A stretch of DNA of 64,000 nt from Zoogloeaceae bacterium G21618-S1 (GTDB lineage: Bacteria; Pseudomonadota; Gammaproteobacteria; Burkholderiales; Rhodocyclaceae): assembly GCA_027214125.1 (NCBI GenBank), contig JAPWHF010000003.1, positions 1 to 64,000 of the forward strand. Reading direction: 5' to 3'. The notes under the pieces are model-generated. The model saw only the letters and a list, made by a program, of their open reading frames with translations. It did no database searches and was not told the DNA's origin. Made by a program: the position numbers and the translations under genes. Positions 1 through 64,000 of the stretch are shown here, piece after piece. How positions within the stretch are numbered: the stretch's first letter is position 1; the number at the start of each line of letters is the position of its first letter.

Positions 1-21
1 TTATTTGTTACTTGTTTATCG

Positions 22-125
22 CTCTCCTAACCATCCCCCCCCCCCCGCGTCTCCATTTTATGAGGTCTTATGGGGGGGTCGGGGGGGGGGGGGGGGGGGG
101 GGCCCCCCCCCCCCCCCCCCCCCGC
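22..125. other. Homopolymer G/C runs, probable contig-end artefact
   Basis: The segment contains a C run near 35-46, a short G run near 72-78, then about 22 consecutive G (about 81-102) followed directly by about 21 C (about 103-123). Long G followed by complementary C is typical of low-quality read ends carried into an assembly, not of coding DNA. The adjoining tctA reading frame is normal up to its stop at 191. Proline/glycine-rich frames crossing this stretch are translations of the homopolymers and are not annotated. Confidence 0.7.
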
Positions 126-190
126 CGCACAAGCCTCTCAAAGAATCACGCGACGCAGTCCCCCGTACTTGCACGCCACGTCGGCGCCGC

Positions 191-1699
191 TCAGGCCGCC
201 ACCGGGCGACCGCGACGCGCTTCGATTGCCTTGGCCAGGCGCGGCCCAACCAGCATGGCCACCGCCGCGACCCACAGACCGATCGAGATCGGGCTGGCAA
301 CCAGGATGCCGAGCTCACCATTGCTGATCGACAAGGCCCGGCGCAGGTTCTGCTCCATCATGTCACCCAGCACAAAGCCCAGAATGAACGGTGCCATCGG
401 AAAGTTCATGACCCGAAGAAGATAACCAAAGCCGCCAAGCAGGGTGCCCACAATCAGATCGAAGGTGGTGCCATGCACGGCATACACCCCCACCATGGAG
501 ACTGCGGCAACACCCGGCACCAGCGCCCAGTTCGGGATCTGCAGGAACTTGACGAAGACCCTGACCAGCGGAATGTTCATCAGCACCAGCATCACGCTGC
601 AGATCGCCAGCGACGCAATCAGACCCCACACAATGGTGGGCTGGTCCTGAAACAAGGTGGGCCCGGGGGTGATGTTGTAAAGCGTCAGCGCGCCGATCAT
701 CACCGCCGTCGTCCCCGAACCCGGCACGCCCAACGTCAACATGGGGATCAGCGAACCATAGGCCGAGGCATTGTTTGCCGCCTCGGGTGCCGCCACACCG
801 CGCACATCGCCCTCGCCGAAGCAGTGATCCTTGCCCGCCATGCGACGCTCCATCGAGTAGGTCATGGCCGATGCGATCGAGGCCCCGGCACCCGGCAGTA
901 CGCCGACGAAGAAGCCAACCACCGACGAGCGCAGGATGGTCCATTTGGCCAACATGAATTCCTGCATGTTGAACATCGTCCGACCGGTGACCTCGACCGG
1001 CATGGCGTCGCCATGATGGCTTTGCAGCATCAGCATCAGTTCGCTGACCGCGAACAGGCCGATCACCACCACGATGAAGGGGATGCCATCGGACAGATGG
1101 AGCAGATCGAAGGTGTAACGGTACACCCCGCTGTTGGCATCGATCCCGACGCAGGCGATCATCAACCCGATCAGCACGCCGACCATGGCCTTGAGCAGCG
1201 AATCCCCCACCAGCCCGCCCAGGCAGGACAGCGCCAACACCATCAATGCGAAATACTCGGCAGGGCCAAAGGCCAGCGCCCAATTCGCGAGAATCGGCGC
1301 AAACGCCACGATACCGACCGTGGCAACGATGGCGCCAGTGAATGAAGCGACCGCCGAGATGGACAGCGCTGGGCCGGCCAGGCCTTTTTTGGCCATGGGA
1401 TACCCGTCCAGCGTGGTCATCACCGCACCCGCGTCGCCCGGCACATTGATCAGAATGGCTGAAATACGGCCGCCAAATTCACACCCCGAGTAGACCGCGG
1501 CGAGCAGGATCAAGGCCGACTCCGGCGGCAACTTCATCGCATACGCAATGGGCAACAAAATGGCAACACCGTTGATGGGACCCAGACCAGGCAACATGCC
1601 AATGACCGTGCCAAGGAAGGCGCCGATCAGGCAGATCAGAAGATTGGTGGGCGTTCCGGCGACGGCAAAGCCGTCAAGCAGGTGAGATAGGATTTCCAT
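191..1699 (-). CDS. tctA: Tripartite tricarboxylate transporter permease, large subunit TctA
   Basis: This is the large membrane subunit of a TTT-family secondary transporter, which with TctB moves a carboxylate delivered by periplasmic TctC across the inner membrane. The 502-residue product has the family's usual length and many hydrophobic helices. The family glycine signature GMLPGLGP is near residues 34-41, and its pseudo-repeat LGVPGSG is near residues 325-331, as expected for the two-fold repeated TctA fold. It is the last gene of a leftward tctC-tctB-tctA cluster and starts 3 bp after the tctB stop, so translation is probably coupled. The substrate cannot be read from sequence; citrate, other tricarboxylates or aromatic acids are possible. 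The 3' flank runs into suspect homopolymers, so anything downstream is unknown. Confidence 0.95.
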   Translation of the reverse strand: MEILSHLLDGFAVAGTPTNLLICLIGAFLGTVIGMLPGLGPINGVAILLPIAYAMKLPPESALILLAAVYSGCEFGGRISAILINVPGDAGAVMTTLDGYPMAKKGLAGPALSISAVASFTGAIVATVGIVAFAPILANWALAFGPAEYFALMVLALSCLGGLVGDSLLKAMVGVLIGLMIACVGIDANSGVYRYTFDLLHLSDGIPFIVVVIGLFAVSELMLMLQSHHGDAMPVEVTGRTMFNMQEFMLAKWTILRSSVVGFFVGVLPGAGASIASAMTYSMERRMAGKDHCFGEGDVRGVAAPEAANNASAYGSLIPMLTLGVPGSGTTAVMIGALTLYNITPGPTLFQDQPTIVWGLIASLAICSVMLVLMNIPLVRVFVKFLQIPNWALVPGVAAVSMVGVYAVHGTTFDLIVGTLLGGFGYLLRVMNFPMAPFILGFVLGDMMEQNLRRALSISNGELGILVASPISIGLWVAAVAMLVGPRLAKAIEARRGRPVAA

Positions 1700-1702
1700 G
1701 GC

Positions 1703-2146
1703 TTACCCCAAGAGTGGCTTGAGCCAGAAGCCGATCGGCAGTGCCACATCGAGCAGCCGATCGAAAAACAGGAAGAGCAGCACACCGAGTCCAACGCCGG
1801 CAAGCGCCGACTGTTTCCAGGTGCCGCCAAAGAAACGCGCCAGCGGCACACTCATCAGTGCCGTGGAGATGACAAAGCCAAGTTTGTCGAACAAAAAGGC
1901 ATAGGCCAGCACCGTCAGGAACATGCCACCAACGCGAAGCAACACCGGCGGCGGCGCCCATTCGGTCGCAGGCCGACGGGTTATCATCAGACCCAGTGCG
2001 CAAATTCCGAGCAATGAAAACACCAACAACGGAAACGCACGCGGCCCGACCGGCTCGTAGGAAATCGGGGCTTTGAGGTCCCAACCTATCCAAATGCCGG
2101 CCACTGACAGCAGCAGCAGAAAAGCACCAAAAATTCGCTCGCTCAT
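1703..2146 (-). CDS. tctB: Tripartite tricarboxylate transporter small subunit TctB
   Basis: Small membrane subunit (147 aa) of the Tct transporter, with four predicted hydrophobic segments and the usual TctB length. I chose the ATG at 2146 because GGAGG lies seven bases before it and the protein then begins MSERIFGAF, entering the first membrane helix. A longer in-frame reading to 2263 adds 39 polar residues without a ribosome site. It sits between tctC (85 bp upstream) and tctA (3 bp downstream). TctB proteins diverge widely, so identification rests on length, topology and position between the two better conserved subunits. Confidence 0.9.
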   Translation of the reverse strand: MSERIFGAFLLLLSVAGIWIGWDLKAPISYEPVGPRAFPLLVFSLLGICALGLMITRRPATEWAPPPVLLRVGGMFLTVLAYAFLFDKLGFVISTALMSVPLARFFGGTWKQSALAGVGLGVLLFLFFDRLLDVALPIGFWLKPLLG

Positions 2147-2231
2147 CGTGTCCTCCAGTCCCGCAACGGGCCGTGGTTGAGCAGCCAGCACTGTGATATT
2201 GACGTGCTGGCTGCGATCAAGAAAACCCGGT

Positions 2232-3200
2232 TTACTGGGCGACCATCCCGAACTCTTTCGCAAGCTCGGCGTAGTGCTTGACGCGCTCTTTCACATACGC
2301 ATCGAGCTTGGCGCCGGTCAGGTTGAAGGGGAACAGGCCCTGGGCTTCGCGCAGCTTCGCGTACTCCGGAGAGGCCAGCATCTTGTCAAAGGTGGCAACC
2401 CACCACGCATAGTCCGCATCCGAGACCTTCGGTCCCATGTAGTAGCCGCGGATGATCGGCCACTGGACGTCAAAGCCCTGCTCCTTGGCGGTCGGAATCG
2501 CGCTCAATTCACCCGGCAGACGATCGGCCGACAAAATGCCCAGCACCCGCACACGACCGCCCTTGATGTGAGCCGCCACTTCGGAGGCATCGCCCGAATA
2601 GACCTTCACATGCCCGCCCTGCAAGGCGGTCATGGCTTCACCACCGCCTTCGAAGGCGACATAGCGCATCGCCTTGAAATCGACACCAGCAGCCTTGGCA
2701 ACCAGCGCGGACTTCATCCAGTCCTGGCTACCGACCGACCCACCCGCACCAAACACGACGGAGGACGGATCGGCTTTGAGCGCGGCCATCAACTCGTTGA
2801 GCGTCTTGAACGGTGAATCGGCACGAACAATGATTGCGCCGTAGTCCGAACCGGCTGTCGCCAGCCATTTCACGTCATTCACGTCATAGCGGCCGAACTT
2901 GCCAATCGCCAGATTCAACAGTGACCCGCCGGAGAAGGCCACAACGGTGCCCCCCTCGTCGGGCCGTTGAGCAATCACCGAGTTGTAAGCGACCGCGCCG
3001 ATACCACCCGGCATATAGGTCACGCGCATTGGTGAATCGATGAATTTTCCGCCCTGCAAGCCGCCCTGAACGAGCTTGCAGGTAAGGTCGAAACCCCCAC
3101 CGGGTTTGGCCGGGGCAATACATTCCGTTTTATCCGGGGCGGCTTGGGCGGCGCTCATTGCCACCGCAGCGGCCAGGGCAAACAGGGTCTGCTTGTTCAT
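2232..3200 (-). CDS. tctC: Tripartite tricarboxylate transporter substrate-binding protein TctC (Bug family)
   Basis: Periplasmic binding protein (322 aa) of the Tct system. Residues 1-20 form a Sec signal peptide ending AQA. The mature part has the Bug/TctC pattern: PAKPGGGFD near residue 31, a GGS loop near 90, and the VFGAGGSVGSQ segment near 150, which in this family binds the carboxylate. The start at 3200 is preceded by GGAGGAGA. It is first in the leftward tctCBA order, so the promoter should lie in the 370-bp gap upstream. Bug proteins bind many different carboxylates, so the ligand is open. C4/C6 dicarboxylates, citrate or nicotinate-like acids are all possible. Confidence 0.93.
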   Translation of the reverse strand: MNKQTLFALAAAVAMSAAQAAPDKTECIAPAKPGGGFDLTCKLVQGGLQGGKFIDSPMRVTYMPGGIGAVAYNSVIAQRPDEGGTVVAFSGGSLLNLAIGKFGRYDVNDVKWLATAGSDYGAIIVRADSPFKTLNELMAALKADPSSVVFGAGGSVGSQDWMKSALVAKAAGVDFKAMRYVAFEGGGEAMTALQGGHVKVYSGDASEVAAHIKGGRVRVLGILSADRLPGELSAIPTAKEQGFDVQWPIIRGYYMGPKVSDADYAWWVATFDKMLASPEYAKLREAQGLFPFNLTGAKLDAYVKERVKHYAELAKEFGMVAQ

Positions 3201-3569
3201 GTCGGGTCTCCTCCGTTCTGTGCAGTAGTCAGTGCGGAATCAGAGTTCCGTCACGTGCAACGAACGATAGGGCGACGCGCTTTCGATCAGCTTTCAACGC
3301 TGGTCGCAGGCCAGAACCTTCGAATAAAACACGCCCGCCGACACCGAAAACATCGCGCGCTACCCACGCGTCTGTCGACAAGGCGTGCAACAACCACCGT
3401 ATTTGACGCGGCCTGAGCGACCACGCGCCAAGCCATGGGCGAGATCGGTCGAGCGCAGCGGAGCGTCTTGTGACGCGTCATCCGGCAATGGCCGACACTG
3501 GCGCGCCGTGTTGCTGATTTGGCGGTGGGTCAGTCGGCCGTCCTGCCGCCGCGCCCACGGCCAGCAGGC
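3201..3569. other. Intergenic region upstream of tctCBA
   Basis: There is no convincing gene here. It must hold the leftward tctC promoter and the end of the leftward binding-protein operon. A short GGAA-N6-TTCC dyad lies at 3236-3249, 36 bp before the tctC start, and could be an operator or chance. I see no strong rho-independent terminator. Confidence 0.5.
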
Positions 3570-4283
3570 CTATTCCAGCGGTGTCAGCGCACCTTCGACA
3601 CGCAAAGACGTGTAGGCCTGTTGCAAACGCTCGACGACCCGATCATCGGTCGAGCGGCTAAACGCCATGTACAGCCCGACGGTGAGTTCGTCGAGCGTGA
3701 GCACGCTTGCAAGTGTGCTGCAGTCGACGTTGAACTTTGCGCACAACAAGGCGGCATCGGCACGGGGCAGGGGGATCAAGTCGATCCGGCCGGCCAGAAG
3801 CTTTTGGAAATTCGCATCGTTGCTGGCCGACACCACCAGGTGTTCGAAGCCTTTTTTCTGGAGATACTGCTGGCGTACGTCCTGCCGCATCACCCCGATG
3901 CTATGACGCCTCGCAGCCTCAAGGTTGTCAGCCTTGATATCCTGGCGCGCGGCAAGTTTGTACAAGTGATATTCAATTCTCATCAGCTCGCCAACCCATT
4001 TGAACTGTGCTTCGCGCTCCGGCGTGCGGGCGATCAGATAGATCAGAACATTGGGCTGGCTTGAGGCCATCGCGTAGGCGCGCGCCCAGGGATAGAGATC
4101 AATCTGCATATCGGAGAATCCGGCCCGTGTCAGCGCGGCACGCACATGCTGTGTCGCCGGCCCGCTGACGCGTCCGCGTTCCAGATAGGTGTAAGCGGTG
4201 TCCTCGGTCACCGCCTGTATCGCTTGCGCCTGAACCAGGCTCGCAGCGAAGATCAAAACAAGGGAAAACACCATTCGCATCAT
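3570..4283 (-). CDS. Periplasmic solute-binding protein, SBP_bac_3-like (downstream partner of diguanylate cyclase)
   Basis: Exported protein of 237 aa with a signal peptide (about residues 1-21, ending VQAQA) and the compact extracellular solute-binding fold of family 3. It contains the segment LYPWARAYAMA followed by NVLIYLIARTPERE. The same pattern (LMPWARAYELA, NVLIYSITRTPARE) occurs in the protein encoded at 5629-6453, so the two are paralogues. The ATG at 4283 overlaps the cyclase stop as ATGA and has GGAGGGAG upstream, which fixes the start. There is no ABC permease or ATPase nearby, so a sensory role is more likely than transport: loading or unloading the sensor domain of the coupled diguanylate cyclase. 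That role is inference. Confidence 0.8.
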   Translation of the reverse strand: MMRMVFSLVLIFAASLVQAQAIQAVTEDTAYTYLERGRVSGPATQHVRAALTRAGFSDMQIDLYPWARAYAMASSQPNVLIYLIARTPEREAQFKWVGELMRIEYHLYKLAARQDIKADNLEAARRHSIGVMRQDVRQQYLQKKGFEHLVVSASNDANFQKLLAGRIDLIPLPRADAALLCAKFNVDCSTLASVLTLDELTVGLYMAFSRSTDDRVVERLQQAYTSLRVEGALTPLE

Positions 4284-5632
4284 TCTTCTCCCTCCCAGCA
4301 CACCACCCGGTTACGGCCGAGCGCCTTGGCGCGATACAGCGCCTTGTCCGCGCAGTGATAGAACGCGTCGAAACTTTCCATCCGCGACGGATCCAAAACA
4401 GCGACGCCGACGCTGATGGACACGCTGGCTGCTACATCGGAGGCGGAATGCACAATACCCAGCGCCAACACCCCGGCCCGCAAGCGCTCGGCACATCGCA
4501 CAGCCTCGGCGGCGCCCATCCCGGGCAACAGCACGACGAATTCCTCACCTCCGACCCGGGCCAGCACATCTCCGCCCCGGCGACAGCCGCCGGCCAAGGC
4601 TGCGGCAACGCGGCGCAGGCAGTCGTCGCCGGCCACATGCCCATAGGTATCGTTGAAGCGCTTGAAGTAGTCGATATCGCAAATCACCAACGACAGGGCT
4701 TCATGTGTTCGCCGCGCACGCCGGAACTCGATTTCGGTGCATTCATCGAAATGGCGCCGGTTCGACACCCCTGTCAGCGCATCGCTGCGCGACAGCTCAC
4801 CAAGCTTCTGGTTGGCCGCTTCCAGCTCACGCGTGCGCTCACCGACCAGTTCGGCAAGGTGATCACGGTGCCGCGACAGTTCGCCCTCGTACTGCGCCTG
4901 TTGCGCCAAATGCCCCCTCAGGCGGCGCTGAAGTTCGTTGACCCCCCCGGCCAGTTGATCGAGCTCGTCGTTCTGGTTCATCTTGTCGCGCAGCGCCAGC
5001 TTGCGCGACAGGGTCTCCGGTGACAACACATCAAGGTGAGCCGCCACATCCCGCACATGGCGGGTCACCGAGCGGTTGAACATCCACATCACAAAGCCCG
5101 CCAGCAAGAGCGACTGAAGCAACTGGGTCGCAAAGATGATGGCAATCTCACGGTACAAACGTCGCTGCAGTTCCCGGCCGTTGGCAAAGACGGCCAGTTC
5201 GCCGACCACCTCCCTGGCCTCGGGATAGGGTGAATACACCAAAGACTGGCGCAACACCGGCAGCGATGCGTCAAGCGACCAGTCCGGACGCGTTCGGGTA
5301 TGAATTTCAGGCGGAGCGTCGGCCATGAGGATTGTCACTTCCACCTGGCCGAGCGCCGAGAGCCGTGCGGCGCTGTCCAGATGCACCTTGACACTGCCAC
5401 GATCGAGCTCCCAGATCGCCTTGGCCAAGGCCGGCCGAATGATGTCCTGGACCTGTGTCAGCTCAACCACCAGCGCGTCGCGCTCGTCCATGTACGCAAA
5501 GCCACCGCGCACCAGCGTGCTGAGCACAGAAAACACCAGCCCAGCCATCACCGTGACCACCAGCAGCCGAACGCCAATGCGGCTTCGTCCCTCGGACGTC
5601 CCCGGGTGCTTCGAAGTGACAGCAACGCTCAC
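4280..5632 (-). CDS. Membrane-anchored diguanylate cyclase (periplasmic sensor, HAMP-like, GGDEF)
   Basis: Makes cyclic di-GMP from two GTP. The 450-residue protein has a membrane helix at about 21-43, a periplasmic domain at about 45-160, a second helix at about 163-185, a HAMP-like linker, a coiled coil (about 240-285) and a C-terminal GGDEF domain. The active site reads GGEEF at about 361-365, an active variant. An inhibitory RxxD site (RGGD) lies five residues before it, so product inhibition is expected. The start is GTG at 5632, overlapping the TGA of the preceding gene (GTGA). The stop overlaps the next gene as ATGA, so all three genes are translationally coupled. The periplasmic domain is not one I can name; input probably comes from the flanking binding proteins. 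Confidence 0.93.
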   Translation of the reverse strand: MSVAVTSKHPGTSEGRSRIGVRLLVVTVMAGLVFSVLSTLVRGGFAYMDERDALVVELTQVQDIIRPALAKAIWELDRGSVKVHLDSAARLSALGQVEVTILMADAPPEIHTRTRPDWSLDASLPVLRQSLVYSPYPEAREVVGELAVFANGRELQRRLYREIAIIFATQLLQSLLLAGFVMWMFNRSVTRHVRDVAAHLDVLSPETLSRKLALRDKMNQNDELDQLAGGVNELQRRLRGHLAQQAQYEGELSRHRDHLAELVGERTRELEAANQKLGELSRSDALTGVSNRRHFDECTEIEFRRARRTHEALSLVICDIDYFKRFNDTYGHVAGDDCLRRVAAALAGGCRRGGDVLARVGGEEFVVLLPGMGAAEAVRCAERLRAGVLALGIVHSASDVAASVSISVGVAVLDPSRMESFDAFYHCADKALYRAKALGRNRVVCWEGEE

Positions 5633-6453
5633 GAACCGCCCTGACTCGCGCGCGGCAAGCGGCCGGCACGACGCAAGCGCTCAAACGCCTGACGGCATCG
5701 CTCGACAAGGGCATCTGCCGTGCCGAGACTGAAGGCCATATACAAACCGCCATCGCCGATTTCTTCCAGCCTCAGTTCCGCCTTGAGCGTTACCGCGGGA
5801 TCATCACCGACCTGCCGAACCAGATAGTCCGCCATCACGCCGCTGGCAATCCACAGATCAACCCGCCCGAGTTTGAGCTTCTCGTAGTTGTGCACATAGC
5901 GATTGCTCGACTGGAGATTGCGCTTCAGATCAAAGCCTTTCTCCAGCAAGAACTGCTCGCCGACGTCTTCATACACCGTCGCGATGCGATAGCGCTTGGC
6001 ATCCTCAAGCGTGCTCAGCCCGACCTCGCGCCCCCCGAAGGAATACAGGAACCACTCCGACGGGGCGACCTGAGCAACCCACTTGAACCGGTCTTCGCGC
6101 GCGGGCGTTCTGGTGATCGAGTAAATCAACACATTTTCGGTGTGTTGCGCCAGCTCATACGCACGCGCCCAGGGCATCAGCTGAATCGTTCCTTCCAGCC
6201 CCGCTTCGGCGAGAACGGCACGCACAACAGCGGTGCTCACACCACTGACCACGCCATTCTTCTCGTAGTTGAAGGGCGGAAAATCCTCTGTCACCACCCG
6301 AATCGACTGTGCGCCAGCCGGTAGCACAAAGACCAGCAGCAGAACGGCAAGCGTCCGTGCCCACCACACGCTTGTCCGGCGTGCATGCGGTCTTCCGCGG
6401 CAAGCGCGATCGAGACACTGCCCTCGCAGCACTCCAACGTTGATGTATTGCAT
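5629..6453 (-). CDS. Periplasmic solute-binding protein, SBP_bac_3-like (upstream partner of diguanylate cyclase)
   Basis: Exported binding protein, paralogue of the product at 3570-4283. It has VVTEDFPPFNY at the mature N-terminus, a typical family-3 start, and LMPWARAYELA further on. The stop overlaps the cyclase GTG start by four bases. The true start is uncertain. ATG at 6453 gives 274 aa with a 30-residue basic leader before the hydrophobic core. GTG at 6369 gives MWWARTLAVLLLVF, a textbook signal peptide ending PAGAQS, but has no clear ribosome site. I favour export in either case. The ligand is unknown; the fold usually binds amino acids or other small polar solutes. Confidence 0.8.
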   Translation of the reverse strand: MQYINVGVLRGQCLDRACRGRPHARRTSVWWARTLAVLLLVFVLPAGAQSIRVVTEDFPPFNYEKNGVVSGVSTAVVRAVLAEAGLEGTIQLMPWARAYELAQHTENVLIYSITRTPAREDRFKWVAQVAPSEWFLYSFGGREVGLSTLEDAKRYRIATVYEDVGEQFLLEKGFDLKRNLQSSNRYVHNYEKLKLGRVDLWIASGVMADYLVRQVGDDPAVTLKAELRLEEIGDGGLYMAFSLGTADALVERCRQAFERLRRAGRLPRASQGGS

Positions 6454-6630
6454 GCCATTCCACCCAGTTTGCAGCGGCCTTGGTACTGATCGGCGTTTTC
6501 CCGGCACCTGTGCATGCCACGTCGTCTCATTGCCATTGTCGGCAGATCGCTGCAAACCTTGAGTCAGACCTGCGCCAATTCGTGCCAAAGCATGCGACGA
6601 TAACGCGTATCGTCCAGCAGGAACCCACAC

Positions 6631-7584
6631 GTGCTGTCCGTCCTCGCCGTCACCTTTCCCTTCTTTGCCCTCGTGCTATGCGGCTATCTTGCCGTACGCC
6701 GCGGCGCCTTGCCCATGCCGGCGATTCCGGGCTTGAACGGTTTCGTGCTGTACTTCGCCCTGCCCTGCCTGCTCTACCGCTTCGGCGCCAGCACACCGAT
6801 TGCCGAGTTGCTCGACCCGAGCGTGATCGGGGTCTATCTGCTATGCGCGCTGATCATGGTGGGCACCACCGTCGCGCTCACCCTGGGCGGACGGATCGAC
6901 TGGAACAACGCGGCCTTCGGCGCGCTCACCGCCGCCTTTCCCAACACCGGTTTCATGGGCGTACCGCTGCTGGTGGCGCTGCTCGGGGCGCGCGCGGCGG
7001 GGCCGGTGATCGTCACCATCCTGGTCGATCTGCTGGTCACCTCCTCGCTGTGCATCGCCCTGTCGCGGCTCGACGGCCATGGCGCCGGCAACGCGCGGGC
7101 GGCCGCCGGCAAGGCGCTGCGCGGCGTGGCCGGCAACCCCATGCCCTGGGCGATCGTGCTCGGCGGCATCAGCTCGGCCGCCGGCCTGACGCTGTACGGC
7201 CCGCTGGACAAGACCATCAGCCTGCTGGCCGACTCGGCCTCGCCGGTGGCGCTGTTCACCATTGGCGCGGTGCTGGCGCGCTCGCAGATGACCAGCACCG
7301 ACCCGACGCCGCTGATCGACTATGTGCCGGTGGCTTTCAAGAAGTTGCTGCTGCACCCGGTGCTGGTGCTCATCATTGGCGGCATCGCCATCCATCTCGG
7401 CCTGCCGCTCGACCCCTTCGCGCTGACCGTCATCGTGCTGGCCGCGGCGCTGCCCAGCGCCAGCAATGTGTCGCTGCTGGCCGAGCGTTTCGGCGCCGAC
7501 AACGGCCGCATCGCGCGGGTGATTCTGGTGTCCACCGCGGTCTCCTTCTTTACCTTTTCGGCGGCCGTGGCCCTACTGGCCTGA
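6631..7584 (+). CDS. AEC-family (auxin efflux carrier-like) transporter
   Basis: Inner-membrane secondary carrier of 317 aa with about ten hydrophobic segments and the AEC/MleP pattern: PFFALVLCGYLAVR at the N-terminus, AFPNTGFMGVPL near residue 105 (the family NxGFMG motif), and a second half ending in PSASNVSLLAERF. Bacterial members move malonate, malate or similar organic acids; the substrate here cannot be read. The GTG start at 6631 has CAGGAA ten bases upstream and diverges from the binding-protein/cyclase operon. The last 12 bases overlap the convergent hydrolase gene, so no terminator separates them. Confidence 0.9.
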   Translation: MLSVLAVTFPFFALVLCGYLAVRRGALPMPAIPGLNGFVLYFALPCLLYRFGASTPIAELLDPSVIGVYLLCALIMVGTTVALTLGGRIDWNNAAFGALTAAFPNTGFMGVPLLVALLGARAAGPVIVTILVDLLVTSSLCIALSRLDGHGAGNARAAAGKALRGVAGNPMPWAIVLGGISSAAGLTLYGPLDKTISLLADSASPVALFTIGAVLARSQMTSTDPTPLIDYVPVAFKKLLLHPVLVLIIGGIAIHLGLPLDPFALTVIVLAAALPSASNVSLLAERFGADNGRIARVILVSTAVSFFTFSAAVALLA

Positions 7585-8415
7585 GGCCTCGGCCACAAAG
7601 CTCAGCACGTCGTTCACGAAGCGCTCGCGCTGCCACAGATGCGGCGCGTGGTCGACGTCGTCATAGAGATGCAGCAAGGCGTTGGGGATGCTGTCGCGCA
7701 CATAGTGGGCCACCTCGGCGCCATAGAAATTGCTCGCGCCGCCATAGACCAGTAACGTCGGCAGCGGGATGCCTTGGAGCACGTCGCGATAGTCGGCCGC
7801 GGTCAGGCTGGCCCAGCAGTCGATCAACGGCTCGGCAACCACACTGGCCAGACGTCGCCGGGCCGACTGAATGGCCTCACCGTTTTCTTCATAGCGCAGC
7901 CGCGCTGCGGCATTGTGTCCGTGCGCCACGAGGCGCAGCACCGCCTCGGCGAAATCGGCCCGCAGCTCGCCCATGAAGGCGGCGTTGCGCTCGGCATCGA
8001 AATCGCCATAGATACCGCAACGCCAGCCCGGCCCGGTCACCAGACGCGGCGACTGGTCGATGAACACCAGCCGCGACAGCCGCGCATGGCCGAAGTCGCG
8101 CAAGTATTGCCACAGCGTCAGCGCGCCCATCGAATGGCCGACCACCGTTGCGCCGTCGAGTGCGCAATGATCGATGACGGCCGCCAGATCCTGTGCCATG
8201 CGCTGCACGGTCGGCGCAGTGGCGCTGCGCAACGGGTGGCCGCCATGGCCGCGCGCATCCCAGCGCACCACGCGGTGATGTACCTCGAAGTCCGCCATGA
8301 ACGGATTCCAGTCGCGGTGCGAGGCGGTCCAGCCATGAAGCAGGATCAGCGGCGGGCCCTCACCCGACATCTTCAGGTGCAGGCGTTCGCCGTCGTCGGC
8401 GGTGAAGTGTTCCAT
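7573..8415 (-). CDS. Alpha/beta-fold hydrolase
   Basis: Cytoplasmic hydrolase of 280 aa. It shows the oxyanion-hole HGW at about 27-29, WDARGHG at about 52-58, the nucleophile elbow GHSMG with Ser95, and a C-terminal DVDHAPHLW supplying the catalytic histidine. The strand-7 segment reads VYGGASNFYG, without the aspartate usually found there, so the acid residue may sit elsewhere in the fold. There is no lid specific enough to name a substrate; the closest general class is the peroxidase/lactonase/esterase-like branch. It is convergent with the AEC transporter (12-bp overlap) and stands alone on this strand. Confidence 0.88.
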   Translation of the reverse strand: MEHFTADDGERLHLKMSGEGPPLILLHGWTASHRDWNPFMADFEVHHRVVRWDARGHGGHPLRSATAPTVQRMAQDLAAVIDHCALDGATVVGHSMGALTLWQYLRDFGHARLSRLVFIDQSPRLVTGPGWRCGIYGDFDAERNAAFMGELRADFAEAVLRLVAHGHNAAARLRYEENGEAIQSARRRLASVVAEPLIDCWASLTAADYRDVLQGIPLPTLLVYGGASNFYGAEVAHYVRDSIPNALLHLYDDVDHAPHLWQRERFVNDVLSFVAEASGQ

Positions 8416-8550
8416 GGCAAGTCTCGTCCGGTTGAGCGGGCAAAGTATAGAGCGCTGTTAACGAGGGGATACATTGCACTTCTGGCGTTTTGATCGTTTC
8501 ACACATAAATTGAAATGACGCCGTACTGGCGCCAACCCCAGGAGAACTCC

Positions 8551-8949
8551 ATGACAAGAATTCATTCACTCATCGTCGCGGCATGTGCCGTCGGCTTCTC
8601 GTCGCTGGCCATGGCCGGTGGTAGCGTGCATTTCATCGCGCCCGTCGATGGCGCCACCGTGACGCAGGAATTTGCCGTCAAGATGGGTGCGGAAGGCATC
8701 AAGGTGCAGCCCGCCGGTGCGCTGATGGACGGCACCGGCCACCACCATCTGATCGTCGACGGCAAGCCGATCGCCGCCGGCGTGGCCGTGCCCGCCGACG
8801 CCACCCATCTGCATTTCGGCAAAGGCCAGACCGAAACCACGCTCAAGCTCGCACCGGGGCAACACACCCTGACCCTGCAGTTTGCCGACGGCCTGCACCA
8901 GTCCTATGGGCCGGACATGAGCCAGACGATCACCGTCACCGTCAAGTAA
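8551..8949 (+). CDS. DUF4399 domain-containing exported protein
   Basis: Small periplasmic protein of 132 aa: signal peptide at 1-22 (ending LAMA) and a single beta-rich DUF4399 domain. The characteristic stretch GTGHHHLIVD and the C-terminal SYGPDMSQTITVTV are both visible. Domain function is unknown. The histidine cluster GHHH is suggestive of metal contact, but that is inference. The ATG at 8551 follows AGGAGAACTCC at good spacing and places the signal peptide at the very N-terminus, so the 12 extra codons upstream are not used. The next gene follows after 24 bp on the same strand. Confidence 0.88.
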   Translation: MTRIHSLIVAACAVGFSSLAMAGGSVHFIAPVDGATVTQEFAVKMGAEGIKVQPAGALMDGTGHHHLIVDGKPIAAGVAVPADATHLHFGKGQTETTLKLAPGQHTLTLQFADGLHQSYGPDMSQTITVTVK

Positions 8950-8973
8950 GCACTCCGCCCACGCGCAGCGCTC

Positions 8974-10551
8974 ATGGCCAATCTCGACGGTCAGCTGCTC
9001 TTTGGCTTGCTGGTCTCGCTGGCCATCGCCGCCATCGTCGCGTGGTGGCTGGCCGGGCGCTACCGCAAAGCCATGCTGCGGCTGATGAGCGCGCCGACGC
9101 CCCCGCGCGATACGGCCGTGGCAACCCCCATGACCACGGTGGTGGGTGCCAGTGCAGCGCCGGCCCGCTTCAACTCAGCCATCAACCACCGCCAGAACCG
9201 CCGCCTCGCGGTGGTGCTGGCGGGCATCTCGATACTGCTCGGGCTATCGGCCAGCGCCTTCGAGCTACTCGCGGTGCATACCGACCCGGGCTTTGGTCTG
9301 AATCGCTGGCTCATCCTCGCGGCGGTGTACACCTGGCCCGTGGTGCCGGCACTGGGGCTGCTGTGGCGCTGGTCGGTGTGGCGCACCATCGGCGGCGTGG
9401 CGGCCTACATGCTGTGTCTCGTGCCCGTCGTTCTGCTCGGCTCGAACGCCGCGCAGACGATGACGATGGTTGTCGGTTGGCTGGCATCGACCGTCGCCCT
9501 GCCGATGATCAGCCTGCTTGGCCTGGCCGCCTCGGGACGCATCCGGGCGGTGGCGCCGCTGCTCTTTCCGGCAGCCGTGGTGATGGTCGGCGCCTCGCTG
9601 ATCGGACTGGGCTGGGCGGCGTCGATGGTGGACGCGCCGCCCGACACGCTGCTCACCCTGCTCGACGCCATCGGCGCGTTGCCCACCATTTTCGTGTTCA
9701 TCGTCGCGCCCTGGGCCGTCGGCATCTGGCCGGTGGTGGGTGTGTTGCGTGCGCTGGCGGCAGCCTACCGGCACAAACGCTTCTCGGAGCTGGCCTATCT
9801 GTTCGGTCTGTTCTGGCTGGTCGTCCTGATCGCCATGGCCTTGCCGAGCATCCATTCGGTGGGGCTGGCGGCCTTCGGCATCGTGCTGGTGTGGCTGTGG
9901 CTGCCGATCGGTTTTGCGCTGGCGCGGGGGTGGCTGGCACCGCCGCCCGCTCCGCCGACGCTGCTGGTGCTGCGGGTCTTCCGCCGCGATGCCGCGGTCG
10001 AAGCACTGTTCGATGCCGTCACCGAGCGCTGGCGCGCCACCGGCAACACAGTGCTGATCGCCGGCACCGACCTTGTCAGCCGCACGCTGGATGCCGACGA
10101 CCTTTTCGTCTTTCTCAGCCGTCGATTGCGCGAGCGCTTCATCCTCCGGCCGGAGGACATCCCGCGCCGGCTGGCCGACTTCGACCTCACGCCCGACCAC
10201 GACGGCCGCTACCGCATCAACGAATGCTATTGCGGCGACGCCAGCTGGCAGGGCGCGCTGCAAACGCTGGTGGCGCACTCGCATGCGGTGCTGATGGATT
10301 TGCGCGATTTTCGCGCCGAGAACGGCGGCTGCCGCTTTGAATTGGGTGAGTTGTCACGCGCCACGCATTTGCAGCAGATCGTGATTCTGTTCAACGATCA
10401 CACCGACCGCGCCACCGCCGAGGCCGACCTCGGCGAGGCCGGCCGGCGAGTGCATTGGGTGGACATGACCGAGCGCCGTCGCCACACCGACCGCGCCGTA
10501 CTTACCGCGCTGCTTCAGCCTGCGCTCAGCTCAGACGCAGCGTCGGCGTGA
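8974..10551 (+). CDS. Polytopic membrane protein with C-terminal Rossmann-like cytoplasmic domain, function unknown
   Basis: I do not recognise this 525-residue protein. Residues 1-325 hold about eight hydrophobic segments in pairs, with a polar linker at about 40-70. Residues 328-520 form a soluble domain. Its hydrophobic strands (LLVLRVF, NTVLIAGTDL, HAVLMDLRDF, QIVILFND) alternate with helices, as in TIR-like or other Rossmannoid effector folds. A conserved-looking segment, DLRDFRAENGGCRFELGEL, lies near 447-465. I cannot assign an enzyme. It lies 24 bp after the DUF4399 gene on the same strand and overlaps the convergent ThDP enzyme gene by 26 bp at the 3' ends. A sensor or effector at the membrane is a guess. 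Confidence 0.75.
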   Translation: MANLDGQLLFGLLVSLAIAAIVAWWLAGRYRKAMLRLMSAPTPPRDTAVATPMTTVVGASAAPARFNSAINHRQNRRLAVVLAGISILLGLSASAFELLAVHTDPGFGLNRWLILAAVYTWPVVPALGLLWRWSVWRTIGGVAAYMLCLVPVVLLGSNAAQTMTMVVGWLASTVALPMISLLGLAASGRIRAVAPLLFPAAVVMVGASLIGLGWAASMVDAPPDTLLTLLDAIGALPTIFVFIVAPWAVGIWPVVGVLRALAAAYRHKRFSELAYLFGLFWLVVLIAMALPSIHSVGLAAFGIVLVWLWLPIGFALARGWLAPPPAPPTLLVLRVFRRDAAVEALFDAVTERWRATGNTVLIAGTDLVSRTLDADDLFVFLSRRLRERFILRPEDIPRRLADFDLTPDHDGRYRINECYCGDASWQGALQTLVAHSHAVLMDLRDFRAENGGCRFELGELSRATHLQQIVILFNDHTDRATAEADLGEAGRRVHWVDMTERRRHTDRAVLTALLQPALSSDAASA

Positions 10552-12178
10552 GCACATTGGGGTCGAGCACCAGTTCGATCAGCGCGGCTTTGCCGGCCGC
10601 CTGGGCGCGCGCAAAGGCCGGCGCGAACTGATCGGTGTCGGTCACCCGCTCACCGTGTGCGCCATAAGCCTGGGCCAGCGCGACAAAATCGGGGTTCTTC
10701 AAGGCGGTGGCAGCCACGCGACCGGGATAGTGTTTTTCCTGGTGCATGCGGATGGTGCCGTACATGCCGTTGTTCACCACGATGAAGATGATCGCCAGAT
10801 CATGCTGCACAGCGGTGGCCAGCTCCTGACCGGTCATCATGAAGCAGCCGTCGCCGCTCCAGGCGATCACCATTCGGTCGGGATGCGCCAGCTTGGCCGC
10901 CACGGCCGCCGGCACGCCATAGCCCATGCTGCCGCTGGTGGGCGCCAGTTGGGTGTGGAAGCGACGATAGCGGAAGTAGCGGTGCAGCCAGATGGTGTAG
11001 TTGCCCGCGCCGTTGGTGAGGATGGCATCGTCGGGCAGTGTGTCGTTCAGCCAGGTCATGATCTCGCCCATCTGCAGCGGGCCGGGCACCGTCGGCGGGG
11101 TGCTGTGCGCGAGATACTCGGCGCGGTCGTCGGCCACACTGTCGGCCCAAGCGGTGGAATCGACACGGATATCGGCCGCCGCCTCGGCAAATGCCGCCAT
11201 GCCCGAGTTGATTGGCAACTCGGCACGATAGACCTTGCCCAGCTCGTCATTGCCCGCATGCACATGCACCAGCGTCTGCTTCGGTTGCGGCACGTCGATG
11301 AGCGTATAGCCGCTGCTGGTTGCCTCGCCCAGGCGTGCGCCGACCACGATCAGCAGATCGGCTTCGTCAATGCGTTTGGCCAGCGAGGGGCGAATCCCCA
11401 ACCCGGCATCGCCGATATAGTTCGGATGCCGGTGATCGAACAGATCCTGCCAGCGGAAAGCGCAGGCCACCGGCAGGTGGTTGGCTTCGACAAAGCCGAG
11501 CATGTCGACACAGGCCGTGTCGCTCCAGCCCGCCCCGCCCAAAATCACCAGTGGCCGGTCGGCGGCGGCGAGCAGCGCCTTGAGGCGCGCCATGTCATCG
11601 GCCGCCGGGCTGGCCTGCACCGCCCGCGCCGGCCCCACGTCGCGCGCCACGCCACGGCCAAACAACACATTCTCGGGCAACGCCAGCACCACCGGCCCCG
11701 GCCGGCCCGACATCGCCGTCTGGAAGGCGCGGTGCAGGTACTCGGGAATGCGGTCGATGCGGTCGATCTGCGCCACCCACTTGGCCATGCTGCCAAACAT
11801 GCGGCGGTAGTCGACCTCCTGAAACGCCTCGCGATCCACACAGTCGTCACCGATCTGGCCGACCAGCAGAATCATCGGCGAAGAATCCTGCGCCGCATTG
11901 TGAACCGCGATGCTCGCGTTGCAGGCGCCCGGCCCGCGCGTCACCAGGCACACGCCGGGCCGACCGGTGAGCTTGCCCCAGGCATCGGCCATGAAACCGG
12001 CACCGCTCTCGTGGCGACAGGTAATCAGGCGGATCTGCTCGCGGCGCTCATACAGCCCGTCGAGCAGCGGCAGATAGCTCTCGCCCGGCACGCAGAACAC
12101 CGTATCCACGCCATTGATACGCAGCGCTTCGGCCACAATGTGTCCGCCCAGCCGTGCCTCGGGATGCTCTGCCGTCAT
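10526..12178 (-). CDS. Thiamine diphosphate-dependent enzyme, acetolactate synthase large-subunit-like
   Basis: A 550-residue ThDP enzyme with the three domains of the acetohydroxyacid synthase/benzoylformate decarboxylase superfamily. The N-terminal Pyr domain carries the cofactor-activating glutamate in VPGESY (Glu33). A central domain follows. The C-terminal PP domain has the ThDP/Mg motif, SGDGCFMM ... VNN, near residue 440. GSMGYGVPAAVAAK precedes it, as usual. The ATG at 12178 has GGAGG seven bases upstream. No small regulatory subunit or branched-chain biosynthesis gene is adjacent, so it is more likely a catabolic decarboxylase/carboligase than ilvB. The exact reaction is undetermined. 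Confidence 0.9.
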   Translation of the reverse strand: MTAEHPEARLGGHIVAEALRINGVDTVFCVPGESYLPLLDGLYERREQIRLITCRHESGAGFMADAWGKLTGRPGVCLVTRGPGACNASIAVHNAAQDSSPMILLVGQIGDDCVDREAFQEVDYRRMFGSMAKWVAQIDRIDRIPEYLHRAFQTAMSGRPGPVVLALPENVLFGRGVARDVGPARAVQASPAADDMARLKALLAAADRPLVILGGAGWSDTACVDMLGFVEANHLPVACAFRWQDLFDHRHPNYIGDAGLGIRPSLAKRIDEADLLIVVGARLGEATSSGYTLIDVPQPKQTLVHVHAGNDELGKVYRAELPINSGMAAFAEAAADIRVDSTAWADSVADDRAEYLAHSTPPTVPGPLQMGEIMTWLNDTLPDDAILTNGAGNYTIWLHRYFRYRRFHTQLAPTSGSMGYGVPAAVAAKLAHPDRMVIAWSGDGCFMMTGQELATAVQHDLAIIFIVVNNGMYGTIRMHQEKHYPGRVAATALKNPDFVALAQAYGAHGERVTDTDQFAPAFARAQAAGKAALIELVLDPNVLTPTLRLS

Positions 12179-12295
12179 GCTCGCCTCCGTCTCTGTCGAT
12201 ATTCTTGTGAGCCCATTGTGATATGCCGACGCGCTTCGGGCAACGCCCCGCGCAGGAGGATTACAATCGGACAATATTCTCCAAAGGACGCAGTC

Positions 12296-12619
12296 ATGCT
12301 GACCATCTTCAAATCTGCCGCCGGCGCCGACGTCATCATGCTCGGGGCCACCGCCCAGGCCATGTTCAAGGCGCTGGGCAGAGACGCCGACAGCCCCACC
12401 GGCATCGTCACCGTCGAACAATTGCCCGACGCCATCGCGCGACTCAAGCAGGCCATCGACGCCGACCGGGCCGCGCAGGCCAAGGACGACCCCGACGCCG
12501 AAGAAAACGCACCCCGCGGCATGGCCGCACCGGTCAGTTTTTACCAACGCGCCTGGCCCTTGCTGGAGCTGCTTGAACTGGCAAAAAATGAGCAAAAACC
12601 GGTCACCTGGGGCGTTTGA
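12296..12619 (+). CDS. DUF1840 domain-containing protein
   Basis: Small cytoplasmic protein of 107 aa matching the DUF1840 family, common in betaproteobacteria: MLTIFKSAAGADVIML at the N-terminus, an acidic, alanine-rich middle, and the closing helix FYQRAWPLLELL. No function is known. The ATG at 12296 has AAAGGA at normal spacing. It is divergent from the ThDP enzyme, with 117 bp between starts that should contain both promoters. Confidence 0.88.
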   Translation: MLTIFKSAAGADVIMLGATAQAMFKALGRDADSPTGIVTVEQLPDAIARLKQAIDADRAAQAKDDPDAEENAPRGMAAPVSFYQRAWPLLELLELAKNEQKPVTWGV

Positions 12620-12786
12620 TCCCACCGATCGTCGGCTCGGGACTGCGGTAAACCGTCGCAAAGCACATCTAGTTCAATGGAACTATTGACGTGCGATCCG
12701 CGTTCTTGCGCCATCAAATGCGACGTCATAATTGTTACAGGATTTGTCTGCGGCATCCCGCGGCGAGATTGGGAATTGATCCCGAC

Positions 12787-12840
12787 AACCTAAAAGGTTA
12801 AAGTGCGGCTACGCATCAAAAACTAATACTTTTGGATTAG
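12787..12840. promoter_or_regulatory. Two small palindromes directly upstream of the HTH gene
   Basis: AACCT-AAA-AGGTT lies at 12787-12799 and CTAAT-N8-ATTAG at 12823-12840, the latter ending two bases before the ATG at 12843. Two dyads in front of a gene for a Cro/C1-like DNA-binding protein are plausible operators for autoregulation. The second would also occlude the ribosome site if folded in RNA. No binding evidence exists. Confidence 0.35.
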
Positions 12841-12842
12841 CC

Positions 12843-13082
12843 ATGCCACAGCGACATAAAGCCCAATCCCCGAGCGCCGAGCAACTGCTGGATTGGCGCA
12901 AGAAGCGCAAGCTGAGTCAGTCTGAGTTTTGGGCGCCAATCGGCGTTACCCAGTCGGCCGGCAGCCGTTACGAAAGTGGACGGCCCCTACCGATTCCGAT
13001 CGCGCTCCTGCTCGACCTGGTTTACGGCCCCCCAAAGCGGTCCGAAAAACTGCTTGCGAAACTTCGCGCCACCGGTCAGTAA
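12843..13082 (+). CDS. Small Cro/C1-type helix-turn-helix protein
   Basis: A 79-residue basic protein consisting almost entirely of one helix-turn-helix domain. The segment LDWRKKRKLSQSEFWAPIG (about residues 16-34) is helices 1-2. VTQSAGSRYESG (about 35-46) is the recognition helix in the form seen in XRE-family proteins. There is no partner toxin, phage or methylase gene beside it. The ribosome site is weak (TTGGATTAGCC), and two palindromes precede the gene. A perfect hairpin terminator follows nine bases after the stop. It is probably a stand-alone transcription regulator; targets are unknown. Confidence 0.8.
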   Translation: MPQRHKAQSPSAEQLLDWRKKRKLSQSEFWAPIGVTQSAGSRYESGRPLPIPIALLLDLVYGPPKRSEKLLAKLRATGQ

Positions 13083-13090
13083 GCTCATCC

Positions 13091-13143
13091 CCCCGACCCC
13101 ATTAAAAAACCCGCCACAAGCGGGTTTTTTAATGGGGTCGGGG
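13091..13143. terminator. Perfect bidirectional rho-independent terminator
   Basis: Two 24-base arms (13091-13114 and 13120-13143) are exactly complementary around a five-base loop, CACAA. The stem contains A6 on one side and T6 on the other, so either transcript forms a GC stem followed by a U run. It lies nine bases after the stop of the rightward HTH gene and 34 bases after the leftward TIR gene stop (13177), and so serves both. Confidence 0.9.
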
Positions 13144-13176
13144 CCGCAAAACCACACCACCGGCGTGCGCTTGCCA

Positions 13177-14172
13177 CTATCGCTCGCGGAATCCCGACAG
13201 ACTCATCAGCGCCAACATAAGGGTCGCGACCAACACCCCGACGGTGAAGATCACCACCGATTCATACTCCTCGCAGACCGGCTTGAACAACATGAAGGCA
13301 GTGAACGCGCCGATGGCACCCGTCCAGGCCGCGCCCAGAAAATAGCCGCGCCGGGCCGGATCGACGTGCCGTGAGAAAACAAACATCAACGCGCTGGCCG
13401 GCACGACAACCAGAAAGATCACCCCCGACCACGCCTTGCTGAGTGGTACGAACCAGCCCGCTGGCGGGTTCAGACAGCGCCCTTCATTCGCCACTCCGAC
13501 GGTACTCACACTCTCGAACAACTGCTTTAGCGACCACTCTGGCGCGCCATACTGACCGGTCAGGCCGCTACTGGCGTCGAGCAGATTGCCGATCACCGTC
13601 AACACGGTCAGCACCACGGCCAGCACCAGCGAAATCGACACCGCCAGATTCACCTGGTGCAACTGACGCTCGGTGGCAGAGGGGATGTCGAGCGCGATGA
13701 TCTTCGCCAAGCGGGTCACGTCTTCGCGCCAGCGGCTGTCGCTGATGGCGATCGCGTTGAATCGGGTCAGCCCTCTGAGCGATGCGGGCAGCTCGTCGGC
13801 GCGCGGCATCGGTGTGCCTTCGACCAGCACCGGATAGACCGGCACACCGGCCTCGAGCGCGGCGGACACTTCATGGCAGACCCAATCGTCGGCATCGTCG
13901 AGGCGCCGATGACCGTGGTCGTCGCTGGCGCTCAGCCAATCGGGCCCGATCAGCACCACCACGGCATCGGCGCTGCCCAGGGTGTGCCGGATGACCTCGC
14001 CAAAATCCGCGCCGCCGGCGATGCCCTCGACATCCCGAAACACGCGCTTGTCGCCAAAGTAGGCCGCCAGGGAATCGCCAAGACGCCCGGCAACCCATTG
14101 CGTGTCGTCACGGCGATAGCTGATGAAGATGCGCTGCGACCCCTCGCGCGTCGGGGAAAAGGATGTCGCCAT
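13177..14172 (-). CDS. Membrane-anchored TIR-domain protein
   Basis: A 331-residue protein with an N-terminal TIR domain (about 13-145) and four predicted membrane helices (about 175-328). TIR landmarks: RIFISYRRDD strand A, VFRDVEGIAGG as the BB-loop region, AVVVLIGPDWL strand D. DWVCHEVSAAL follows, where Glu101 aligns with the catalytic glutamate of NAD-cleaving TIR enzymes. Bacterial TIRs hydrolyse or cyclise NAD in defence, or act as scaffolds. The domain here would face the cytoplasm. ATG 14172 has AGGAGGG upstream; an upstream reading to 14241 lacks a ribosome site. No Thoeris, CBASS or pAgo partner is adjacent. Enzymatic competence is inferred from one residue position only. Confidence 0.85.
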   Translation of the reverse strand: MATSFSPTREGSQRIFISYRRDDTQWVAGRLGDSLAAYFGDKRVFRDVEGIAGGADFGEVIRHTLGSADAVVVLIGPDWLSASDDHGHRRLDDADDWVCHEVSAALEAGVPVYPVLVEGTPMPRADELPASLRGLTRFNAIAISDSRWREDVTRLAKIIALDIPSATERQLHQVNLAVSISLVLAVVLTVLTVIGNLLDASSGLTGQYGAPEWSLKQLFESVSTVGVANEGRCLNPPAGWFVPLSKAWSGVIFLVVVPASALMFVFSRHVDPARRGYFLGAAWTGAIGAFTAFMLFKPVCEEYESVVIFTVGVLVATLMLALMSLSGFRER

Positions 14173-14385
14173 CAGGCCCTCCTGCCCTCGGTTGAATGCG
14201 ATCCGCCGGATCTCGACCCCAGCCGCAGATCGGGCACGCACTTACCTTAGCGTCATTCAAGTGCTTCATGTGACTTCGCACCGGCACGCGAGCGTGTAGC
14301 CGCGCCGCGACGACCGCGGAATGCCCCGCGCACTTCAAAGAAAGCCGCATCCACCGCGGCCTCTTCTCCCGTCATGTTCACAAGC

Positions 14386-15255
14386 TTATTCGATGTTCTG
14401 CACCTGCTCGCGCATCTGCTCGATCAGCACTTTCATTTCCATCGCCACCGCCGTCACATCCGTCGCGGCGCTCTTGGAGGCCAGGGTGTTGGCCTCGCGG
14501 TTGAGCTCCTGCATCAGGAAGTCCAGGCGCTTGCCCGAGATACCGCCCTTTTTGAGGATGCGATCGACTTCGTCGAGATGGGTGCGCAGGCGATCGAGTT
14601 CTTCGTCCACATCGATGCGCTGGGCGAACAGCGCCACTTCCTGACGGATGCGGTCTTCATCGAGCGTGGCCACCGCCTCGCGCAGGCGCTCGGTGAGCTT
14701 GGCCTGATAGGCCTCGACCAGCACCGGCATCTGCGGCGCGGCACGCTGCACCAGCGCACGCATGCCATCGACCCGCTCGCTGATGATACCCGCCAGTTTG
14801 GCGCCTTCGCGCTGACGGCTGGCGAGGAACTCGTCGATTGCCGCCTCGGCCATCTCGCGAATGACCGGCATCAGTTCATCGAAGCCGACGCTGTCGTCGG
14901 CCATCATGCCCGGCCAACGCAGCAATTCGGACACCGACAGCGCCTTGGCCTGCGGAAAAACCACCTGCGCCTGGGTCTGCGCGGCCTTCAGTTGTTGCAA
15001 CAAAGCGCCGTTGAGAGACATCTCGGCCGCGCTTGCGGCATCATTCTTCTGCAAATACAGGCGACATTCGACTTTGCCCCGACTCAGGCGCGCGGTGAGC
15101 ATTTCGCGCAGCGCGGGTTCGGCGAGTCGGACGTCATCGCCCAGGCGAAAGGCCAGATCGAGGAAGCGGGAATTGACACTGCGCAGTTCGATATGAAGAC
15201 TGACCCTGCCCAGTTCGCGGTGTTGGACCGCAAAGCCGGTCATACTGAGTATCAT
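14386..15255 (-). CDS. yicC: YicC family endoribonuclease
   Basis: Conserved stress-associated protein of 289 aa, the usual YicC length. It has the N-terminal YicC-like domain starting MILSMTGFA, with the family motif ELRSVNSRFLD at about 23-33. The C-terminal DUF1732 domain contains EELDRLRTHLDEVDRIL and a near-terminal MKVLIEQMREQVQNIE. YicC proteins are reported as oligomeric endoribonucleases that act on mRNA and small RNA. In many proteobacteria yicC is next to gmk/rph. Here rph is on the opposite strand, 2 kb away, with a kinase/phosphatase pair in between. The promoter shares the 90-bp gap with the divergent kinase gene. Confidence 0.95.
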   Translation of the reverse strand: MILSMTGFAVQHRELGRVSLHIELRSVNSRFLDLAFRLGDDVRLAEPALREMLTARLSRGKVECRLYLQKNDAASAAEMSLNGALLQQLKAAQTQAQVVFPQAKALSVSELLRWPGMMADDSVGFDELMPVIREMAEAAIDEFLASRQREGAKLAGIISERVDGMRALVQRAAPQMPVLVEAYQAKLTERLREAVATLDEDRIRQEVALFAQRIDVDEELDRLRTHLDEVDRILKKGGISGKRLDFLMQELNREANTLASKSAATDVTAVAMEMKVLIEQMREQVQNIE

Positions 15256-15345
15256 CTAGGGCTCCGGTGCCCGGTGTCGATGTGCTTTACACCGCCCGTG
15301 GCACTCAAGAAAATGCTGTGAAAACGGAATTTTAGCCGCCCCTTC

Positions 15346-16293
15346 ATGCCCCCTCAAGTTAATCAGGCATTGCCTTCTGGTTTCCAGCTGGACCAGTACC
15401 GCATCGAGCGGCAACTGTCGCTGGGGGGCTTCTCCATTGTTTACCTCGCCTACGACGCCGAGGGAACACCTGTGGCGATCAAGGAATACCTCCCCAATTC
15501 GCTTGCCCTGCGCGGCGAAGGCGAGGTGGAGCCCAATATCTCGGCCGACAACGAGCCGGCCTTTCGCTATGGCATGAAGTGCTTTTTTGAAGAAGGCCGC
15601 GCGCTGGCCAAGCTGATGCACCCCAACGTGGTGCGAGTGCTCAACTTCTTCCGCGCCAACAACACGGTGTACATGGTGATGCAGTTCGAGCGCGGCCGGA
15701 CACTGCACGAGTACGTGAACAAGCACCGTGACGTGCTGCGCGAGCGCTTTTTGCGCGGCGTGTTCACCCGCATGCTCAACGGTCTGCGCGAAGTGCATGC
15801 CCACAAGCTGCTGCACCTGGACATCAAACCGTCCAACATCTACCTGCGTCTGGACGGCACACCGGTGCTGCTCGATTTTGGCGCGGCACGCCAGACACTG
15901 ATGACCGGCCAGCCGATGCTCAAGCCGATGTACACCCCCGGTTTTGCCTCGCCCGAGCAGTTCGCCGGCCGCGAGCATCTGGGCCCGTGGTCCGACATCT
16001 ACAGCGTGGGCGCCAGCATGTATGCCTGTCTGGCCGGCAGCGCACCGCCGCGCTCGGACGAGCGCACTATCAAAGATACCTATATGCCCGCGGCCAAGGC
16101 TTTTGCCGGACGCCATAGCGAGCAGCTGCTCGACACCATCGACTGGTGTCTCCACCTTGACCCCCTTGCCCGCCCCCAAAGCGTCTACGCTTTACAGAAG
16201 GCACTGGTCCAGCGCGGACCCGACGAGGCCATGCCGGCCTCGTGGTTCTCCGACGTCGGGAGCCGGCTTAAAACGTTCATTGGTCGCTCATGA
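15346..16293 (+). CDS. Serine/threonine protein kinase (Hanks type)
   Basis: A 315-residue cytoplasmic kinase without a membrane anchor. It shows a glycine-rich loop variant, LSLGGFSIVY, at about 25-33, VAIKEY with Lys46, and FFEEGRALAKL supplying the alpha-C glutamate. HLDIKPSN near residue 160 is the catalytic loop, with HLD in place of HRD, so it is of the non-RD type. DFG lies near 178 and GFASPEQF is the P+1 region. All residues required for catalysis are present. The stop overlaps the following PP2C phosphatase start as ATGA, so kinase and phosphatase are made together and probably act on the same targets. Such pairs often control envelope or secretion functions, but no target gene is evident here. 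Confidence 0.92.
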   Translation: MPPQVNQALPSGFQLDQYRIERQLSLGGFSIVYLAYDAEGTPVAIKEYLPNSLALRGEGEVEPNISADNEPAFRYGMKCFFEEGRALAKLMHPNVVRVLNFFRANNTVYMVMQFERGRTLHEYVNKHRDVLRERFLRGVFTRMLNGLREVHAHKLLHLDIKPSNIYLRLDGTPVLLDFGAARQTLMTGQPMLKPMYTPGFASPEQFAGREHLGPWSDIYSVGASMYACLAGSAPPRSDERTIKDTYMPAAKAFAGRHSEQLLDTIDWCLHLDPLARPQSVYALQKALVQRGPDEAMPASWFSDVGSRLKTFIGRS

Positions 16294-17210
16294 AATTCAC
16301 CATCTACCAAGAAAGCCGCATCGGCAAGCGCGCCTCCAATCAGGACCGCATCGCCTATTGCTACTCACGTGACGCCCTGCTGATGGTCATCGCCGACGGC
16401 ATGGGTGGGCACCTGCACGGCGAGGTCGCGGCGCAGATTGCGGTGCAGTTCATCACCCAGGCCTTCCAGCGCGAAGCCCAGCCACTGGTGGCTGACCCGG
16501 TGCTGTTCCTGTCGCAGGTGATGACCAACGCGCACCACGCCATCCTCGACTACGCCTTCGACAAATACCTGCCCGAAGCGCCGCGCACCACGGTGGTCGC
16601 CTGCCTGATCCAGAACGGCCAGGCCTACTGGGCCCATGCCGGCGACTCGCGTCTGTATCTGCTGCGCAAAGGCGAGGTCGAAATGCAGACCCGCGACCAT
16701 TCCCGCGTACAGCTGATGCTCGATCAGGGCCTGATCGACGCCGAAGGCGCCGCGGTGCACCCCGGTCGCAACCGTATCTACAGCTGCCTGGGCGGAAATC
16801 ACTCGCCGCAGGTCGAGTTCTCGCGGCCGACGCCGCTGTTTTCGGGCGACATCCTGGCGCTGTGCACCGATGGCGTGTGGGGCCCGGTCGGCACGGATGC
16901 GCTCAAAGCGCGACTGCTCGACGGCAAACCCATCATGAAGAGCATCCCCAAGCTACTCGACGAGGCCGAAGAGCGCGGCGGCGCCCATGCCGACAACCTG
17001 TCGATGATCGGGCTGCTGTGGCTGCAGGACTTTGCCGAAACCCTGCCCGACACCGTGTCGACCCAGACCATGGCGATCAGCAGCTTTACCACGCAGATGG
17101 AAAGCTTTGAACGCACCGCCGGCAGCGGTGCCCAGGATCTGACCGACGACGAGATCGAGCAAGCCATCTCCGAAATCAACGTCGCCATCAAGAAATTCAC
17201 CTCCGACTGA
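16290..17210 (+). CDS. PP2C-family serine/threonine phosphatase
   Basis: Metal-dependent phosphatase of 306 aa. Motifs in order: SNQDR near residue 17, [12 protein letters not shown] near 36 (metal-binding Asp), [11 protein letters not shown] near 113, CTDGVWG near 192, and DNLSMIG near 233. These are the metal ligands expected for an active PP2C/Stp enzyme. Beyond the catalytic core there is a C-terminal extension of about 60 residues, including [20 protein letters not shown], a predicted helix that may interact with the kinase. The gene is translationally coupled to the kinase by a 4-bp overlap. rph follows after 82 bp. Confidence 0.93.
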
Positions 17211-17292
17211 GGCCCGCACCTCCCACCGGCGGCCGGCCTGCGCGCCGCTGCCGTTGTCGGCCGTCTCACCCATTGCACACAGGATTTACTCC

Positions 17293-18012
17293 ATGCGTCC
17301 CAGCCAGCGTCAGCCCCATCAACTCCGCGCCATCCGCATCACCCGCGGCTTCACCAAACACGCCGAAGGCTCGGTACTGATCGAATTTGGCGACACCCGC
17401 GTGCTGTGCACTGCCAGCGTCGAAGAATCCGTCCCCGGCTTTTTGCGCGGCAAGGGCACCGGCTGGCTGACTGCCGAATACGGCATGTTGCCGCGCGCCA
17501 CCCATACCCGCGGCGCCCGCGAGGCGGCCCGCGGCAAACAAAGTGGCCGCACCCAGGAAATCCAGCGCCTGATCGGCCGCAGCCTGCGCGCCGTGGTCGA
17601 CATGGACGCCCTCGGCGAGCGCCAGGTGATCATTGACTGCGACGTGCTGCAGGCCGATGGCGGCACCCGTACCGCCGCCATCACGGGCGCCTGCGTGGCG
17701 GTGCACGAAGCGCTCGATGGCCTGGTGGCCCGCGGCCTGCTCACCGCCAACCCGATGCGCGAACTCGTCGCCGCCGTATCGGTCGGTATCTACGACGGCG
17801 TCCCGGTACTCGACCTCGACTACCCCGAAGACTCCGCCTGCGACACCGACATGAACGTGGTGATGACCGCCAGCGGCCATTTTGTCGAAGTGCAGGGCAC
17901 GGCCGAAGGCCACGCCTTCACCCGCGCCGAGCTCGACGCCCTGCTCGATCTGGCCGCCACCGGCATCGCCGAACTCAACGCGCTCCAGCGCGACGCGCTG
18001 GCACAGGATTAG
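17293..18012 (+). CDS. rph: Ribonuclease PH
   Basis: Phosphorolytic 3'-5' exoribonuclease (239 aa) that trims tRNA 3' ends. The N-terminus [14 protein letters not shown] and the segments [36 protein letters not shown] and [16 protein letters not shown] are the classic RNase PH phosphate and RNA-binding regions. [18 protein letters not shown] follows. ATG 17293 has ACAGGA upstream. It is the first gene of rph-rdgB-hemW: rdgB starts one base after the rph stop, and hemW overlaps rdgB, so all three should be co-transcribed. Confidence 0.97.
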
Positions 18013-18013
18013 C

Positions 18014-18616
18014 ATGTTCGACACCATCGTCATGGCCAGCGGCAACGCCGGCAAGCTGCGCGAATTCGCGGCACTGCTCGCCCCGCTCGGCATCACCGTG
18101 CGCCCGCAGTCCGACTTCAATGTGCCAGAAGCCGATGAGCCCTACGCCAGCTTCGTCGAAAACGCGCTCGGCAAAGCCCGCCACGCCGCACAGCACACCG
18201 GCCTGCCAGCGCTGGCTGACGACTCCGGCCTGTGCGTCGAGGCACTGGGTGGCGCCCCCGGCATCCACTCGGCACGCTACGCCGGCGAACCGAAATCCGA
18301 CGCACGCAACATCGACCGCCTGATCGCCGATCTGGCTGGCCAGGACGATCGCCGCGCCCGCTTCGTGTGTGTGCTGGCCCTGGTGCGCAGCGCCGACGAC
18401 CCGCAGCCGATCATCGCCGAAGGCGAATGGCATGGCCGCATCCTCGACGCACCGCGCGGCACGCACGGCTTCGGCTACGACCCGCTGTTCTGGCTTGAAG
18501 ACCTGCAGCAAAGTGCTGCCGAGCTCGACGCTGCCCTGAAGAACATGCTCAGCCACCGCGGCAACGCCTGCCGACACCTGCTTGAACGCATCCAGGCCCT
18601 GCAGGCGCAGCCGTGA
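18014..18616 (+). CDS. rdgB: XTP/dITP pyrophosphatase (RdgB/HAM1)
   Basis: House-cleaning nucleotide pyrophosphatase of 200 aa that removes dITP, XTP and dXTP. It shows the substrate motif ASGNAGKLREF at 8-18, SFVENALGKARHAA near 52, ADDSGLCVEALGGAPG near 71, YAGEP near 90, and HGFGYDPLFW near 153. The start at 18014 follows the rph TAG by a single base. The stop TGA overlaps the GTG start of hemW. In-frame codons upstream of 18014 lie inside rph and are not used. Confidence 0.97.
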   Translation: MFDTIVMASGNAGKLREFAALLAPLGITVRPQSDFNVPEADEPYASFVENALGKARHAAQHTGLPALADDSGLCVEALGGAPGIHSARYAGEPKSDARNIDRLIADLAGQDDRRARFVCVLALVRSADDPQPIIAEGEWHGRILDAPRGTHGFGYDPLFWLEDLQQSAAELDAALKNMLSHRGNACRHLLERIQALQAQP

Positions 18617-19818
18617 GCGAACGTCGAGTCATCCCGCTGCGGCCGCAACGCCCCACGCCGCCGGCCACACCCCAACTGAGCGCGCCGCCGCTATCGCTGT
18701 ACATCCATTTCCCATGGTGCGTGCGCAAGTGTCCGTATTGCGACTTCAATTCGCATGCGGTCCATCAGGACGGCATTCCCGAATCCGCCTACGTCGACGC
18801 CCTCATCGCCGACCTCGAAGCCGCCCTGCCAGACGTGTGGGGGCGGCGCGTGCTGAGCATCTTCATCGGCGGTGGCACGCCCAGCCTGATCAGCGCCGAG
18901 GGGCTCGACCGCCTGCTCACCGCCGTGCGCATGCTGCTGCCGCTCGACCCAATGGCCGAGATCACGCTGGAGGCCAACCCTGGCACCGTCGAAGCCGAGC
19001 GCTTCGCCGGCTACCGCGCGGCGGGGGTCAATCGCCTGTCGCTCGGCATTCAGAGTTTTGAAGACCGCTATCTGCGTGCGCTCGGCCGCATCCACGCCGG
19101 CGCCGAAGCGCACAAGGCTGCCGAACTGGCACTGACCCACTTCGAATCGGTCAACTTCGACCTGATGTACGCCCTGCCCGGCCAGAGCATGGACCACCTC
19201 GCCGCCGACCTGCGCACCGCCATCGCACTCGCGCCGCAGCACCTGTCCTGCTACCACCTCACGCTCGAGCCAAACACGCCCTTCCACCACAACCCGCCGG
19301 CCAAGCTGCCCGACGGCGACCTCGCCGCCGACATGCAGCAATTGGTGGAAACGATGCTCGCCGAAGCCGGTTACCAGCACTACGAAACCTCGGCCTTCGC
19401 GCAGCCGGGCAAGCGCTGCCGCCACAACCTCAACTACTGGACCTTCGGCGACTACCTCGGCATCGGCGCCGGCGCGCACAGCAAGCTCTCCAGCCACACC
19501 GGCATCGTGCGCCAGATGCGCCACAAACACCCCGGTGCCTACCTCGCCGCCCACGGCCAGGGGGACTTCGTGCAGACCGAGCAAGGTATCAGCGTCGCCG
19601 ACCTGCCCTTTGAATTCATGATGAACGGCCTGCGCCTGATCGACGGCATCCCCGCCGACCTGATGGAAGCGCGCACCGGCATCGCGCTCGACGTGATCGA
19701 GGCCAAACTGATCGCCGCGCGTGACCGCGGCTTGCTCGAGGCAGACGGCGACAGGCTGCGCCCGACACTGCAAGGCCAACGCTTTCTCAACGACCTGCTC
19801 GAAGTGTTTCTCGACTGA
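18613..19818 (+). CDS. hemW: Radical SAM heme chaperone HemW
   Basis: A 401-residue radical SAM protein of the HemN-like HemW branch, which carries and inserts heme and does not oxidise coproporphyrinogen. The cluster motif reads WCVRKCPYCDFNSH (CxxxCxxC), preceded by SLYIHFPWC. GGGTPSL lies near 93 and ANPGTVE near 118, with the HemW C-terminal domain after residue 290. There is no HemN N-terminal extension, which supports HemW. Start is GTG 18613, overlapping the rdgB stop. A rho-independent hairpin 27 bp after the stop ends this operon. Confidence 0.94.
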   Translation: MSERRVIPLRPQRPTPPATPQLSAPPLSLYIHFPWCVRKCPYCDFNSHAVHQDGIPESAYVDALIADLEAALPDVWGRRVLSIFIGGGTPSLISAEGLDRLLTAVRMLLPLDPMAEITLEANPGTVEAERFAGYRAAGVNRLSLGIQSFEDRYLRALGRIHAGAEAHKAAELALTHFESVNFDLMYALPGQSMDHLAADLRTAIALAPQHLSCYHLTLEPNTPFHHNPPAKLPDGDLAADMQQLVETMLAEAGYQHYETSAFAQPGKRCRHNLNYWTFGDYLGIGAGAHSKLSSHTGIVRQMRHKHPGAYLAAHGQGDFVQTEQGISVADLPFEFMMNGLRLIDGIPADLMEARTGIALDVIEAKLIAARDRGLLEADGDRLRPTLQGQRFLNDLLEVFLD

Positions 19819-19844
19819 AGCGCCCCCACCCCGCACGTCAATGC

Positions 19845-19872
19845 AAAACGGCCCGCAGGTGCGGGCCGTTTC
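19845..19872. terminator. Bidirectional rho-independent terminator after hemW
   Basis: AAACGGCCCGC at 19846-19856 pairs with GCGGGCCGTTT at 19861-19871 around AGGT. It has A4 on one side and T3 on the other. It lies between convergent hemW (stop 19818) and the leftward lipoprotein gene (stop 19892), and can stop both transcripts. Confidence 0.85.
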
Positions 19873-19891
19873 TGTGTACCGCCACGCCGGA

Positions 19892-20278
19892 TCAGACCGG
19901 CTTGCAGTCACTCGCCAGTGGCTTGCCCTTGCGGTCGTCAAGCAGCACGCTCTTCCACGGCAGATCGATCCACACCAGATCGCTGCTTGCACTCTCGTAG
20001 CGCGGCAGGCCGGACGCAGACGGATTGCGCGCAAGCGACACCAGATCGCCATGCCAACCGACGTTGATACGGTTGCGATCCTCGTTGCTGCGGAAGACAT
20101 CGACAATCTCGCCCGCGTCGCAGTGATAACGGCCACTGCTTAACACAAACTCCATCTGCCCCGGCTCACCGGTCACCGGGTCGGGCGGCGGGGCTTCCAC
20201 CACCGACACCAGCGGCGCAGAACTACACGCCGCCAGCCACACAGGCACACACACGACCGCCAACCACTTTCCTGCCAT
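19892..20278 (-). CDS. Lipoprotein with MliC-like C-type lysozyme inhibitor domain
   Basis: A 128-residue lipoprotein. The signal peptide MAGKWLAVVCVPVWLAAC ends in a lipobox, LAAC, with Cys18 for lipidation. The mature domain shows the MliC/PliC arrangement: GRYHCD with a first cysteine, PSASGLPRYES (the SxSGxxY-like loop that enters the lysozyme cleft in MliC), and a closing cysteine in SDCKPV. MliC proteins protect peptidoglycan from C-type lysozyme. Assignment is by motif pattern, not alignment. ATG 20278 gives the signal peptide directly; 34 further in-frame codons upstream are not needed. It follows sppA by 74 bp. Confidence 0.75.
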   Translation of the reverse strand: MAGKWLAVVCVPVWLAACSSAPLVSVVEAPPPDPVTGEPGQMEFVLSSGRYHCDAGEIVDVFRSNEDRNRINVGWHGDLVSLARNPSASGLPRYESASSDLVWIDLPWKSVLLDDRKGKPLASDCKPV

Positions 20279-20352
20279 TACCCCAACCCCTTTGTTGTCA
20301 TATCGACGTTCAGGGTACCCCCTGACCGCCCGGCAAACTGCAACAAAACGCT

Positions 20353-22167
20353 TCATGGCGCGAGCGGCGCGCACTGGCAATGCGTATAGAGGTGATCGGG
20401 GTCATTCCAGCTCAGCATCTCCAGCGCATCACGACGAAGCTGCGAGAGCCACTGAGCCCCCACCCCGGGCGAGGCCCGAGACAGCTCGGGCACCAGTTGT
20501 TGCAGCAGTTGAAGACGCAGTGGCAGCGGCATGCTGGCCTCGACGCGGTGATAGCTGCTCACCCCTGCGAGGCGCGCCGCGGCGGCCACTGCCTGATCCA
20601 ACCCGCCGAGCTGGTCCACCAGCCCGCGCGCCTTGGCCTCCTGCCCCGTCCACACCCGGCCCTGCGCCACCGCATCGGCAGCATCGACGCTAATGTTGCG
20701 GGCTTCGGCCACGCGTTGCAAAAAGCGGTCGTAAGTGTGATCGACACCCATCTGCAGCGCGGCACTGGCGTCTTCCGACAGCGGCCGACGCGGGTCGAGC
20801 GCACCGGCCAGCGGCGCGGTGGCCACGCCATCCACATCCAGCCCGAGGCGTTGCAGCGGTTCCGACACATCGGGAAACAAGCCAAACACGCCAATCGAGC
20901 CGGTCAGCGTCATCGGCGCAGCCCAGATTTCATCGGCCCCGGTCGCGATCCAGTAGCCGCCCGACGCGGCGACCGAACTCATTGACGCCACCACCGGCTT
21001 GCCGGCATCGCGCAGCGACTGCAAGGCGAGACGTATCTGCTCGGAGGCGAAGGCGCTGCCGCCAGGGCTGTCGATGCGTACCACGACAGCGCGCACGCGC
21101 GGGTCGTCGCGCAGTGCCTGGAGTATGGCCACGGTGGGGTCACCACCGACCGTTCCCGGCGGACCGTCGCCATCGACAATCGCGCCCTGTGCTGTAAACA
21201 CCGCGATGGCCTCGCCGTCGCTCGGCGTCCAGCCTTCGGTGGCCGCGAGATAACCGTCGACGTCGACCCGCAAGGGCGTCGCTGTGGCCAACGCCGGGTC
21301 GACACCGAATTCAGTCTGCTTGAAACGCGCCCAGGCGTTGTCGTCCATCAAGTCATCAACCAGGCCCTGGGTCTTCGCCATCTGCGCGGTGTCGCCACCG
21401 GCGGCCGCGAGCAGGTCACGATAGCCGATCACATAGTCGTCCACCACCGTCGGCGCGATCTTGCGCGCGGCGGCGACATCGGCACGCAACTGGCCCCACA
21501 CCGCGTCGAGCAGCTCGCGAGTCACGGCCCGGTCTTCGGGCGACATGTCGCTACGGGTATAGGGCTCGACGAAGGACTTGTATTTGCCGGCGCGGAACAC
21601 CTGCACTTTCACCCCAAGCTGGTCGAGCGCGCGCTTGTAATAAGTGCCATAGCGCGCCAGGCCCTGCATCAGCACGTAGCCGTCCGGCGCGAGCACGATG
21701 CGGTCGGCAGCCGTGGCCAGGTAGTACTGCGCCTGGTTATAGCGGCGGGCGCGGGCGATGACCGGCTTGCCACTGGCCTTGAAGGCAGCAATCTCATCGC
21801 GGATGGCGGCCAGCTTGGTGATCGGGGCCGGACCAAGACGGTCGGTTTCGATCACCAGCGCACGAATGCGCGAATCGGTCGAGGCGCGGCGGATGGCCGT
21901 CAGCACATCGTCGAGCACCACCTCACCGACACCGCGCCCGCCTTGCAGCAGATCCATCGGCGCGGGCGGCGTGGCCGCTTCGACCAGCCGGCCTTCGGGC
22001 GCAAGAAAGAGCACCGCGCCGTCGACGACGTCTGGCCCCCGGCTCAGCCACCAGCCCAACGCAATGGCCGTGACCAGCAGGAGTAACAGCAGATTGGCCA
22101 AAACCCTGCGCAGGCCGTCAATCAGACGCCAGAGGCCGCGAAACGGTGCAGTCAGAAAACGCCACAT
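20353..22167 (-). CDS. sppA: Signal peptide peptidase SppA, 67 kDa type
   Basis: Inner-membrane serine protease (604 aa) that degrades cleaved signal peptides. An N-terminal membrane anchor at about 24-43 is followed by two tandem S49 domains, as in the long E. coli-type enzyme. The Ser-Lys dyad is split between them: lysine in FRAGKYKSFVEPYTR near residue 200, and serine in SSVAASGGYW near residue 402. RIDSPGGSAFASE near 365 is the usual oxyanion region. A GAGGATAGG site precedes the ATG. It starts 28 bp after trmB in a leftward run of genes. Confidence 0.95.
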   Translation of the reverse strand: MWRFLTAPFRGLWRLIDGLRRVLANLLLLLLVTAIALGWWLSRGPDVVDGAVLFLAPEGRLVEAATPPAPMDLLQGGRGVGEVVLDDVLTAIRRASTDSRIRALVIETDRLGPAPITKLAAIRDEIAAFKASGKPVIARARRYNQAQYYLATAADRIVLAPDGYVLMQGLARYGTYYKRALDQLGVKVQVFRAGKYKSFVEPYTRSDMSPEDRAVTRELLDAVWGQLRADVAAARKIAPTVVDDYVIGYRDLLAAAGGDTAQMAKTQGLVDDLMDDNAWARFKQTEFGVDPALATATPLRVDVDGYLAATEGWTPSDGEAIAVFTAQGAIVDGDGPPGTVGGDPTVAILQALRDDPRVRAVVVRIDSPGGSAFASEQIRLALQSLRDAGKPVVASMSSVAASGGYWIATGADEIWAAPMTLTGSIGVFGLFPDVSEPLQRLGLDVDGVATAPLAGALDPRRPLSEDASAALQMGVDHTYDRFLQRVAEARNISVDAADAVAQGRVWTGQEAKARGLVDQLGGLDQAVAAAARLAGVSSYHRVEASMPLPLRLQLLQQLVPELSRASPGVGAQWLSQLRRDALEMLSWNDPDHLYTHCQCAPLAP

Positions 22168-22195
22168 AGATGCCTATCCTCGGGGTCGGTCAGTG

Positions 22196-22912
22196 TTATC
22201 GACGTCGGAAGACGAGATCCCATACGCCATGGCCCAGACGCAGGCCGCGTTGTTCGAATTTGGTCAGTGGCCGATAGTCGGGCCGCGGTGCGTAGTCATC
22301 GGCAGTGTTGGCCAGCGAGGGCTCGGCCGACAGCACTTCGAGCATCTGAACAGCATACTCTTCCCAGTCCGTGGCGCAGTGAATATAGCCGCCGGGCTTG
22401 AGCCGACTGGCCAGCAGCGCGACAAACCCGGGCTGAATCAGACGACGCTTGTGATGACGCTTTTTGGGCCACGGGTCGGGGAAGAACACATGCACGCCGT
22501 CGAGGCTGTCCGGCGCAATCATGGCCTGCAGCACTTCGACCGCGTCATGCTGGATGATGCGCAGGTTGGGGATGGTGTCGGTATCGATCAGCTTGCACAG
22601 ATTGCCCACGCCGGGCCCGTGCACCTCGATGCCGACAAAGTCGGTGTCGGGCAGCGCCTGTGCAATCTTGGCGGTTGCATCGCCCATGCCGAAGCCGATC
22701 TCTACCACGTGCCTGGCCTGCCGGCCAAACACCTCGGCCAGATCGATGCGGCCATTGCGGTAGGCAATACCAACCTCGGGCATCTTGGCTTCAAGGAAAC
22801 GGGTCTGCGCGTCGGACATGCGGCCCTGGCGCAGCACAAAGCTGCGAATCGCGCGATGCGACATGCGGCCATCGGCCTCGGGGGTGTCCGGTGTGTCGTG
22901 GGTGTCGGTCAT
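22196..22912 (-). CDS. trmB: tRNA (guanine-N7-)-methyltransferase TrmB
   Basis: SAM-dependent enzyme (238 aa) making m7G46 in the tRNA variable loop. SAM motif I is [12 protein letters not shown] near residue 70. [14 protein letters not shown] follows, and then the TrmB-specific [24 protein letters not shown] near 145, which contains the catalytic aspartate. The C-terminal [17 protein letters not shown] is also typical. Ribosome site before the ATG is weak, so it may depend on coupling from thiG, 49 bp upstream. A GC-only hairpin (22928-22949) lies in that gap. Confidence 0.95.
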
Positions 22913-22927
22913 TATGAGCGTCAGCGT

Positions 22928-22949
22928 GCCCGGCGCGATGGCGCCGGGC
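22928..22949. repeat. GC hairpin between thiG and trmB
   Basis: GCCCGGCGC (22928-22936) pairs with GCGCCGGGC (22941-22949) around four bases. It has no U run, so it is not a full terminator. It may protect or attenuate the thiSG message ahead of trmB. Confidence 0.45.
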
Positions 22950-22961
22950 GGGGGGGCGGAA

Positions 22962-23747
22962 TCAGCCGCCGATCAGGCCGCCGGTGGGCGAGCTGGGGCT
23001 GGCAGCATAGGTCTTGCGGGGCATGCGCCCGGCCAGGAAGGCGTCACGACCGGCCTCGACGCCTTTCTTCATGGCGCTGGCCATCAGGATCGGGTTTTGC
23101 GCCTTGGCGATGGCGGTGTTCATGAGCACACCGTCGCAGCCCAGTTCCATGGCAATCGCCGCGTCCGAGGCGGTGCCCACGCCTGCATCGACCAGCACCG
23201 GCACGCGGCTCTGCTCGATGATGAGGCGCAGATTCCAGGGGTTGAGAATACCCATGCCGGAGCCGATCAAACTGGCCAGCGGCATCACCGCAACACAGCC
23301 GATGTCTTCGAGCATCTTGGCCTGGATCGGGTCATCCGAGCAGTACACCATCACGTCGAAGCCATCTTTGACCAGCGTCTCGGCGGCCTTGAGTGTTTCG
23401 GGCATGTTCGGGAACAGCGTGTCCGGATCACCCAGCACCTCGAGCTTGACCAGCGTGTGGCCATCAAGCAGTTCGCGCGCCAGACGCAGCGTGCGCACCG
23501 CGTCGTCGGCGGAGTAGCAGCCTGCGGTATTGGGCAGCAGGGTGAAACGGTCGGGCGGCAGGAAATCGAGCAGATTGGGCTCGTCGGCGTTCTGGCCGAT
23601 GTTGGTGCGACGAATCGCGACCGTCACGATGGCCGCACCGCTGGCATCAATCGCCGCGCGGGTTTCTGCGAAATCCTTGTACTTGCCGGTGCCCACCAGC
23701 AGGCGGGAGGCGTAGGTCTTGCCGGCGATGACGAGAGCGTCGTTCAT
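22962..23747 (-). CDS. thiG: Thiazole synthase ThiG
   Basis: Forms the thiazole phosphate ring of thiamin from 1-deoxyxylulose 5-phosphate, dehydroglycine and sulfur from ThiS thiocarboxylate. The 261-residue TIM barrel starts with the family pattern [19 protein letters not shown]. The Schiff-base lysine is in [10 protein letters not shown] near residue 97. Two phosphate-binding loops are seen, [14 protein letters not shown] near 182 and [11 protein letters not shown] near 207. thiS lies 42 bp upstream on the same strand. No TPP riboswitch is visible upstream of the pair. Confidence 0.97.
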
Positions 23748-23789
23748 GGGAGGGCTACCGAATGAGAATCAGGAAAGGAGGCCAGACAA

Positions 23790-23993
23790 TCAGCCGCCGC
23801 CAACAGCGACGACGATCTCCAGCGTATCGCCATCGGCCAGCGCCGTGTCGGCATGCGCCCCACGCGGCACGATCTGGCCATTGCGCTCGACCGCCAGCCG
23901 CTTGCCTGCCAGCCCTTTGCTCTGCAGCAAGTCGGCGACGGACAGGGGCGTGTTCAGCGTTTCGGGCTGACCATTGATATGCACTGAAATCAT
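23790..23993 (-). CDS. thiS: Sulfur carrier protein ThiS
   Basis: Ubiquitin-fold sulfur carrier of 67 aa. It begins [13 protein letters not shown] and ends VVAVGGG, giving the C-terminal Gly-Gly that is adenylated and thiocarboxylated. Other ThiS features are [14 protein letters not shown] and the RAHADT-like [22 protein letters not shown] 23993 gives the standard length. Longer in-frame readings run backward through the tRNA-Gly gene and are not real. It is the first gene of the leftward thiS-thiG-trmB-sppA run. Confidence 0.94.
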
Positions 23994-24133
23994 GGCAATG
24001 ACGGGGCTTGGCGAGGCGAAAAGAAGCCGAAATTGTAGCACGCACCCCCGCCCCGGCCGGCGCGGGCAAATTGCCAAAGCGACAGTGGCAAGGCTACAAT
24101 CCGCGCTGTCGCGTTCGCGGCCATCCCAAGCGT

Positions 24134-24207
24134 GCGGGTGTAGTTCAATGGTAGAACGGCAGCTTCCCAAGCTGCATACGAGGGTTCGATTCCCTTCACC
24201 CGCTCCA
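24134..24207 (+). tRNA. tRNA-Gly (anticodon CCC)
   Basis: A 74-nt cloverleaf. Acceptor GCGGGTG pairs with CACCCGC. The D arm is GTTC/GAAC and the anticodon stem GCAGC/GCTGC with loop TTCCCAA, giving CCC. The T arm is GAGGG/CCCTT with loop TTCGATT, then discriminator T and an encoded CCA. It is divergent from thiS. Confidence 0.96.
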
Positions 24208-24238
24208 CGCACCTCCGTTACACCACGGCAGCGCCTCC

Positions 24239-25063
24239 TCAGCCATTGAGCAGCCTCAGCCACGGGTCCGAATCCAGTCTCGCCAGCAGCTTCTTTCGGT
24301 ATGCCTCGGGCAAGTGAATCAGAAAATTCTGGTTTCCGGGCTGGGCGCGCGCGCAGAAGGCGCAGAACAGGGGAAAGTCGATGTCACGGTGCGCTGCCGA
24401 CCGCCCAAACAGAAGCGGGACAATCACTCGTTTCGCCGGTGAGTAGCGGTAGATTGACCACGGCCGAAAGACGGTTCGGGGTGCCTCGCCGAGCGAAATG
24501 TTCAAGGAATACCCCACCCTGTAGCCCTTCGCCGTGCACTCCAGTAAAGTCACATCGGAAACCAGATGCCACGGCACCCTGACGGTGTGCGGCGTTACAA
24601 ATCCTTCGGTGTTCATTACAAGCGCATCGCGGCCAATTACCGGCAAAACCACAAGGCCCATAAACACCGCCGCTGCAATACTCACCCAGCCAACACCCAT
24701 CAAAAAATAGGTCCCCTGCACGTCATTCACAAGCGCCATGCCGATCAGGCCGCAGAACGCCACCGCCCCGACGCCTTGAAAAACAAATGACATGCTCCCG
24801 AGCCGATGCTCGAAGCTCGGATCATCGACCCGCTTGAGCAAGGACTCGAGCTGTCGTGCATGGATGCGCGCCTGTTCTGCGTCATGCGCACGACAACGGC
24901 GCGCACTGCTGCGATACACCTTCACAAAGCCGACAGCCGACAACCCCATCACCGCAAGGGATGCGGCGGCAACATCGGCGGACGGCGCGTTGAGCCCCTG
25001 GCCGAGCGCAAAAAAGAAAATGAAAAGCAGCCCGCCCGCGATCCAGACCAACACGCCGCCCAT
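24239..25063 (-). CDS. Membrane protein of unknown function
   Basis: I do not recognise this 274-residue protein. Four hydrophobic segments are predicted: a pair at about 5-50, then a charged, helical linker containing [17 protein letters not shown] (about 60-80), and a second pair at about 93-150. A C-terminal soluble domain of about 120 residues follows, beginning [20 protein letters not shown]. That domain resembles the PH-like domain found behind membrane pairs in bacterial proteins (strand-rich, with an early VPW), a tentative idea. It is a single gene between tRNA-Gly and the divergent PEP-CTERM gene, with no operon partner. Confidence 0.7.
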
Positions 25064-25282
25064 AAGCCACCACCAACATTACATTCCAAGGGCATTATTC
25101 TAGCTGCCAACAGGTAGCGTGGGTAAATACGGCGTGCTGTGGTCATGCCGCCGCCAGCAGAGCTTCCGTCATAAACCGTGGACGCTGGCGCATGGTGTCG
25201 GTGGCGGCGCAAAACTAGAGTCAGGGTGTCCACCGGCACGCACTCGTCTGCCGGCCCGTTCATCCATGAAGGAGACTCCGAC

Positions 25283-26086
25283 ATGCGCCATCCGTTTCGC
25301 TTCACCGCCCTGCTGGTCGTCAGCAGCGCGGCATTGCTCGCCGCGCCGGCGGCTCAGGCCGCGCTCATCAAGATCAAGGTCGAAAACCTGGCCCCGACCA
25401 ATGGCACGCTGTTTACGCCGCTGTGGGTTGGCGTGCACGACGGCAGTTTTGATTTGTTCGACGCCGGTGCGCCGGCCAGCGCGGCCCTTGAACGTCTGGC
25501 CGAAGACGGCAACCCCGGCCCGCTCAGCACCCTGTTTTCCAGCGGCATGCAGGGCGTGGTGTTTGGTCCCGGCATTGGCCCGGGCTCACCACCGATCTTC
25601 GGCCCCGGCGGCAGTGGCGAGATCGTGCTGGATCTGGGCACCGGCTCGACCGATCTGTATCTGAGCTTTGCCGCGATGATCCTGCCGAGCAACGACGCCT
25701 TCTTTGGCAACGGCAACCCGACCGCCTATAAAGTGCGCGACGGCGGCAATGTGAACGGCCAGAGCATCGTGATTCTCGGCTCGCAAATCTGGGATGCCGG
25801 CACCGAGGTCAATACCGAAGCGGCCGCCGACACGCCGGTGCTCGGTCAAACAGTGGCGGACACCGGTACGCCCCAAGGCGGCGTGGTAGCGCTGCACGGC
25901 GGCTTCAACGCGGGTGGCCCGATCCTGACGGCCTTCCCCAATGCCGACTTCACCGCCAACGGCTATCAGGTGGCGCGTATCACCATCTCCGAGGTGCCGG
26001 AACCGGGCACGCTGGCGCTGCTGGCGGGTGGCCTCGGCATGGCTGGCTGGATTCGCCGGAAGAAGAAAGTCACACGCTCAATGTAA
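25283..26086 (+). CDS. PEP-CTERM sorted spondin_N-like exported protein
   Basis: Exported 267-residue protein. The signal peptide is at 1-27 (ending AAQA), and the mature domain begins IKIKVENLAPTNGTLFTPLWVGVHDGSFDLFDAG, the pattern of spondin_N domains in bacterial extracellular proteins. The C-terminus has VPEPGTLALLAGGLGMAGW followed by RRKKK. This is a complete PEP-CTERM signal for exosortase/archaeosortase-type processing and surface export. ATG 25283 has AAGGAG upstream. No exosortase is in the window. PEP-CTERM systems usually go with exopolysaccharide and floc or biofilm formation in Zoogloea-like betaproteobacteria. Confidence 0.9.
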   Translation: MRHPFRFTALLVVSSAALLAAPAAQAALIKIKVENLAPTNGTLFTPLWVGVHDGSFDLFDAGAPASAALERLAEDGNPGPLSTLFSSGMQGVVFGPGIGPGSPPIFGPGGSGEIVLDLGTGSTDLYLSFAAMILPSNDAFFGNGNPTAYKVRDGGNVNGQSIVILGSQIWDAGTEVNTEAAADTPVLGQTVADTGTPQGGVVALHGGFNAGGPILTAFPNADFTANGYQVARITISEVPEPGTLALLAGGLGMAGWIRRKKKVTRSM

Positions 26087-26158
26087 GTCCTCCGCCCCTG
26101 GTCGGGTCTTCTGCGATGACAACGCGATGCCAATCGCGGGTCGCCCAGGAGACCCACC

Positions 26159-27070
26159 ATGGATTGCCTTCAACCCGAACGCCCCGACACCCCGATCGAC
26201 GCCTTGCTCCGGCGGCTTGCGCCCCGGGTCGAAGTGTCTTTTCGCGGTCAGGTGTGCAACCAGTGGCATATCGACACGTCCGGCCAGGGCCGGATGACTT
26301 TCCATATCGTCGGCCATGGCTGCACCTGGTTGCACCTGCCGGACGCAGCGCCACGCGCGCTCGGCGCTGGCGATATCCTGATCCTGCCGTGGGACAGCGT
26401 GCATGTGCTGGCGCAGCGCGCGGACATCACACCTCGCTTCGGTCACTCCGAGGCGAGCGATCTGGCAGCATTGACCGAACGACCGACCGGGACGGCGCTG
26501 ATCTGTGGTTATCTGGACGTCGACCCGGCCACCTGCCGATTGCTGCGCGGGACGCTGCCGAATGCGCTGATCGTTCAGACCGATGAAGAGCCGCTGGCAA
26601 GCCTGACGCAACTGCTGTTTCAGGAGGCGGCTCGCGACACGCCGAATGCCGACCCCTTGCTGATCCGGCTGGCCGAAACCCTGCTGCTGTTTGTGCTGCG
26701 CGAGGGCATGACCCGCCACCCCACGCCTGCCACCGGGCTGTCGGCCGCGCTCACGCATCCGCGCTTGCACCCCGCGCTGGATGCCATGCTGGCCGAGCCG
26801 GAACACCCGTGGACGGTGGCCGAGCTGGCCGAAAAAGCGCATTTGTCGCGCTCGGGCTTTGCCCAGCGTTTTCGCGAAACGCTTGGCCGCGGGCCGATCG
26901 ACCTGCTGACCGAGTGGCGCATGCTGCATGCACGCCACTTGCTCAACGAAGAACGCATCTGCGTGCCGGAAGTGGCCGAGCGCTGTGGCTATCGGTCCGA
27001 AGCTGCCTTTGCCCGCGCCTTCAAGCGCATCATGGGTTACGGGCCGGGCGAGGCCAGACGGCGCGATTAG
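26159..27070 (+). CDS. AraC-family transcriptional regulator with N-terminal cupin
   Basis: A 303-residue regulator. The N-terminal cupin_6-type sensor domain (about 10-180) contains GAGDILILPWDSVHVLA. The C-terminal double helix-turn-helix (about 200-300) includes WTVAELAEKAHLSRSGFAQRF and the second-HTH pattern VPEVAERCGYRSEAAFARAFKR, ending GYGPGEARRR. Members of this class often control a neighbouring oxidoreductase or efflux gene. The adjacent cupin and flavin-reductase genes are convergent and are candidate targets only by position. It follows the PEP-CTERM gene by 72 bp on the same strand. Confidence 0.9.
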   Translation: MDCLQPERPDTPIDALLRRLAPRVEVSFRGQVCNQWHIDTSGQGRMTFHIVGHGCTWLHLPDAAPRALGAGDILILPWDSVHVLAQRADITPRFGHSEASDLAALTERPTGTALICGYLDVDPATCRLLRGTLPNALIVQTDEEPLASLTQLLFQEAARDTPNADPLLIRLAETLLLFVLREGMTRHPTPATGLSAALTHPRLHPALDAMLAEPEHPWTVAELAEKAHLSRSGFAQRFRETLGRGPIDLLTEWRMLHARHLLNEERICVPEVAERCGYRSEAAFARAFKRIMGYGPGEARRRD

Positions 27071-27077
27071 TCCGTGT

Positions 27078-27515
27078 TCACAGGCGCAAGGTGACGCCGT
27101 GTGCGGCGGTCACGGCGATGAGCTGCTCGGGCGCGGGCTCACCCGCCGACGCCAACTGGTCGAGTGCGGCAAACATGGTCACCGCCCGACTGCGCGGGCC
27201 GGTCACTTCCAGCATCTCGCCGCCACCCGGCCCGTAGCTGAACGCGTGCACCACACCCGCAGGCACATGGACGAGCGTGCCGGCCGTACACACGGTGGTA
27301 GCGCCACCAAAAGCGAAGTTGACCTGACCGCGGGTGACGTAAAAGGCTTCGTCCCAGTCGTGATCATGCGGCGGGGGGCCCGCGCCTTCCTCGCCGTTTT
27401 GCAGCGTGATCTTGAGGTCGGCGCGCTCGGCCGAGAGCACGGACACCTGCGTGCCGACCACACTCAAGGCGCTGCGCCGGTCGTCGGGGGTCATGATCAA
27501 AGGGGGGGCTGTCAT
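27078..27515 (-). CDS. Cupin domain-containing protein
   Basis: Single-domain cupin of 145 aa. Motif 1 is PPPHDHDWDEAFYVTRG, with two histidines and a glutamate as likely metal ligands. Motif 2 is HVPAGVVHAFSY, with the third histidine. Such proteins are sugar epimerase, dioxygenase or sensor-like; no function can be chosen. ATG 27515 has TTTGGAG upstream. In-frame starts further up (to 27644) lie in sequence without a ribosome site. It is convergent with the AraC regulator (7 bp between stops) and downstream of the flavin reductase gene on the same strand. Confidence 0.82.
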   Translation of the reverse strand: MTAPPLIMTPDDRRSALSVVGTQVSVLSAERADLKITLQNGEEGAGPPPHDHDWDEAFYVTRGQVNFAFGGATTVCTAGTLVHVPAGVVHAFSYGPGGGEMLEVTGPRSRAVTMFAALDQLASAGEPAPEQLIAVTAAHGVTLRL

Positions 27516-27650
27516 CGCGTGGCGCTCCAAAGAAGCGGCATTCATGCCGTACTTCATCTTGGTAGACGCGCGCGGTTTATCCAAGCGCGAAACCGCCGCA
27601 TGGCCACCGGCGCACCGGACGGCGCCATCGATGCACATGGCCACAAACGC

Positions 27651-28142
27651 TCAGGGCGCGAGGCGGCGGTACTGACCACCGAAATAGATGAGCGGCTCGT
27701 GCGGGTTGCGGTCGTGACGGACCACTTCGCTCAAAAAGAGCACATGGTCGCCGCCTTCGTGGCGGGTGGTGTTGCGGCACTCGAACCAGGCGCTGCAACC
27801 GTCGAGCAACGGCGCACCACCGAGGCCATCGCGGCAATTGAGGCCGGCGAATTTGTCGATATCGCGGGTAGCAAAGCGCTGCGACAGATCTTGCTGGTCG
27901 TGCGCCAAGACGTTGATGGCGTAGTACTCACTGTCGATGAAGAGGTCGGCACTCGGCAGATGACGGGCCAGCGACCAGACGATCAGCGCGGGGTCGAGTG
28001 ACACCGAATTGAAGGAATTGACGGTCAGGCCGATCGGCGTACCATCGGGGGCGCGCGCCGTCACCACCGTGATGCCGGTCGCAAACATGCCCAGAGAATC
28101 ACGCAGGGCGCGGTCGTCCGGCGCGTTGTTGGATTGACTCAT
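27651..28142 (-). CDS. Flavin reductase-like (FMN-binding split barrel) protein
   Basis: A 163-residue protein of the flavin reductase-like family. It shows FATGITVVTARAPDGTPIGLTVNSFNSVSLDPALIVW near 20-56, the FMN-binding part, and YYAINVLAHDQQDLSQRFA near 73. The ending YFGGQYRRL is normal for the family. Members supply reduced FMN to two-component monooxygenases or act as stand-alone reductases; no oxygenase component is adjacent. It is divergent from mutY with about 100 bp between starts. Confidence 0.92.
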   Translation of the reverse strand: MSQSNNAPDDRALRDSLGMFATGITVVTARAPDGTPIGLTVNSFNSVSLDPALIVWSLARHLPSADLFIDSEYYAINVLAHDQQDLSQRFATRDIDKFAGLNCRDGLGGAPLLDGCSAWFECRNTTRHEGGDHVLFLSEVVRHDRNPHEPLIYFGGQYRRLAP

Positions 28143-28244
28143 TCAGCTCACCAGAAGTCGGGGAATCCGGCAATTGCCGGCTGTTTTTAGTATAAGCGGC
28201 CGATTATCGCCCGCCTGTTCGCCGCCGTCGACCTTCACGCCCAT

Positions 28245-29282
28245 ATGACCGACCCCATCACCACCTTCGCCCCTCGTCTGCTGGCCTGGCATCGCCAGTG
28301 TGGCCGCCACGATCTACCCTGGCAGAACACCCACGACGCCTACCGCATCTGGCTGTCGGAGATCATGCTGCAGCAGACGCAGGTGGACACCGTCACCCCC
28401 TACTACGCGCGCTTTCTGGCGGCGTTTCCCGACATCGCCACACTTGCCGACGCACCGGTCGACGCGGTGATGGGCTTGTGGAGCGGACTGGGTTACTACG
28501 CCCGGGCGCGCAATCTGCACGCCTGCGCGCAGCGGGTCGTCAGCGAACATGGCGGCGTGTTTCCGCCCACCGCCGAGCAGATCGCGACGCTGCCAGGTAT
28601 CGGCCGCTCGACGGCCGCGGCCATCGCGGCGTTTGCGTACGGCGAACGGGGGGCGATTCTCGACGGCAACGTCAAGCGCGTGCTGTGCCGGGCCTTTGGT
28701 GTTGAGGGCTACCCGGGCAGCGCGCCGGTCGAGAAGCAGCTGTGGACACTGGCCGACGCGCTGCTGCCAAACGCGCAGATCGGTGACTACATTCAGGCGC
28801 AGATGGATCTGGGTGCAACGGTGTGCACCCGCGGCACGCCAAAGTGCGCCGCCTGCCCCCTGGCCGAAGATTGCGTCGCCCGCGTCGATGACCGGATCGC
28901 GTCGCTGCCCATGCCTCGCCCACGCAAGCGCCCGCCCTTGCGTCAAGCTCGCCTGGCGATCATTCGGCGTGGCGATGAGGTGTTGCTGGAGCGACGCCCG
29001 CCCAAGGGTATCTGGGGCGGTTTGCTGGTTCTGCCGGAGATCGGCGATGCGGCTACGGCCGACTGGCTGGCCGCGCAGTTCGATACCCCGGCACAGTCGA
29101 TCAGCACGGGCGAAGTCTTGCGCCATACCTTCACGCATTTTGTGCTGGACATCACCCCCGAGCATATCGCGCTCGCCGCCGAGGCCGCGCCGCGGCTTTC
29201 CGGCACGCAGCAGTGGTTGCCGCTATCGGGCATTGCCGACGCGGCCCTGCCTGCGCCGGTACGCAGCCTGCTATCGCGCTGA
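28245..29282 (+). CDS. mutY: Adenine DNA glycosylase MutY
   Basis: Removes adenine mispaired with 8-oxoguanine. The 345-residue protein has the catalytic glutamate in LSEIMLQQTQV near residue 40 and the helix-hairpin-helix LPGIGRSTAAAIAAFAYG near 118. The catalytic aspartate is in ILDGNVKRVL near 140. The 4Fe-4S loop is CTRGTPKCAACPLAEDC (C-x6-C-x2-C-x5-C) near 193-209. A C-terminal NUDIX-like 8-oxoG recognition domain follows from about 235. Length and motif order are standard. It is convergent with the Lon-N gene (stops adjacent at 29282/29283). Confidence 0.97.
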   Translation: MTDPITTFAPRLLAWHRQCGRHDLPWQNTHDAYRIWLSEIMLQQTQVDTVTPYYARFLAAFPDIATLADAPVDAVMGLWSGLGYYARARNLHACAQRVVSEHGGVFPPTAEQIATLPGIGRSTAAAIAAFAYGERGAILDGNVKRVLCRAFGVEGYPGSAPVEKQLWTLADALLPNAQIGDYIQAQMDLGATVCTRGTPKCAACPLAEDCVARVDDRIASLPMPRPRKRPPLRQARLAIIRRGDEVLLERRPPKGIWGGLLVLPEIGDAATADWLAAQFDTPAQSISTGEVLRHTFTHFVLDITPEHIALAAEAAPRLSGTQQWLPLSGIADAALPAPVRSLLSR

Positions 29283-29873
29283 TCAGACCAGCAGATTTCG
29301 CTGGTTGAGGTACTGCTGGATGATCTCCAGCCGGCTGACCACGTCGTCGAGTTCGAGCAGTTTCTGCCGCGCCAGCAGCGAAATCGGCAGCACTTCGGCG
29401 TAGCGCGCGCCGACCCACTCGGCGTCTTCAAACAGGTGCGGCTGCGGCACGCGCTCGCCCAGATCCTTGACGATGCGCTCGAGCAGGGGCACCAGATTGG
29501 CCTGCGCCTCAGGCAGCGGCGTGACCGGCAAGGGCGGCAGCCACATCACCTCGCCGGTGAGCAGCTGCATGCCATCGACGCTGTGGTCGGCAATGCGGAA
29601 GCGGCGCTCGCCGGCGACCATGATGTTCACCTCATTGACCGTGTCGGCGTCGGCCGACACCACCCGGGCTTCGGTGCCGAGCGCGTGCGGCACGGCGGCC
29701 TCGCCGGTTTCGCCGCCGGCTGCGATCAGGCAGATGCCGAAAGTCGATTTCACGCGCAGGCACTCGGCGATCATGTCCATGTAGCGCGGCTCGAAAATAC
29801 GCAGCGGCAGATGCCCGCCGGGAAACAGCACGGCCTGCAAGGGGAACAGCGGGAGTGTCGTGGTTTGGCTCAT
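29283..29873 (-). CDS. Lon N-terminal (substrate-binding) domain protein
   Basis: A 196-residue stand-alone Lon-N (PUA-like) protein. It starts LPLFPLQAVLFPGGHLPLRIFEPRYMDMI, the diagnostic first strand and loop, and ends with the helical part LARQKLLELDDVVSRLEII. It lacks the AAA+ and protease domains of Lon. Such proteins are widespread in proteobacteria, function unknown; a role in substrate recruitment is only inferred from the domain. It may be transcribed on its own from the gap downstream of aapP. Confidence 0.9.
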   Translation of the reverse strand: MSQTTTLPLFPLQAVLFPGGHLPLRIFEPRYMDMIAECLRVKSTFGICLIAAGGETGEAAVPHALGTEARVVSADADTVNEVNIMVAGERRFRIADHSVDGMQLLTGEVMWLPPLPVTPLPEAQANLVPLLERIVKDLGERVPQPHLFEDAEWVGARYAEVLPISLLARQKLLELDDVVSRLEIIQQYLNQRNLLV

Positions 29874-29924
29874 GAAGACGGGTCGGTCGTATCGGGGCCG
29901 ACAGCTGCCGGGCTTTAAATGACA

Positions 29925-29955
29925 GCGGGCGCCACGGTATGACCCGGGCGCCCGC
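29925..29955 (-). terminator. Hairpin downstream of aapP
   Basis: GCGGGCGCC (29925-29933) pairs with GGCGCCCGC (29947-29955) around 13 bases. On the leftward strand it is followed by TGTCATTTAAA, a poor U run. It lies 50 bp after the aapP stop, and is a plausible end of the aap operon or a 3' stabilising stem. Confidence 0.4.
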
Positions 29956-30005
29956 CAGCGGATGAAGGCATTCTAGCAAGACCGGCGCCGCCGCGCCGGG
30001 CACGC

Positions 30006-30776
30006 TCAGTGGCCGATGATCTGGCTGAGGAAGAGCTGCGTACGCTCGTTTTGCGGGTTGTTGAAGAACTCCTCGGGCGGATTGCTTTCGACGATCTGGC
30101 CGCGGTCCATGAAGATGACCTTGTCGGCCACCGTCTTGGCGAAGCCCATTTCGTGCGTCACGCACATCATGGTCATGCCGGATTCGGCCAGCTCGATCAT
30201 GACGTCCAGCACCTCCTTGATCATCTCGGGATCGAGGGCGGAGGTCGGCTCATCAAACAGCATGATGCGCGGGTTCATGCACAGGCTGCGGGCAATCGCC
30301 ACGCGCTGCTGCTGGCCGCCGGAGAGCTGGCCAGGATACTTCTTGGCCTGATCGGGGATCTTCACCCGCTCAAGGTATTGCATGCCGATGGCTTCGGCTT
30401 CCTTGCGCGGCATCTTGCGCACCCACATCGGTGCCAGCGCCAGGTTCTCCAGCACCGTGAGGTGGGGAAACAGGTTGAAATGCTGGAACACCATGCCGAC
30501 TTCCTTGCGGATCTGTTCGATCTGGCGCAGGTCGGAGGTCAGCTCGGTGCCGTCGACAATGATCTGCCCCTTCTGGTGTTCTTCCAGGCGGTTGATGCAG
30601 CGGATCATGGTCGACGGCACCGAGCCCGAGGGGCCGCACACCACGATGCGCTCGCCCTTGGCCACTTGCAGGTTGATGTCTTTCAAGACATGGAATTTGT
30701 CATACCACTTGTTCACGCCGCGAAGCTCGATCATCACTTCGTTTTCTGCGGCGGTATTCGGAACGGCAGCTGTCAT
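30006..30776 (-). CDS. aapP: General L-amino-acid ABC transporter ATPase AapP, with altered Walker A
   Basis: ATP-binding subunit (256 aa) of the Aap polar amino-acid importer. Q-loop ([11 protein letters not shown]), signature [15 protein letters not shown], Walker [13 protein letters not shown] and switch histidine (CVTHEMG) are all intact. The Walker A loop, however, reads [12 protein letters not shown] where the family has GPSGSGKSTxIR, so the invariant Gly-Lys is Val-Pro. At DNA level GTGCCG stands where GGCAAG is expected, with the frame kept. This should abolish ATP binding unless it is a sequencing error. The ATG at 30776 is preferred over 30782 because GGAG then has normal spacing. 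It follows aapM by 44 bp. Confidence 0.9.
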
Positions 30777-30820
30777 GGCCATCTCCAGTGTTTATTCGAT
30801 AACGGGCGCGACCTTGTGGG

Positions 30821-31924
30821 TCAGCGCTTGTGTCCGGTATGCAGTTTGCGTTCCAGCGACTGGCTGTAGCGCGACATGCTGAAGCAGAAGATCCAGAACA
30901 CGAAGGCGGTAAATACATAGCCCTCGGTGGAATAGCCCAGCCAGTTCGGGTCGTTCAGGGCGTTCTGCACCATGCCGAGGATGTCCAGCAGGCCGACGAT
31001 GATGACCAGCGTGGTGTCCTTGAACAGGGCGATGAAGGTATTGACGATGCCGGGGATCACGATCTTCATCGCCTGCGGCAACACGATCAGGCCCATCTTC
31101 TTCCAATAGCTCAGACCCAGCGCATCGGCGGCTTCGTACTGCCCCTTGGGAATCGCCTGCAATCCACCGCGCACCACTTCAGCGATGTAGGCCGACTGGA
31201 ACAGGGTGATGCCGATCAGCGCCCGCAAGAGCTTGTCGAAACTGACCCCTTCGGGCAGAAACAGCGGCAGCATCACCGAGGACATGAACAGCACGGTAAT
31301 GAGCGGCACACCGCGCCAGAACTCGATGAAGAGCACGCACATCGACTTGACCGCCGGCATGTTCGTCGCCTGACGCCCAAGTGCCAGCAGGATGCCCAGC
31401 GGCAAGGCGGCCACGCAGCCTACCGACGCCAGCAGCAGGGTCAGCGTGAGGCCGCCCCATTGCGAAGTCTCGGTTTGTTCAAGGCCAAACACGCCGCCAA
31501 ACAACAGGATGAACCCAAAGATCGGGAAGACGAAGATGACGAAAACGCCCAGCTTCACCTTGTGCCGGAAACTGTCGATGAACAGCGGCACCATGCATGC
31601 GATCAGCGCGATGTAGATCAGGTTGATCCGCCAGGTCTCATTCTCTGGGAAAAACCCGTACATGAAGGTGGAGAAACGCGCGCGAATGAACACCCAGCAC
31701 GCGCCGCCCGAGGTGCACGCTTCACGGCTGTCACCGATCCAGTCCGCCTTGAAGAACAACCAGCTGAACAAGGGCGGCAGCAGCGTCGCCAGCAGATAGA
31801 TGGCGAACAGCGTGAGGATCGAGTTGGCAACGTTCGAGAACAGGTTGCGTCGTAGCCAACCAACGGCGCCGACGGTCGTTCCCGGGGGCGGCAGATCGGG
31901 CAGTGGAGCAAAGTCATGGCTCAT
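30821..31924 (-). CDS. aapM: General L-amino-acid ABC transporter permease AapM
   Basis: Inner-membrane permease of 367 aa. Its long N-terminal part has a first helix near 35-55 and extra segments, as usual for AapM. The C-terminal binding-protein-dependent transport domain has the HAAA type EAA loop, AADALGLSYWKKMGLIVLPQA, near residue 275. The ATG at 31924 follows the aapQ stop by two bases and has GGGAG nine bases upstream; a TTG at 31930 is also in frame but less likely. It forms the membrane channel with AapQ. Confidence 0.94.
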   Translation of the reverse strand: MSHDFAPLPDLPPPGTTVGAVGWLRRNLFSNVANSILTLFAIYLLATLLPPLFSWLFFKADWIGDSREACTSGGACWVFIRARFSTFMYGFFPENETWRINLIYIALIACMVPLFIDSFRHKVKLGVFVIFVFPIFGFILLFGGVFGLEQTETSQWGGLTLTLLLASVGCVAALPLGILLALGRQATNMPAVKSMCVLFIEFWRGVPLITVLFMSSVMLPLFLPEGVSFDKLLRALIGITLFQSAYIAEVVRGGLQAIPKGQYEAADALGLSYWKKMGLIVLPQAMKIVIPGIVNTFIALFKDTTLVIIVGLLDILGMVQNALNDPNWLGYSTEGYVFTAFVFWIFCFSMSRYSQSLERKLHTGHKR

Positions 31925-31926
31925 GA

Positions 31927-33117
31927 TCAACGCTCCCTCAACGCCATCTTGGCGTTGTACCAGTTCATGAAGATCGAAATGATCAGGCTGAGCAACAGAT
32001 ACACGCTCATCGTGATGGCAATGATTTCAACCGCCTGACCGGTCTGATTCAGCGTGGTCCCGGCAAACACCGCGACCAGGTCGGGGTAGCCGATAGCGGC
32101 CGCCAGTGACGAGTTCTTGGTGAGGTTCAGGTACTGGCTGGTCAGTGGCGGAATGATCACCCGCATGGCCTGCGGTATTACCACCAGGCGCAAGGTCCAG
32201 CTCGGACGCAGCCCCAACGCACTCGCCGCTTCGGTCTGCCCGTGCGACACCGCCTGGATACCGCTTCGCACCGTTTCGGCAATAAACGCCGCGGTGTAGA
32301 TCGACAAGGCCAGCACCAGTGCAAACAACTCGGGAATGACGACCACCCCCCCCTGGAAGTTGAAGCCTTGCAGTGACGGGTAGTCGAGGTGCATCGGCGA
32401 ACCGGACAGGAAGTACACCAGCGCAGGCACACCAATCAGAATCGCCAGCGAGGCATACACGGTATGAAACAGCTGCCCGGTGGCCTCAAATCGCTTGCGC
32501 GCCCAGCGCGCCAGAAAGATCACGGCCACAATCGACCCAACAATCGCCAGGCCGGTCGCCATGAAACCCGACTCGAACACCGGCGCCGGCAGATAGAGAC
32601 CGCGGTTGCTGAGGAACAGCGAGTCGCCGACCGACATCGCCTGTCGCGGTCCCGGCAGATTGAAGCCGATGGCGTAGTACCAGAAGAAAATCTGCAGCAG
32701 CAACGGAATGTTGCGGAAAATTTCGATATAGGCCGCCGCCAGCTTGCTGATCAGCCAGTTCGACGACAGGCGGAGCACGCCCATGATGAAACCGATGATG
32801 GTAGCGAAGAAGACGCCTAGCACCGACACCAGAATGGTGTTGAGCAGGCCAACCACGAAGGTGCGGCCGTAGGTCGAGGTTTCGTTGTACTCGATCAGCG
32901 ACTGAAGAATGCCGAAACCGGAGACACGGTCGAGAAAGCCGAAACCGGTCGAAATACCGCGCGACTCCATGTTATGAAGGGTGTTGCGCACGATGAAAAA
33001 AACAAACGCCGCGACGGTAATGCTGGCGATTATCTGGAAAACCAGTGCTCTGAACTTGGGATCGGACAGAAGCCGTGGCTTGGCGGGAGTCTCCCGCTCG
33101 GGGCTTGCATCAGCCAT
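31927..33117 (-). CDS. aapQ: General L-amino-acid ABC transporter permease AapQ
   Basis: Permease of 396 aa, the larger Aap membrane subunit. It contains a first helix near 27-46 and the segment NMESRGISTGFGFLDRVSGFGI, characteristic of AapQ. The C-terminal EAA loop, AASALGLRPSWTLRLVVIPQAMRVIIPPLTSQYLNLTKNSSLAAAIGYPDL, lies near 290-340. A GAGG ribosome site precedes the ATG. It lies 72 bp after aapJ, with an 11-bp-arm hairpin in that gap. AapQ and AapM together import glutamate, aspartate, glutamine and other amino acids in studied rhizobia. Confidence 0.95.
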   Translation of the reverse strand: MADASPERETPAKPRLLSDPKFRALVFQIIASITVAAFVFFIVRNTLHNMESRGISTGFGFLDRVSGFGILQSLIEYNETSTYGRTFVVGLLNTILVSVLGVFFATIIGFIMGVLRLSSNWLISKLAAAYIEIFRNIPLLLQIFFWYYAIGFNLPGPRQAMSVGDSLFLSNRGLYLPAPVFESGFMATGLAIVGSIVAVIFLARWARKRFEATGQLFHTVYASLAILIGVPALVYFLSGSPMHLDYPSLQGFNFQGGVVVIPELFALVLALSIYTAAFIAETVRSGIQAVSHGQTEAASALGLRPSWTLRLVVIPQAMRVIIPPLTSQYLNLTKNSSLAAAIGYPDLVAVFAGTTLNQTGQAVEIIAITMSVYLLLSLIISIFMNWYNAKMALRER

Positions 33118-33147
33118 GGTATGCCTCAGACGGTTTGAGAAAGAGGG

Positions 33148-33180
33148 CGGCCCGGCGCCACTGTTGGAAGCGCCGGGCCG
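33148..33180 (-). promoter_or_regulatory. Intercistronic hairpin between aapJ and aapQ
   Basis: CGGCCCGGCGC (33148-33158) and GCGCCGGGCCG (33170-33180) are perfectly complementary around an 11-base loop, just after the aapJ stop. On the leftward strand CCCTCTTTCTC follows, a weak U-rich tail. Binding-protein genes are commonly followed by such stems. They stabilise the upstream message and partly terminate, giving more binding protein than permease. Confidence 0.65.
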
Positions 33181-33189
33181 CTGGCCGCC

Positions 33190-34215
33190 TTAGCGAATCG
33201 GCGGTGCGTACTGGATGCCGCCCTTGTTCCACAATGCGTTCTGACCACGCGCGATCTTCAGCGCGCTGCCTTGACCGACGTTGCGCTCAAACATCTCGCC
33301 GTAATTACCCACTTGCTTGACGATGTTGTAGGCCCACTTGTCATCGACACCGAGGAACTCACCCTTCACACCCTCAACACCAAGCAAACGACGAATGTTG
33401 GGGTCGGCGCTCTTCATCATCTCGTCGACGTTCTTCATGGTCACACCGGCTTCTTCGGCGTTGATCTGGGCGAACAGCGACCAGCGCACGAGGTTGAACC
33501 ACTCGTCGTCACCCTGGCGCACGACCGGGCCCAGCGGCTCTTTCGATATCACTTCCGGCAACACCATGGCGCTGTTCGGGTCCGTCAGCTTGATCCGCAG
33601 CGCATACAGCTGCGACTGGTCGGAGGTCAGCATGTCGCAACGGCCAGCTTCGAAGGCCTTGACGGTTTCGTCCGAGCTATCGTAGGTGATGGCCTTGTAT
33701 TCCATCTTGTTGGCACGGAAGTAGTCCGCCAGGTTCAGCTCCGTGGTGGTGCCGGCCTGGATACACACGGACGCACCGGACAACTCCTTGGCGCTCTTCA
33801 CACCCAGCTTCTTGGACACCATGAAGCCCTGACCGTCGTAGTAGTTCACACCGGCAAAGTTTAGCCCCAGGCTGGTGTCACGGGTGAAGGTCCAGGTGGT
33901 GTTGCGCGGCAGCATGTCGATCTCGCCCGACTGCAGCGCGGTGAAGCGCTCCTTGGCGTTGAGCGGGGTGTACTTCACCTTGTTCGCATCACCAAACATT
34001 GCGGCGGCAACGGCACGGCAAGCATCCACGTCGATGCCTTTCCAGTTGCCCTTGTCGTCGGTGGCGGAGAAGCCCGGCAAACCGGTACTGACGCCACATT
34101 GCACATATCCCTTCTTTTTCACAGCATCAAAAGTTGCACCCGCCTGTACGGTGCCAGCAATCATCAGACCGGCCGTCGCGGCAGCAGTCACCACGGAAAT
34201 CCGCTTGAAGTTCAT
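33190..34215 (-). CDS. aapJ: General L-amino-acid ABC transporter periplasmic binding protein AapJ
   Basis: Periplasmic binding protein of 341 aa, near the family's usual 340. The signal peptide is at about 1-24, ending VQA. GYVQCGVSTGLPGFSATD opens the mature domain. LPRNTTWTFTRD and the C-terminal GNYGEMFERNVG are strongly typical of AapJ/BztA proteins. The ATG at 34215 is preferred because GGAGGAG then lies 6-7 bases upstream; an ATG at 34221 is directly adjacent to it. It is first gene of the leftward aapJQMP operon; the promoter lies in the 330-bp gap before ubiX. Confidence 0.96.
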   Translation of the reverse strand: MNFKRISVVTAAATAGLMIAGTVQAGATFDAVKKKGYVQCGVSTGLPGFSATDDKGNWKGIDVDACRAVAAAMFGDANKVKYTPLNAKERFTALQSGEIDMLPRNTTWTFTRDTSLGLNFAGVNYYDGQGFMVSKKLGVKSAKELSGASVCIQAGTTTELNLADYFRANKMEYKAITYDSSDETVKAFEAGRCDMLTSDQSQLYALRIKLTDPNSAMVLPEVISKEPLGPVVRQGDDEWFNLVRWSLFAQINAEEAGVTMKNVDEMMKSADPNIRRLLGVEGVKGEFLGVDDKWAYNIVKQVGNYGEMFERNVGQGSALKIARGQNALWNKGGIQYAPPIR

Positions 34216-34544
34216 CAACATCTCCTCCAGTTCTTAATCTGGTTAGCGTGGGAGCCAGGCTTTCGGATAGGCCTGGTCGGTCCACTGTCATGCCGGCTCG
34301 TAACCGGACATACCCCTATTTAAACAACTGTTCGGCAGCAATACAACGTGGTAACACTGCGGGAAACCCTTATAAACACTGACACTCAGCGTCGTCACCG
34401 ATCAGATTGCTGGGCTGCAGCAATGCCGAATAAATAGTCCGCAGTCCTCGCTGCATCGCAGCAGTTTTATAGAAGCAGAATTGATGCCAATCAATGCGGG
34501 CGGGCACTATTTAAAATGCGGCACCACACAAAAGTGCAGAAAAT
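34216..34544. other. Intergenic region upstream of aapJ
   Basis: There is no gene. It must carry the aapJ promoter and leader. The 34300-34520 part is AT-richer than its surroundings. A partial sigma-54-like element near 34337-34352 (TACCACG...TTGC on the leftward strand) has the wrong spacing and lacks the -24 GG. No riboswitch or small RNA gene is apparent. Confidence 0.5.
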
Positions 34545-35159
34545 TCAATCGGTTTCACCCCAGCGCGGCATCAGTGCATGCGCAATACCGAGCTGATCAA
34601 GGATGCGTGCAACAACAAAATCAATCACGTCCTGCACCGACGTGGGGCGCGTATAGAAGCCCGGATTCGCCGGAAGGATGCACACTCCGAGCCGCGAAAG
34701 CTTGAGCATGTTCTCGAGATGGATCGCCGAAAACGGGGTTTCCCGAGGCACCAGCACCAGCTTTCGGCCCTCTTTGATCACCACATCGGCTGCACGCTCG
34801 ATCAAATCCTGGCTCATGCCGTTGGCGATTGAGGCGAGCCGCCCCATGGTGCAGGGGCAGACCACCATCGCATCCGGCGGGTTGGAGCCCGAGGCCGGTG
34901 GCGCAAACCAGGCCTCGCGACCAAACACACGCAGCTGGCCCGGGGCCGCCCCAAAACGCGCCGACAGCTCGGTTTCGACTTCGGCCGCGCGCGAGGGCAG
35001 GTGCCAGTCCATCTCCTGCTGCGCCACGATCTGCGCGACCTGGCTGTACAGCAGCCAGACCGTGTGACCGCCGCCGAGCAGACATTCGATCAGGCGCAAG
35101 CCGTAGGACATGCCAGAGGCACCGGTCAGCGCAACTGTGACGGTGAGGGCTTGTGTCAT
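34545..35159 (-). CDS. ubiX: Flavin prenyltransferase UbiX
   Basis: Makes prenylated FMN, the cofactor of UbiD-type decarboxylases, used in ubiquinone synthesis and aromatic acid metabolism. The 204-residue protein starts VTVALTGASGMSYGLRLIECLL, the FMN-binding start. It has VVCPCTMGRLASIANGMSQDLIERAADVVIKEGRKLVLVPRETPFS near 100-145 and LPANPGFYTRPTSVQDVIDFVVAR near the end. No UbiD gene is adjacent. The start is ten bases past the stop of the preceding leftward binding-protein gene, so the two are probably co-transcribed, although functionally unrelated. Confidence 0.96.
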   Translation of the reverse strand: MTQALTVTVALTGASGMSYGLRLIECLLGGGHTVWLLYSQVAQIVAQQEMDWHLPSRAAEVETELSARFGAAPGQLRVFGREAWFAPPASGSNPPDAMVVCPCTMGRLASIANGMSQDLIERAADVVIKEGRKLVLVPRETPFSAIHLENMLKLSRLGVCILPANPGFYTRPTSVQDVIDFVVARILDQLGIAHALMPRWGETD

Positions 35160-35169
35160 GGCTGTACGC

Positions 35170-36327
35170 TCACTGCAGGTAGTCGCTGATCAAGGCCCAG
35201 CGCCCGCTCTCGATGCGCGCCAGGCGCCCGACGCGGTTGCCGAGGTGATCGGTTTTCGAGAATCGGTATTCCGGACTGCCAAAGAAATCGCGCGTGGTGT
35301 GCACCGTCTCCATGGCCGCCACAAAACGCGGTGCGGTGAGATCAGGCCCGGCCGCTTCCAGCCCCTGAATGAACACATCGGCCACGTTGTAGCCCATGGC
35401 ACTCCAGATGTTCGGCGCCGCGCCAAAGCGCTGTTTGTAGCGCCCGATCCAGTCAGCCAGTGCGCTGTTGGCGCCGTCGGCGTAGGGCAACGGCATCACA
35501 CTCACGCCGTACAGGCCTTCGACAGCCGCACCGCCTAACTCGTGGGTTTGCGCCGAGTAACCCGAGGCGGTGACCAGCATGTCGACGGCCCAGCCGGTCT
35601 TGCGCGCCTCGGCCACCGAGGCCACGGTCTCGCGCACCACGGTGGCCAGCACCACCAGGTCGCAGTTGGCCGCGCGCAGGCGGGCGATCTGGCTGGCAAA
35701 GTCGGTCGCACCGCGTTTGTAGCCCACCGCCTCAACCAGCGTCAGCCCGCGCTGCGCCAGACCGGCCTCGACGCCTTTCTTCACCTCATGGCCGTAGTCG
35801 TCATCCTGAAACAACAGACCAACCCGTTGGTAACCGCCGCGCGTGAGCATCTCGCGCACCGCCGCGCTCATGTAGTCCTGATAGGGCGCAAAGAGCTGAA
35901 ACTTGAGCGGATGCAGCGGTGAATACGTAGCCTGATGCGGCGAGAACGGAAACAGATGCGGCCGCCCGGCATCGAGCGCCAGCGGCATCGATGCCATCAC
36001 CACCGGCGTGCCAAGGTTGCCCACAAAGGCAAACACCTTGTCGCGCGTGAGCAGTTTGCGGGTTGCCAGCACGGCACGTTTCGGGTCATAAGCGCTGTCT
36101 TCCGCATGCAGCTCAAGCTTGCGCCCGTGCACGCCGCCGCGGGCATTGGCCTCTTCAAAGCGCAGCAACATACCATCGCGAATCGGCGCGCCGAGCATGG
36201 CGATCGGGCCCGACAGATCCTGAATCGTGCCAACCCGAATGGTGCTCGCGCTCACCCCCGGTTCGGCCTGCGCCACACCACTGGCCAGCACGCCCGCCAC
36301 CATGGCCATCAAGATCCGTCCCAGCAT
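35170..36327 (-). CDS. ABC transporter substrate-binding protein, branched-chain amino-acid (Peripla_BP_6) type
   Basis: Periplasmic binding protein of 385 aa. The signal peptide is MLGRILMAMVAGVLASGVAQA. Type I fold with IRVGTIQDLSGPIAMLGAPIRDGMLLRFEEANARGGVHGRKLEL at the mature start, the usual LivJ-like opening. The ATG at 36327 has AGAGGG upstream, and gives the signal peptide at the N-terminus; the frame is open to 36408, but without a ribosome site. The only branched-chain permeases in the window, livHM, lie 1.8 kb away beyond an opposite-strand gene, also leftward. They may form one system split by insertion of the DUF945 gene. Ligand unknown. Confidence 0.88.
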   Translation of the reverse strand: MLGRILMAMVAGVLASGVAQAEPGVSASTIRVGTIQDLSGPIAMLGAPIRDGMLLRFEEANARGGVHGRKLELHAEDSAYDPKRAVLATRKLLTRDKVFAFVGNLGTPVVMASMPLALDAGRPHLFPFSPHQATYSPLHPLKFQLFAPYQDYMSAAVREMLTRGGYQRVGLLFQDDDYGHEVKKGVEAGLAQRGLTLVEAVGYKRGATDFASQIARLRAANCDLVVLATVVRETVASVAEARKTGWAVDMLVTASGYSAQTHELGGAAVEGLYGVSVMPLPYADGANSALADWIGRYKQRFGAAPNIWSAMGYNVADVFIQGLEAAGPDLTAPRFVAAMETVHTTRDFFGSPEYRFSKTDHLGNRVGRLARIESGRWALISDYLQ

Positions 36328-36492
36328 GGCTGCCCTCTGTCTTGTTGTTTTGTGAATGGTCATTATCACGCCAAACCGGTCGCTGCGTTCAAGCGCACAG
36401 CCCGTCACACCGCCCGCTTATGATGTCGTTATACTCGCCAGCTGCCGCACGCCCGACGTGCTCAAACACCTCCATCACAGGACTTACCCGCA

Positions 36493-37932
36493 ATGAAGAA
36501 GACCTGGCTCGCCCTGCTTGCCGCCCCTGTCGTGGCCTATCCGGCCGCCGCCTGGGTCCTCGGCTCACAAGTCGAATCCACGCTTAACGCGCAGTACAAG
36601 CAGGTCGAAACCCTGCCCTACATGAAGATTGTCGAGCGCACGTATGAGCGCGGCGTGTTCAGCGCCACCGAGTCGGTCACCATCGAACTGTTCGGCGCGA
36701 TGATGCAGGCCGTACAGCAGGCCACCCCCGACGCCCCGCCAACCGAGCCGATGCGCATCAGCTTCCGCTCGCACATCCAGCACGGCCCCTTTGCCGGCGG
36801 CGCACTGGCCGCGGCGGTGGTCGATAGCGAGCTGGTGCTCGACGCCGCCACGCAGGCCGAAGCCGCCAAGCTGTTTGGCAACGACACGCCGCTCACCAGC
36901 CACACCGTCTTCAAACTCGATGGCAGTGGCACCGCCACGGTGCTGAGCCCGGCCTTTACGTCGCAGTTCGCCAATCCCGAAACCGGCGAGCCGGTAAACA
37001 TCGCTTGGGAAGGCATCCGCGCCACGGTCGACTTCGCACCCGGAATGAGCCGCTACACCATGAACGGGGAAGCGCCCAAGCTGGAAGTCAAAGACCCGAC
37101 CGGCGCGCATATGGTCATGACCGGCATGCGCTTCACCGGCGAACAGCAACGCATGTTCGAGGACGAGCCCCTGCTCTTCTCGGGCAAGCAGCGCATCACC
37201 ATCGACGCCATGCAGATGAACATCCCCGAGCAAGACGCCGGCCAGGTCAGCTTCAAGCAGATCAGCTACGACGTCGACATGCCGGTGCAGGGCGACTACA
37301 TCGACATGGTTGCCAAAATGGGCGCCGAGACAGTCGACATCGGCGGCACCAACTACGGCCCCGCCCACTACGACCTGTCGCTCGAGCACCTGCACGCGCG
37401 CACCGTCGCCAAGCTCTACCGAGTGATGCTCGAGGCCTACTCAAACCCGGCCATGATGGGCCCCGACGCCGACCCGCAAATGGCGCTGGCGCCGCTCGCC
37501 GGGCCGGCCATGGAACTGCTCGGCCACAACCCCAGCTTCTCGCTCGACCGACTCAGCTTTAGCACCCCGCACGGCAACGCCCACCTCGACCTGCGCGCAA
37601 GCGCCCCCGGCATCACGCCTGACGCTATGGCCAACCCCGGCCTGATCATGGCCGTGCTCGACGCCGGCGCCAACATCGCCCTGCCCGAAGGCCTGCTGCT
37701 GAGCATGGCCAAGGACCGCGCCAGCGCCCAGATAGCCGCCATGAGCGAGACCGGCACCGTCTCCGACGACGACCTGCACATGGTCACCGCCCAATTCGAA
37801 GGCAAGCTGCAAGAACTGAGCGCCCAGGGCTTCATCACCCGCGACGGCGGCGTGATCAAATCCACCGTCGCCTTCAAAGCCGGCCAACTCACCGTCAACG
37901 GCAAACCCTTCAACCCGATGGCCATGCAGTAA
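36493..37932 (+). CDS. DUF945 (YdgA-like) family protein
   Basis: A 479-residue envelope protein of the YdgA/DUF945 family. An N-terminal membrane segment (MKKTWLALLAAPVVAYPAAAWVLGSQVES, signal-anchor like) is followed by IVERTYERGVFSATESV, the family's early conserved block. A long beta-strand-rich periplasmic part ends QLTVNGKPFNPMAMQ, also typical (NGKPL/F near the end). Family function is poorly known; E. coli YdgA is a periplasmic protein. The gene is rightward between two leftward branched-chain-transport loci. Its own promoter must be in the 165-bp gap upstream. Confidence 0.85.
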   Translation: MKKTWLALLAAPVVAYPAAAWVLGSQVESTLNAQYKQVETLPYMKIVERTYERGVFSATESVTIELFGAMMQAVQQATPDAPPTEPMRISFRSHIQHGPFAGGALAAAVVDSELVLDAATQAEAAKLFGNDTPLTSHTVFKLDGSGTATVLSPAFTSQFANPETGEPVNIAWEGIRATVDFAPGMSRYTMNGEAPKLEVKDPTGAHMVMTGMRFTGEQQRMFEDEPLLFSGKQRITIDAMQMNIPEQDAGQVSFKQISYDVDMPVQGDYIDMVAKMGAETVDIGGTNYGPAHYDLSLEHLHARTVAKLYRVMLEAYSNPAMMGPDADPQMALAPLAGPAMELLGHNPSFSLDRLSFSTPHGNAHLDLRASAPGITPDAMANPGLIMAVLDAGANIALPEGLLLSMAKDRASAQIAAMSETGTVSDDDLHMVTAQFEGKLQELSAQGFITRDGGVIKSTVAFKAGQLTVNGKPFNPMAMQ

Positions 37933-37992
37933 AAAGACAACGGCTGGCCGGGGCATCGCGCCTCGGTCAGCCGCACTCAGGCATCACGACCC

Positions 37993-38075
37993 ACGCCGTA
38001 GGGCGGGTTTCAACCCGCCTTGCTTGGCTCATGACCGCGTAGCTTGGGTTGAGTAACGCGAAGCCCAACACCCAC
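37993..38075. repeat. REP-like intergenic element with two stems
   Basis: The stretch GTAGGGCGGGTTTCAACCCGCC contains a perfect 8-bp-arm hairpin (38002-38009 with 38012-38019). It is followed by TAGCTTGGGTTGAGTAACGCGAAGCCCAAC, a second stem that closes with G-U pairing in RNA. The phrases GGGCGGGTTTCAACCCGCC and CGAAGCCCAACA are of the sort seen in dispersed intergenic repeats of betaproteobacterial genomes. Only one copy is in this window, so its repeated nature is inferred. It could also end transcription between the convergent DUF945 and livM genes. Confidence 0.5.
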
Positions 38076-38148
38076 CTCACGCCTCCAAAAAACCTCTCAT
38101 CCAGCCAGCGCAACCCCGAGCTCACGGCCTGCACAACTCATTCCCGCC

Positions 38149-39066
38149 CTAACGCACCAGCCCCGCCGGTCGCCACAACACCACCGCCACCAACACCAGC
38201 CCGAACGCCACCAACTCCAGCCCCGCCATGTTCGCCACCCCGGCCGGCAAGGCATCGCGCAACAGCGCAATCACCTGCGGCAGCGCGACAATCACCACCG
38301 CACCCCAGACTGCGCCCATCAAGCGGCTCGCGCCGCCCACAAACACCAGCATCAGCAGCTCAAAAGAGACTTGCAGCCCAAACTGCTCCGGGCTGAGGTA
38401 ACCCAGCCAGTGCGCGTATAACGCCCCGGCCAGCGCGCCCAACGCACCGCCCACGGCAAAGGCCAGCCCCTTGGCGTGCGCGGTGTCGATACCGCTCGCC
38501 TCCGCCGCGCCCTCATCGTCGCGCACCGCCCGCCATGCCCGGCCGAGGCGTGAGTTCAACAGCCGCCGGCAGACGAGCAAGGCCAGCGCCAGCGCCGTCG
38601 CACTCACCGCAAACTGAGGCAGCGGATCGACCACCGCCCAGCCCGCCAACGTCAGTGCCGGCACGCTCAAGCCCGAGGCCCCGCCGGTGAGGCCGTCAAA
38701 ACGCACCAGCGCCTCTTCCACAATCAGCGCCACCGCCAGCGTGCTCATGCCAAACGCCAGCCCGCCCAGGCGCCGTCCCGGCAAACTCGCCAGCGCACCG
38801 AGCAGCGCGCCACCGGCAATCGCCACCGCCAGGCCCAACAAAGGCGGCCCGCCCAGCGCCACCCACGCCGCCTGCAAATACGCCCCCACCGCCAGAAACG
38901 CGCCATGCCCCAGCGAAATCTGACCGCTCTGCCCGAGAATGATCACCAGCCCCAGCCCGGCGATGGCCCAGGTCGCCACAAAGGCGAGCTGGCCAAGACC
39001 GTAGTCGAGCCCGAGTGCCCACACCGTGGCCACCGCGAGGGTGAGCAAGGCCAGCGCCTGCTTCAT
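38149..39066 (-). CDS. livM: Branched-chain amino-acid ABC transporter permease LivM
   Basis: Permease of 305 aa with about nine hydrophobic segments and the LivM pattern: IILGQSGQISLGHGAFLAVGAYLQA near 42-66 and RLGRAWRAVRDDEGAAEASGID near 180. The latter is the cytoplasmic EAA-like loop that meets the ATPase. FVGGASRLMGAVWGAVVI follows near 245. ATG 39066 overlaps the livH stop as ATGA. There is no livG or livF ATPase gene after it; the next features are a REP-like element and a convergent gene. The required ATPases must be encoded elsewhere or lost. Confidence 0.92.
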   Translation of the reverse strand: MKQALALLTLAVATVWALGLDYGLGQLAFVATWAIAGLGLVIILGQSGQISLGHGAFLAVGAYLQAAWVALGGPPLLGLAVAIAGGALLGALASLPGRRLGGLAFGMSTLAVALIVEEALVRFDGLTGGASGLSVPALTLAGWAVVDPLPQFAVSATALALALLVCRRLLNSRLGRAWRAVRDDEGAAEASGIDTAHAKGLAFAVGGALGALAGALYAHWLGYLSPEQFGLQVSFELLMLVFVGGASRLMGAVWGAVVIVALPQVIALLRDALPAGVANMAGLELVAFGLVLVAVVLWRPAGLVR

Positions 39067-39926
39067 GCCGCGCGCCCCGCAAACAGCCCGCGCGGAAAGC
39101 ACAGCAAAGCCACCAGCATCAACACATACGCTGTCACATGGTTGGCGCCTTCGGGCAGATAGCGCCCGGCCAGCGCCTCGGCCACGCCAATGAACACCCC
39201 GCCCGCTAGCGCGCCGGGCAGGCTGTGCATGCCGCCGATCACCGCCGCCGGAAAGGCCTTGAGCGCCACCACCCCCATCCCCGGATGCACAAAGGTGACC
39301 GGTGCCATCAAGATGCCGGCCAGCGCCGCCAGCGCCGCGCCGAGCGCCCAGGCCAGGGTATGCATGCCAGACGCCGACACACCCATCATCGCCGCAACAC
39401 GCGGGTTCTCGGAGCACGCCCGCAAGGCCAGGCCGGCCCGCGAAAATCGAAAGAAAGCCGCCAGCGCGGCGCACGTCAACACGGTGGCGGCGATCACCCC
39501 CAGGTGCGCGAAACTGACGGTCAGCGACCCGAGCTGCACCTGCCCCAGCAAGCCCGGCAAGGCCAACTGGTGCACGCCATGCGTCGCGGCCGGCACGGTC
39601 GTGACGCCACCGCGCAGCATCAGTCCGAGGCCAAAGGTCAGTAGCACTGCCGTCAGGTGCGGCTGGCCCATCGCCCGCCGCAGCGCCAGCCGCTCCACCA
39701 ACGCACCCGCCAGCGCCATGCCCACCACCGCCACACCCACCGCCAGCCACATCGGCCAACCCGCCGCGGCCGCCAGCGCCACGGCAGCAAACGCGCCCAC
39801 CATCAGCAGTTCGCCCTGCATGAAGCTCACCGCCTCGGTGGCCTTGTAGACCAGCACAAACGACAAGGCCACCAGACCGTAGATACAGCCGGTGGCAATG
39901 CCGCTGAGGAGAATCTGCAGAATCAT
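39063..39926 (-). CDS. livH: Branched-chain amino-acid ABC transporter permease LivH
   Basis: Permease of 287 aa. ILLSGIATGCIYGLVALSFVLVYKATEAVSFMQGELLMVGAF is the canonical LivH opening. FFRFSRAGLALRACSENPRVAAMMGVS is the coupling loop, and GMGVVALKAFPAAVIGGMHSLPGALAGGVFIGVAEAL is the conserved C-terminal block. The ATG at 39926 starts exactly at the first helix and is preferred over an in-frame 39977. Codon use is heavily GC3 like its neighbours. The binding protein encoded at 35170-36327 is the likely partner by family. Confidence 0.93.
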   Translation of the reverse strand: MILQILLSGIATGCIYGLVALSFVLVYKATEAVSFMQGELLMVGAFAAVALAAAAGWPMWLAVGVAVVGMALAGALVERLALRRAMGQPHLTAVLLTFGLGLMLRGGVTTVPAATHGVHQLALPGLLGQVQLGSLTVSFAHLGVIAATVLTCAALAAFFRFSRAGLALRACSENPRVAAMMGVSASGMHTLAWALGAALAALAGILMAPVTFVHPGMGVVALKAFPAAVIGGMHSLPGALAGGVFIGVAEALAGRYLPEGANHVTAYVLMLVALLCFPRGLFAGRAA

Positions 39927-39989
39927 GGCGCAGAGAATACCTGCTCCAGGCACGGATGCCGACAAGGCCGGCACCACGCCAGCGCTGGC

Positions 39990-40700
39990 TCAGGGGATCT
40001 TCACAACACGCATCGAGCGCACCTTGTTGCGGATCTCTTTGGGCAGACGACCGCTCTTCGTCTGGTAGAACAGGCCACCTTTCCAGTTCGGCTCGGGGTA
40101 GAGCTCCAGGCGATAGCCCTCACGCAATTTCACGAAGTCCACCTTTTTGCCAGCGCGGCCCCAGCCAGTGTGGCGGATGTCGCTGTACTCGCCGTAACGC
40201 AGGCACAGATCGTCCTTCTTGGCCCGCATGTCATGCCGGCTGGTGTAGATACACACCGGATAGCCCTTTACCTTGTCATTGAGTTCGTATGCCCACACGC
40301 CGCGCAGCTTGCCGCGACGGATATCGACGGGGCCGTCCTGGGTGAGTCGGGTCTTGGTCAACTTGCCGCTGGCGTTCTCGTACCATACGGTCGCCCCCCA
40401 GCCCGAGCTCAGCCCGATGTACTGCACCGGCAGGTCAAAGTGCGGAACATCTTTCTTCAGATCCTTGTCACGAAACTTCTTCTCATCGCCGCCCACGCCG
40501 TTGATGCCGTGGCCACCCCAACGGACGCAGGAGCGCTCGCTTTCGAGCTTCTGCTCGCCAGCTTTTTCGTACAGATAGAGACACACCGGATAGCCCTTGG
40601 CAGCATGCGCAGCACTGGCGCCAAGCAGGCTGCCGGCCGCGATCACTGCGAGTGCGGCCGAATGGATCTGTCGAGCAAGAGGTGTCGATTGCTTTGGCAT
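39990..40700 (-). CDS. Exported beta/gamma-crystallin-like protein with internal repeat
   Basis: Exported 236-residue protein; signal peptide at about 1-33 (ending AAHA). Two copies of a motif are visible: KGYPVCLYLYEKAG...CVRWG (about 34-61) and KGYPVCIYTSRHD...CLRYGEY (about 144-171), each with two cysteines. The C-terminal stretch YRLELYPEPNWKGGLFYQTKSG...VRSMRVVKIP follows the beta/gamma-crystallin Greek-key pattern (aromatic-x-E-x-x-N-x-x-G ... S-x-R-V). The promoter has an 18-bp palindrome shared with three others in this cluster, 109 bp before the start, placing it under the same regulator. Function unknown; crystallin-like domains often bind calcium in secreted bacterial proteins, inferred only. 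Confidence 0.75.
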   Translation of the reverse strand: MPKQSTPLARQIHSAALAVIAAGSLLGASAAHAAKGYPVCLYLYEKAGEQKLESERSCVRWGGHGINGVGGDEKKFRDKDLKKDVPHFDLPVQYIGLSSGWGATVWYENASGKLTKTRLTQDGPVDIRRGKLRGVWAYELNDKVKGYPVCIYTSRHDMRAKKDDLCLRYGEYSDIRHTGWGRAGKKVDFVKLREGYRLELYPEPNWKGGLFYQTKSGRLPKEIRNKVRSMRVVKIP

Positions 40701-40780
40701 GATGCGCTCCTTGAGTCGTTCGAATGAGAGCCATGGCCGGTGCGCTTCGGGCGGGTGGCCCTTGCGTCGGCTGGTGATTC

Positions 40781-40826
40781 ATTCTCGAGCGCGACGGGTG
40801 CAGCGTTAATGGGGTCGACACCCCAT
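40781..40826 (-). promoter_or_regulatory. Cluster promoter 1: palindromic operator plus -10, for the crystallin-like gene
   Basis: On the leftward strand the palindrome ATGGGGTGTCGACCCCAT (40826-40809) has perfect 7-base arms. Twenty-two bases later comes GAGAAT (40786-40781), a 4/6 match to the -10 consensus. There is no -35 hexamer; the palindrome occupies that place, with its centre near -43, the normal site for a LuxR-type activator. The start codon is at 40700. Confidence 0.75.
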
Positions 40827-40847
40827 ATTGGCGGGCGCCCCCAATAG

Positions 40848-40874
40848 AAAACGGCCGGACTACCCGCCCGGCCG
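40848..40874 (-). terminator. Rho-independent terminator of the 43132-40899 operon
   Basis: On the leftward strand CGGCCGG (40874-40868) pairs with CCGGCCG (40858-40852) around nine bases and is followed by TTTTCTATT. It lies 25 bp after the stop at 40899 and separates that operon from cluster promoter 1. Confidence 0.8.
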
Positions 40875-40898
40875 CAGTGTGATGACACCAGAGCGAGC

Positions 40899-42545
40899 CT
40901 ACAGCACCGGTACCGTCACGCCGACCTGGTCCCACACCTTGGTGCCCACTTCGTTGTACTCGCCGTACTCCGCCCCCAGCCCGACGCCGGCGCTGAAAGT
41001 GAAGCCGGCCAAGCGCTCCTGGGCACGGGTGCCGGGGTCGAAGTAGGTGTACCAGGCCCCGCCCCCGACACTGACCACGCCGCTGATCGAACCAACCACG
41101 CCTTGCGTATGGCCGGTTTCATAGGGCAGCTTCCAGAAACCGATGACCACACTGCCATCGACACCCACCGCGGCGCCCTTGCTCAGCCCTCCCGAGGCAT
41201 AAGGCCGCAGGCGACCGGTACCGGTATTGACCACCAGCCCCAGCTCGCCATTGATGCCGCCGAGCACGGCCACATCGCCCCCGGCGCCGACCGTGACCTC
41301 GCGATATCCAAGGCTGCGAGCGAGTTTGACGACGCGGATGAAGTTTTGCTGACCGATCAGTATCTCGGTTGCCGCCTTCCAGTCACGCCGGATCAGCGCG
41401 TTTCGATACGCCTTGCGCGTTTGTTTGCTCGAGAACATGCCGTCAAGAAACTCCTTGGCAGCGTTTTTGAGCTGGTTTGAGCGCGGCAGGTTCTGACGCG
41501 CCGCGGCCCTGATATCGAAGGCCGGCGCGCACGCTTTGCCGCTCTTCGTGCCGAACAGGCTGCTGAGCATGGTCTTGAGCTTGGGCGGCTGTTTGGCCGG
41601 GCGCAGGTTACCGTCGCAGCCAAAGTTGCCTCGGACCGGCTTGCAGCGGTTGGACGACACCGCGCCGACGCCGTCACGCTCATAGCCGGCGGGGCAGGAC
41701 ATGCAGGTGCCTAAGACATTGAACTGGCCACTTGCACAACCCGAGGCCTGCTTCTGATAGACCGCGCGCTTGTACGGGCCACCAATGAGCTTGCCACGCT
41801 GACGGCAAGCCTTGGGATGGTCGAGCTTGTGCGCGGTGCGCTTGTAGCCATCGGGGCACACCCAGCAGCTACCGCCGCGCACGGACGAGAAATACGACTG
41901 CCTCCCCGGGCAGCCCAGCTTCTTGGCCTTGCCCTTGGCGACCGGCTGAATCTTGCTGCAAGGCGTCTCGCCAAAACCACCGCAACCCGGCGTGACGTCA
42001 TTGCGCACCGGCGGGGGCGGCGCGGGGGTCGGGTCGGGCATCGGAATCGGCGGCACAATACCGATCGGCGGCACCGGCGGCCCGGGCAGGCGCATCTCGG
42101 CCTCATAGGCCGTGCGGTTGTCGATATCGACCGGGATGAGCTGATAGCGGACCGGACCGAGGGCCCCCTGAACCGCCACGTCCATCTGCCCGGAGGTATT
42201 CAGGCTGGCGCTAAAGGCGCCCTGCAGCGGCAGATCGTCACCGGCGAACTGCGCCGGCGCGGTGCGACGCACGTTCTGCCACACCACCATGCCGGGCTGG
42301 ATCTGCATCACCCCCAGGTGCAGCCAGGGGTCGACTGCGTAAGCGCGCCCGGCCTCGATGCGAATGCGTTTGCCGAGGGTGCTGATCCGCCATTCACCAT
42401 CGACCGAGGTAACCGTGTTGCGTTCAACGGCCTCCTTCATTGGCAGCGCGGCCGGCATCTGCGCACAGGCACCGAGCAAGCCCAACAGGGGCAACAGCAG
42501 CAGAAGGCGGATCTTGAGGTAGCTTGAGGCGGCGAGTTGGCGCAT
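40899..42545 (-). CDS. Large cysteine-rich lipoprotein with DGEW/PWLH domain, function unknown
   Basis: A 548-residue exported protein of a type I do not know. Lipobox LLGAC (lipidation Cys about residue 27). Residues 48-145 are a domain shared with the next gene upstream (DGEW, GKRIRIE, GRAYAVDPWLH, QPGMVV, GDDLPL, VRYQL). A proline-rich linker with PPIPMPDPTPAPPPP (about 155-180) comes next, then a cysteine-rich region (about 185-300). That region has two CPxGY units (CPDGYKRT, CPAGYERDG), like growth-factor-receptor or TNFR-type repeats. A glycine-rich beta region ends the protein (about 415-548). It is second in a two-gene operon (14-bp gap) under cluster promoter 2. Confidence 0.8.
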   Translation of the reverse strand: MRQLAASSYLKIRLLLLLPLLGLLGACAQMPAALPMKEAVERNTVTSVDGEWRISTLGKRIRIEAGRAYAVDPWLHLGVMQIQPGMVVWQNVRRTAPAQFAGDDLPLQGAFSASLNTSGQMDVAVQGALGPVRYQLIPVDIDNRTAYEAEMRLPGPPVPPIGIVPPIPMPDPTPAPPPPVRNDVTPGCGGFGETPCSKIQPVAKGKAKKLGCPGRQSYFSSVRGGSCWVCPDGYKRTAHKLDHPKACRQRGKLIGGPYKRAVYQKQASGCASGQFNVLGTCMSCPAGYERDGVGAVSSNRCKPVRGNFGCDGNLRPAKQPPKLKTMLSSLFGTKSGKACAPAFDIRAAARQNLPRSNQLKNAAKEFLDGMFSSKQTRKAYRNALIRRDWKAATEILIGQQNFIRVVKLARSLGYREVTVGAGGDVAVLGGINGELGLVVNTGTGRLRPYASGGLSKGAAVGVDGSVVIGFWKLPYETGHTQGVVGSISGVVSVGGGAWYTYFDPGTRAQERLAGFTFSAGVGLGAEYGEYNEVGTKVWDQVGVTVPVL

Positions 42546-42559
42546 TGTTATTGGCTCCC

Positions 42560-43132
42560 TTAGTCGTCAGCGTCGTCGTCAAAGTCGTTCTCGTCGGTGT
42601 CGACCGGGGCCTCGTCCTCTCCTGGCAGCGGCATTTCGCCACCGCCGAGCCCGCCGGCGTGGTCAAGACTAACAGGCTGAAGCTGGTAGCGGACAGCCCC
42701 GAGCACGCTGGCGACCGTCACATTGAGCGCGCCCGAGGCATCGCGCAGCGCCTCGAATCGGCCTATCAGGGGCAGGTCGTCGCCCACATAGCGACCATCG
42801 CCCACGCGCTGGATGTTCTGGATCACCACCATGCCCGGCTGCACTTGCAGCACAAACATGTGTAGCCACGGATCGACCGCGTAGGCGCGCCCGCCTTCGA
42901 TGCGGATGCGCTTGCCAATGGCGTCGATCATCCATTCGCCATCGATGTCCATCGCCGCCCCGGCCGGCACGCTCGCCGAGGTGGGCAGGAAGGCGGGAAT
43001 CTGGGGCAACTGGGGCGCCTGGGCCTGAACCGCGGTGCTAACTAGGCTGACAGCGATCAGGCCGGTGGCAATCAAGGCGCGCAAGGGGCGGTCAAAGCGG
43101 CGCGGGGTCGGGAGCGTGGTCGTTGTTTTCAT
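42560..43132 (-). CDS. Exported protein with DGEW/PWLH domain, function unknown
   Basis: A 190-residue exported protein: a long basic leader and hydrophobic core (signal peptide ending VQAQA, about residue 38), then one domain (about 61-160) and an acidic tail ending DENDFDDDADD. The domain, DGEWMIDAIGKRIRIE, GRAYAVDPWLHMFVLQVQPGMVV, GDDLPLIGRF and AVRYQLQPV, closely matches residues 48-145 of the following lipoprotein. They are paralogues, produced together. ATG 43132 gives the signal peptide; the frame is open to 43318, but that region is promoter 2 and its leader. I know no named family for this domain. A periplasmic or surface role is inferred from export. Confidence 0.8.
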   Translation of the reverse strand: MKTTTTLPTPRRFDRPLRALIATGLIAVSLVSTAVQAQAPQLPQIPAFLPTSASVPAGAAMDIDGEWMIDAIGKRIRIEGGRAYAVDPWLHMFVLQVQPGMVVIQNIQRVGDGRYVGDDLPLIGRFEALRDASGALNVTVASVLGAVRYQLQPVSLDHAGGLGGGEMPLPGEDEAPVDTDENDFDDDADD

Positions 43133-43192
43133 GATCGTCTCGCGGTGGTCTATGGAGTGTTGTCGGGCGTCATGTGCCCTGACGACACCGCT

Positions 43193-43238
43193 ATTCTTGG
43201 TCAGCCGCCGAGTCACTTGAATGGGGTCAACACCCCAT
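43193..43238 (-). promoter_or_regulatory. Cluster promoter 2: palindromic operator plus -10, for the 43132-40899 operon
   Basis: The leftward palindrome ATGGGGTGTTGACCCCAT (43238-43221) has perfect 7-base arms. The -10-like AAGAAT (43198-43193) follows after 22 bases, the same spacing as at the other three sites. It starts about 55 bp before the ATG at 43132. It is back to back with promoter 3; 47 bp separate the two palindromes. Confidence 0.75.
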
Positions 43239-43285
43239 CCTGCGCCATCAACGCGCTGCGGCCTTCGGCCCGCGCAGCGCATCAA

Positions 43286-43331
43286 ATGCGGTGAACACCC
43301 CATGCGCCGCAGACGCACGGCTTGCTATGGT
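43286..43331 (+). promoter_or_regulatory. Cluster promoter 3: palindromic operator plus -10, for the 43360 gene
   Basis: The rightward site ATGCGGTGAACACCCCAT (43286-43303) has one arm mismatch. TATGGT (43326-43331), the -10 candidate, follows after 22 bases. The start codon is at 43360, leaving a leader of about 22 bases. Confidence 0.65.
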
Positions 43332-43359
43332 TGAGCCATCAAACCGTCGGGAGCCCCTC

Positions 43360-44187
43360 ATGAAAACCGCCGCACACATCACCCGCCAACTCACGCTGTC
43401 CCTTTGCCTGTGCGGCTCGGCGGCGATGACGCTCGCCGCGCCACCCGCCACGACGACCGTTGAGCATCCGTGTGCGGCGACGCTCGATTACGCACAGATA
43501 CTGCGCAGCGCCGATGGCGAATCGCTGTCTTTCCGCAGCACCTCGCGCTGCGCTGGCGGGCTGTACGTGCAGGATCTGCGGCGCCACGCCCCCGCCTCGG
43601 CACCGCTGATACCACTCGTCAAAGGCTGGTGGCTGACCGACTTCGTGGCGGCCCGCTGGGTAGACAAAGCGGCCAGGGTAGCGCAGGTACGGGCACGCTA
43701 TATCACCGGCGCCGGGCCAAACGGCGCACGGCCCTTCAATGTGGAAGTGACGCTGCGCTGGCGCGACGGCGCATGGCAGGCCGATGAAGCACAGATCCGC
43801 GAGGCCGACTTCGATCTGCCAACACATCTGGGCGACACGCTGATTCAAGCCGCCACGGCCGAACAGTTCGAGAACCTGGCGCTCGCCACTCCCGATCGGC
43901 CCTCGGCATCCTCGGTCGACTTCAGTCGCCAGCGGGTGATTGCGATGGAGGTCGCGCGAACCCATGGCGCGATGCGCATCACGGCGCCGCGCGCGGTGCT
44001 CAAGGACGGCGCGTATCACCTGGGCTACGACATCGGAGACAACGGCTTTCACATCGGCACGACCAATGTCAGCATTGGCTGGCTGTGGTACACCCTGCCG
44101 CGCGACGGCCGCCCGGTGCAACGCATGGCGCGATGCGCGCCTGGCCGTCAGGACAACGCCGAAAACGCCCCGAAAGACTGCATATAG
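43360..44187 (+). CDS. Exported protein of unknown function
   Basis: A 275-residue exported protein. The signal peptide (about 1-26) ends MTLAA. A cysteine pair is visible early in the mature part (EHPCAATL, TSRCAGG), and a later cysteine pair is near the C-terminus (ARCAPG, KDCI). Strand-rich segments include VEVTLRWRDGAWQADEAQIREADFDLP, suggesting a beta-sandwich, but I can name no family. ATG 43360 has GGGAG upstream. It is divergent from the DGEW-domain operon and shares its type of palindromic promoter. It ends 74 bp before the convergent kinase gene stop at 44262. Confidence 0.78.
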   Translation: MKTAAHITRQLTLSLCLCGSAAMTLAAPPATTTVEHPCAATLDYAQILRSADGESLSFRSTSRCAGGLYVQDLRRHAPASAPLIPLVKGWWLTDFVAARWVDKAARVAQVRARYITGAGPNGARPFNVEVTLRWRDGAWQADEAQIREADFDLPTHLGDTLIQAATAEQFENLALATPDRPSASSVDFSRQRVIAMEVARTHGAMRITAPRAVLKDGAYHLGYDIGDNGFHIGTTNVSIGWLWYTLPRDGRPVQRMARCAPGRQDNAENAPKDCI

Positions 44188-44261
44188 ATGGCCGACCGCA
44201 CCGATAGCAAAGCGGCCGATCTCCGGCCGTTCTTTTTGCCCCGGATCGCGCCAGCGGCTCG

Positions 44262-45800
44262 CTAGGCGGGCGGCGCGACACGGGTGATGATGATCGTCGC
44301 GCAGGTGCCACACCCGGCCGCCGATGCCAGCGTGAAGCGCATGTCGCCGGCATCGCACAGTGCCTGCACGATGCCCAGCCCCAGCCCATGGCCGTCGCTG
44401 TCGGTGTCGCCGCGCACGCCGGGCTCGCCCACTCGTGCCAGCATGTCGGCGTCCATCCCGCGACCGTTGTCCCGCACTTGAAAGCACACCTGCCCGGTCC
44501 GTTGCCGGAAGGTGACCAGAATGCGCGTGGGCGCGGCATGGGCCAGCGCGTTGCCAATCAGGTTGGTCATGACGCGCATGGTCGGCAAGGGGTCGACACA
44601 CACCCACGCCTCGGTCGCGCGCACCCGCAGGTCAACACCGCGCCGTGCCGCATCATCGGCAAACATCTGGCGCAGCATGGCGGCAAAAATGAGGGTCGAC
44701 ACCGTCTCCCGCGCTGGCGCCGGGCTGTCATCCACAGCGCCACCGCGTGGGCCGGCGGCCAGCTCCTCGTCCAGATAGGCGCGGGCCAGGCTGTCGATGT
44801 AATCGACTGCGCGATCGAGCTTGTCGGCCTCCGTCCCCTGCGCCTCTCGCTGGAGGTCGTCGATGGCGATGCGCAGTGCGGTGATCGGCTGCTTGAGGTC
44901 GTGCGACACCGACGCCAGCTGCGTGCGGTGCCGTTCGGCCAATGCGCGCGCCCGCTCGTAGTCCCGCTCGGCGCGCACCAGGGCAAGCTGCAGATCGGCC
45001 TCGGCCTTGGCCGCCTCCAGCACCCGACGTTCGGCATCCACCTTTTCGCGCGCGGCGGCAAAGGCCTGCCAGATGACGATGGTCAGCGCGAACACCGCCA
45101 CCAGCACCATCAACCCTCGGTTGATCTGATTCAGCGTCGCCCGATCGAAGTCGAACGCCAGCCAGTGACCAAGATAAACAGCGACGGCAACACCGCCGAG
45201 CACCACCGGAAAGGCGCGGATGATGCGGCGCAGCCCCGGGTCGGGCGTTTGCCAGGTCAGTGGCGGCAATGTTTGCGCCAGCAGCATGCCAAAGAACAAG
45301 GCATTGGCCGGCACCCACATGGCGGTCAGCGGAATCCGCTTCAACCACAGCGCGCTGCTCACGCACAACAGGCCAGAGACCACCGCCAATATCAGGCTGG
45401 GCCGGCGAAAACGCACCAACGCGTGCGGTATTTCGAGCCGCGCGGCCACCAGCCAGTAGCCGTAGGTCGTCACTGCGGTGGTGATGATGAAGGGCAGCGC
45501 CCAAAGCACGAAATCGGTCTCGCCCAGCGCTTGCGCCAACATGCCGTCCTGCGCGGCGGCATTGAGCGCGAGCAGCACCGTTAACAACACATAAGCCAGC
45601 CACTTCGGCTGCCGATACGCTGCGATGATCGCCGCCGAAAAGGCCGCCGCGCTCAGCGTAAAAGTGTAGAAGGCGATGTCGCCAGCGCCCGCCGTGGCAC
45701 CGGGCGTCAACGCCAGTGCTGGCTGCGGCAGCAGCCCCGCCAGGGGCAGCAAGCAGCGAAGCGCCGCACCGAGGCGGCACAACAGGGAAAGAGTCATCAT
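44262..45800 (-). CDS. Membrane sensor histidine kinase of the local two-component system
   Basis: A 512-residue kinase. After a signal-like first segment there are six or seven further hydrophobic helices (to about 235), then a coiled coil (EKVDAERRVLEAAKAEADLQ). The H box SVSHDLKQPITALRIAIDDL follows (phospho-His near 300). The HATPase has NLIGNALAHAAP (N box), DNGRGMD (G1) and GHGLGLGIV (G2). Two starts compete: ATG 45920 overlaps the regulator stop as ATGA. ATG 45800 gives the signal segment at the N-terminus and lies 36-43 bp after cluster promoter 4. I favour 45800; the longer form would translate through the operator. It should phosphorylate the LuxR-type regulator encoded upstream. 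Confidence 0.88.
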   Translation of the reverse strand: MMTLSLLCRLGAALRCLLPLAGLLPQPALALTPGATAGAGDIAFYTFTLSAAAFSAAIIAAYRQPKWLAYVLLTVLLALNAAAQDGMLAQALGETDFVLWALPFIITTAVTTYGYWLVAARLEIPHALVRFRRPSLILAVVSGLLCVSSALWLKRIPLTAMWVPANALFFGMLLAQTLPPLTWQTPDPGLRRIIRAFPVVLGGVAVAVYLGHWLAFDFDRATLNQINRGLMVLVAVFALTIVIWQAFAAAREKVDAERRVLEAAKAEADLQLALVRAERDYERARALAERHRTQLASVSHDLKQPITALRIAIDDLQREAQGTEADKLDRAVDYIDSLARAYLDEELAAGPRGGAVDDSPAPARETVSTLIFAAMLRQMFADDAARRGVDLRVRATEAWVCVDPLPTMRVMTNLIGNALAHAAPTRILVTFRQRTGQVCFQVRDNGRGMDADMLARVGEPGVRGDTDSDGHGLGLGIVQALCDAGDMRFTLASAAGCGTCATIIITRVAPPA

Positions 45801-45842
45801 GATCGGACACCCAGGCATCGGCCGCTCAGGCCGGAAGCCCTC

Positions 45843-45888
45843 ATTGTTCGACGCCGCCCGACTCGGCAACATGGGGTCGGCACCCCAT
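45843..45888 (-). promoter_or_regulatory. Cluster promoter 4: palindromic operator plus -10, for the histidine kinase
   Basis: The leftward palindrome ATGGGGTGCCGACCCCAT (45888-45871) has perfect 7-base arms. AACAAT (45848-45843) follows after 22 bases. It sits just after the response-regulator stop (45917) and before the ATG at 45800. The kinase would therefore be boosted by its own system in addition to read-through. Confidence 0.7.
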
Positions 45889-45916
45889 TCGACGCTGCGC
45901 CGGCCGCCGGGCTCGC

Positions 45917-46591
45917 TCATGTCGGGTCGATCAATCCGTCCTTGAGCGCGCGCATCATCAACTGCGCGGCGGAATGGACGTCCAGTTTGGTCATCAGGCT
46001 GCTGCGGTGCTTGTCCACCGTCTTGGGGCTGATGTTCAGCATCTGCGCCATCTCCTTGTTGGTCTTGCCCGCCACCACCATGTTGAGAATCTGCCGCTCC
46101 CGATCGGTCAGCGTCGCCGCCTGCCGGCCGGCCGCGATCATGGCCTCGAACTCCGGCGCGATGAATCGCCCGCCCCGCAGGATCAAGGGCAGCTTGTCGA
46201 TCATCGCCGTCGTCGCCCCGCCCTTGCTGAACAAGCCATCGACCCCCGCCTCCACCGTGCTCGCCACCAGGCCCGGCGAGGTAATGCCGGTGAATACCAC
46301 GATGCGCGTGGCCGGACTCCAGCGACGGATGTCATGGATGATCTCCGCCCCACTGGCCAGCGGCATGGAGATATCGAGAAACAGCAGATCGGGCCGGTGC
46401 GTCTTCACCTGCGCAATCGCCGCCAACCCGTCCGGCGCGATCGCGCAAATCTCGAAACGCATCAGCAGCTGCGCCCCGGCCTGCACCAGCAAGCTGCGCA
46501 CGGCGTCCTGAATGATCGCGTGGTCATCGGCCACGACCACACGGACGGCGGAAGAATCGGTGGGTATCTGCACGCGCTTCAAGGCCGGCAC
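45917..46591 (-). CDS. LuxR/NarL-family response regulator
   Basis: A 224-residue regulator. The receiver domain has acidic residues in VVVADDHAIIQDAV, the phosphoacceptor in LLFLDISMPLASG (near residue 73) and the threonine/lysine positions in VVFTGI and LFSKGG. The C-terminal LuxR-type HTH (about 157-220) is LTDRERQILNMVVAGKTNKEMAQMLNISPKTVDKHRSSLMTKLDV, textbook. Start is GTG at 46591 with AGGG upstream; an internal start is possible, since the receiver begins near residue 16. It precedes the kinase gene in the same direction and is the best candidate to bind the four local palindromes. No such palindrome precedes its own gene; only an ACCCCAA half-site near 46654-46660. Confidence 0.93.
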   Translation of the reverse strand: MPALKRVQIPTDSSAVRVVVADDHAIIQDAVRSLLVQAGAQLLMRFEICAIAPDGLAAIAQVKTHRPDLLFLDISMPLASGAEIIHDIRRWSPATRIVVFTGITSPGLVASTVEAGVDGLFSKGGATTAMIDKLPLILRGGRFIAPEFEAMIAAGRQAATLTDRERQILNMVVAGKTNKEMAQMLNISPKTVDKHRSSLMTKLDVHSAAQLMMRALKDGLIDPT

Positions 46592-46876
46592 GAACGCGCG
46601 ACCCTATCGGTTGCCATGCGCCCGAGTATCGCAGGTTTTTGCTGCGGGATTGGGGTTGGCAGCGCGTTAGCGTGCGTACAGTCCATCGACGAGGCGCTGA
46701 TTGACATTGGCGTTCACGGCCGGCACGAAGTCGACGGCAACGCCGTTGATACTTGACGGGATACTGGGCATGACATGGGACGGTTCAGGGCAGGCGAGCG
46801 CCAACGACCACGCCGGAAATGCCTGCGTCATGCATCGAGATTCTGCCCTCACGCTCGACGCCAGGCCACCGCCCAC
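46592..46876. other. Intergenic region upstream of the response regulator
   Basis: It holds the regulator's promoter and the end of the leftward monooxygenase gene. A short leftward frame ending at 46667, with a protein-like tail (NGVAVDFVPAVNANVNQRL), has no ribosome site or recognised family, and could be a gene remnant. Nothing else is supported. Confidence 0.4.
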
Positions 46877-47824
46877 TCAACGGCAGGCCGCGCTCCGAGG
46901 CAAGGCACACGCCGCGTCATACTCCGCGCCGAGGCGCGCCACCAGCTCGGCCACCGTCGGAATGTCGTGGATCGTCGCCACCCCATGGCCGGCGCTCCAC
47001 ACATCGCGCCAGGCCTTGGCCTCGTCCTGCATATCCTTGATCTTGCCCTTGCCCAGGCTGAGCGTGAGCTGCTCGCGCGTGAAGCCCGCCGCCGCCAGGC
47101 TGGGCCACAGAAAGTTGGCATTGGTGCCCGACACCGCATCGGTATAGACGATGTCCGATGCGCCGCTATCGACCAGCATCTGCTTGTATGCCGCCTGCGC
47201 CATCGCCTCCTGCGTGGCAATGAAGCGCGTGCCGAGGTAAGCGAGGTCTGCCCCCATCACCTCCGCTGCGCGCACCCCGGCGCCGTCCGACATCGCACCG
47301 CCGAGCACCAGCGTGCCATGCCAGAACTCGCGGATCTCGCGTACCAGGCTGAACGGGCTCTGCGTGCCCGCATGCCCGCCGGCCCCCGCCGCCACCGCGA
47401 TGATGCCATCCACCCCCGCCCCCATCGCCTTGCGCGCATGGTAGGCATGGATCACATCCGAAAACACCAGCCCGCCATAACTTTTAACCGCCTCAACCAC
47501 CTCACCCGGATGCCCCAGACTGGTGATAACGAAAGGCACCTTGTGCTTCACCAGCAAATCCAGATCCGGCCTCACCCGCGGGTTGCTCGCATGCAGGATC
47601 AGATTCACCCCGTAAGGCGCGCACGGCGTCACCGCCAGCGCGGTGTTGATCTCGCCCAGCCATTGATCCAGCAAGTCGCTGGTCCGCGCATTCAGCGCCG
47701 GGAAAGACCCGGCCACCCCGGCCCGGCAGGCCGCGATCACCAGCTCGGGACCGGAGACCAGGAACATCGGCGCGGCAATGGCCGGCAGGCGGAGCGTGGA
47801 TCGGAAAGCGGCGGGGAGAGACAT
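46877..47824 (-). CDS. Nitronate monooxygenase family (2-nitropropane dioxygenase-like) FMN protein
   Basis: FMN-dependent TIM-barrel oxidase of 315 aa. LPAIAAPMFLVSGPELVIAACRAGVAGSFPALNAR at the start is the FMN-binding opening. It continues with VNLILHASNPR near 87, ITSLGHPGEVVEAVKSYGG near 112, AVAAGAGGHAGTQSPFSLV near 150 (the HAG flavin/active-site region), VLGGAMSDGAGVRAAEVMGADLAYLGTRFIAT near 180. Members oxidise alkyl nitronates; some are enoyl reductase- or decarboxylase-like. ATG 47824 has AAGGAG upstream; the frame continues to 47950, but without a ribosome site. It stands alone, divergent from the PEP-CTERM repeat gene. Confidence 0.92.
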   Translation of the reverse strand: MSLPAAFRSTLRLPAIAAPMFLVSGPELVIAACRAGVAGSFPALNARTSDLLDQWLGEINTALAVTPCAPYGVNLILHASNPRVRPDLDLLVKHKVPFVITSLGHPGEVVEAVKSYGGLVFSDVIHAYHARKAMGAGVDGIIAVAAGAGGHAGTQSPFSLVREIREFWHGTLVLGGAMSDGAGVRAAEVMGADLAYLGTRFIATQEAMAQAAYKQMLVDSGASDIVYTDAVSGTNANFLWPSLAAAGFTREQLTLSLGKGKIKDMQDEAKAWRDVWSAGHGVATIHDIPTVAELVARLGAEYDAACALPRSAACR

Positions 47825-48135
47825 GGTGGGGCTCCTTCGGCAGCGAACGGTGACGAGGGGATTGTCGACCGTTTGTGGCGCGTCGCGAACCGGAGGTGTG
47901 CCGAAAATGCGTTGTCCGGATGGTGCAATCAACACGACCGATCTCGCCACGCAGTGTCGAAATCCATTACATACCTTTCGAACGCCAATGTCATCACATT
48001 GATTCTATGAATCTATTTTTCAATGGTACAAATAGTGCTTAGACTAAAGTACTAACCACCTCTGGCCACATGGACTTCCGCCCGGAGACCGCAAAGCGGG
48101 GTGGAGCGCCTGGGACAGGCACGAGGAGACAGATC
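47825..48135. other. Divergent intergenic region between monooxygenase and PEP-CTERM repeat gene
   Basis: It contains no gene. The part at 47950-48055 is notably AT-rich for this genome (for example around TTCTATGAATCTATTTTTC), and likely holds the rightward promoter. I could not find a clear sigma-54 or palindromic element. Confidence 0.5.
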
Positions 48136-49017
48136 ATGCGATACGTTCGAATGCTCTATTTGGTGACGTCGATGGCTGTCGGCCTTGGCTGGTCTGGCAT
48201 TGCTCAGACGGCACCGGTGTACTGGAACCTGTTCAACCTCGAAGGCGAGAGCAGCCTCGACTCGATCTACGTGACTTACGACAGCCAGATCGACATGCTG
48301 ACCGACAGCAACCGGACGGGAACCTTCGTGCCAAACACCACGGGTATCTCCGCACAAAACGTGGTGGGTAGCGGATCGGACGGAGCGACCTACTGGAACC
48401 TGTTCAACCTCGAAGGCGAGAGCGGCTTCGATGCGATCTACGTGACGTACGGCACCCTGATCGACATGCTGACCGACAGCAACCGGACGGGCTCCTTCGT
48501 ACCGAATACCACGGGCGCCTCCGCGGAAAACGTAGTGGGTAGCGGATCGGACGGCGCGACCTACTGGAGCCTGTTCAACCTCGAAGGCGAGAGCAGCTTA
48601 GACGCGATCTACGTAACTTACGGCAGCCTGACCGACATGCTGACCGACAGCAACCGGACGGGCTCCTTCGTGCCGAACACCACGGGCGCCTCCGCGCAAA
48701 ACGTGGTGGGTAGCGGATCGGACGGCGCGACCTACTGGAACCTGTTCAACCTCGAAGGCGAGAGCAGCCTCGATGCGATCTACGTGACATACGGCAGCCT
48801 GGCCGACATGCTGATCGACAGCAACCGGACGGGCTCCTTCGTGCCGAATACCACGGGCGCCTCCGCACGAAACGTGGTGGGCAGCGGGGCATCGATCTTC
48901 GATACGCTACCGCCAGGATCTGTCCCTGAACCGGGGTCTGTCGGACTGGTGCTCTTGGCGCTCATGTGTCTGAGCCTATTCAAAAAGACGCACCGAGCCG
49001 ACGGCGCCAGCGGTTGA
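48136..49017 (+). CDS. PEP-CTERM protein composed of four tandem 57-residue repeats
   Basis: Exported 293-residue protein. The signal peptide is at about 1-27. Four near-identical 57-residue repeats follow, each YWNLFNLEGES...DAIYVTYGS, then DMLTDSNRTGSFVPNTT and NVVGSGSDGAT. The tail VPEPGSVGLVLLALMCLSLF with KKTHR is a complete PEP-CTERM sorting signal. ATG 48136 has GAGGAGAC upstream. DNA identity between units is high (about 90% or more by eye), implying recent duplication and likely copy-number variation. The units are threonine/asparagine/glycine-rich, as expected for an extracellular matrix or adhesin-like protein; function unknown. Confidence 0.9.
   Translation: MRYVRMLYLVTSMAVGLGWSGIAQTAPVYWNLFNLEGESSLDSIYVTYDSQIDMLTDSNRTGTFVPNTTGISAQNVVGSGSDGATYWNLFNLEGESGFDAIYVTYGTLIDMLTDSNRTGSFVPNTTGASAENVVGSGSDGATYWSLFNLEGESSLDAIYVTYGSLTDMLTDSNRTGSFVPNTTGASAQNVVGSGSDGATYWNLFNLEGESSLDAIYVTYGSLADMLIDSNRTGSFVPNTTGASARNVVGSGASIFDTLPPGSVPEPGSVGLVLLALMCLSLFKKTHRADGASG
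48220..48891 (+). repeat. Four tandem 171-bp repeats inside the PEP-CTERM gene
   Basis: Units begin at 48220, 48391, 48562 and 48733, exactly 171 bp apart and in frame. The last lacks the final SDGAT part. Units differ by scattered substitutions (for example GAC/GGC at the DSQ/GSL position, AAC/AGC in WNL/WSL). Confidence 0.95.
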
Positions 49018-49288
49018 AGAGCCGGCCTCTGGTAGCAGTTCCCGGCCCGACGCTTGAGATCGGCCTCAGGCCCTCAGAGAACATCTTCGCGCCATACATC
49101 TGCTTGATCTTCTCCCCGGTGCCGCCGGCGCGGCCCCCACGACCCATCGCGCGCTCCGTCAGCCGGAACTCCTCGCCTGTCGTTCGCGACATGCCCTGCA
49201 GTTGTACGCCTCGCGGCAGTTGATCATTTCTCGGCGACGACGACCGCTGGACATACGCACCCCGCCGCCCCCTGCTATCCTCCGCCCC

Positions 49289-49909
49289 ATGCAAGGCATT
49301 GAACCTCTCATCTATGGCCTCGGTCTCGCCGGGGCGGCGGTTAACGCGGCCTCGGGCGTGCTCGAGGCGGGCCGTAAACCTTTTGACCTGTTCGGCATGG
49401 TGGTTGTCGCCTTGGCGGCGGCGCTGGGCGGCGGGTCGCTACGCGACATGCTGCTCGACCGCACGGTGTTCTGGATTGCGGATCAGGCTTACCTGATCAC
49501 GGCCTTGGTGGCGGGCGTGGCGACTTTTCTGCTGGCGCGGCGGGTGCGGCTGCCGGCGCAGTTGTTTTTGCTGCCGGACGCGATCGGGCTGTCGCTGTTT
49601 ACGGTGGTGGGCACCTCGGTGGCGCTGGCGCATGACGCACCGTGGTTGGTGGCGAGCTTGATGGGTGTGGTGACCGGGGTGTTTGGGGGGATCTTGCGGG
49701 ACGTGTTGTGCAACGAGGCGCCGGTGGTGTTTGGTGGCACCTTGTATGGCAGTGCGGCCTGGCTGGGGGCGCTGACATTGATCGCGCTGCCCGAGCTGGG
49801 CGTGGGCCACGACGTGTCGGCGCTGTCGGCGGGGGTGGTGATTTGTACGATCCGGCTGCTGTCGATCCGCTTCAAGTGGCATCTGCCGATTTATTCGGCA
49901 CGACGGTAG
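49289..49909 (+). CDS. Trimeric intracellular cation channel-like (UPF0126) membrane protein
   Basis: A 206-residue protein with seven hydrophobic segments in the two-fold repeat of prokaryotic TRIC/UPF0126 proteins. Each repeat has a glycine motif: ALAAALGGGSLRDMLLDRTVFW near 48-70 and GVVTGVFGGILRDVLCNEAPVVF near 130-152. Structural work on bacterial homologues shows trimeric cation (K+/Na+) channels. ATG 49289 starts at the first helix; 29 further in-frame codons upstream are arginine/proline-rich and unlikely. Single gene. Confidence 0.92.
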   Translation: MQGIEPLIYGLGLAGAAVNAASGVLEAGRKPFDLFGMVVVALAAALGGGSLRDMLLDRTVFWIADQAYLITALVAGVATFLLARRVRLPAQLFLLPDAIGLSLFTVVGTSVALAHDAPWLVASLMGVVTGVFGGILRDVLCNEAPVVFGGTLYGSAAWLGALTLIALPELGVGHDVSALSAGVVICTIRLLSIRFKWHLPIYSARR

Positions 49910-49976
49910 CGGTGCGGCGTCGGGCGAGCGCGTTGGCCGCTTGAAACCGGCCCTACAACACACCACTGAACGCGAT

Positions 49977-51407
49977 TTAGTCGGGGATGTTGAGGCGCAG
50001 GCGGGTGTTTTGCGCTTCAAGCCCTTGCATGCGCAGGCGGCCGACTTGCAGGTCGAGGCGTAGCGGCCAGTCGCGCCAGGCGTCCAGTGGCAGGGCTTCG
50101 GGCTTGCTGGGGCCGGGGGTTTGCCAGCGGTCGAGGTTGAGGCGGTCGACCTGCGCGTCGACCGTCAGCCAGTGCGGCTGCGCCAGCGCGATCTGCCATT
50201 GGCCATTGAGTCGGCTATCTTCCACCTTGATGTCTGCGGTGCCGGCACCGGTGCGCTCGGCGCCTTGCCAGTGGCCGGTGAGCGCCGCGTCGACCAGAAT
50301 CTGCTCGCCGGGTTTGGCGGGGTCGGGCAGCGCCGCATTCACGTTGGGGAAAGTACCCTCGATGCGACCGGTAGCGAGGTCGGCGGCGACGTGAAAGCCG
50401 TCGGCAGTGACGTCGACCGGGCCCGCGGCGAGCGCGGACACTACATGGACTTGACCGTTGGCCGTCATTTGCTGGCCAGCGAAGGCGAGATCCATGCCGG
50501 TGAGCGTGGCGGTGGCGGCGTTCGCCGGGCCGGCCAGGGCGAGAGTGGCCTTGGCTTGCAGGCCGAGAAGCTGCGCGCCGCCGGCGGCATAGCAACCGGA
50601 GCCGGCCTCGGCGGTGAGCGTGAACTGGCGATCGCCGTCGCTTGCATGCAGTTCGGTGGTAAGACCGGCAAGCTGCCAGGTGCCGTCGGACTCAGGCGCC
50701 GCAGTGGCAACGCCGAGCGATAGCGACTCAATTGTTGCGGTGCCGACCCGGCCGACAAGCGTGGCGGCGAGGTTCGTGAGCAGCGGCCCGCCAGAGGCGA
50801 ATTCAACCGTGGTGTTCAGCCCGCCATCCGCCGTGGCGTCGGCGCTGGACGCACCGCCGGTGGCGCCCACCTGCCAGCCGCTGGGCGATTCAATCAACTT
50901 GAGTTCGGTGAGGCGCACGCTGGTGGGCACACTGCGGCCGATGAGTTCGACCGTCGCGTCGGTCACCGTAAGCGCGGCAAGTTTGACGGGCGCGCCGTCA
51001 TCGGGCGCATTGGTCGTCGCGAGGGGCGTAGGCACTTGCCACTGACCGTCCGCTTGTTGGCGCAGTTGGCCGCGCACGCCGCGGATGCTAATGGTAAGCG
51101 GGCGAGCGGCGCCGTCGGCGTCCCAGTCGCTGCGGATGTCGAGATGGTCGAGTTGCATGGTGCTGGGTGTGGCGCCCGGGCCTTGCCAGGCGACGTCGGC
51201 GAGCGTGAGCCGGGGCGGAAACACTTGCAGCGACACGGAGCCGTCGATGCGCACTTGCCCGGCAAGCCGCGCGTTGATCTGTTCAACGAGAGTGCCACCC
51301 AGCCAGCGGTCGCTGAACTGCCAGAGCACCAAGGCGGTGACGAGAATGGCAAAAGCCACCAGCCAGAGGATGACGCGGGCGGTGCGACGACGGGGCGCGG
51401 CAACCAT
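49977..51407 (-). CDS. AsmA-like protein
   Basis: A 476-residue protein with an N-terminal membrane anchor (ARVILWLVAFAILVTALVLW, about 9-28). AsmA-type beta-rich repeats follow. The conserved opening reads LVEQINARLAGQVRIDGSVSLQVFPPRLTLADVAWQGP (LxG...I.G...v.p.P.l.l.dv). The ending RLRMQGLEAQNTRLRLNIPD matches AsmA C-termini. AsmA-like proteins span or line the periplasm and take part in outer-membrane lipid homeostasis. The start at 51407 lies nine bases after the CHASE2 kinase stop, so it is co-transcribed. Longer in-frame readings overlap the kinase gene and are not used. Confidence 0.85.
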   Translation of the reverse strand: MVAAPRRRTARVILWLVAFAILVTALVLWQFSDRWLGGTLVEQINARLAGQVRIDGSVSLQVFPPRLTLADVAWQGPGATPSTMQLDHLDIRSDWDADGAARPLTISIRGVRGQLRQQADGQWQVPTPLATTNAPDDGAPVKLAALTVTDATVELIGRSVPTSVRLTELKLIESPSGWQVGATGGASSADATADGGLNTTVEFASGGPLLTNLAATLVGRVGTATIESLSLGVATAAPESDGTWQLAGLTTELHASDGDRQFTLTAEAGSGCYAAGGAQLLGLQAKATLALAGPANAATATLTGMDLAFAGQQMTANGQVHVVSALAAGPVDVTADGFHVAADLATGRIEGTFPNVNAALPDPAKPGEQILVDAALTGHWQGAERTGAGTADIKVEDSRLNGQWQIALAQPHWLTVDAQVDRLNLDRWQTPGPSKPEALPLDAWRDWPLRLDLQVGRLRMQGLEAQNTRLRLNIPD

Positions 51408-51415
51408 GAGGACGC

Positions 51416-53716
51416 CTAGCGCAGCGCCGGCAGGTGCAGCGTGAAGGTGGTGCCCTGACCCGATTCGCTCTTGACCGAGGCACGGCCGCCGTGACGCTCG
51501 GCCACGGTCTTGACGATCATCAGCCCGAGGCCGATACCTGCCTCGCGGCGGCTGGCGGGGGTGGGGAGGCGGCCGAAGCGATGGAACAGACGGGGGAGCA
51601 GATCTTGCCGAATGCCTTCGCCGTGGTCGCGCACCGACACCGCCCAGCCGTCGTTTTCGCGGCAAAGCGCCAGTTCGACCGTGCTGTCGGGCCGACCATA
51701 TTTGACGGCATTGCCGAGCAGGTTGACCAACGCCCGGCGCAGCAGATCGCGGTCGCCGCGCACATAGCCGTCGTCGTGACCACGGCTGTCGATGTTCACC
51801 GCCACGGTCACGCCGCGCGCCTTGGCCAGCGCCCAGATTTCGTCGGCGGCGTCTTGCATGACGGCAGCGAGGCTGACCTCCTTGAACTGGCTGGAATCGA
51901 TGGCGTCGGCGCGCACCAGGCGGAACAGGTCGTCCGCCAGCTTGAGGGCGGAGCGCGCGTAGCGGGTGAGCTGATTAAGCAGCGCATGGCCACTGGCGCT
52001 GGCGTCGCCGGCGAGCTGCTCGGCTTCGATCAGGGTAAGGATGGAGGCGATCGGCGAGCGCATGTCGTGCGACAGGTAGTGCATGGTCTCTTCGCGGCTG
52101 CGCTGGGCGTCGTGGATGCGGGTAATGTCGGCGAGGCCAAACACCGAGCCGAGTGGCCGCCCGGATGCATCGGCCAGGCCGGCCACCGACACCAGCAGGC
52201 GCGCGCCATTGGGGGCGTCGAGCTCGACGGTGCGGACACTGCCGGCGCCCTCGTGTAGCGGCACGCCGCCTTCGGTGGGCACGCCGGGCGGCCATTCCAG
52301 CGAGCGGATCGCACGCGCCACGGTGAGTGGCTCGGAGGCTTCGAGCAAGCGCATGGCTTCCCTGTTGCACAGCATGACCTGGTGGGCCGGGTTGGTCACC
52401 ACCGCACCGACCGGCAGGTGGTCGAGCGTGTCGACCACAAAACGATGCAGATCGCGCTGGCGCTGCACCGCCTGATTGACCCGGCGGATACGCAGTTGGA
52501 GGGGGTCCATCCCTTGCGCCCGCGGCAACTCGATCTGCATGGCGGGAAACAGCTTGGCGGCATCGCGGTCGAGGATTTCGAGCTGATCGTCGAGATGCCG
52601 TTGCGCGGCCTCAAGCCGCCGCCAGCTCCACAGCGGATAGCACAACAAACAGCCGAGCACGGCACCGGCCGGCGGGAACCACCACATGGCCGCATGCAGC
52701 GCGGCCCAGCTGAGCAGCAAACTGGCCGCCGACGCAGCGAAGGCGATGAGCAAGGCATTGCGCGGCGCGGCGCGCAGCATCAGGCCCATCAATAACAAAA
52801 CAATGCCGCCGGCAAAGCTGGCGGCCAGCGGCGCGGGCATCAGCCGCACGGCTTCGCCGCGCTTGAGGGCGGCATAGACGTTAGCGTTGACCTCGACACC
52901 CGGCATGGGCCGATTGAAACCCGAGGTGGGCGTGGGCACACTGTCGGCCATGCCGACCGCAGTGGCGCCGACAAACACCACCTTGTCGCGCAACGCGCCT
53001 TCGTCGACATCGCCGCGCAAGACGTCGGCGTAGGAAATGTAGCGGAAGCTGCCCGGCGGCCCGGCAAAGGGGATGCGTAGCCAGTCGGCACGATGCCAGC
53101 CCGCGCCCACGCCCGGCGGCGGGGCGGCGTAAGGGGCCGCGCGCTCGGGTTCGGCATGCTGGAGTGCGGCGAGACCAAGCTGTGGATGCCGCGCCGCGCC
53201 ATCGCCCTCCCACAAATAGACGCTGCGCGCGATGCCGTCGGGGTCGAACTCGACATGGATATGACCGATACCCGCCGCGCCGGCGGCAAACACCGGGGCC
53301 GGTGGCGCTTCGCCAACGATGGCGTTGCCGCGCGCGGCTTGTACCAGCGGGAGAATGACGCGGCCGCTGGCGCGGATGGCCTCGGCGAGTTGGGCATCGG
53401 CCTCTGGGTCAGCCGAATTGGCCTCGCTGAGGATGACGTCCATCACGATGCTGCGGGCGCCGGCCTGGCTGAGCCGTTCGATGAGCGCGGCGTGCACCGA
53501 GCGCCGCCACGGCCAGCGGCCGATCTCGGCCAGGCTGGGGTCATCGATGGCCACCACCACCACCTGTGCGTCGGCATCGGGCCGGGCCACCGACATGGCG
53601 GCATCATAGGCCACCTGATCCATACGCCACAGCCAGCCGGCCCAGGTGGCGGCCACCGCCAGGCTGACGCACAGGGCGGTAACGATCAGCCACTCGAAAA
53701 ATCCACGTTCAGTCAC
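51416..53716 (-). CDS. CHASE2-PAS sensor histidine kinase
   Basis: A 766-residue kinase. Helix at about 8-27, then an extracytoplasmic CHASE2 domain (about 30-290) with VVVVAIDDPSLAEIGRWPWRRSVHAALI and DKVVFVGATAVGMADSVPTP, both diagnostic. Three further membrane helices follow at about 300-370, then a PAS-like domain (about 425-545, VVDTLDHLPVGAVVTNPAHQVMLCNREAMRLL). The H box is HYLSHDMRSPIASILTLIE near 560, the N box NLLGNAVKYGRPD, G1 VRDHGEGI, and G2 GIGLGLMIVK. It lies 19 bp after the LysM-FecR gene. The OmpR-type regulator encoded at 56010-56714, across mscL, is the likely partner. Confidence 0.94.
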   Translation of the reverse strand: MTERGFFEWLIVTALCVSLAVAATWAGWLWRMDQVAYDAAMSVARPDADAQVVVVAIDDPSLAEIGRWPWRRSVHAALIERLSQAGARSIVMDVILSEANSADPEADAQLAEAIRASGRVILPLVQAARGNAIVGEAPPAPVFAAGAAGIGHIHVEFDPDGIARSVYLWEGDGAARHPQLGLAALQHAEPERAAPYAAPPPGVGAGWHRADWLRIPFAGPPGSFRYISYADVLRGDVDEGALRDKVVFVGATAVGMADSVPTPTSGFNRPMPGVEVNANVYAALKRGEAVRLMPAPLAASFAGGIVLLLMGLMLRAAPRNALLIAFAASAASLLLSWAALHAAMWWFPPAGAVLGCLLCYPLWSWRRLEAAQRHLDDQLEILDRDAAKLFPAMQIELPRAQGMDPLQLRIRRVNQAVQRQRDLHRFVVDTLDHLPVGAVVTNPAHQVMLCNREAMRLLEASEPLTVARAIRSLEWPPGVPTEGGVPLHEGAGSVRTVELDAPNGARLLVSVAGLADASGRPLGSVFGLADITRIHDAQRSREETMHYLSHDMRSPIASILTLIEAEQLAGDASASGHALLNQLTRYARSALKLADDLFRLVRADAIDSSQFKEVSLAAVMQDAADEIWALAKARGVTVAVNIDSRGHDDGYVRGDRDLLRRALVNLLGNAVKYGRPDSTVELALCRENDGWAVSVRDHGEGIRQDLLPRLFHRFGRLPTPASRREAGIGLGLMIVKTVAERHGGRASVKSESGQGTTFTLHLPALR

Positions 53717-53735
53717 GCTGACGCCCCGAAGACGA

Positions 53736-55355
53736 TCAAAGCAGGATCAGCAAAGGTGCGAGCAGCATCCACACCGGCAGTTCGGCCGGCACAATCACCT
53801 GCTGAGGGGCGGAATAGCCGCCGACGAAGCCATCGGGGTCGATCGCGCGGATGCGCATAAAGTAAGCCCCGGCAGCAGGCTTGGGCAGCACCAGCTCGGG
53901 CACGGTCACATTGCCGCTGGCCACCAGGTGGGTGAACTCGGCGTCGTCGGCAAACTCGTAGTCGAATTTCTGGCCGGGCTCGCCGCCCCAGGCAAAGAGC
54001 ATGTTGTCTTCGTCAAAGGCCGGTGCGGGCACTCCGGCCATCGGCGGGCGCACGGTAAGGCTCACCGGATCGCCCCAGGGGCCGCGGTCGCCATCGGCGC
54101 GGGTGCTGGCAAGACGCCAGTGGTATTCACCCGCCTCAAGCGGCACGACCGCGGCGTTGCCGGCGAGGGCGTGGTCGCGGGTAACGATGTCGGTGAAGCC
54201 GGCATCACGTGCGATCTCAAAGCGATAGCTGGCGGCGCCTTCGGCCTGCGCCCAGGCAAATTTCACCTCGCCGGCACCGGCTTTTCCGTCGGGTCGCGGG
54301 GCGTTGATGAAAGGCGGCTCGGGGCGCGCCTTGAGGCGCACAGCCAGGTCGGCATCGCGCCCTTCGAGCCCGCGCGAATCGTAGGCGCGCACACGCAGGT
54401 AGTACGCGCCGTCTGGCAAACCGGCGATCTTGAGATCGGGCACTGCCGCCTGCGTTTCAGCAACGATGCGGGTAAATCCGGCATCCTGCGCGACCTGCCC
54501 CCGATAGCCGACCGCACCAACAACAGGTGCCAGTTGCACGCGCATCACGGGGCGCTCGTAGCGTGTCGCCATGCCGGCAAGATCGGGGGCCGGCAGCAAC
54601 GGAACGGGCGCAGCCAAGGGCTGGCCGGCGCGCGCCACCAGCCCGAAACCTTGCTTGAGTGCGATTTCGCGGCCCGGCTTGTCGCCACGCACGGCGACGG
54701 TGCCGCTGCGCATTTCGGCGCGGGTCTGGCCGGATTCGCTGGCCACGCGGAAGCTGGTGCCACGTACGCCGATAATGGCGGTCGGGGTGTGGATGCGATA
54801 GCGCGCGGCCGGCCCGGCCTGCGGCTTGACCTCGGTTTCGATTCGGCCCTGACGTACGTCGAAGGTGGCACGCTGAACATCGTCCACGCCCTTGAACCCG
54901 TGCAGCGCGTCGATACGCACATCGCTTTGCGGTTGCAAGGTGAGGCGGGAGCCATCGGGCAGTTCTAGCGTCATGAAGCCTTCAGCCGGCGTCACCAGCC
55001 GGGCGCCTTCCGACACTTTCTGGTCAACCGCGAGGGGCTGGCCATCGGCGCTGGCGCCACCGCTAACGTGCACCACGCGCGCGGCGCGCGGTTCTTTGCG
55101 CAGTAGCGTGACGGGGATGCGCAGGCTGCGTCCGATCGGTATCCGGTAGGGGTCGGCAACCGCGTTGAGGCGCTGCACGGTCGGCCAGCGATCAGGGTTT
55201 TCGAGCAAGGTTTTGCCCAACCCGATCAGGGTGTCGCCCGGCTGCACCACGTAGGTCACGGCATCATCGGCAGCATGCGCAGCCCCGCCCCCTGACAGTA
55301 CAAAAGCCGCCAGACCGACGACCAACAGACGACGGATTGTGACTTTCGGTTGCAT
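53736..55355 (-). CDS. Exported LysM-FecR domain protein
   Basis: A 539-residue exported protein. Signal peptide to about residue 29 (ending AHA), a LysM peptidoglycan-binding domain ([29 protein letters not shown], about 36-85), and a FecR domain (about 110-230) with [14 protein letters not shown] and [17 protein letters not shown]. Two or three fibronectin-III-like units follow, repeating [22 protein letters not shown] and [10 protein letters not shown] short hydrophobic C-terminus ([11 protein letters not shown]) suggests membrane association. ATG 55355 has GAAGGGA upstream. FecR-LysM proteins beside CHASE2 kinases or cyclases are a recurrent arrangement; the FecR part probably relays an envelope signal. 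Confidence 0.9.
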
Positions 55356-55560
55356 CGGGCGTCCCTTCGTAAGCAAGCGTTTCATCATACGTGCGATGAC
55401 GGTTCTTGCCGTGAAAAACAGTGATAATTCTTCTCACGAACGACAAATCCGTCTAACGTCGCCATCTGGACAGCATAGTCCACAGCCGTCGCAAAAGCCG
55501 TCAAATCAGGCACACGGGCATTCGACCGCCGACAGTGGCCTCCAGCCAGGAGTTCAGCAG

Positions 55561-55983
55561 ATGAGTATTATTTCGGAGTTCAAGGAATTTGCCGTCAAGG
55601 GCAACGTGATGGACATGGCCGTCGGCGTGATCATCGGCGCAGCCTTCGGAAAGATCGTCAATTCGGCGGTCAATGACCTGGTGATGCCGATCGTGGGCAA
55701 GATGATTGGCGGAGTCGACTTCTCCAATCTGTACGTCAATCTGGGCGAGGGCACGTTCGCCTCGCTGGCCGAGGCGGAAAAAGCCGGCGCACCGCTGATC
55801 AAGTACGGGGTGTTCATCAATACGACGCTGGATTTCGTGATTGTGGCCTTTGCGATCTTCATGGCCATCAAGGCGATCAACAAACTCAAGCGCGAAGCGC
55901 CGCCCGAGCCGGAAGCGCCCAAGGCCGATCCGGAAGACATCGTATTGCTGCGTGAGATTCGTGATTCGCTGAAGCGCAACTGA
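55561..55983 (+). CDS. mscL: Large-conductance mechanosensitive channel MscL
   Basis: A 140-residue osmotic safety-valve channel. It starts with the amphipathic helix [42 protein letters not shown], which includes the glycine-rich TM1 pore, then a periplasmic loop. TM2 is [26 protein letters not shown], followed by a C-terminal helix with [21 protein letters not shown] 55561 has CAGGAG seven bases upstream. It lies inside the CHASE2/OmpR signalling block, in opposite orientation. Confidence 0.97.
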
Positions 55984-56009
55984 AGCCACTGGCCGGGCGA
56001 GGCCGTCGA

Positions 56010-56714
56010 TCAGTCGGCGGCGTCCTCGGCGGCGTCGATTTGCTCGAGCCGATAGCCATAGTTATAGGTGGGCGTCAGACGAAAGCCGTTTTCGGGCCGC
56101 AGACCCAGTTTGCTGCGCACCCGGCTGATGTGGGTGTCGACGGTGCGCGTGGCGAGGTTGGGATTGCGCCCCCACACGGCTTCGAGCATGTGGCCACGCG
56201 AGAGCAGACGGCCAAGGTTCTTGAACAGGAAAGCGGCAAGGTCGAATTCCTTGTCGGTCAGCTCGACGGGCTCACCGTCGAGGGTGACCCGCTTGGAGTG
56301 CACATCGAAGCTGAAGGGCGGCACTTCGATCATCGAGTCGGACGCCTGCGGACGGGCACGACGCATGACGGCATCGATACGCGAGAGCAACTCGAAGCGA
56401 CGCAGCGGCTTGACCAGATAGTCGTCTGCACCGGCGCCGAGCGCCGTGACAATGTCTTCTTCGGCATCGCGCGCGGTAATGAAGATTACCGGGGTGTCGT
56501 TGGCGCGGTCTTCACGCAGCCAGTGCAGCACCTCGGTGCCGGTCATCTCCGGCAGCATCCAGTCGATCAGGCACAAGTCGAAGCTTTCTCGCCCGGCGAC
56601 GCGAATGAAATCGCGCGACTGCGAGAAAACATGCACGTCATGCCCGGCCTGGCGCAACCAATCGGCCAGCGTATCACTCTGGAGCGTGTCGTCTTCAAGA
56701 ATGGCCAATCGCAC
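56010..56714 (-). CDS. OmpR/PhoB-family response regulator
   Basis: A 234-residue regulator. The receiver has acidic pair LEDD near 6-9, phosphoacceptor in CLIDWMLPEMTG (Asp near 51), Thr in FITARD and Lys in DDYLVKPLRR. The winged-helix output domain (about 128-228) contains VELTDKEFDLAAFLFKNLGRLLSRGHMLEAVWG and RTVDTHISRVRSKLGL. The C-terminus ends with an acidic tail. It is convergent with mscL. The CHASE2 kinase is the only unpaired transmembrane kinase nearby in the same direction, so they are likely cognate. Confidence 0.95.
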   Translation of the reverse strand: MRLAILEDDTLQSDTLADWLRQAGHDVHVFSQSRDFIRVAGRESFDLCLIDWMLPEMTGTEVLHWLREDRANDTPVIFITARDAEEDIVTALGAGADDYLVKPLRRFELLSRIDAVMRRARPQASDSMIEVPPFSFDVHSKRVTLDGEPVELTDKEFDLAAFLFKNLGRLLSRGHMLEAVWGRNPNLATRTVDTHISRVRSKLGLRPENGFRLTPTYNYGYRLEQIDAAEDAAD

Positions 56715-56798
56715 GGCGGCGTCCTCGCTCTGTCACAAATTCAATCGATCTTGACCAAACATCCTACCGCAAATCGCTACGACCATCCGGTAGCGTAT

Positions 56799-57440
56799 TC
56801 AACGGCCATCGCCTACATACGGGTTATTTGCGCGTTCAGCGCCGAAGGTCGACTGCGGACCATGGCCGGGGATGAAGCTGACATCGTCCCCCAGCGGCCA
56901 CAGCTTGTCGCGGATCGCTGCCACCAAGGTCGCGTGGTCGCCTCGCGGAAAATCGGTGCGACCAATCGAGCCGGCAAACAACACATCGCCCACCACTGCC
57001 AAACGCGATCCAGCATCGAAAAACACGACATGGCCCGGCGTATGGCCCGGCGTATGAAGCACCTGAAGCTGATTTTTGCCGATCTCGACCATGTCACCGT
57101 CTTCGAGCCAACGGTCGGGCTCGAAGGACTCGACCGGCGGAAAGCCGAACATCTTGCTCTGCTTTTCCAGCGCGTCGAGCCAGAAGCGCTCTTCACGCTG
57201 CGGTCCGATGATGGGCACATCCAGCAAGCGCGCGAGCTCGGAAGTTGCACCGGCGTGATCGATATGGCCATGAGTCAGAAGGATCTTGTCGACCTCAACC
57301 CCCGCGTCGGCGATCGCCGCCACAATGCGGGGGACATCACCACCGGGGTCGACAACAGCCGCCTTGCGGGTGTCGGAACACCACAGCAAGGAACAATTCT
57401 GGGCAAAGGGCGTTACGGGAATGATGCGATATTCGAGCAT
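56799..57440 (-). CDS. MBL-fold metallo-hydrolase (glyoxalase II-like)
   Basis: A 213-residue metallo-beta-lactamase-fold enzyme. Metal motif THGHIDHAG near 58-66, the next ligand histidine in TPGHTPGHVVFF near 132, the bridging aspartate in VVGDVLFAGSIGRTDFP near 155, and the last histidine in FIPGHGPQSTFG near 195. These match the YcbL/glyoxalase II-like branch, which hydrolyses thioesters such as S-lactoylglutathione in some members. ATG 57440 has CCAGGTGACC directly upstream; GTG 57446 is an alternative. It starts 40 bp from the tRNA-Arg gene. Confidence 0.93.
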   Translation of the reverse strand: MLEYRIIPVTPFAQNCSLLWCSDTRKAAVVDPGGDVPRIVAAIADAGVEVDKILLTHGHIDHAGATSELARLLDVPIIGPQREERFWLDALEKQSKMFGFPPVESFEPDRWLEDGDMVEIGKNQLQVLHTPGHTPGHVVFFDAGSRLAVVGDVLFAGSIGRTDFPRGDHATLVAAIRDKLWPLGDDVSFIPGHGPQSTFGAERANNPYVGDGR

Positions 57441-57479
57441 GGTCACCTGGTATGACCGCCGAAACCGACTGGTGGGGCA

Positions 57480-57555
57480 TGGCGCGCCTGGCTGGAATCG
57501 AACCAGCGGCCCCTGGCTTCGGAGGCCAGTACTCTATCCACTGAGCTACAGGCGC
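57480..57555 (-). tRNA. tRNA-Arg (anticodon CCG)
   Basis: A 76-nt cloverleaf on the leftward strand. Acceptor GCGCCTG pairs with CAGGCGC. The D arm is GCTC/GAGT and the anticodon stem CTGGC/GCCAG with loop CTCCGAA, giving CCG. The T arm is GCTGG/CCAGC with TTCGATT, then discriminator G and encoded CCA. Confidence 0.96.
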
Positions 57556-57676
57556 GCAGAGGGCGTGAGAATAGCCCTTTTTGCAAAAAGCGTCCACGTC
57601 GGCGTTTTCCAAACCGCCTCATGCCCCGCTATAATCGCCGCTTTATGATTGTTGCACCCGCACAGAGGAAAAGAGC

Positions 57677-58105
57677 ATGACCCAAACACGCCTCCTGAGC
57701 CTTCTCGCCATCCTCGCCCTGCCGCTGGCCGGCTGTGGTGATAACAAAAGCATCGACGGTGAGATGTCTGCCCAACTGACCCAACCCGTCGCGCGCGTCG
57801 AACTGGCGATTGCCAAAGTCGCTCCGGGTAGCCGTACCGGTGAACAGATCTACACCAGCGTCTGCGCGGCCTGTCATGGCTCCGGCGTGCTCGAAGCACC
57901 CAAGACGGGCGACAAAGCCGCCTGGGCGCCGCGTCTCGCGATGGGCCTTGATGGCCTCGTCGCCAGCGCCAATGCGGGCAAGGGCGCCATGCCGCCCAAG
58001 GGCGGCGCGAGCGATCTGACCGACAAGGAGCTCGTGCGGGCCGTCGCGTACTTGGCCAACCAGGCCGGCGCCAGCTTCACCGAACCGCCGGTCGAGGGCA
58101 ACTAA
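57677..58105 (+). CDS. Lipid-anchored c5-type cytochrome c
   Basis: A 142-residue single-heme cytochrome. The signal peptide ends in a lipobox, LAGC (Cys20), so the protein is probably anchored to a membrane facing the periplasm. Heme site CAACH near 63-67, and the distal methionine in GKGAMPPKGG near 107, followed by a c5-like ending DLTDKELVRAVAYLANQAG. Cytochrome c5 proteins shuttle electrons to terminal oxidases or denitrification enzymes. A strong terminator follows 17 bp after the stop, so it is a single-gene unit. Confidence 0.92.
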   Translation: MTQTRLLSLLAILALPLAGCGDNKSIDGEMSAQLTQPVARVELAIAKVAPGSRTGEQIYTSVCAACHGSGVLEAPKTGDKAAWAPRLAMGLDGLVASANAGKGAMPPKGGASDLTDKELVRAVAYLANQAGASFTEPPVEGN

Positions 58106-58122
58106 GTCTGCAGAGCAACGAG

Positions 58123-58153
58123 AAAAAGCCCGCGCGTCGCGCGGGCTTTTTTT
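58123..58153. terminator. Bidirectional rho-independent terminator after the cytochrome gene
   Basis: AAAAAGCCCGCGC (58123-58135) pairs with GCGCGGGCTTTTT (58139-58151) around GTC and runs into T7. It serves the cytochrome gene and, in the other direction, the Lrp-type gene ending at 58171. Confidence 0.92.
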
Positions 58154-58170
58154 GTCCACCGCGTCCGCAA

Positions 58171-58629
58171 TCAGATCGGCAGCGCTGTTTCGTTCTTGAT
58201 CTCACGTAGCGTCACGCTCGTGCGCACCACGTCAACCTCCTGCATCTTCAGCAAAAAACTGTGCATGAAGGCCGTGTAGGCGTCCATGTCGGGCAGGTAG
58301 ACCTTCATCAGGTAATCGCTCTCACCCGTCAGTTCATAGCACTCGACCACTTCCGGCCGCGTCGCCACCATGGTCTCAAACTGCTCGGCAATCAATGCGC
58401 TGTGCTTCTTGAGGCGCACCTGACACCACAGGCAAGCGTCCAGCCCCAGCTTCTTTCGGTCGAGCAGGGCAACGTAGGCGCGGATCACCCCATCCTCTTC
58501 CAGCTCACGCACCCGGCGCCAGCAAGGCGACACCGACAAGCCGACCCGATCAGCCAATTCCTGATTGCTGATACGGGAGTTCTTTTGCAGCTCGGCAAGG
58601 ATCTGGCGCTGAATACGATCAATCTTCAT
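58171..58629 (-). CDS. Lrp/AsnC-family transcriptional regulator
   Basis: A 152-residue regulator. The N-terminal HTH (about 3-60) reads IDRIQRQILAELQKNSRISNQELADRVGLSVSPCWRRVRELEEDGVIRAYVALLD. The C-terminal RAM/AsnC ligand-binding domain (about 65-148) contains VVECYELTGESDYLMKVYLPDMDAYTAFM and VVRTSVTLREIKNETALPI. It senses amino acids in family members. The start at 58629 is chosen because it begins directly at the HTH; an ATG at 58647 is also open, and neither has a strong ribosome site. It is divergent from the HAD dehalogenase. Confidence 0.93.
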   Translation of the reverse strand: MKIDRIQRQILAELQKNSRISNQELADRVGLSVSPCWRRVRELEEDGVIRAYVALLDRKKLGLDACLWCQVRLKKHSALIAEQFETMVATRPEVVECYELTGESDYLMKVYLPDMDAYTAFMHSFLLKMQEVDVVRTSVTLREIKNETALPI

Positions 58630-58958
58630 GGTGGCGTCGCAAGGCATCTAAATCAGAAAGTTTTTTCTCTGCACGGCTGGCGCGAGAAATTTTTTGCCAA
58701 TTCTAGGCCAAGTCCCGGCGCAAAGAAATGCGTCGTCGCGCGAACCGAAAGAATACCGAGCCAAGACGAACCACACGCGCAGCGACGCTATCGCCTTGCA
58801 CCGCAAACCGAGGGAATCCAGTCGTTTTGCACAAACACCGAAGACTGACCGGCGGGATGATCGGACCGCACTCACACGTTGCTCCGGCACAATCGCAACG
58901 CCTGAGAATCTGACACACTGAATCACGCCACGCGCAGAATGTCTCGAGGAGGACGCCC
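58630..58958. other. Divergent intergenic region between Lrp-type regulator and dehalogenase
   Basis: It contains no convincing gene. It should hold promoters for both flanking genes and possibly Lrp-type operator sites; I see no clear palindrome. GGAGGA just before 58959 is the dehalogenase ribosome site. Confidence 0.5.
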
Positions 58959-59657
58959 ATGTCCCGCAACGCCCCCGCCTTGATTCTCGTTTTCGATGTG
59001 AATGAAACACTGCTCGACATCACCACGCTCGAACCGCTGTTTGAACGCGTCTTCGGCGACCGGATGGTGCTCAGAGAATGGTTTGCGCAGCTCATTCTGT
59101 ATTCCCAAACACTGACGCTTTCCGGTCTTTACACGCCCTTCGGCGAACTGGGCGTCGGCACGCTACGCATGGTTGCCTCGACGCGCGGCGTCACCATCGC
59201 CGACGAGGACATCGATGAACTGAAAACACGCATGAACACCATGCCCGCGCACCCCGATGTCGTGCCCGCGCTCACCCGCTTGCGCGATGCGGGTTTCCGG
59301 ATGGTGACACTGACAAATTCGGCGAGTACCGCGTCGCCCACGCCACTGGAGCGTGCCGGGATTCGCGACTTCTTCGAACACGGCTTCAGTGTCGAAACCG
59401 TTCAGAAGTTCAAACCGGCCCCCGAAACCTACCGCCACGTGGCGCAGGCACTCGGTGTCGACACCGCGAAACTGTGTCTCATTGCCTGTCATCTATGGGA
59501 TACGGTGGGCGCTCAGGCCGCGGGCTGCCGCGGTGCACTGGTGGCCCGCCCCCACAACGCGATGCTGCCAGCTGCGAACGTGCCGCCACCCGACCTTAGC
59601 GCCTCTGACCTGACCCATCTCGCCGACCAGATCGTGCAGCGCTGGCAAGCGCGCTAA
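58959..59657 (+). CDS. HAD-superfamily type II (S)-2-haloacid dehalogenase-like hydrolase
   Basis: A 232-residue HAD enzyme of the L-2-haloacid dehalogenase type. Nucleophile motif VFDVNETLLD near 10-19 (first Asp), motif II in TLTNSAS near 120, motif III lysine in SVETVQKFKPAPETYRHVAQALG near 150, and motif IV region in CHLWDTVGAQAAGC near 178. The family hydrolyses 2-haloalkanoic acids, but many members act on other small acids. Ribosome site GGAGGA. It follows the divergent Lrp-type gene, which might regulate it. Confidence 0.9.
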   Translation: MSRNAPALILVFDVNETLLDITTLEPLFERVFGDRMVLREWFAQLILYSQTLTLSGLYTPFGELGVGTLRMVASTRGVTIADEDIDELKTRMNTMPAHPDVVPALTRLRDAGFRMVTLTNSASTASPTPLERAGIRDFFEHGFSVETVQKFKPAPETYRHVAQALGVDTAKLCLIACHLWDTVGAQAAGCRGALVARPHNAMLPAANVPPPDLSASDLTHLADQIVQRWQAR

Positions 59658-59669
59658 AGCCGCTGCCCG

Positions 59670-59707
59670 AAAACACCGTGCCGCGTCAGATGCTGACGCG
59701 GCACGGT
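59670..59707. terminator. Long perfect hairpin between convergent genes
   Basis: ACCGTGCCGCGTCAG (59675-59689) pairs with CTGACGCGGCACGGT (59693-59707) around ATG. On the leftward strand GTTTTCGG follows, making it an intrinsic terminator for the SnoaL-like gene (stop 59741). On the rightward strand there is no T run, so it is only a stem for the dehalogenase message. Confidence 0.8.
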
Positions 59708-59740
59708 CAAGGCGATTGGCCCGCGCGCCTGGCGGCAAGA

Positions 59741-60616
59741 TCAGAACTTGCCGTTGTCGTTCTTCCACTCGGCCCGTGCAGGGAGGGTTTCCATCGTGTC
59801 CCAATGCTCGGCGATCGTGCCGTTCTCGACCCGAAAGAGGTCATAGAATGAGGTCGGCTTGGCGGAAAAGCTGCCTTCGCTGACCACCAGCACGAAGTTG
59901 CCCTCGCCCAGCACCTTGTGGATACGATCGTATTTCATGGTCATGCCCTGCGCGGCCATGGCCTGCAGTGCGCTTCCCAGACCCGACAGACCATCGCCGA
60001 TCTGCGGGTTGTGCTGAATATAAGCATCGCCATTGAAGTAGCCGCTCAGTTTTTCCATGCGGCCATTCACCAGAATGTCTTCGACAAAGCTGCGCACCAG
60101 GGTCTTGTTGGCCGCGGTCTTGTCCCGGTCCACCACATGGGCTACACCGTCGGTCATTGTGTGGCCGCTGGGGTTGGCCGAGGCGGGCTTCTCCTGCAGG
60201 TTGTCCCAGTGCTCGACGATCTGGCCATTCTCGAAACGGAAGATGTCAAAACCGATTTTCGGGCCGAAGAAATTGTAATCGGTATGCGTAAACACATAGT
60301 CGCCGTCCTGGAAGGCGCGCACCGTATTCACCCTGGCGCTGCCGGCGGGCAGTTGCTGAAGAACGGCACCAAAGCCAGCCAGACCGTCGGCGACGGCCAG
60401 GTTGTGCTGGACGTACTTGATCGGGTTGATATAAGCCACCGGCTTCGCATCACCCGTTTCAATGCTTTTCAACAGTTCAGTGACTTGCCGTACGTGATTG
60501 GTGGTCATATTTTTGTCCTTCTCGGGGGGCGTGGCGGCTGCGCCGGACGCCATTGAGATTGCGGTAAAGGCAGAAAAAACGAGGGGTCGGTAAAGATTTT
60601 TCACAGCATGCTCCAT
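59741..60616 (-). CDS. Exported protein with two SnoaL-like (NTF2-fold) domains
   Basis: A 291-residue protein. Signal peptide at about 1-28 (ending GAAA), then two SnoaL/NTF2-like domains. Domain 1 (about 42-145) has YVQHNLAVADGLAGFGAVL and FDIFRFENGQIVEHWDNLQ. Domain 2 (about 163-285) has YIQHNPQIGDGLSGLGSAL and YDLFRVENGTIAEHWDTME. Both are the SnoaL-like polyketide-cyclase-type pattern. They could bind small hydrophobic ligands or catalyse a simple isomerisation; no substrate is visible. It is divergent from an AraC regulator by 115 bp. The same domain occurs again in the gene at 61655-62038. Confidence 0.85.
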   Translation of the reverse strand: MEHAVKNLYRPLVFSAFTAISMASGAAATPPEKDKNMTTNHVRQVTELLKSIETGDAKPVAYINPIKYVQHNLAVADGLAGFGAVLQQLPAGSARVNTVRAFQDGDYVFTHTDYNFFGPKIGFDIFRFENGQIVEHWDNLQEKPASANPSGHTMTDGVAHVVDRDKTAANKTLVRSFVEDILVNGRMEKLSGYFNGDAYIQHNPQIGDGLSGLGSALQAMAAQGMTMKYDRIHKVLGEGNFVLVVSEGSFSAKPTSFYDLFRVENGTIAEHWDTMETLPARAEWKNDNGKF

Positions 60617-60731
60617 AGGAATTCTTGTCAGGGCTCACAACGAAAAAGCCATGGACACATGATAGGAGCGCCCCCTTTGCATGACCCGGTAGAATGCAGT
60701 GCGTTAATGGTAAAAATCGGACAAATTCAGC

Positions 60732-61658
60732 ATGGCGACACCCAAAGCACGCCCCTCGGATCTCAAACGCGTGGGCTATCAACCGCCAGAAAGCTACCGG
60801 CTGGATCTCGAAGTGCTATCGATGTCGGAACTGCGACGACGGGTGGTCGAGGACGAGGCGCGCCTGGCGCACCGGATCGACTTTCACATCCTCATCCATG
60901 TCACCCGGGGCAACTGCACCCACACGGTCGACTTCACCCCCATCGCCTGCGGCGCGGGCTCGATGCTGGCGCTACGCCCGGCACAGGCGCAACGCTTCGA
61001 CTTTTCGAGTCAGTGGGAGGGCTGGATTGCAATTTTTCGCTCGGAATTTCTGCTTCCCTTGCAAAGCACTGCCTCGAGTCCCGAACTGCACATGGTCAGC
61101 GACCTGGAAGCGCTCCCTGAGCACCTCGCGCTCGCGGGCACTGACCGCGATGCCGTTGGCCGCGCATTTGCGCAAATGCACGAAGACACCCAACTCAGCG
61201 GCCCCGCCACGGAATTGAACATGCTGCTCAGACACCAGCTGTCAGCCCTGCTGACGCGTCTGCATCTGATCGATGTTCGGCAAGCGCCGCGGGATAGCGC
61301 GGCCTCGCCGAACCTTCAGCGCTTCAACCGCTTCAAGCAACGCCTGGAAAAAGCGTTTGCCCGCCAGCACCAGGTGGCGGGCTACGCAAAACAACTGGGG
61401 TGCTCGGAGAAAAGCCTCAACCGCGCCACGCTCGATGTCGCCGGACTCACGGCGAAAGCCTACATCGCCGCGCGGATCAACCTGGAGGCCAAGCGGCTCC
61501 TGGCCCACACCGCCTTGCCGATCGGCCAGATCGCCGATCGGCTCGGCTTCGATGAACCCACCAATTTCGTCAAATTCTTCAAGCGCGAAGTCGGCTGCTC
61601 ACCGAGCGAGTTCAGGCGCCGACACGGTGACGCATCGGTACAGTCGCCAGCGCCCTAA
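60732..61658 (+). CDS. AraC-family transcriptional regulator
   Basis: A 308-residue regulator. The N-terminal ligand-binding domain (about 20-180) has DFHILIHVTRGNCTHTVDFTPIACGAGSMLALRPAQAQRF, a cupin-like AraC arm. The C-terminal HTH pair (about 205-300) has YAKQLGCSEKSLNRATLDVAGLTAKAYIAARINLEAKRLLAHTALPIGQIADRLGFDEPTNFVKFFKREVG. It sits between two genes for SnoaL-like proteins: divergent from one, convergent with the other (4-bp overlap at the stops). These are its probable targets by position. Confidence 0.93.
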   Translation: MATPKARPSDLKRVGYQPPESYRLDLEVLSMSELRRRVVEDEARLAHRIDFHILIHVTRGNCTHTVDFTPIACGAGSMLALRPAQAQRFDFSSQWEGWIAIFRSEFLLPLQSTASSPELHMVSDLEALPEHLALAGTDRDAVGRAFAQMHEDTQLSGPATELNMLLRHQLSALLTRLHLIDVRQAPRDSAASPNLQRFNRFKQRLEKAFARQHQVAGYAKQLGCSEKSLNRATLDVAGLTAKAYIAARINLEAKRLLAHTALPIGQIADRLGFDEPTNFVKFFKREVGCSPSEFRRRHGDASVQSPAP

Positions 61659-62038
61659 AACATCCCGTTGGCATGGGCGCTGCTGTCGGGCACCGTCTGA
61701 AGCACATCCCAGTGCTCGACGATCTTGCCGCTGTCATCGAAGCGAAAGATGTCGATGCCGGCGTAGTCCTGGTCACCCGGCCAGATCTGGTGGCAATGCA
61801 GCACGACCAGATTGCCTTCGGCCACCGTCCGTTTGACGATGACTTTCTTGCCGGGGTACTCAATTGCCATCCGCTTGAAATAGTCGATGAAACCTTGCTT
61901 GCCGGACGCCACATGCGGATTGTGCTGAATGTAATCCGCACCTGCGAACCGCTCAATGGCCCGCTCCGGCTCACACGCATTGAACATCATGTCGTAGAAC
62001 GCGACTGCGTTTCTGCGGTTTCTGTCGATGTCGATCAT
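61655..62038 (-). CDS. SnoaL-like (NTF2-fold) protein
   Basis: A 127-residue cytoplasmic single-domain SnoaL-like protein: RNAVAFYDMMFNACEPERAIERF, ADYIQHNPHVASGKQGFIDYF, VLHCHQIWPGDQDYAGIDIFRFDDSGKIVEHWDVLQTVP. It is close in pattern to both domains of the exported protein at 59741-60616, but has no signal peptide. AAGGAGG lies at good spacing before the ATG. It overlaps the AraC regulator stop by four bases, in convergent orientation. Confidence 0.9.
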   Translation of the reverse strand: MIDIDRNRRNAVAFYDMMFNACEPERAIERFAGADYIQHNPHVASGKQGFIDYFKRMAIEYPGKKVIVKRTVAEGNLVVLHCHQIWPGDQDYAGIDIFRFDDSGKIVEHWDVLQTVPDSSAHANGMF

Positions 62039-62054
62039 GGATGCCTCCTTATTT

Positions 62055-62297
62055 TCAAACCCGCTTCAGCACGCCCGCGAAGCCCCGCCAGGTCGCTTGC
62101 CAGCGTGAATCGGAGAGGCCGAACTCGACCACTAAGTTCACGTACTGCGCCATGTCGCCGACCACAGCATCCTGCGCTAAGGCGCCCATCACTACCGAAT
62201 AGCGCTGCTCGAAATGAACATCCCACACGTCGAACTCTTTTCGCCAGTGCTCGTAGACCGCCAGCGTGTCATCAGCGCCGCGCGGTCTCGCCAGCAT
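62055..62297 (-). CDS. Small hypothetical protein
   Basis: An 80-residue reading frame with coherent, protein-like composition (YEHWRKEFDVWDVHFEQRYSVVMG, then AQYVNLVVEFGLSDSRWQATWRGFAGVL). It ends 16 bp before the SnoaL-like gene and is on the same strand, so the two may form an operon. There is no clear ribosome site and no family I recognise. It could be the tail of a decayed larger gene. Confidence 0.35.
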   Translation of the reverse strand: MLARPRGADDTLAVYEHWRKEFDVWDVHFEQRYSVVMGALAQDAVVGDMAQYVNLVVEFGLSDSRWQATWRGFAGVLKRV

Positions 62298-62382
62298 TCA
62301 TATGCAAAGAAGCTGTTCGATCAAACGACACACACGCCTCTCACCCTGAAACCCCCATGGCCCGCCAGCCAACGCACCGTAC

Positions 62383-63573
62383 TCACTGCGACTCGGCCAT
62401 CCGGTAAAACACCGCCCCCGCCGCCGCGGCGCCGAGCACCAGATACATGACCATCCCCAGACTCAGGGTCTGAACACTTCCCCACAGCAGGGGCGCCGTC
62501 ACGGCCGCCGTCAGCGCATTGACGGCCATCTGCATGAAACTCTGGCAGCTCGACGCCAGGCCCCGACGCAGCGGAAACAAGTCCAGCGCCATCAAGGTCA
62601 GGTTCGGCATGGTCAGCGACATGCCCAGGGTGTAGAGCGCGATCGGTGCGACCGAATGCGGCAAGCCGGGCGTCATCGCGGTCGACACCAGCACATTGGC
62701 CAGCGCCGACACGATCATCACCGCGTAACCGGTGGCCACGCTGCGTCGCGGCGACCAGCGCCCGGCGACCCGGCCGGAGAGCCACGAGCCGACCAGCAAG
62801 CCCCCCATAGACGGCACGAACAGCCAGGCAAAGGCCTGCGGCGAGCGGCCGAGATGGTCGACCAAAAAGGTCGGCGCCGACAGCACGTAGATGAAGAAAC
62901 CATTGAAGTTCAGCGCCAGCGCGCCGGTCAGCAGCAAAAAGGCGGGCTTGCGCAACACCTGGCCATAGGCCCGCGCCAGATCCCCCAGATGGAGGGGTTG
63001 GCGCTCTTCGGGGGGCAGGGTTTCGGGCAAGGCCCGGTGACAGACGACGGTCATCACCAGCCCGTACAGGGCAAGGAATGCGAAGATCGCACGCCAGTTG
63101 GCGAAGACCAGGATCCAGCCGCCGATGATGGGCGCCACCGCCGGCGCCACTGCAAACATCATCACCACATGCGACATCAGGCGCTGCGCGTCCGGGCCAT
63201 CGAGCACATCGCGCACAATGGCGCGACCGATCACCATGCCGGCGCCGGCGCTCATGCCTTGCAAGGCGCGGCCGACCCATATCCACTCGATGCTCGGTGC
63301 GACGGTGCACACCATCGAAGCCAGTGTGAACATGGCCATCGCCACCACCAGCACCCGGCGCCGCCCGAAACCGTCGGACAGCGCGCCATGCCACAACACC
63401 ATCACGGCGAACATCACCATATACAGCGTGAGTGTCTGCTGCACGGCGTAGCGCGTCGTGCCCAGATCGACCTCCATGGCATGGAAAGCCGGCAGGTAGG
63501 TATCGATCGAGAAAGGGCCAATCGCGGCAAGCGCCGCCAGGATGATGGCCAGTTGCGTATAGGAACGGTGCAT
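62383..63573 (-). CDS. Bcr/CflA-family drug-resistance MFS efflux transporter
   Basis: A 396-residue major facilitator with twelve predicted helices. The Bcr/CflA opening AIGPFSIDTYLPAFHAMEVDLG near 16-37 (the SIDTYLPA signature) is followed by the MFS loop motif GALSDGFGRRRVLV near 63. RALQGMSAGAGMVIGRAIVRDVL near 103 and APIIGGWILVFANWRAIFAFLALYG near 148 are also typical. It exports drugs or metabolites by proton antiport. Single gene, with its own 65-bp gap to the comM end. Confidence 0.93.
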   Translation of the reverse strand: MHRSYTQLAIILAALAAIGPFSIDTYLPAFHAMEVDLGTTRYAVQQTLTLYMVMFAVMVLWHGALSDGFGRRRVLVVAMAMFTLASMVCTVAPSIEWIWVGRALQGMSAGAGMVIGRAIVRDVLDGPDAQRLMSHVVMMFAVAPAVAPIIGGWILVFANWRAIFAFLALYGLVMTVVCHRALPETLPPEERQPLHLGDLARAYGQVLRKPAFLLLTGALALNFNGFFIYVLSAPTFLVDHLGRSPQAFAWLFVPSMGGLLVGSWLSGRVAGRWSPRRSVATGYAVMIVSALANVLVSTAMTPGLPHSVAPIALYTLGMSLTMPNLTLMALDLFPLRRGLASSCQSFMQMAVNALTAAVTAPLLWGSVQTLSLGMVMYLVLGAAAAGAVFYRMAESQ

Positions 63574-63638
63574 TCGGGGTCGCTAAAGAAAATGGCGACC
63601 GGCCAAAGGCGCGATCGCGAAGCATCCCAGTGTACTGC

Positions 63639-64000
63639 TTATCGCGCGGAGGCGCCGAGCCCGCGCCGGTACTGGATGGCCTCGGCCACATGCACTGCGG
63701 CCACGCCGTCCGTGCCCGCCAGATCAGCAATGGTTCGCGCCACACGCAGGATGCGATCATGGCTGCGCGCCGACAAGCCGAGCGACTCGACCGCGCGCGC
63801 CAGCACCTGACGCCCGCGATCATCGGGCCGGCAATGCCGCACCACGCCAGCAGCATCGAGCACGGCATTGTCGGTGCCCTGCCGCGCCTGCTGGCGTTGC
63901 CGCGCGGCCAACACCCGGGTGAGCACGGTGGCACTGTCTTCGCCGGGCACCGCGCGTTCAAGCTCGGCGGCATTCAGGCTACCGACTTCCAAGGTCAGGT
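63639..64000 (-). CDS. comM: ComM/YifB Mg-chelatase-like AAA+ protein, C-terminal part (runs off the window)
   Basis: Only the last ~120 residues are in the window. The frame is open across position 64000, so the gene is cut by the window edge, not truncated. The part seen has TLEVGSLNAAELE, ARQRQQARQGTDNAVLD, LSARSHDRILRVARTIADLAGTDGVAAVHVAEAIQYRRGL. This is the Mg_chelatase_C domain of ComM/YifB, the hexameric helicase that promotes branch migration during natural transformation. Confidence 0.9.
   Translation of the reverse strand, partial: LTLEVGSLNAAELERAVPGEDSATVLTRVLAARQRQQARQGTDNAVLDAAGVVRHCRPDDRGRQVLARAVESLGLSARSHDRILRVARTIADLAGTDGVAAVHVAEAIQYRRGLGASAR

Follow-up and report, generated by a model that had tools for sequence, protein, structure and literature searches.

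Four copies of an 18-bp palindrome at one fixed promoter position probably define a self-contained two-component regulon in Zoogloeaceae bacterium G21618-S1, within the 64,000 nucleotides of contig JAPWHF010000003.1 analysed here (the window). With a probability of roughly 0.9, this operator is the binding site of the response regulator, which through it activates the promoters of a set of exported-protein genes as well as that of its own kinase. In the proposed circuit, the membrane histidine kinase (44,262–45,800, minus strand) would phosphorylate the NarL/FixJ-type regulator (45,917–46,591, minus strand), a dimer of which would bind ATGGGGT-N4-ACCCCAT and recruit sigma-70 RNA polymerase to promoters without a conserved -35 element. 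The predicted targets are the operon of a DGEW-domain protein and a lipoprotein, the divergent gene starting at 43,360 and the gene of a crystallin-like protein; the kinase gene would also be a target, giving positive feedback. The circuit would presumably act at the cell envelope or surface.

The operator consensus ATGGGGT-N4-ACCCCAT has 7-bp arms that are perfect in three of the four window copies, with a variable central N4. On the minus strand, ATGGGGTGCCGACCCCAT (45,871–45,888) precedes the kinase gene, ATGGGGTGTTGACCCCAT (43,221–43,238) the DGEW operon and ATGGGGTGTCGACCCCAT (40,809–40,826) the crystallin-like gene, while ATGCGGTGAACACCCCAT (43,286–43,303, plus strand) precedes the 43,360 gene and carries a single mismatch (arm ATGCGGT), which is identical in D. 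ohlonensis (L045). Exactly 22 bp 3′ of each palindrome lies a -10 hexamer matching TATAAT at four of six positions: AACAAT (45,843–45,848, minus strand) for the kinase gene, AAGAAT (43,193–43,198, minus) for the DGEW operon, TATGGT (43,326–43,331, plus) for the 43,360 gene and GAGAAT (40,781–40,786, minus) for the crystallin-like gene. The sequence-only reading had placed the four palindromes at one fixed promoter position and had considered such equal spacing hard to obtain by chance. Both statements hold, as the spacing is 22 bp in 4/4 and, when the four 60-bp flanks were shuffled base by base 100,000 times, no shuffle yielded four sites sharing one offset (8–40) with at least 4/6 matches to TATAAT. 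A scan of the whole genome and of relatives for the palindrome and its 22-bp -10, proposed at the same time, found the motif to be local in its own genome and to recur with the kinase–regulator pair elsewhere. The only sites with at most one mismatch in the 4.39-Mb genome are the four window copies, all upstream of genes, and two further sites carry two mismatches; a genome-wide repeat is thereby ruled out. The best candidate at the regulator gene of the window (46,650–46,667) has four mismatches, and therefore no operator is claimed there.

The proposed operator binder is a 224-aa response regulator with a receiver and a GerE domain in the NarL/FixJ order, both above the Pfam cut-off (Response_reg 2.7e-17, GerE 1.9e-20). 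Homologues 93–50% identical to it are encoded in five further lineages, each of which has the operator as well. Across the six aligned regulators D22, D23, D73, T101 and K123 are invariant, which we take to be the phospho-acceptor Asp and the acidic/Lys pocket, and the segment S[PA]KTV[DE]KHRxSxM, presumably belonging to the recognition helix, is retained in 6/6. No named NarL-type equivalog of NCBIfam (NarL, FixJ, UhpA, GacA, MctR and others) exceeded its cut-off among the best 25 of 106 matches, where the top score was 124.5 bits, the cut-off being 242. The kinase, with its start taken as the ATG at 45,800, which lies downstream of the kinase operator (the longest open frame begins at 45,920), carries a HATPase_c domain above the Pfam cut-off (6.7e-18) and a HisKA match just below it (7.7e-6; 26.3 bits vs 26.9). 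Its N-terminus weakly resembles 7TMR-DISM_7TM, at 22.9 bits (9e-5) in the window kinase and 26.5 in that of the genome G717, both below the cut-off of 29. In L045, L050, L046 and L047 the gene of the kinase homologue comes after that of the regulator, and in G717 the two genes are divergent. That phages carry the kinase was rejected, the 18 phage records being generic kinase-domain matches of at most 30.3% identity, none covering 80%. Membership in a known defence family was likewise discarded: of the six proteins submitted to PADLOC, only the regulator was matched, by four weak helix-turn-helix hits.

The target common to all six lineages is the DGEW domain, each lineage having an operator before a gene for a secreted DGEW-domain protein (the window, L045, L050, L046, L047 and G717). 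The window version (42,560–43,132, minus strand) encodes 190 aa with a signal-peptide-like start (by eye) and a beta-rich model, and has no family match in Pfam or in NCBIfam at E 0.1. By sequence the DGEW domain has no solved relatives, and the barrels returned by a fold search, of the retinol/fatty-acid-binding and lipocalin types, were not significant (E 0.05 or worse). Plasmid carriage was dismissed, as the protein had no match in the plasmid collection. Separated by 14 bp in the same operon, a probable lipoprotein of 548 aa (40,899–42,545, minus strand), with a lipobox-like start (by eye), combines a DGEW domain with a glycine-rich C-terminal part and has homologues in G175 and in genus g50. 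The product of the divergent gene (43,360–44,187, plus strand) has 275 aa and, by eye, begins like a signal peptide; neither Pfam nor NCBIfam assigns it to a family at E 0.1. The fourth product (39,990–40,700, minus strand), 236 aa with a signal-peptide-like start (by eye), had been called crystallin-like, and the label is borderline: a 38% identical homologue in G717 matches Crystall_3/Crystall at E 0.06, below the cut-off, but the window protein itself has no Pfam match, and its structure model (pLDDT 46) is too poor to use.

The operator accompanies the kinase–regulator pair across genomes. Four kinase-positive members of the genus hold 4, 4, 4 and 7 copies with at most one mismatch, and four kinase-negative members (of six listed without the kinase) hold none; in three distant genomes 7/8 such copies lie at the two-component locus (2/2, 3/3 and 2/3). 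Save for small exceptions, arms and spacing stay the same down to a regulator identity of 50%. The kinase gene is preceded by an operator in 5/6 lineages (the window, L045, L050, L046 and L047), the G717 kinase having none, whereas the promoter of the regulator gene itself has a good operator in L047 only. The operator of the crystallin-like gene is kept in L045 and before the G717 homologue (L116:12636). The claim of a local LuxR/FixJ-type regulon is supported by the co-occurrence and by the clustering at the locus; in the genus member G175 and in G717 the regulon also extends to distant loci. Among the genomes sampled the distribution of the system is sparse and patchy. The L047 contig is 5.9 kb long and its record is named Synechococcus; its tetranucleotide correlation is 0.519, where 12 chunks taken from four other contigs gave 0.521–0.799.

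Could a different DNA-binding protein, encoded elsewhere, bind the palindrome, with the two-component genes merely among its targets? Global-regulator operators are also found before two-component genes, and the pairing of this regulator with the palindrome is itself deduced from sequence. Such a binder would nevertheless have to explain the sites in four genus genomes with the kinase and none in four without it, as well as their clustering at the two-component locus in three distant genomes. Moreover, the regulator is the sole DNA-binding gene common to these loci (by eye, from lists of open reading frames), with no second regulator gene shared among them, and this alternative is considered very improbable.

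The proposed regulon is also consistent with the way the sites vary. Among 18 oriented sites found at one mismatch or fewer (the window and four further lineages), 11 of the 14 arm positions are invariant and the N4 varies; a -10 of at least 4/6 stands at offset 22 in 16/18, against at most 1/18 at any other offset from 8 to 40, and -11A is present in 18/18. Seven genomes or loci with the kinase have 27 sites of at most one mismatch in all, and 21/27 show such a -10 at 22 bp when read in one of the two orientations. Departures from this pattern include two of the seven G175 sites without a -10 at 22, one of them inside a 1299-aa open frame; two of the three G717 sites, which lack it on the gene side and reach 4/6 and 3/6 at 21 (the best -10 of the G717 crystallin-like gene is at 21, that of its DGEW gene ambiguous); and two of the three L047 sites, which reach just 3/6 at 22. 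Perfect dyads are able to form hairpins, and chance-like copies with at most one mismatch occur in 29/199 family genomes, apart from three kinase-positive ones in the sample, so that a dispersed repeat, an RNA hairpin or a chance feature without a role in transcription was weighed. This explanation is already contradicted by the four copies in the own genome, every one upstream of a gene, by the fixed spacing in 21/27 sites versus 0/54 orientations of 27 chance-like control sites from other family genomes, and by a centre that drifts while the arms stay; its probability is close to nil.

The direction of control is less plain. As the operator ends 22 bp before the -10, its centre lies near -43.5, and at 17-bp spacing its last base coincides with the first T of the -35 position. 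The sequence-only reading had stated that no -35 is present, which is right for a conserved element, since at 17-bp spacing the 18 oriented sites match TTGACA at 2.6/6 positions on average, but not for every site: 4/18 reach 4/6 at that spacing (TTAACG of the crystallin-like gene is one of them), and 7/18 do so at some spacing of 15–19; the kinase promoter of the window has TTGCCG at spacing 15. It is therefore conceivable, though improbable, that the regulator, once bound, blocks the -35 region and so acts as a repressor, or as a repressor and an activator in one; the overlap with the last operator base would offer a repressor its seat there. The lack of a conserved -35 and the fixed 22-bp spacing in 16/18 and 21/27 sites, a class II-like arrangement, speak against repression, as a fixed distance between operator and -10 is typical of contact-dependent activation. 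Sequence alone cannot tell activation from repression; activation is favoured because a conserved -35 is absent. A further argument against repression is that NarL, of the same family, is a published activator at about the same position: in the passages cited, a single site just upstream of the -35 suffices at Escherichia coli yeaR, and two sites, one centred at -44.5, are needed at ogt (PMC7419079).

As far as those passages describe them, the yeaR and ogt promoters resemble the present ones in a NarL/FixJ-type regulator and an inverted repeat adjoining the -35 region, and differ in that NarL recognises a 7-2-7 site of another sequence and responds to nitrate, whereas the window system has a 7-4-7 site with ATGGGGT arms and exported-protein genes. 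FixJ-type activators combine receiver and GerE domains with a promoter-proximal site. The window regulator shares these features and is not FixJ itself, scoring 88 bits against the NCBIfam FixJ cut-off of 255. VraR (1.5e-26) and DesR (5.7e-26) are the only solved structures matching it at E ≤ 1e-25, a likeness at family level from the sequence match. ComA of Bacillus subtilis is another GerE-type regulator. According to the cited part of PMC4797271, ComA recognises TTGCGG elements arranged as an inverted repeat with a spacer of preferably 4 nt, uses direct repeats as well, and gave more than 10-fold lower output from a promoter-proximal inverted repeat. The window operator has the same 4-nt spacer, yet is a single inverted repeat at the promoter-proximal place where, in that source, ComA works poorly.

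The circuit type is thus familiar, with NarL-like promoter geometry and a ComA-like spacer, and a description of this particular circuit was not found. The sequence-only reading had known of no described regulon with this operator or gene set, and a literature search (titles, in part with abstract starts, of the papers listed) returned no description of either the operator sequence or the regulon. For an uncharacterised two-component system, a predicted regulon is now available with exact operator, spacing and target list, in a genus (Denitromonas) for which cultured type strains are mentioned in the cited part of PMC10581121. Several exported proteins of no known family, most notably the DGEW-domain ones, acquire a shared regulatory context, and the near-invariant operator with its short fixed promoter geometry is a candidate orthogonal switch. 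The predicted exported targets vary by host (crystallin-like proteins, a DM9 lipoprotein), and a serpin, an FG-GAP protein or a TonB-type receptor neighbours the locus in some hosts. Rather tentatively, the sensor–regulator pair may be a portable cassette that travels between distant bacteria with its operator and core DGEW target and takes on host-specific exported proteins. If so, operator and regulator would form an orthogonal pair that stays essentially unchanged while the rest diverges, and the cassette could govern how the cell surface responds to other organisms.

Four copies of an 18-bp palindrome had been claimed by the sequence-only reading in front of local genes, and they were confirmed upstream of the crystallin-like gene (39990-40700, -; a borderline assignment) at 40809-40826(-), the DGEW-domain operon (40899-42545 and 42560-43132) at 43221-43238(-), the 43360 gene (43360-44187, +) at 43286-43303(+) and the histidine kinase gene (44262-45800, -) at 45871-45888(-). 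The best notation for them is ATGGGGT-N4-ACCCCAT, with one mismatch in the site at 43286-43303. The asserted fixed spacing held as well, since a 4/6 match to TATAAT begins exactly 22 bp downstream of all four, and when the four flanks were shuffled base by base 100,000 times, no shuffle gave all four such a match at a shared offset (8 to 40). Within the 4.39 Mb and 66 contigs of the own genome, these four are the sole sites with at most one mismatch; two others have two mismatches. The starts of the divergent operators lie 65 bp apart, equal to the distance in Denitromonas ohlonensis (11247 and 11312). The segment between them (43239-43285) is, by eye, GC-rich with an inverted repeat.

The response regulator (45917-46591, -) satisfies the NarL/FixJ family domain definition and fell under the NCBIfam cut-off for each of the best 25 of 106 matched models; the operator sequence, in five written forms, was not found in the open-licence literature searched. 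Searching genome contigs with the regulator gave five loci, in D. halophila (L044, 99% identical), D. ohlonensis (L045, 93%), a gammaproteobacterial MAG (L046, 65%) and a contig filed under the name Synechococcus (L047, 62%), the fifth (L048), a 30% hit, being dropped. Two further carriers are a member of the window's genus, G175 (regulator 75%, kinase 64%), and G717, found among 184 genomes from the MAG's order (regulator 50-52%, kinase 26%). With the window and its near-twin L044 counted as one, six lineages result. The 5,905-bp L047 contig (Synechococcus sp. BSA11S) holds the regulator, the kinase, a DGEW gene and three operators, and its nucleotide composition is compatible with either a cyanobacterial host or a contaminant. 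One outstanding feature is that the operator barely changed across these sequences while regulator identity fell to 50%.

Promoter geometry was read from 18 sites, oriented by the downstream gene, in the window, L045, L046, L047 and G175; two of the seven G175 sites (1242770, within a 1299-aa open frame, and 4317014) were excluded because neither has a -10 at offset 22. In this set the hexamer at offset 22 matched at least 4/6 in 16 and at least 3/6 in all 18, and any other offset from 8 to 40 gave 4/6 in at most one. The window, L044 and L045 are closely related to one another; L044 was never part of this set, and removal of L045 left 12/14 sites with at least 4/6 and 14/14 with at least 3/6. 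A occupies -11 in 18/18 and T ends the hexamer in 17/18. The central four bases vary freely, and 11 of 14 arm positions are invariant (positions 1, 4 and 12 of 18 each differ in 2/18), arm variation being limited beforehand by the one-mismatch site choice, in which centre and spacing played no part.

Across all 27 sites with at most one mismatch in kinase-positive genomes or loci (window 4, L044 4, L045 4, G175 7, L046 2, L047 3, G717 3), offset 22 in one orientation gave at least 4/6 in 21 and at least 3/6 in 24. As a control, 27 of 31 such sites from 29 other family genomes, those with a locus returned, gave 4/6 in 0/54 orientations and 3/6 in 5/54, none of these genomes being among the four kinase-positive family genomes in a kinase-search listing that does not name every genome. 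G717 carries TAGGAT at offset 22 at its distant site; at the two-component locus, its other two sites carry TAAACT (4/6) and CACACT (3/6) at offset 21, the latter site scoring higher elsewhere (TCTCAT, 4/6, offset 10).

Placing the -10 hexamer at -12 to -7 would put the operator at roughly -52 to -35, with its centre near -43.5. The -35 is poor (mean 2.6/6 at 17 bp; 4/6 in 7/18 sites at some 15-19 spacing), which fits activator-dependent promoters. The phosphorylated regulator would bind the predicted operator as a dimer and activate the downstream promoters, and the kinase gene would come under positive feedback through its own operator. NarL acts as an activator at yeaR, where one site just upstream of -35 is enough, and at ogt, where it uses a pair of sites of which one has its centre at -44.5 (PMC7419079). 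For ComA, the spacer favoured between inverted hexamers is 4 nt, and a direct repeat works best at the promoter-proximal place (PMC4797271).

The DGEW-domain gene lies downstream of an operator in 6/6 lineages and the kinase gene in 5/6, G717 being the exception. The regulator gene has a good operator, a perfect site, only in L047; the best operator-like sites at the regulator genes of L045, G175 and L046 carry 5-6 mismatches, the window has a weak one with four (46650-46667, -, 58 bp upstream), and G717 none at up to four. Products of the other operator-preceded genes start, by eye, like signal peptides or lipoboxes, including the 43360 protein, the crystallin-like protein, a DM9-repeat lipoprotein and two further secreted proteins (L049, L053) in G175, and a G717 lipoprotein. 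The crystallin-like protein has a 38%-identical homologue in G717 also behind an operator. In G175, far from the two-component genes, the DM9-repeat lipoprotein gene (L051:6333-6893, +; Pfam 1.9e-27) has TAGACT 22 bp past its operator; the DM9 domain is mostly known from animals. Serpin (7.5e-48) and FG-GAP genes in L046 and a TonB-type receptor gene in G717 adjoin the DGEW gene without an operator of their own (at up to three and four mismatches, respectively) and may be co-transcribed with it. Near the regulon, the product of 48070-49017(+) resembles PEP-CTERM proteins (Pfam E 0.011, under the cut-off) and shows, by eye, some four nearly identical repeats; its gene has no operator upstream at up to one mismatch.

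The kinase (E <= 1e-50) occurred in 4/341 family genomes, all within the window's genus (four positive and six negative members listed), and in no further genome among 339 of the class. Scanning relatives, as the sequence-only reading had proposed, gave 4, 4, 4 and 7 sites with at most one mismatch in the four kinase-positive members and none in four of the six kinase-negative ones; chance-like two-mismatch sites occurred in both groups. In the distant genomes the sites lie mainly at the two-component locus (L046 2/2, L047 3/3, G717 2/3). The DGEW profile matched 1/369 class and 1/204 phylum genomes, the own genome only, and 8/345 family genomes, four of these eight (G194, G104, G140 and G170; L073-L076) belonging to another genus and encoding a homologue of the 548-aa DGEW lipoprotein. 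Neither the kinase nor the regulator had a tblastn match in their fetched loci (12.7-19 kb), which also lacked any operator with three or fewer mismatches; thus, the DGEW target can occur without the circuit beside it. At L073 and L074 the lipoprotein gene adjoins, by eye, a DNA-polymerase-I-like gene. A second outstanding feature is that the system is sparse and patchy among the genomes sampled, and this distribution suggests that it may have spread horizontally.
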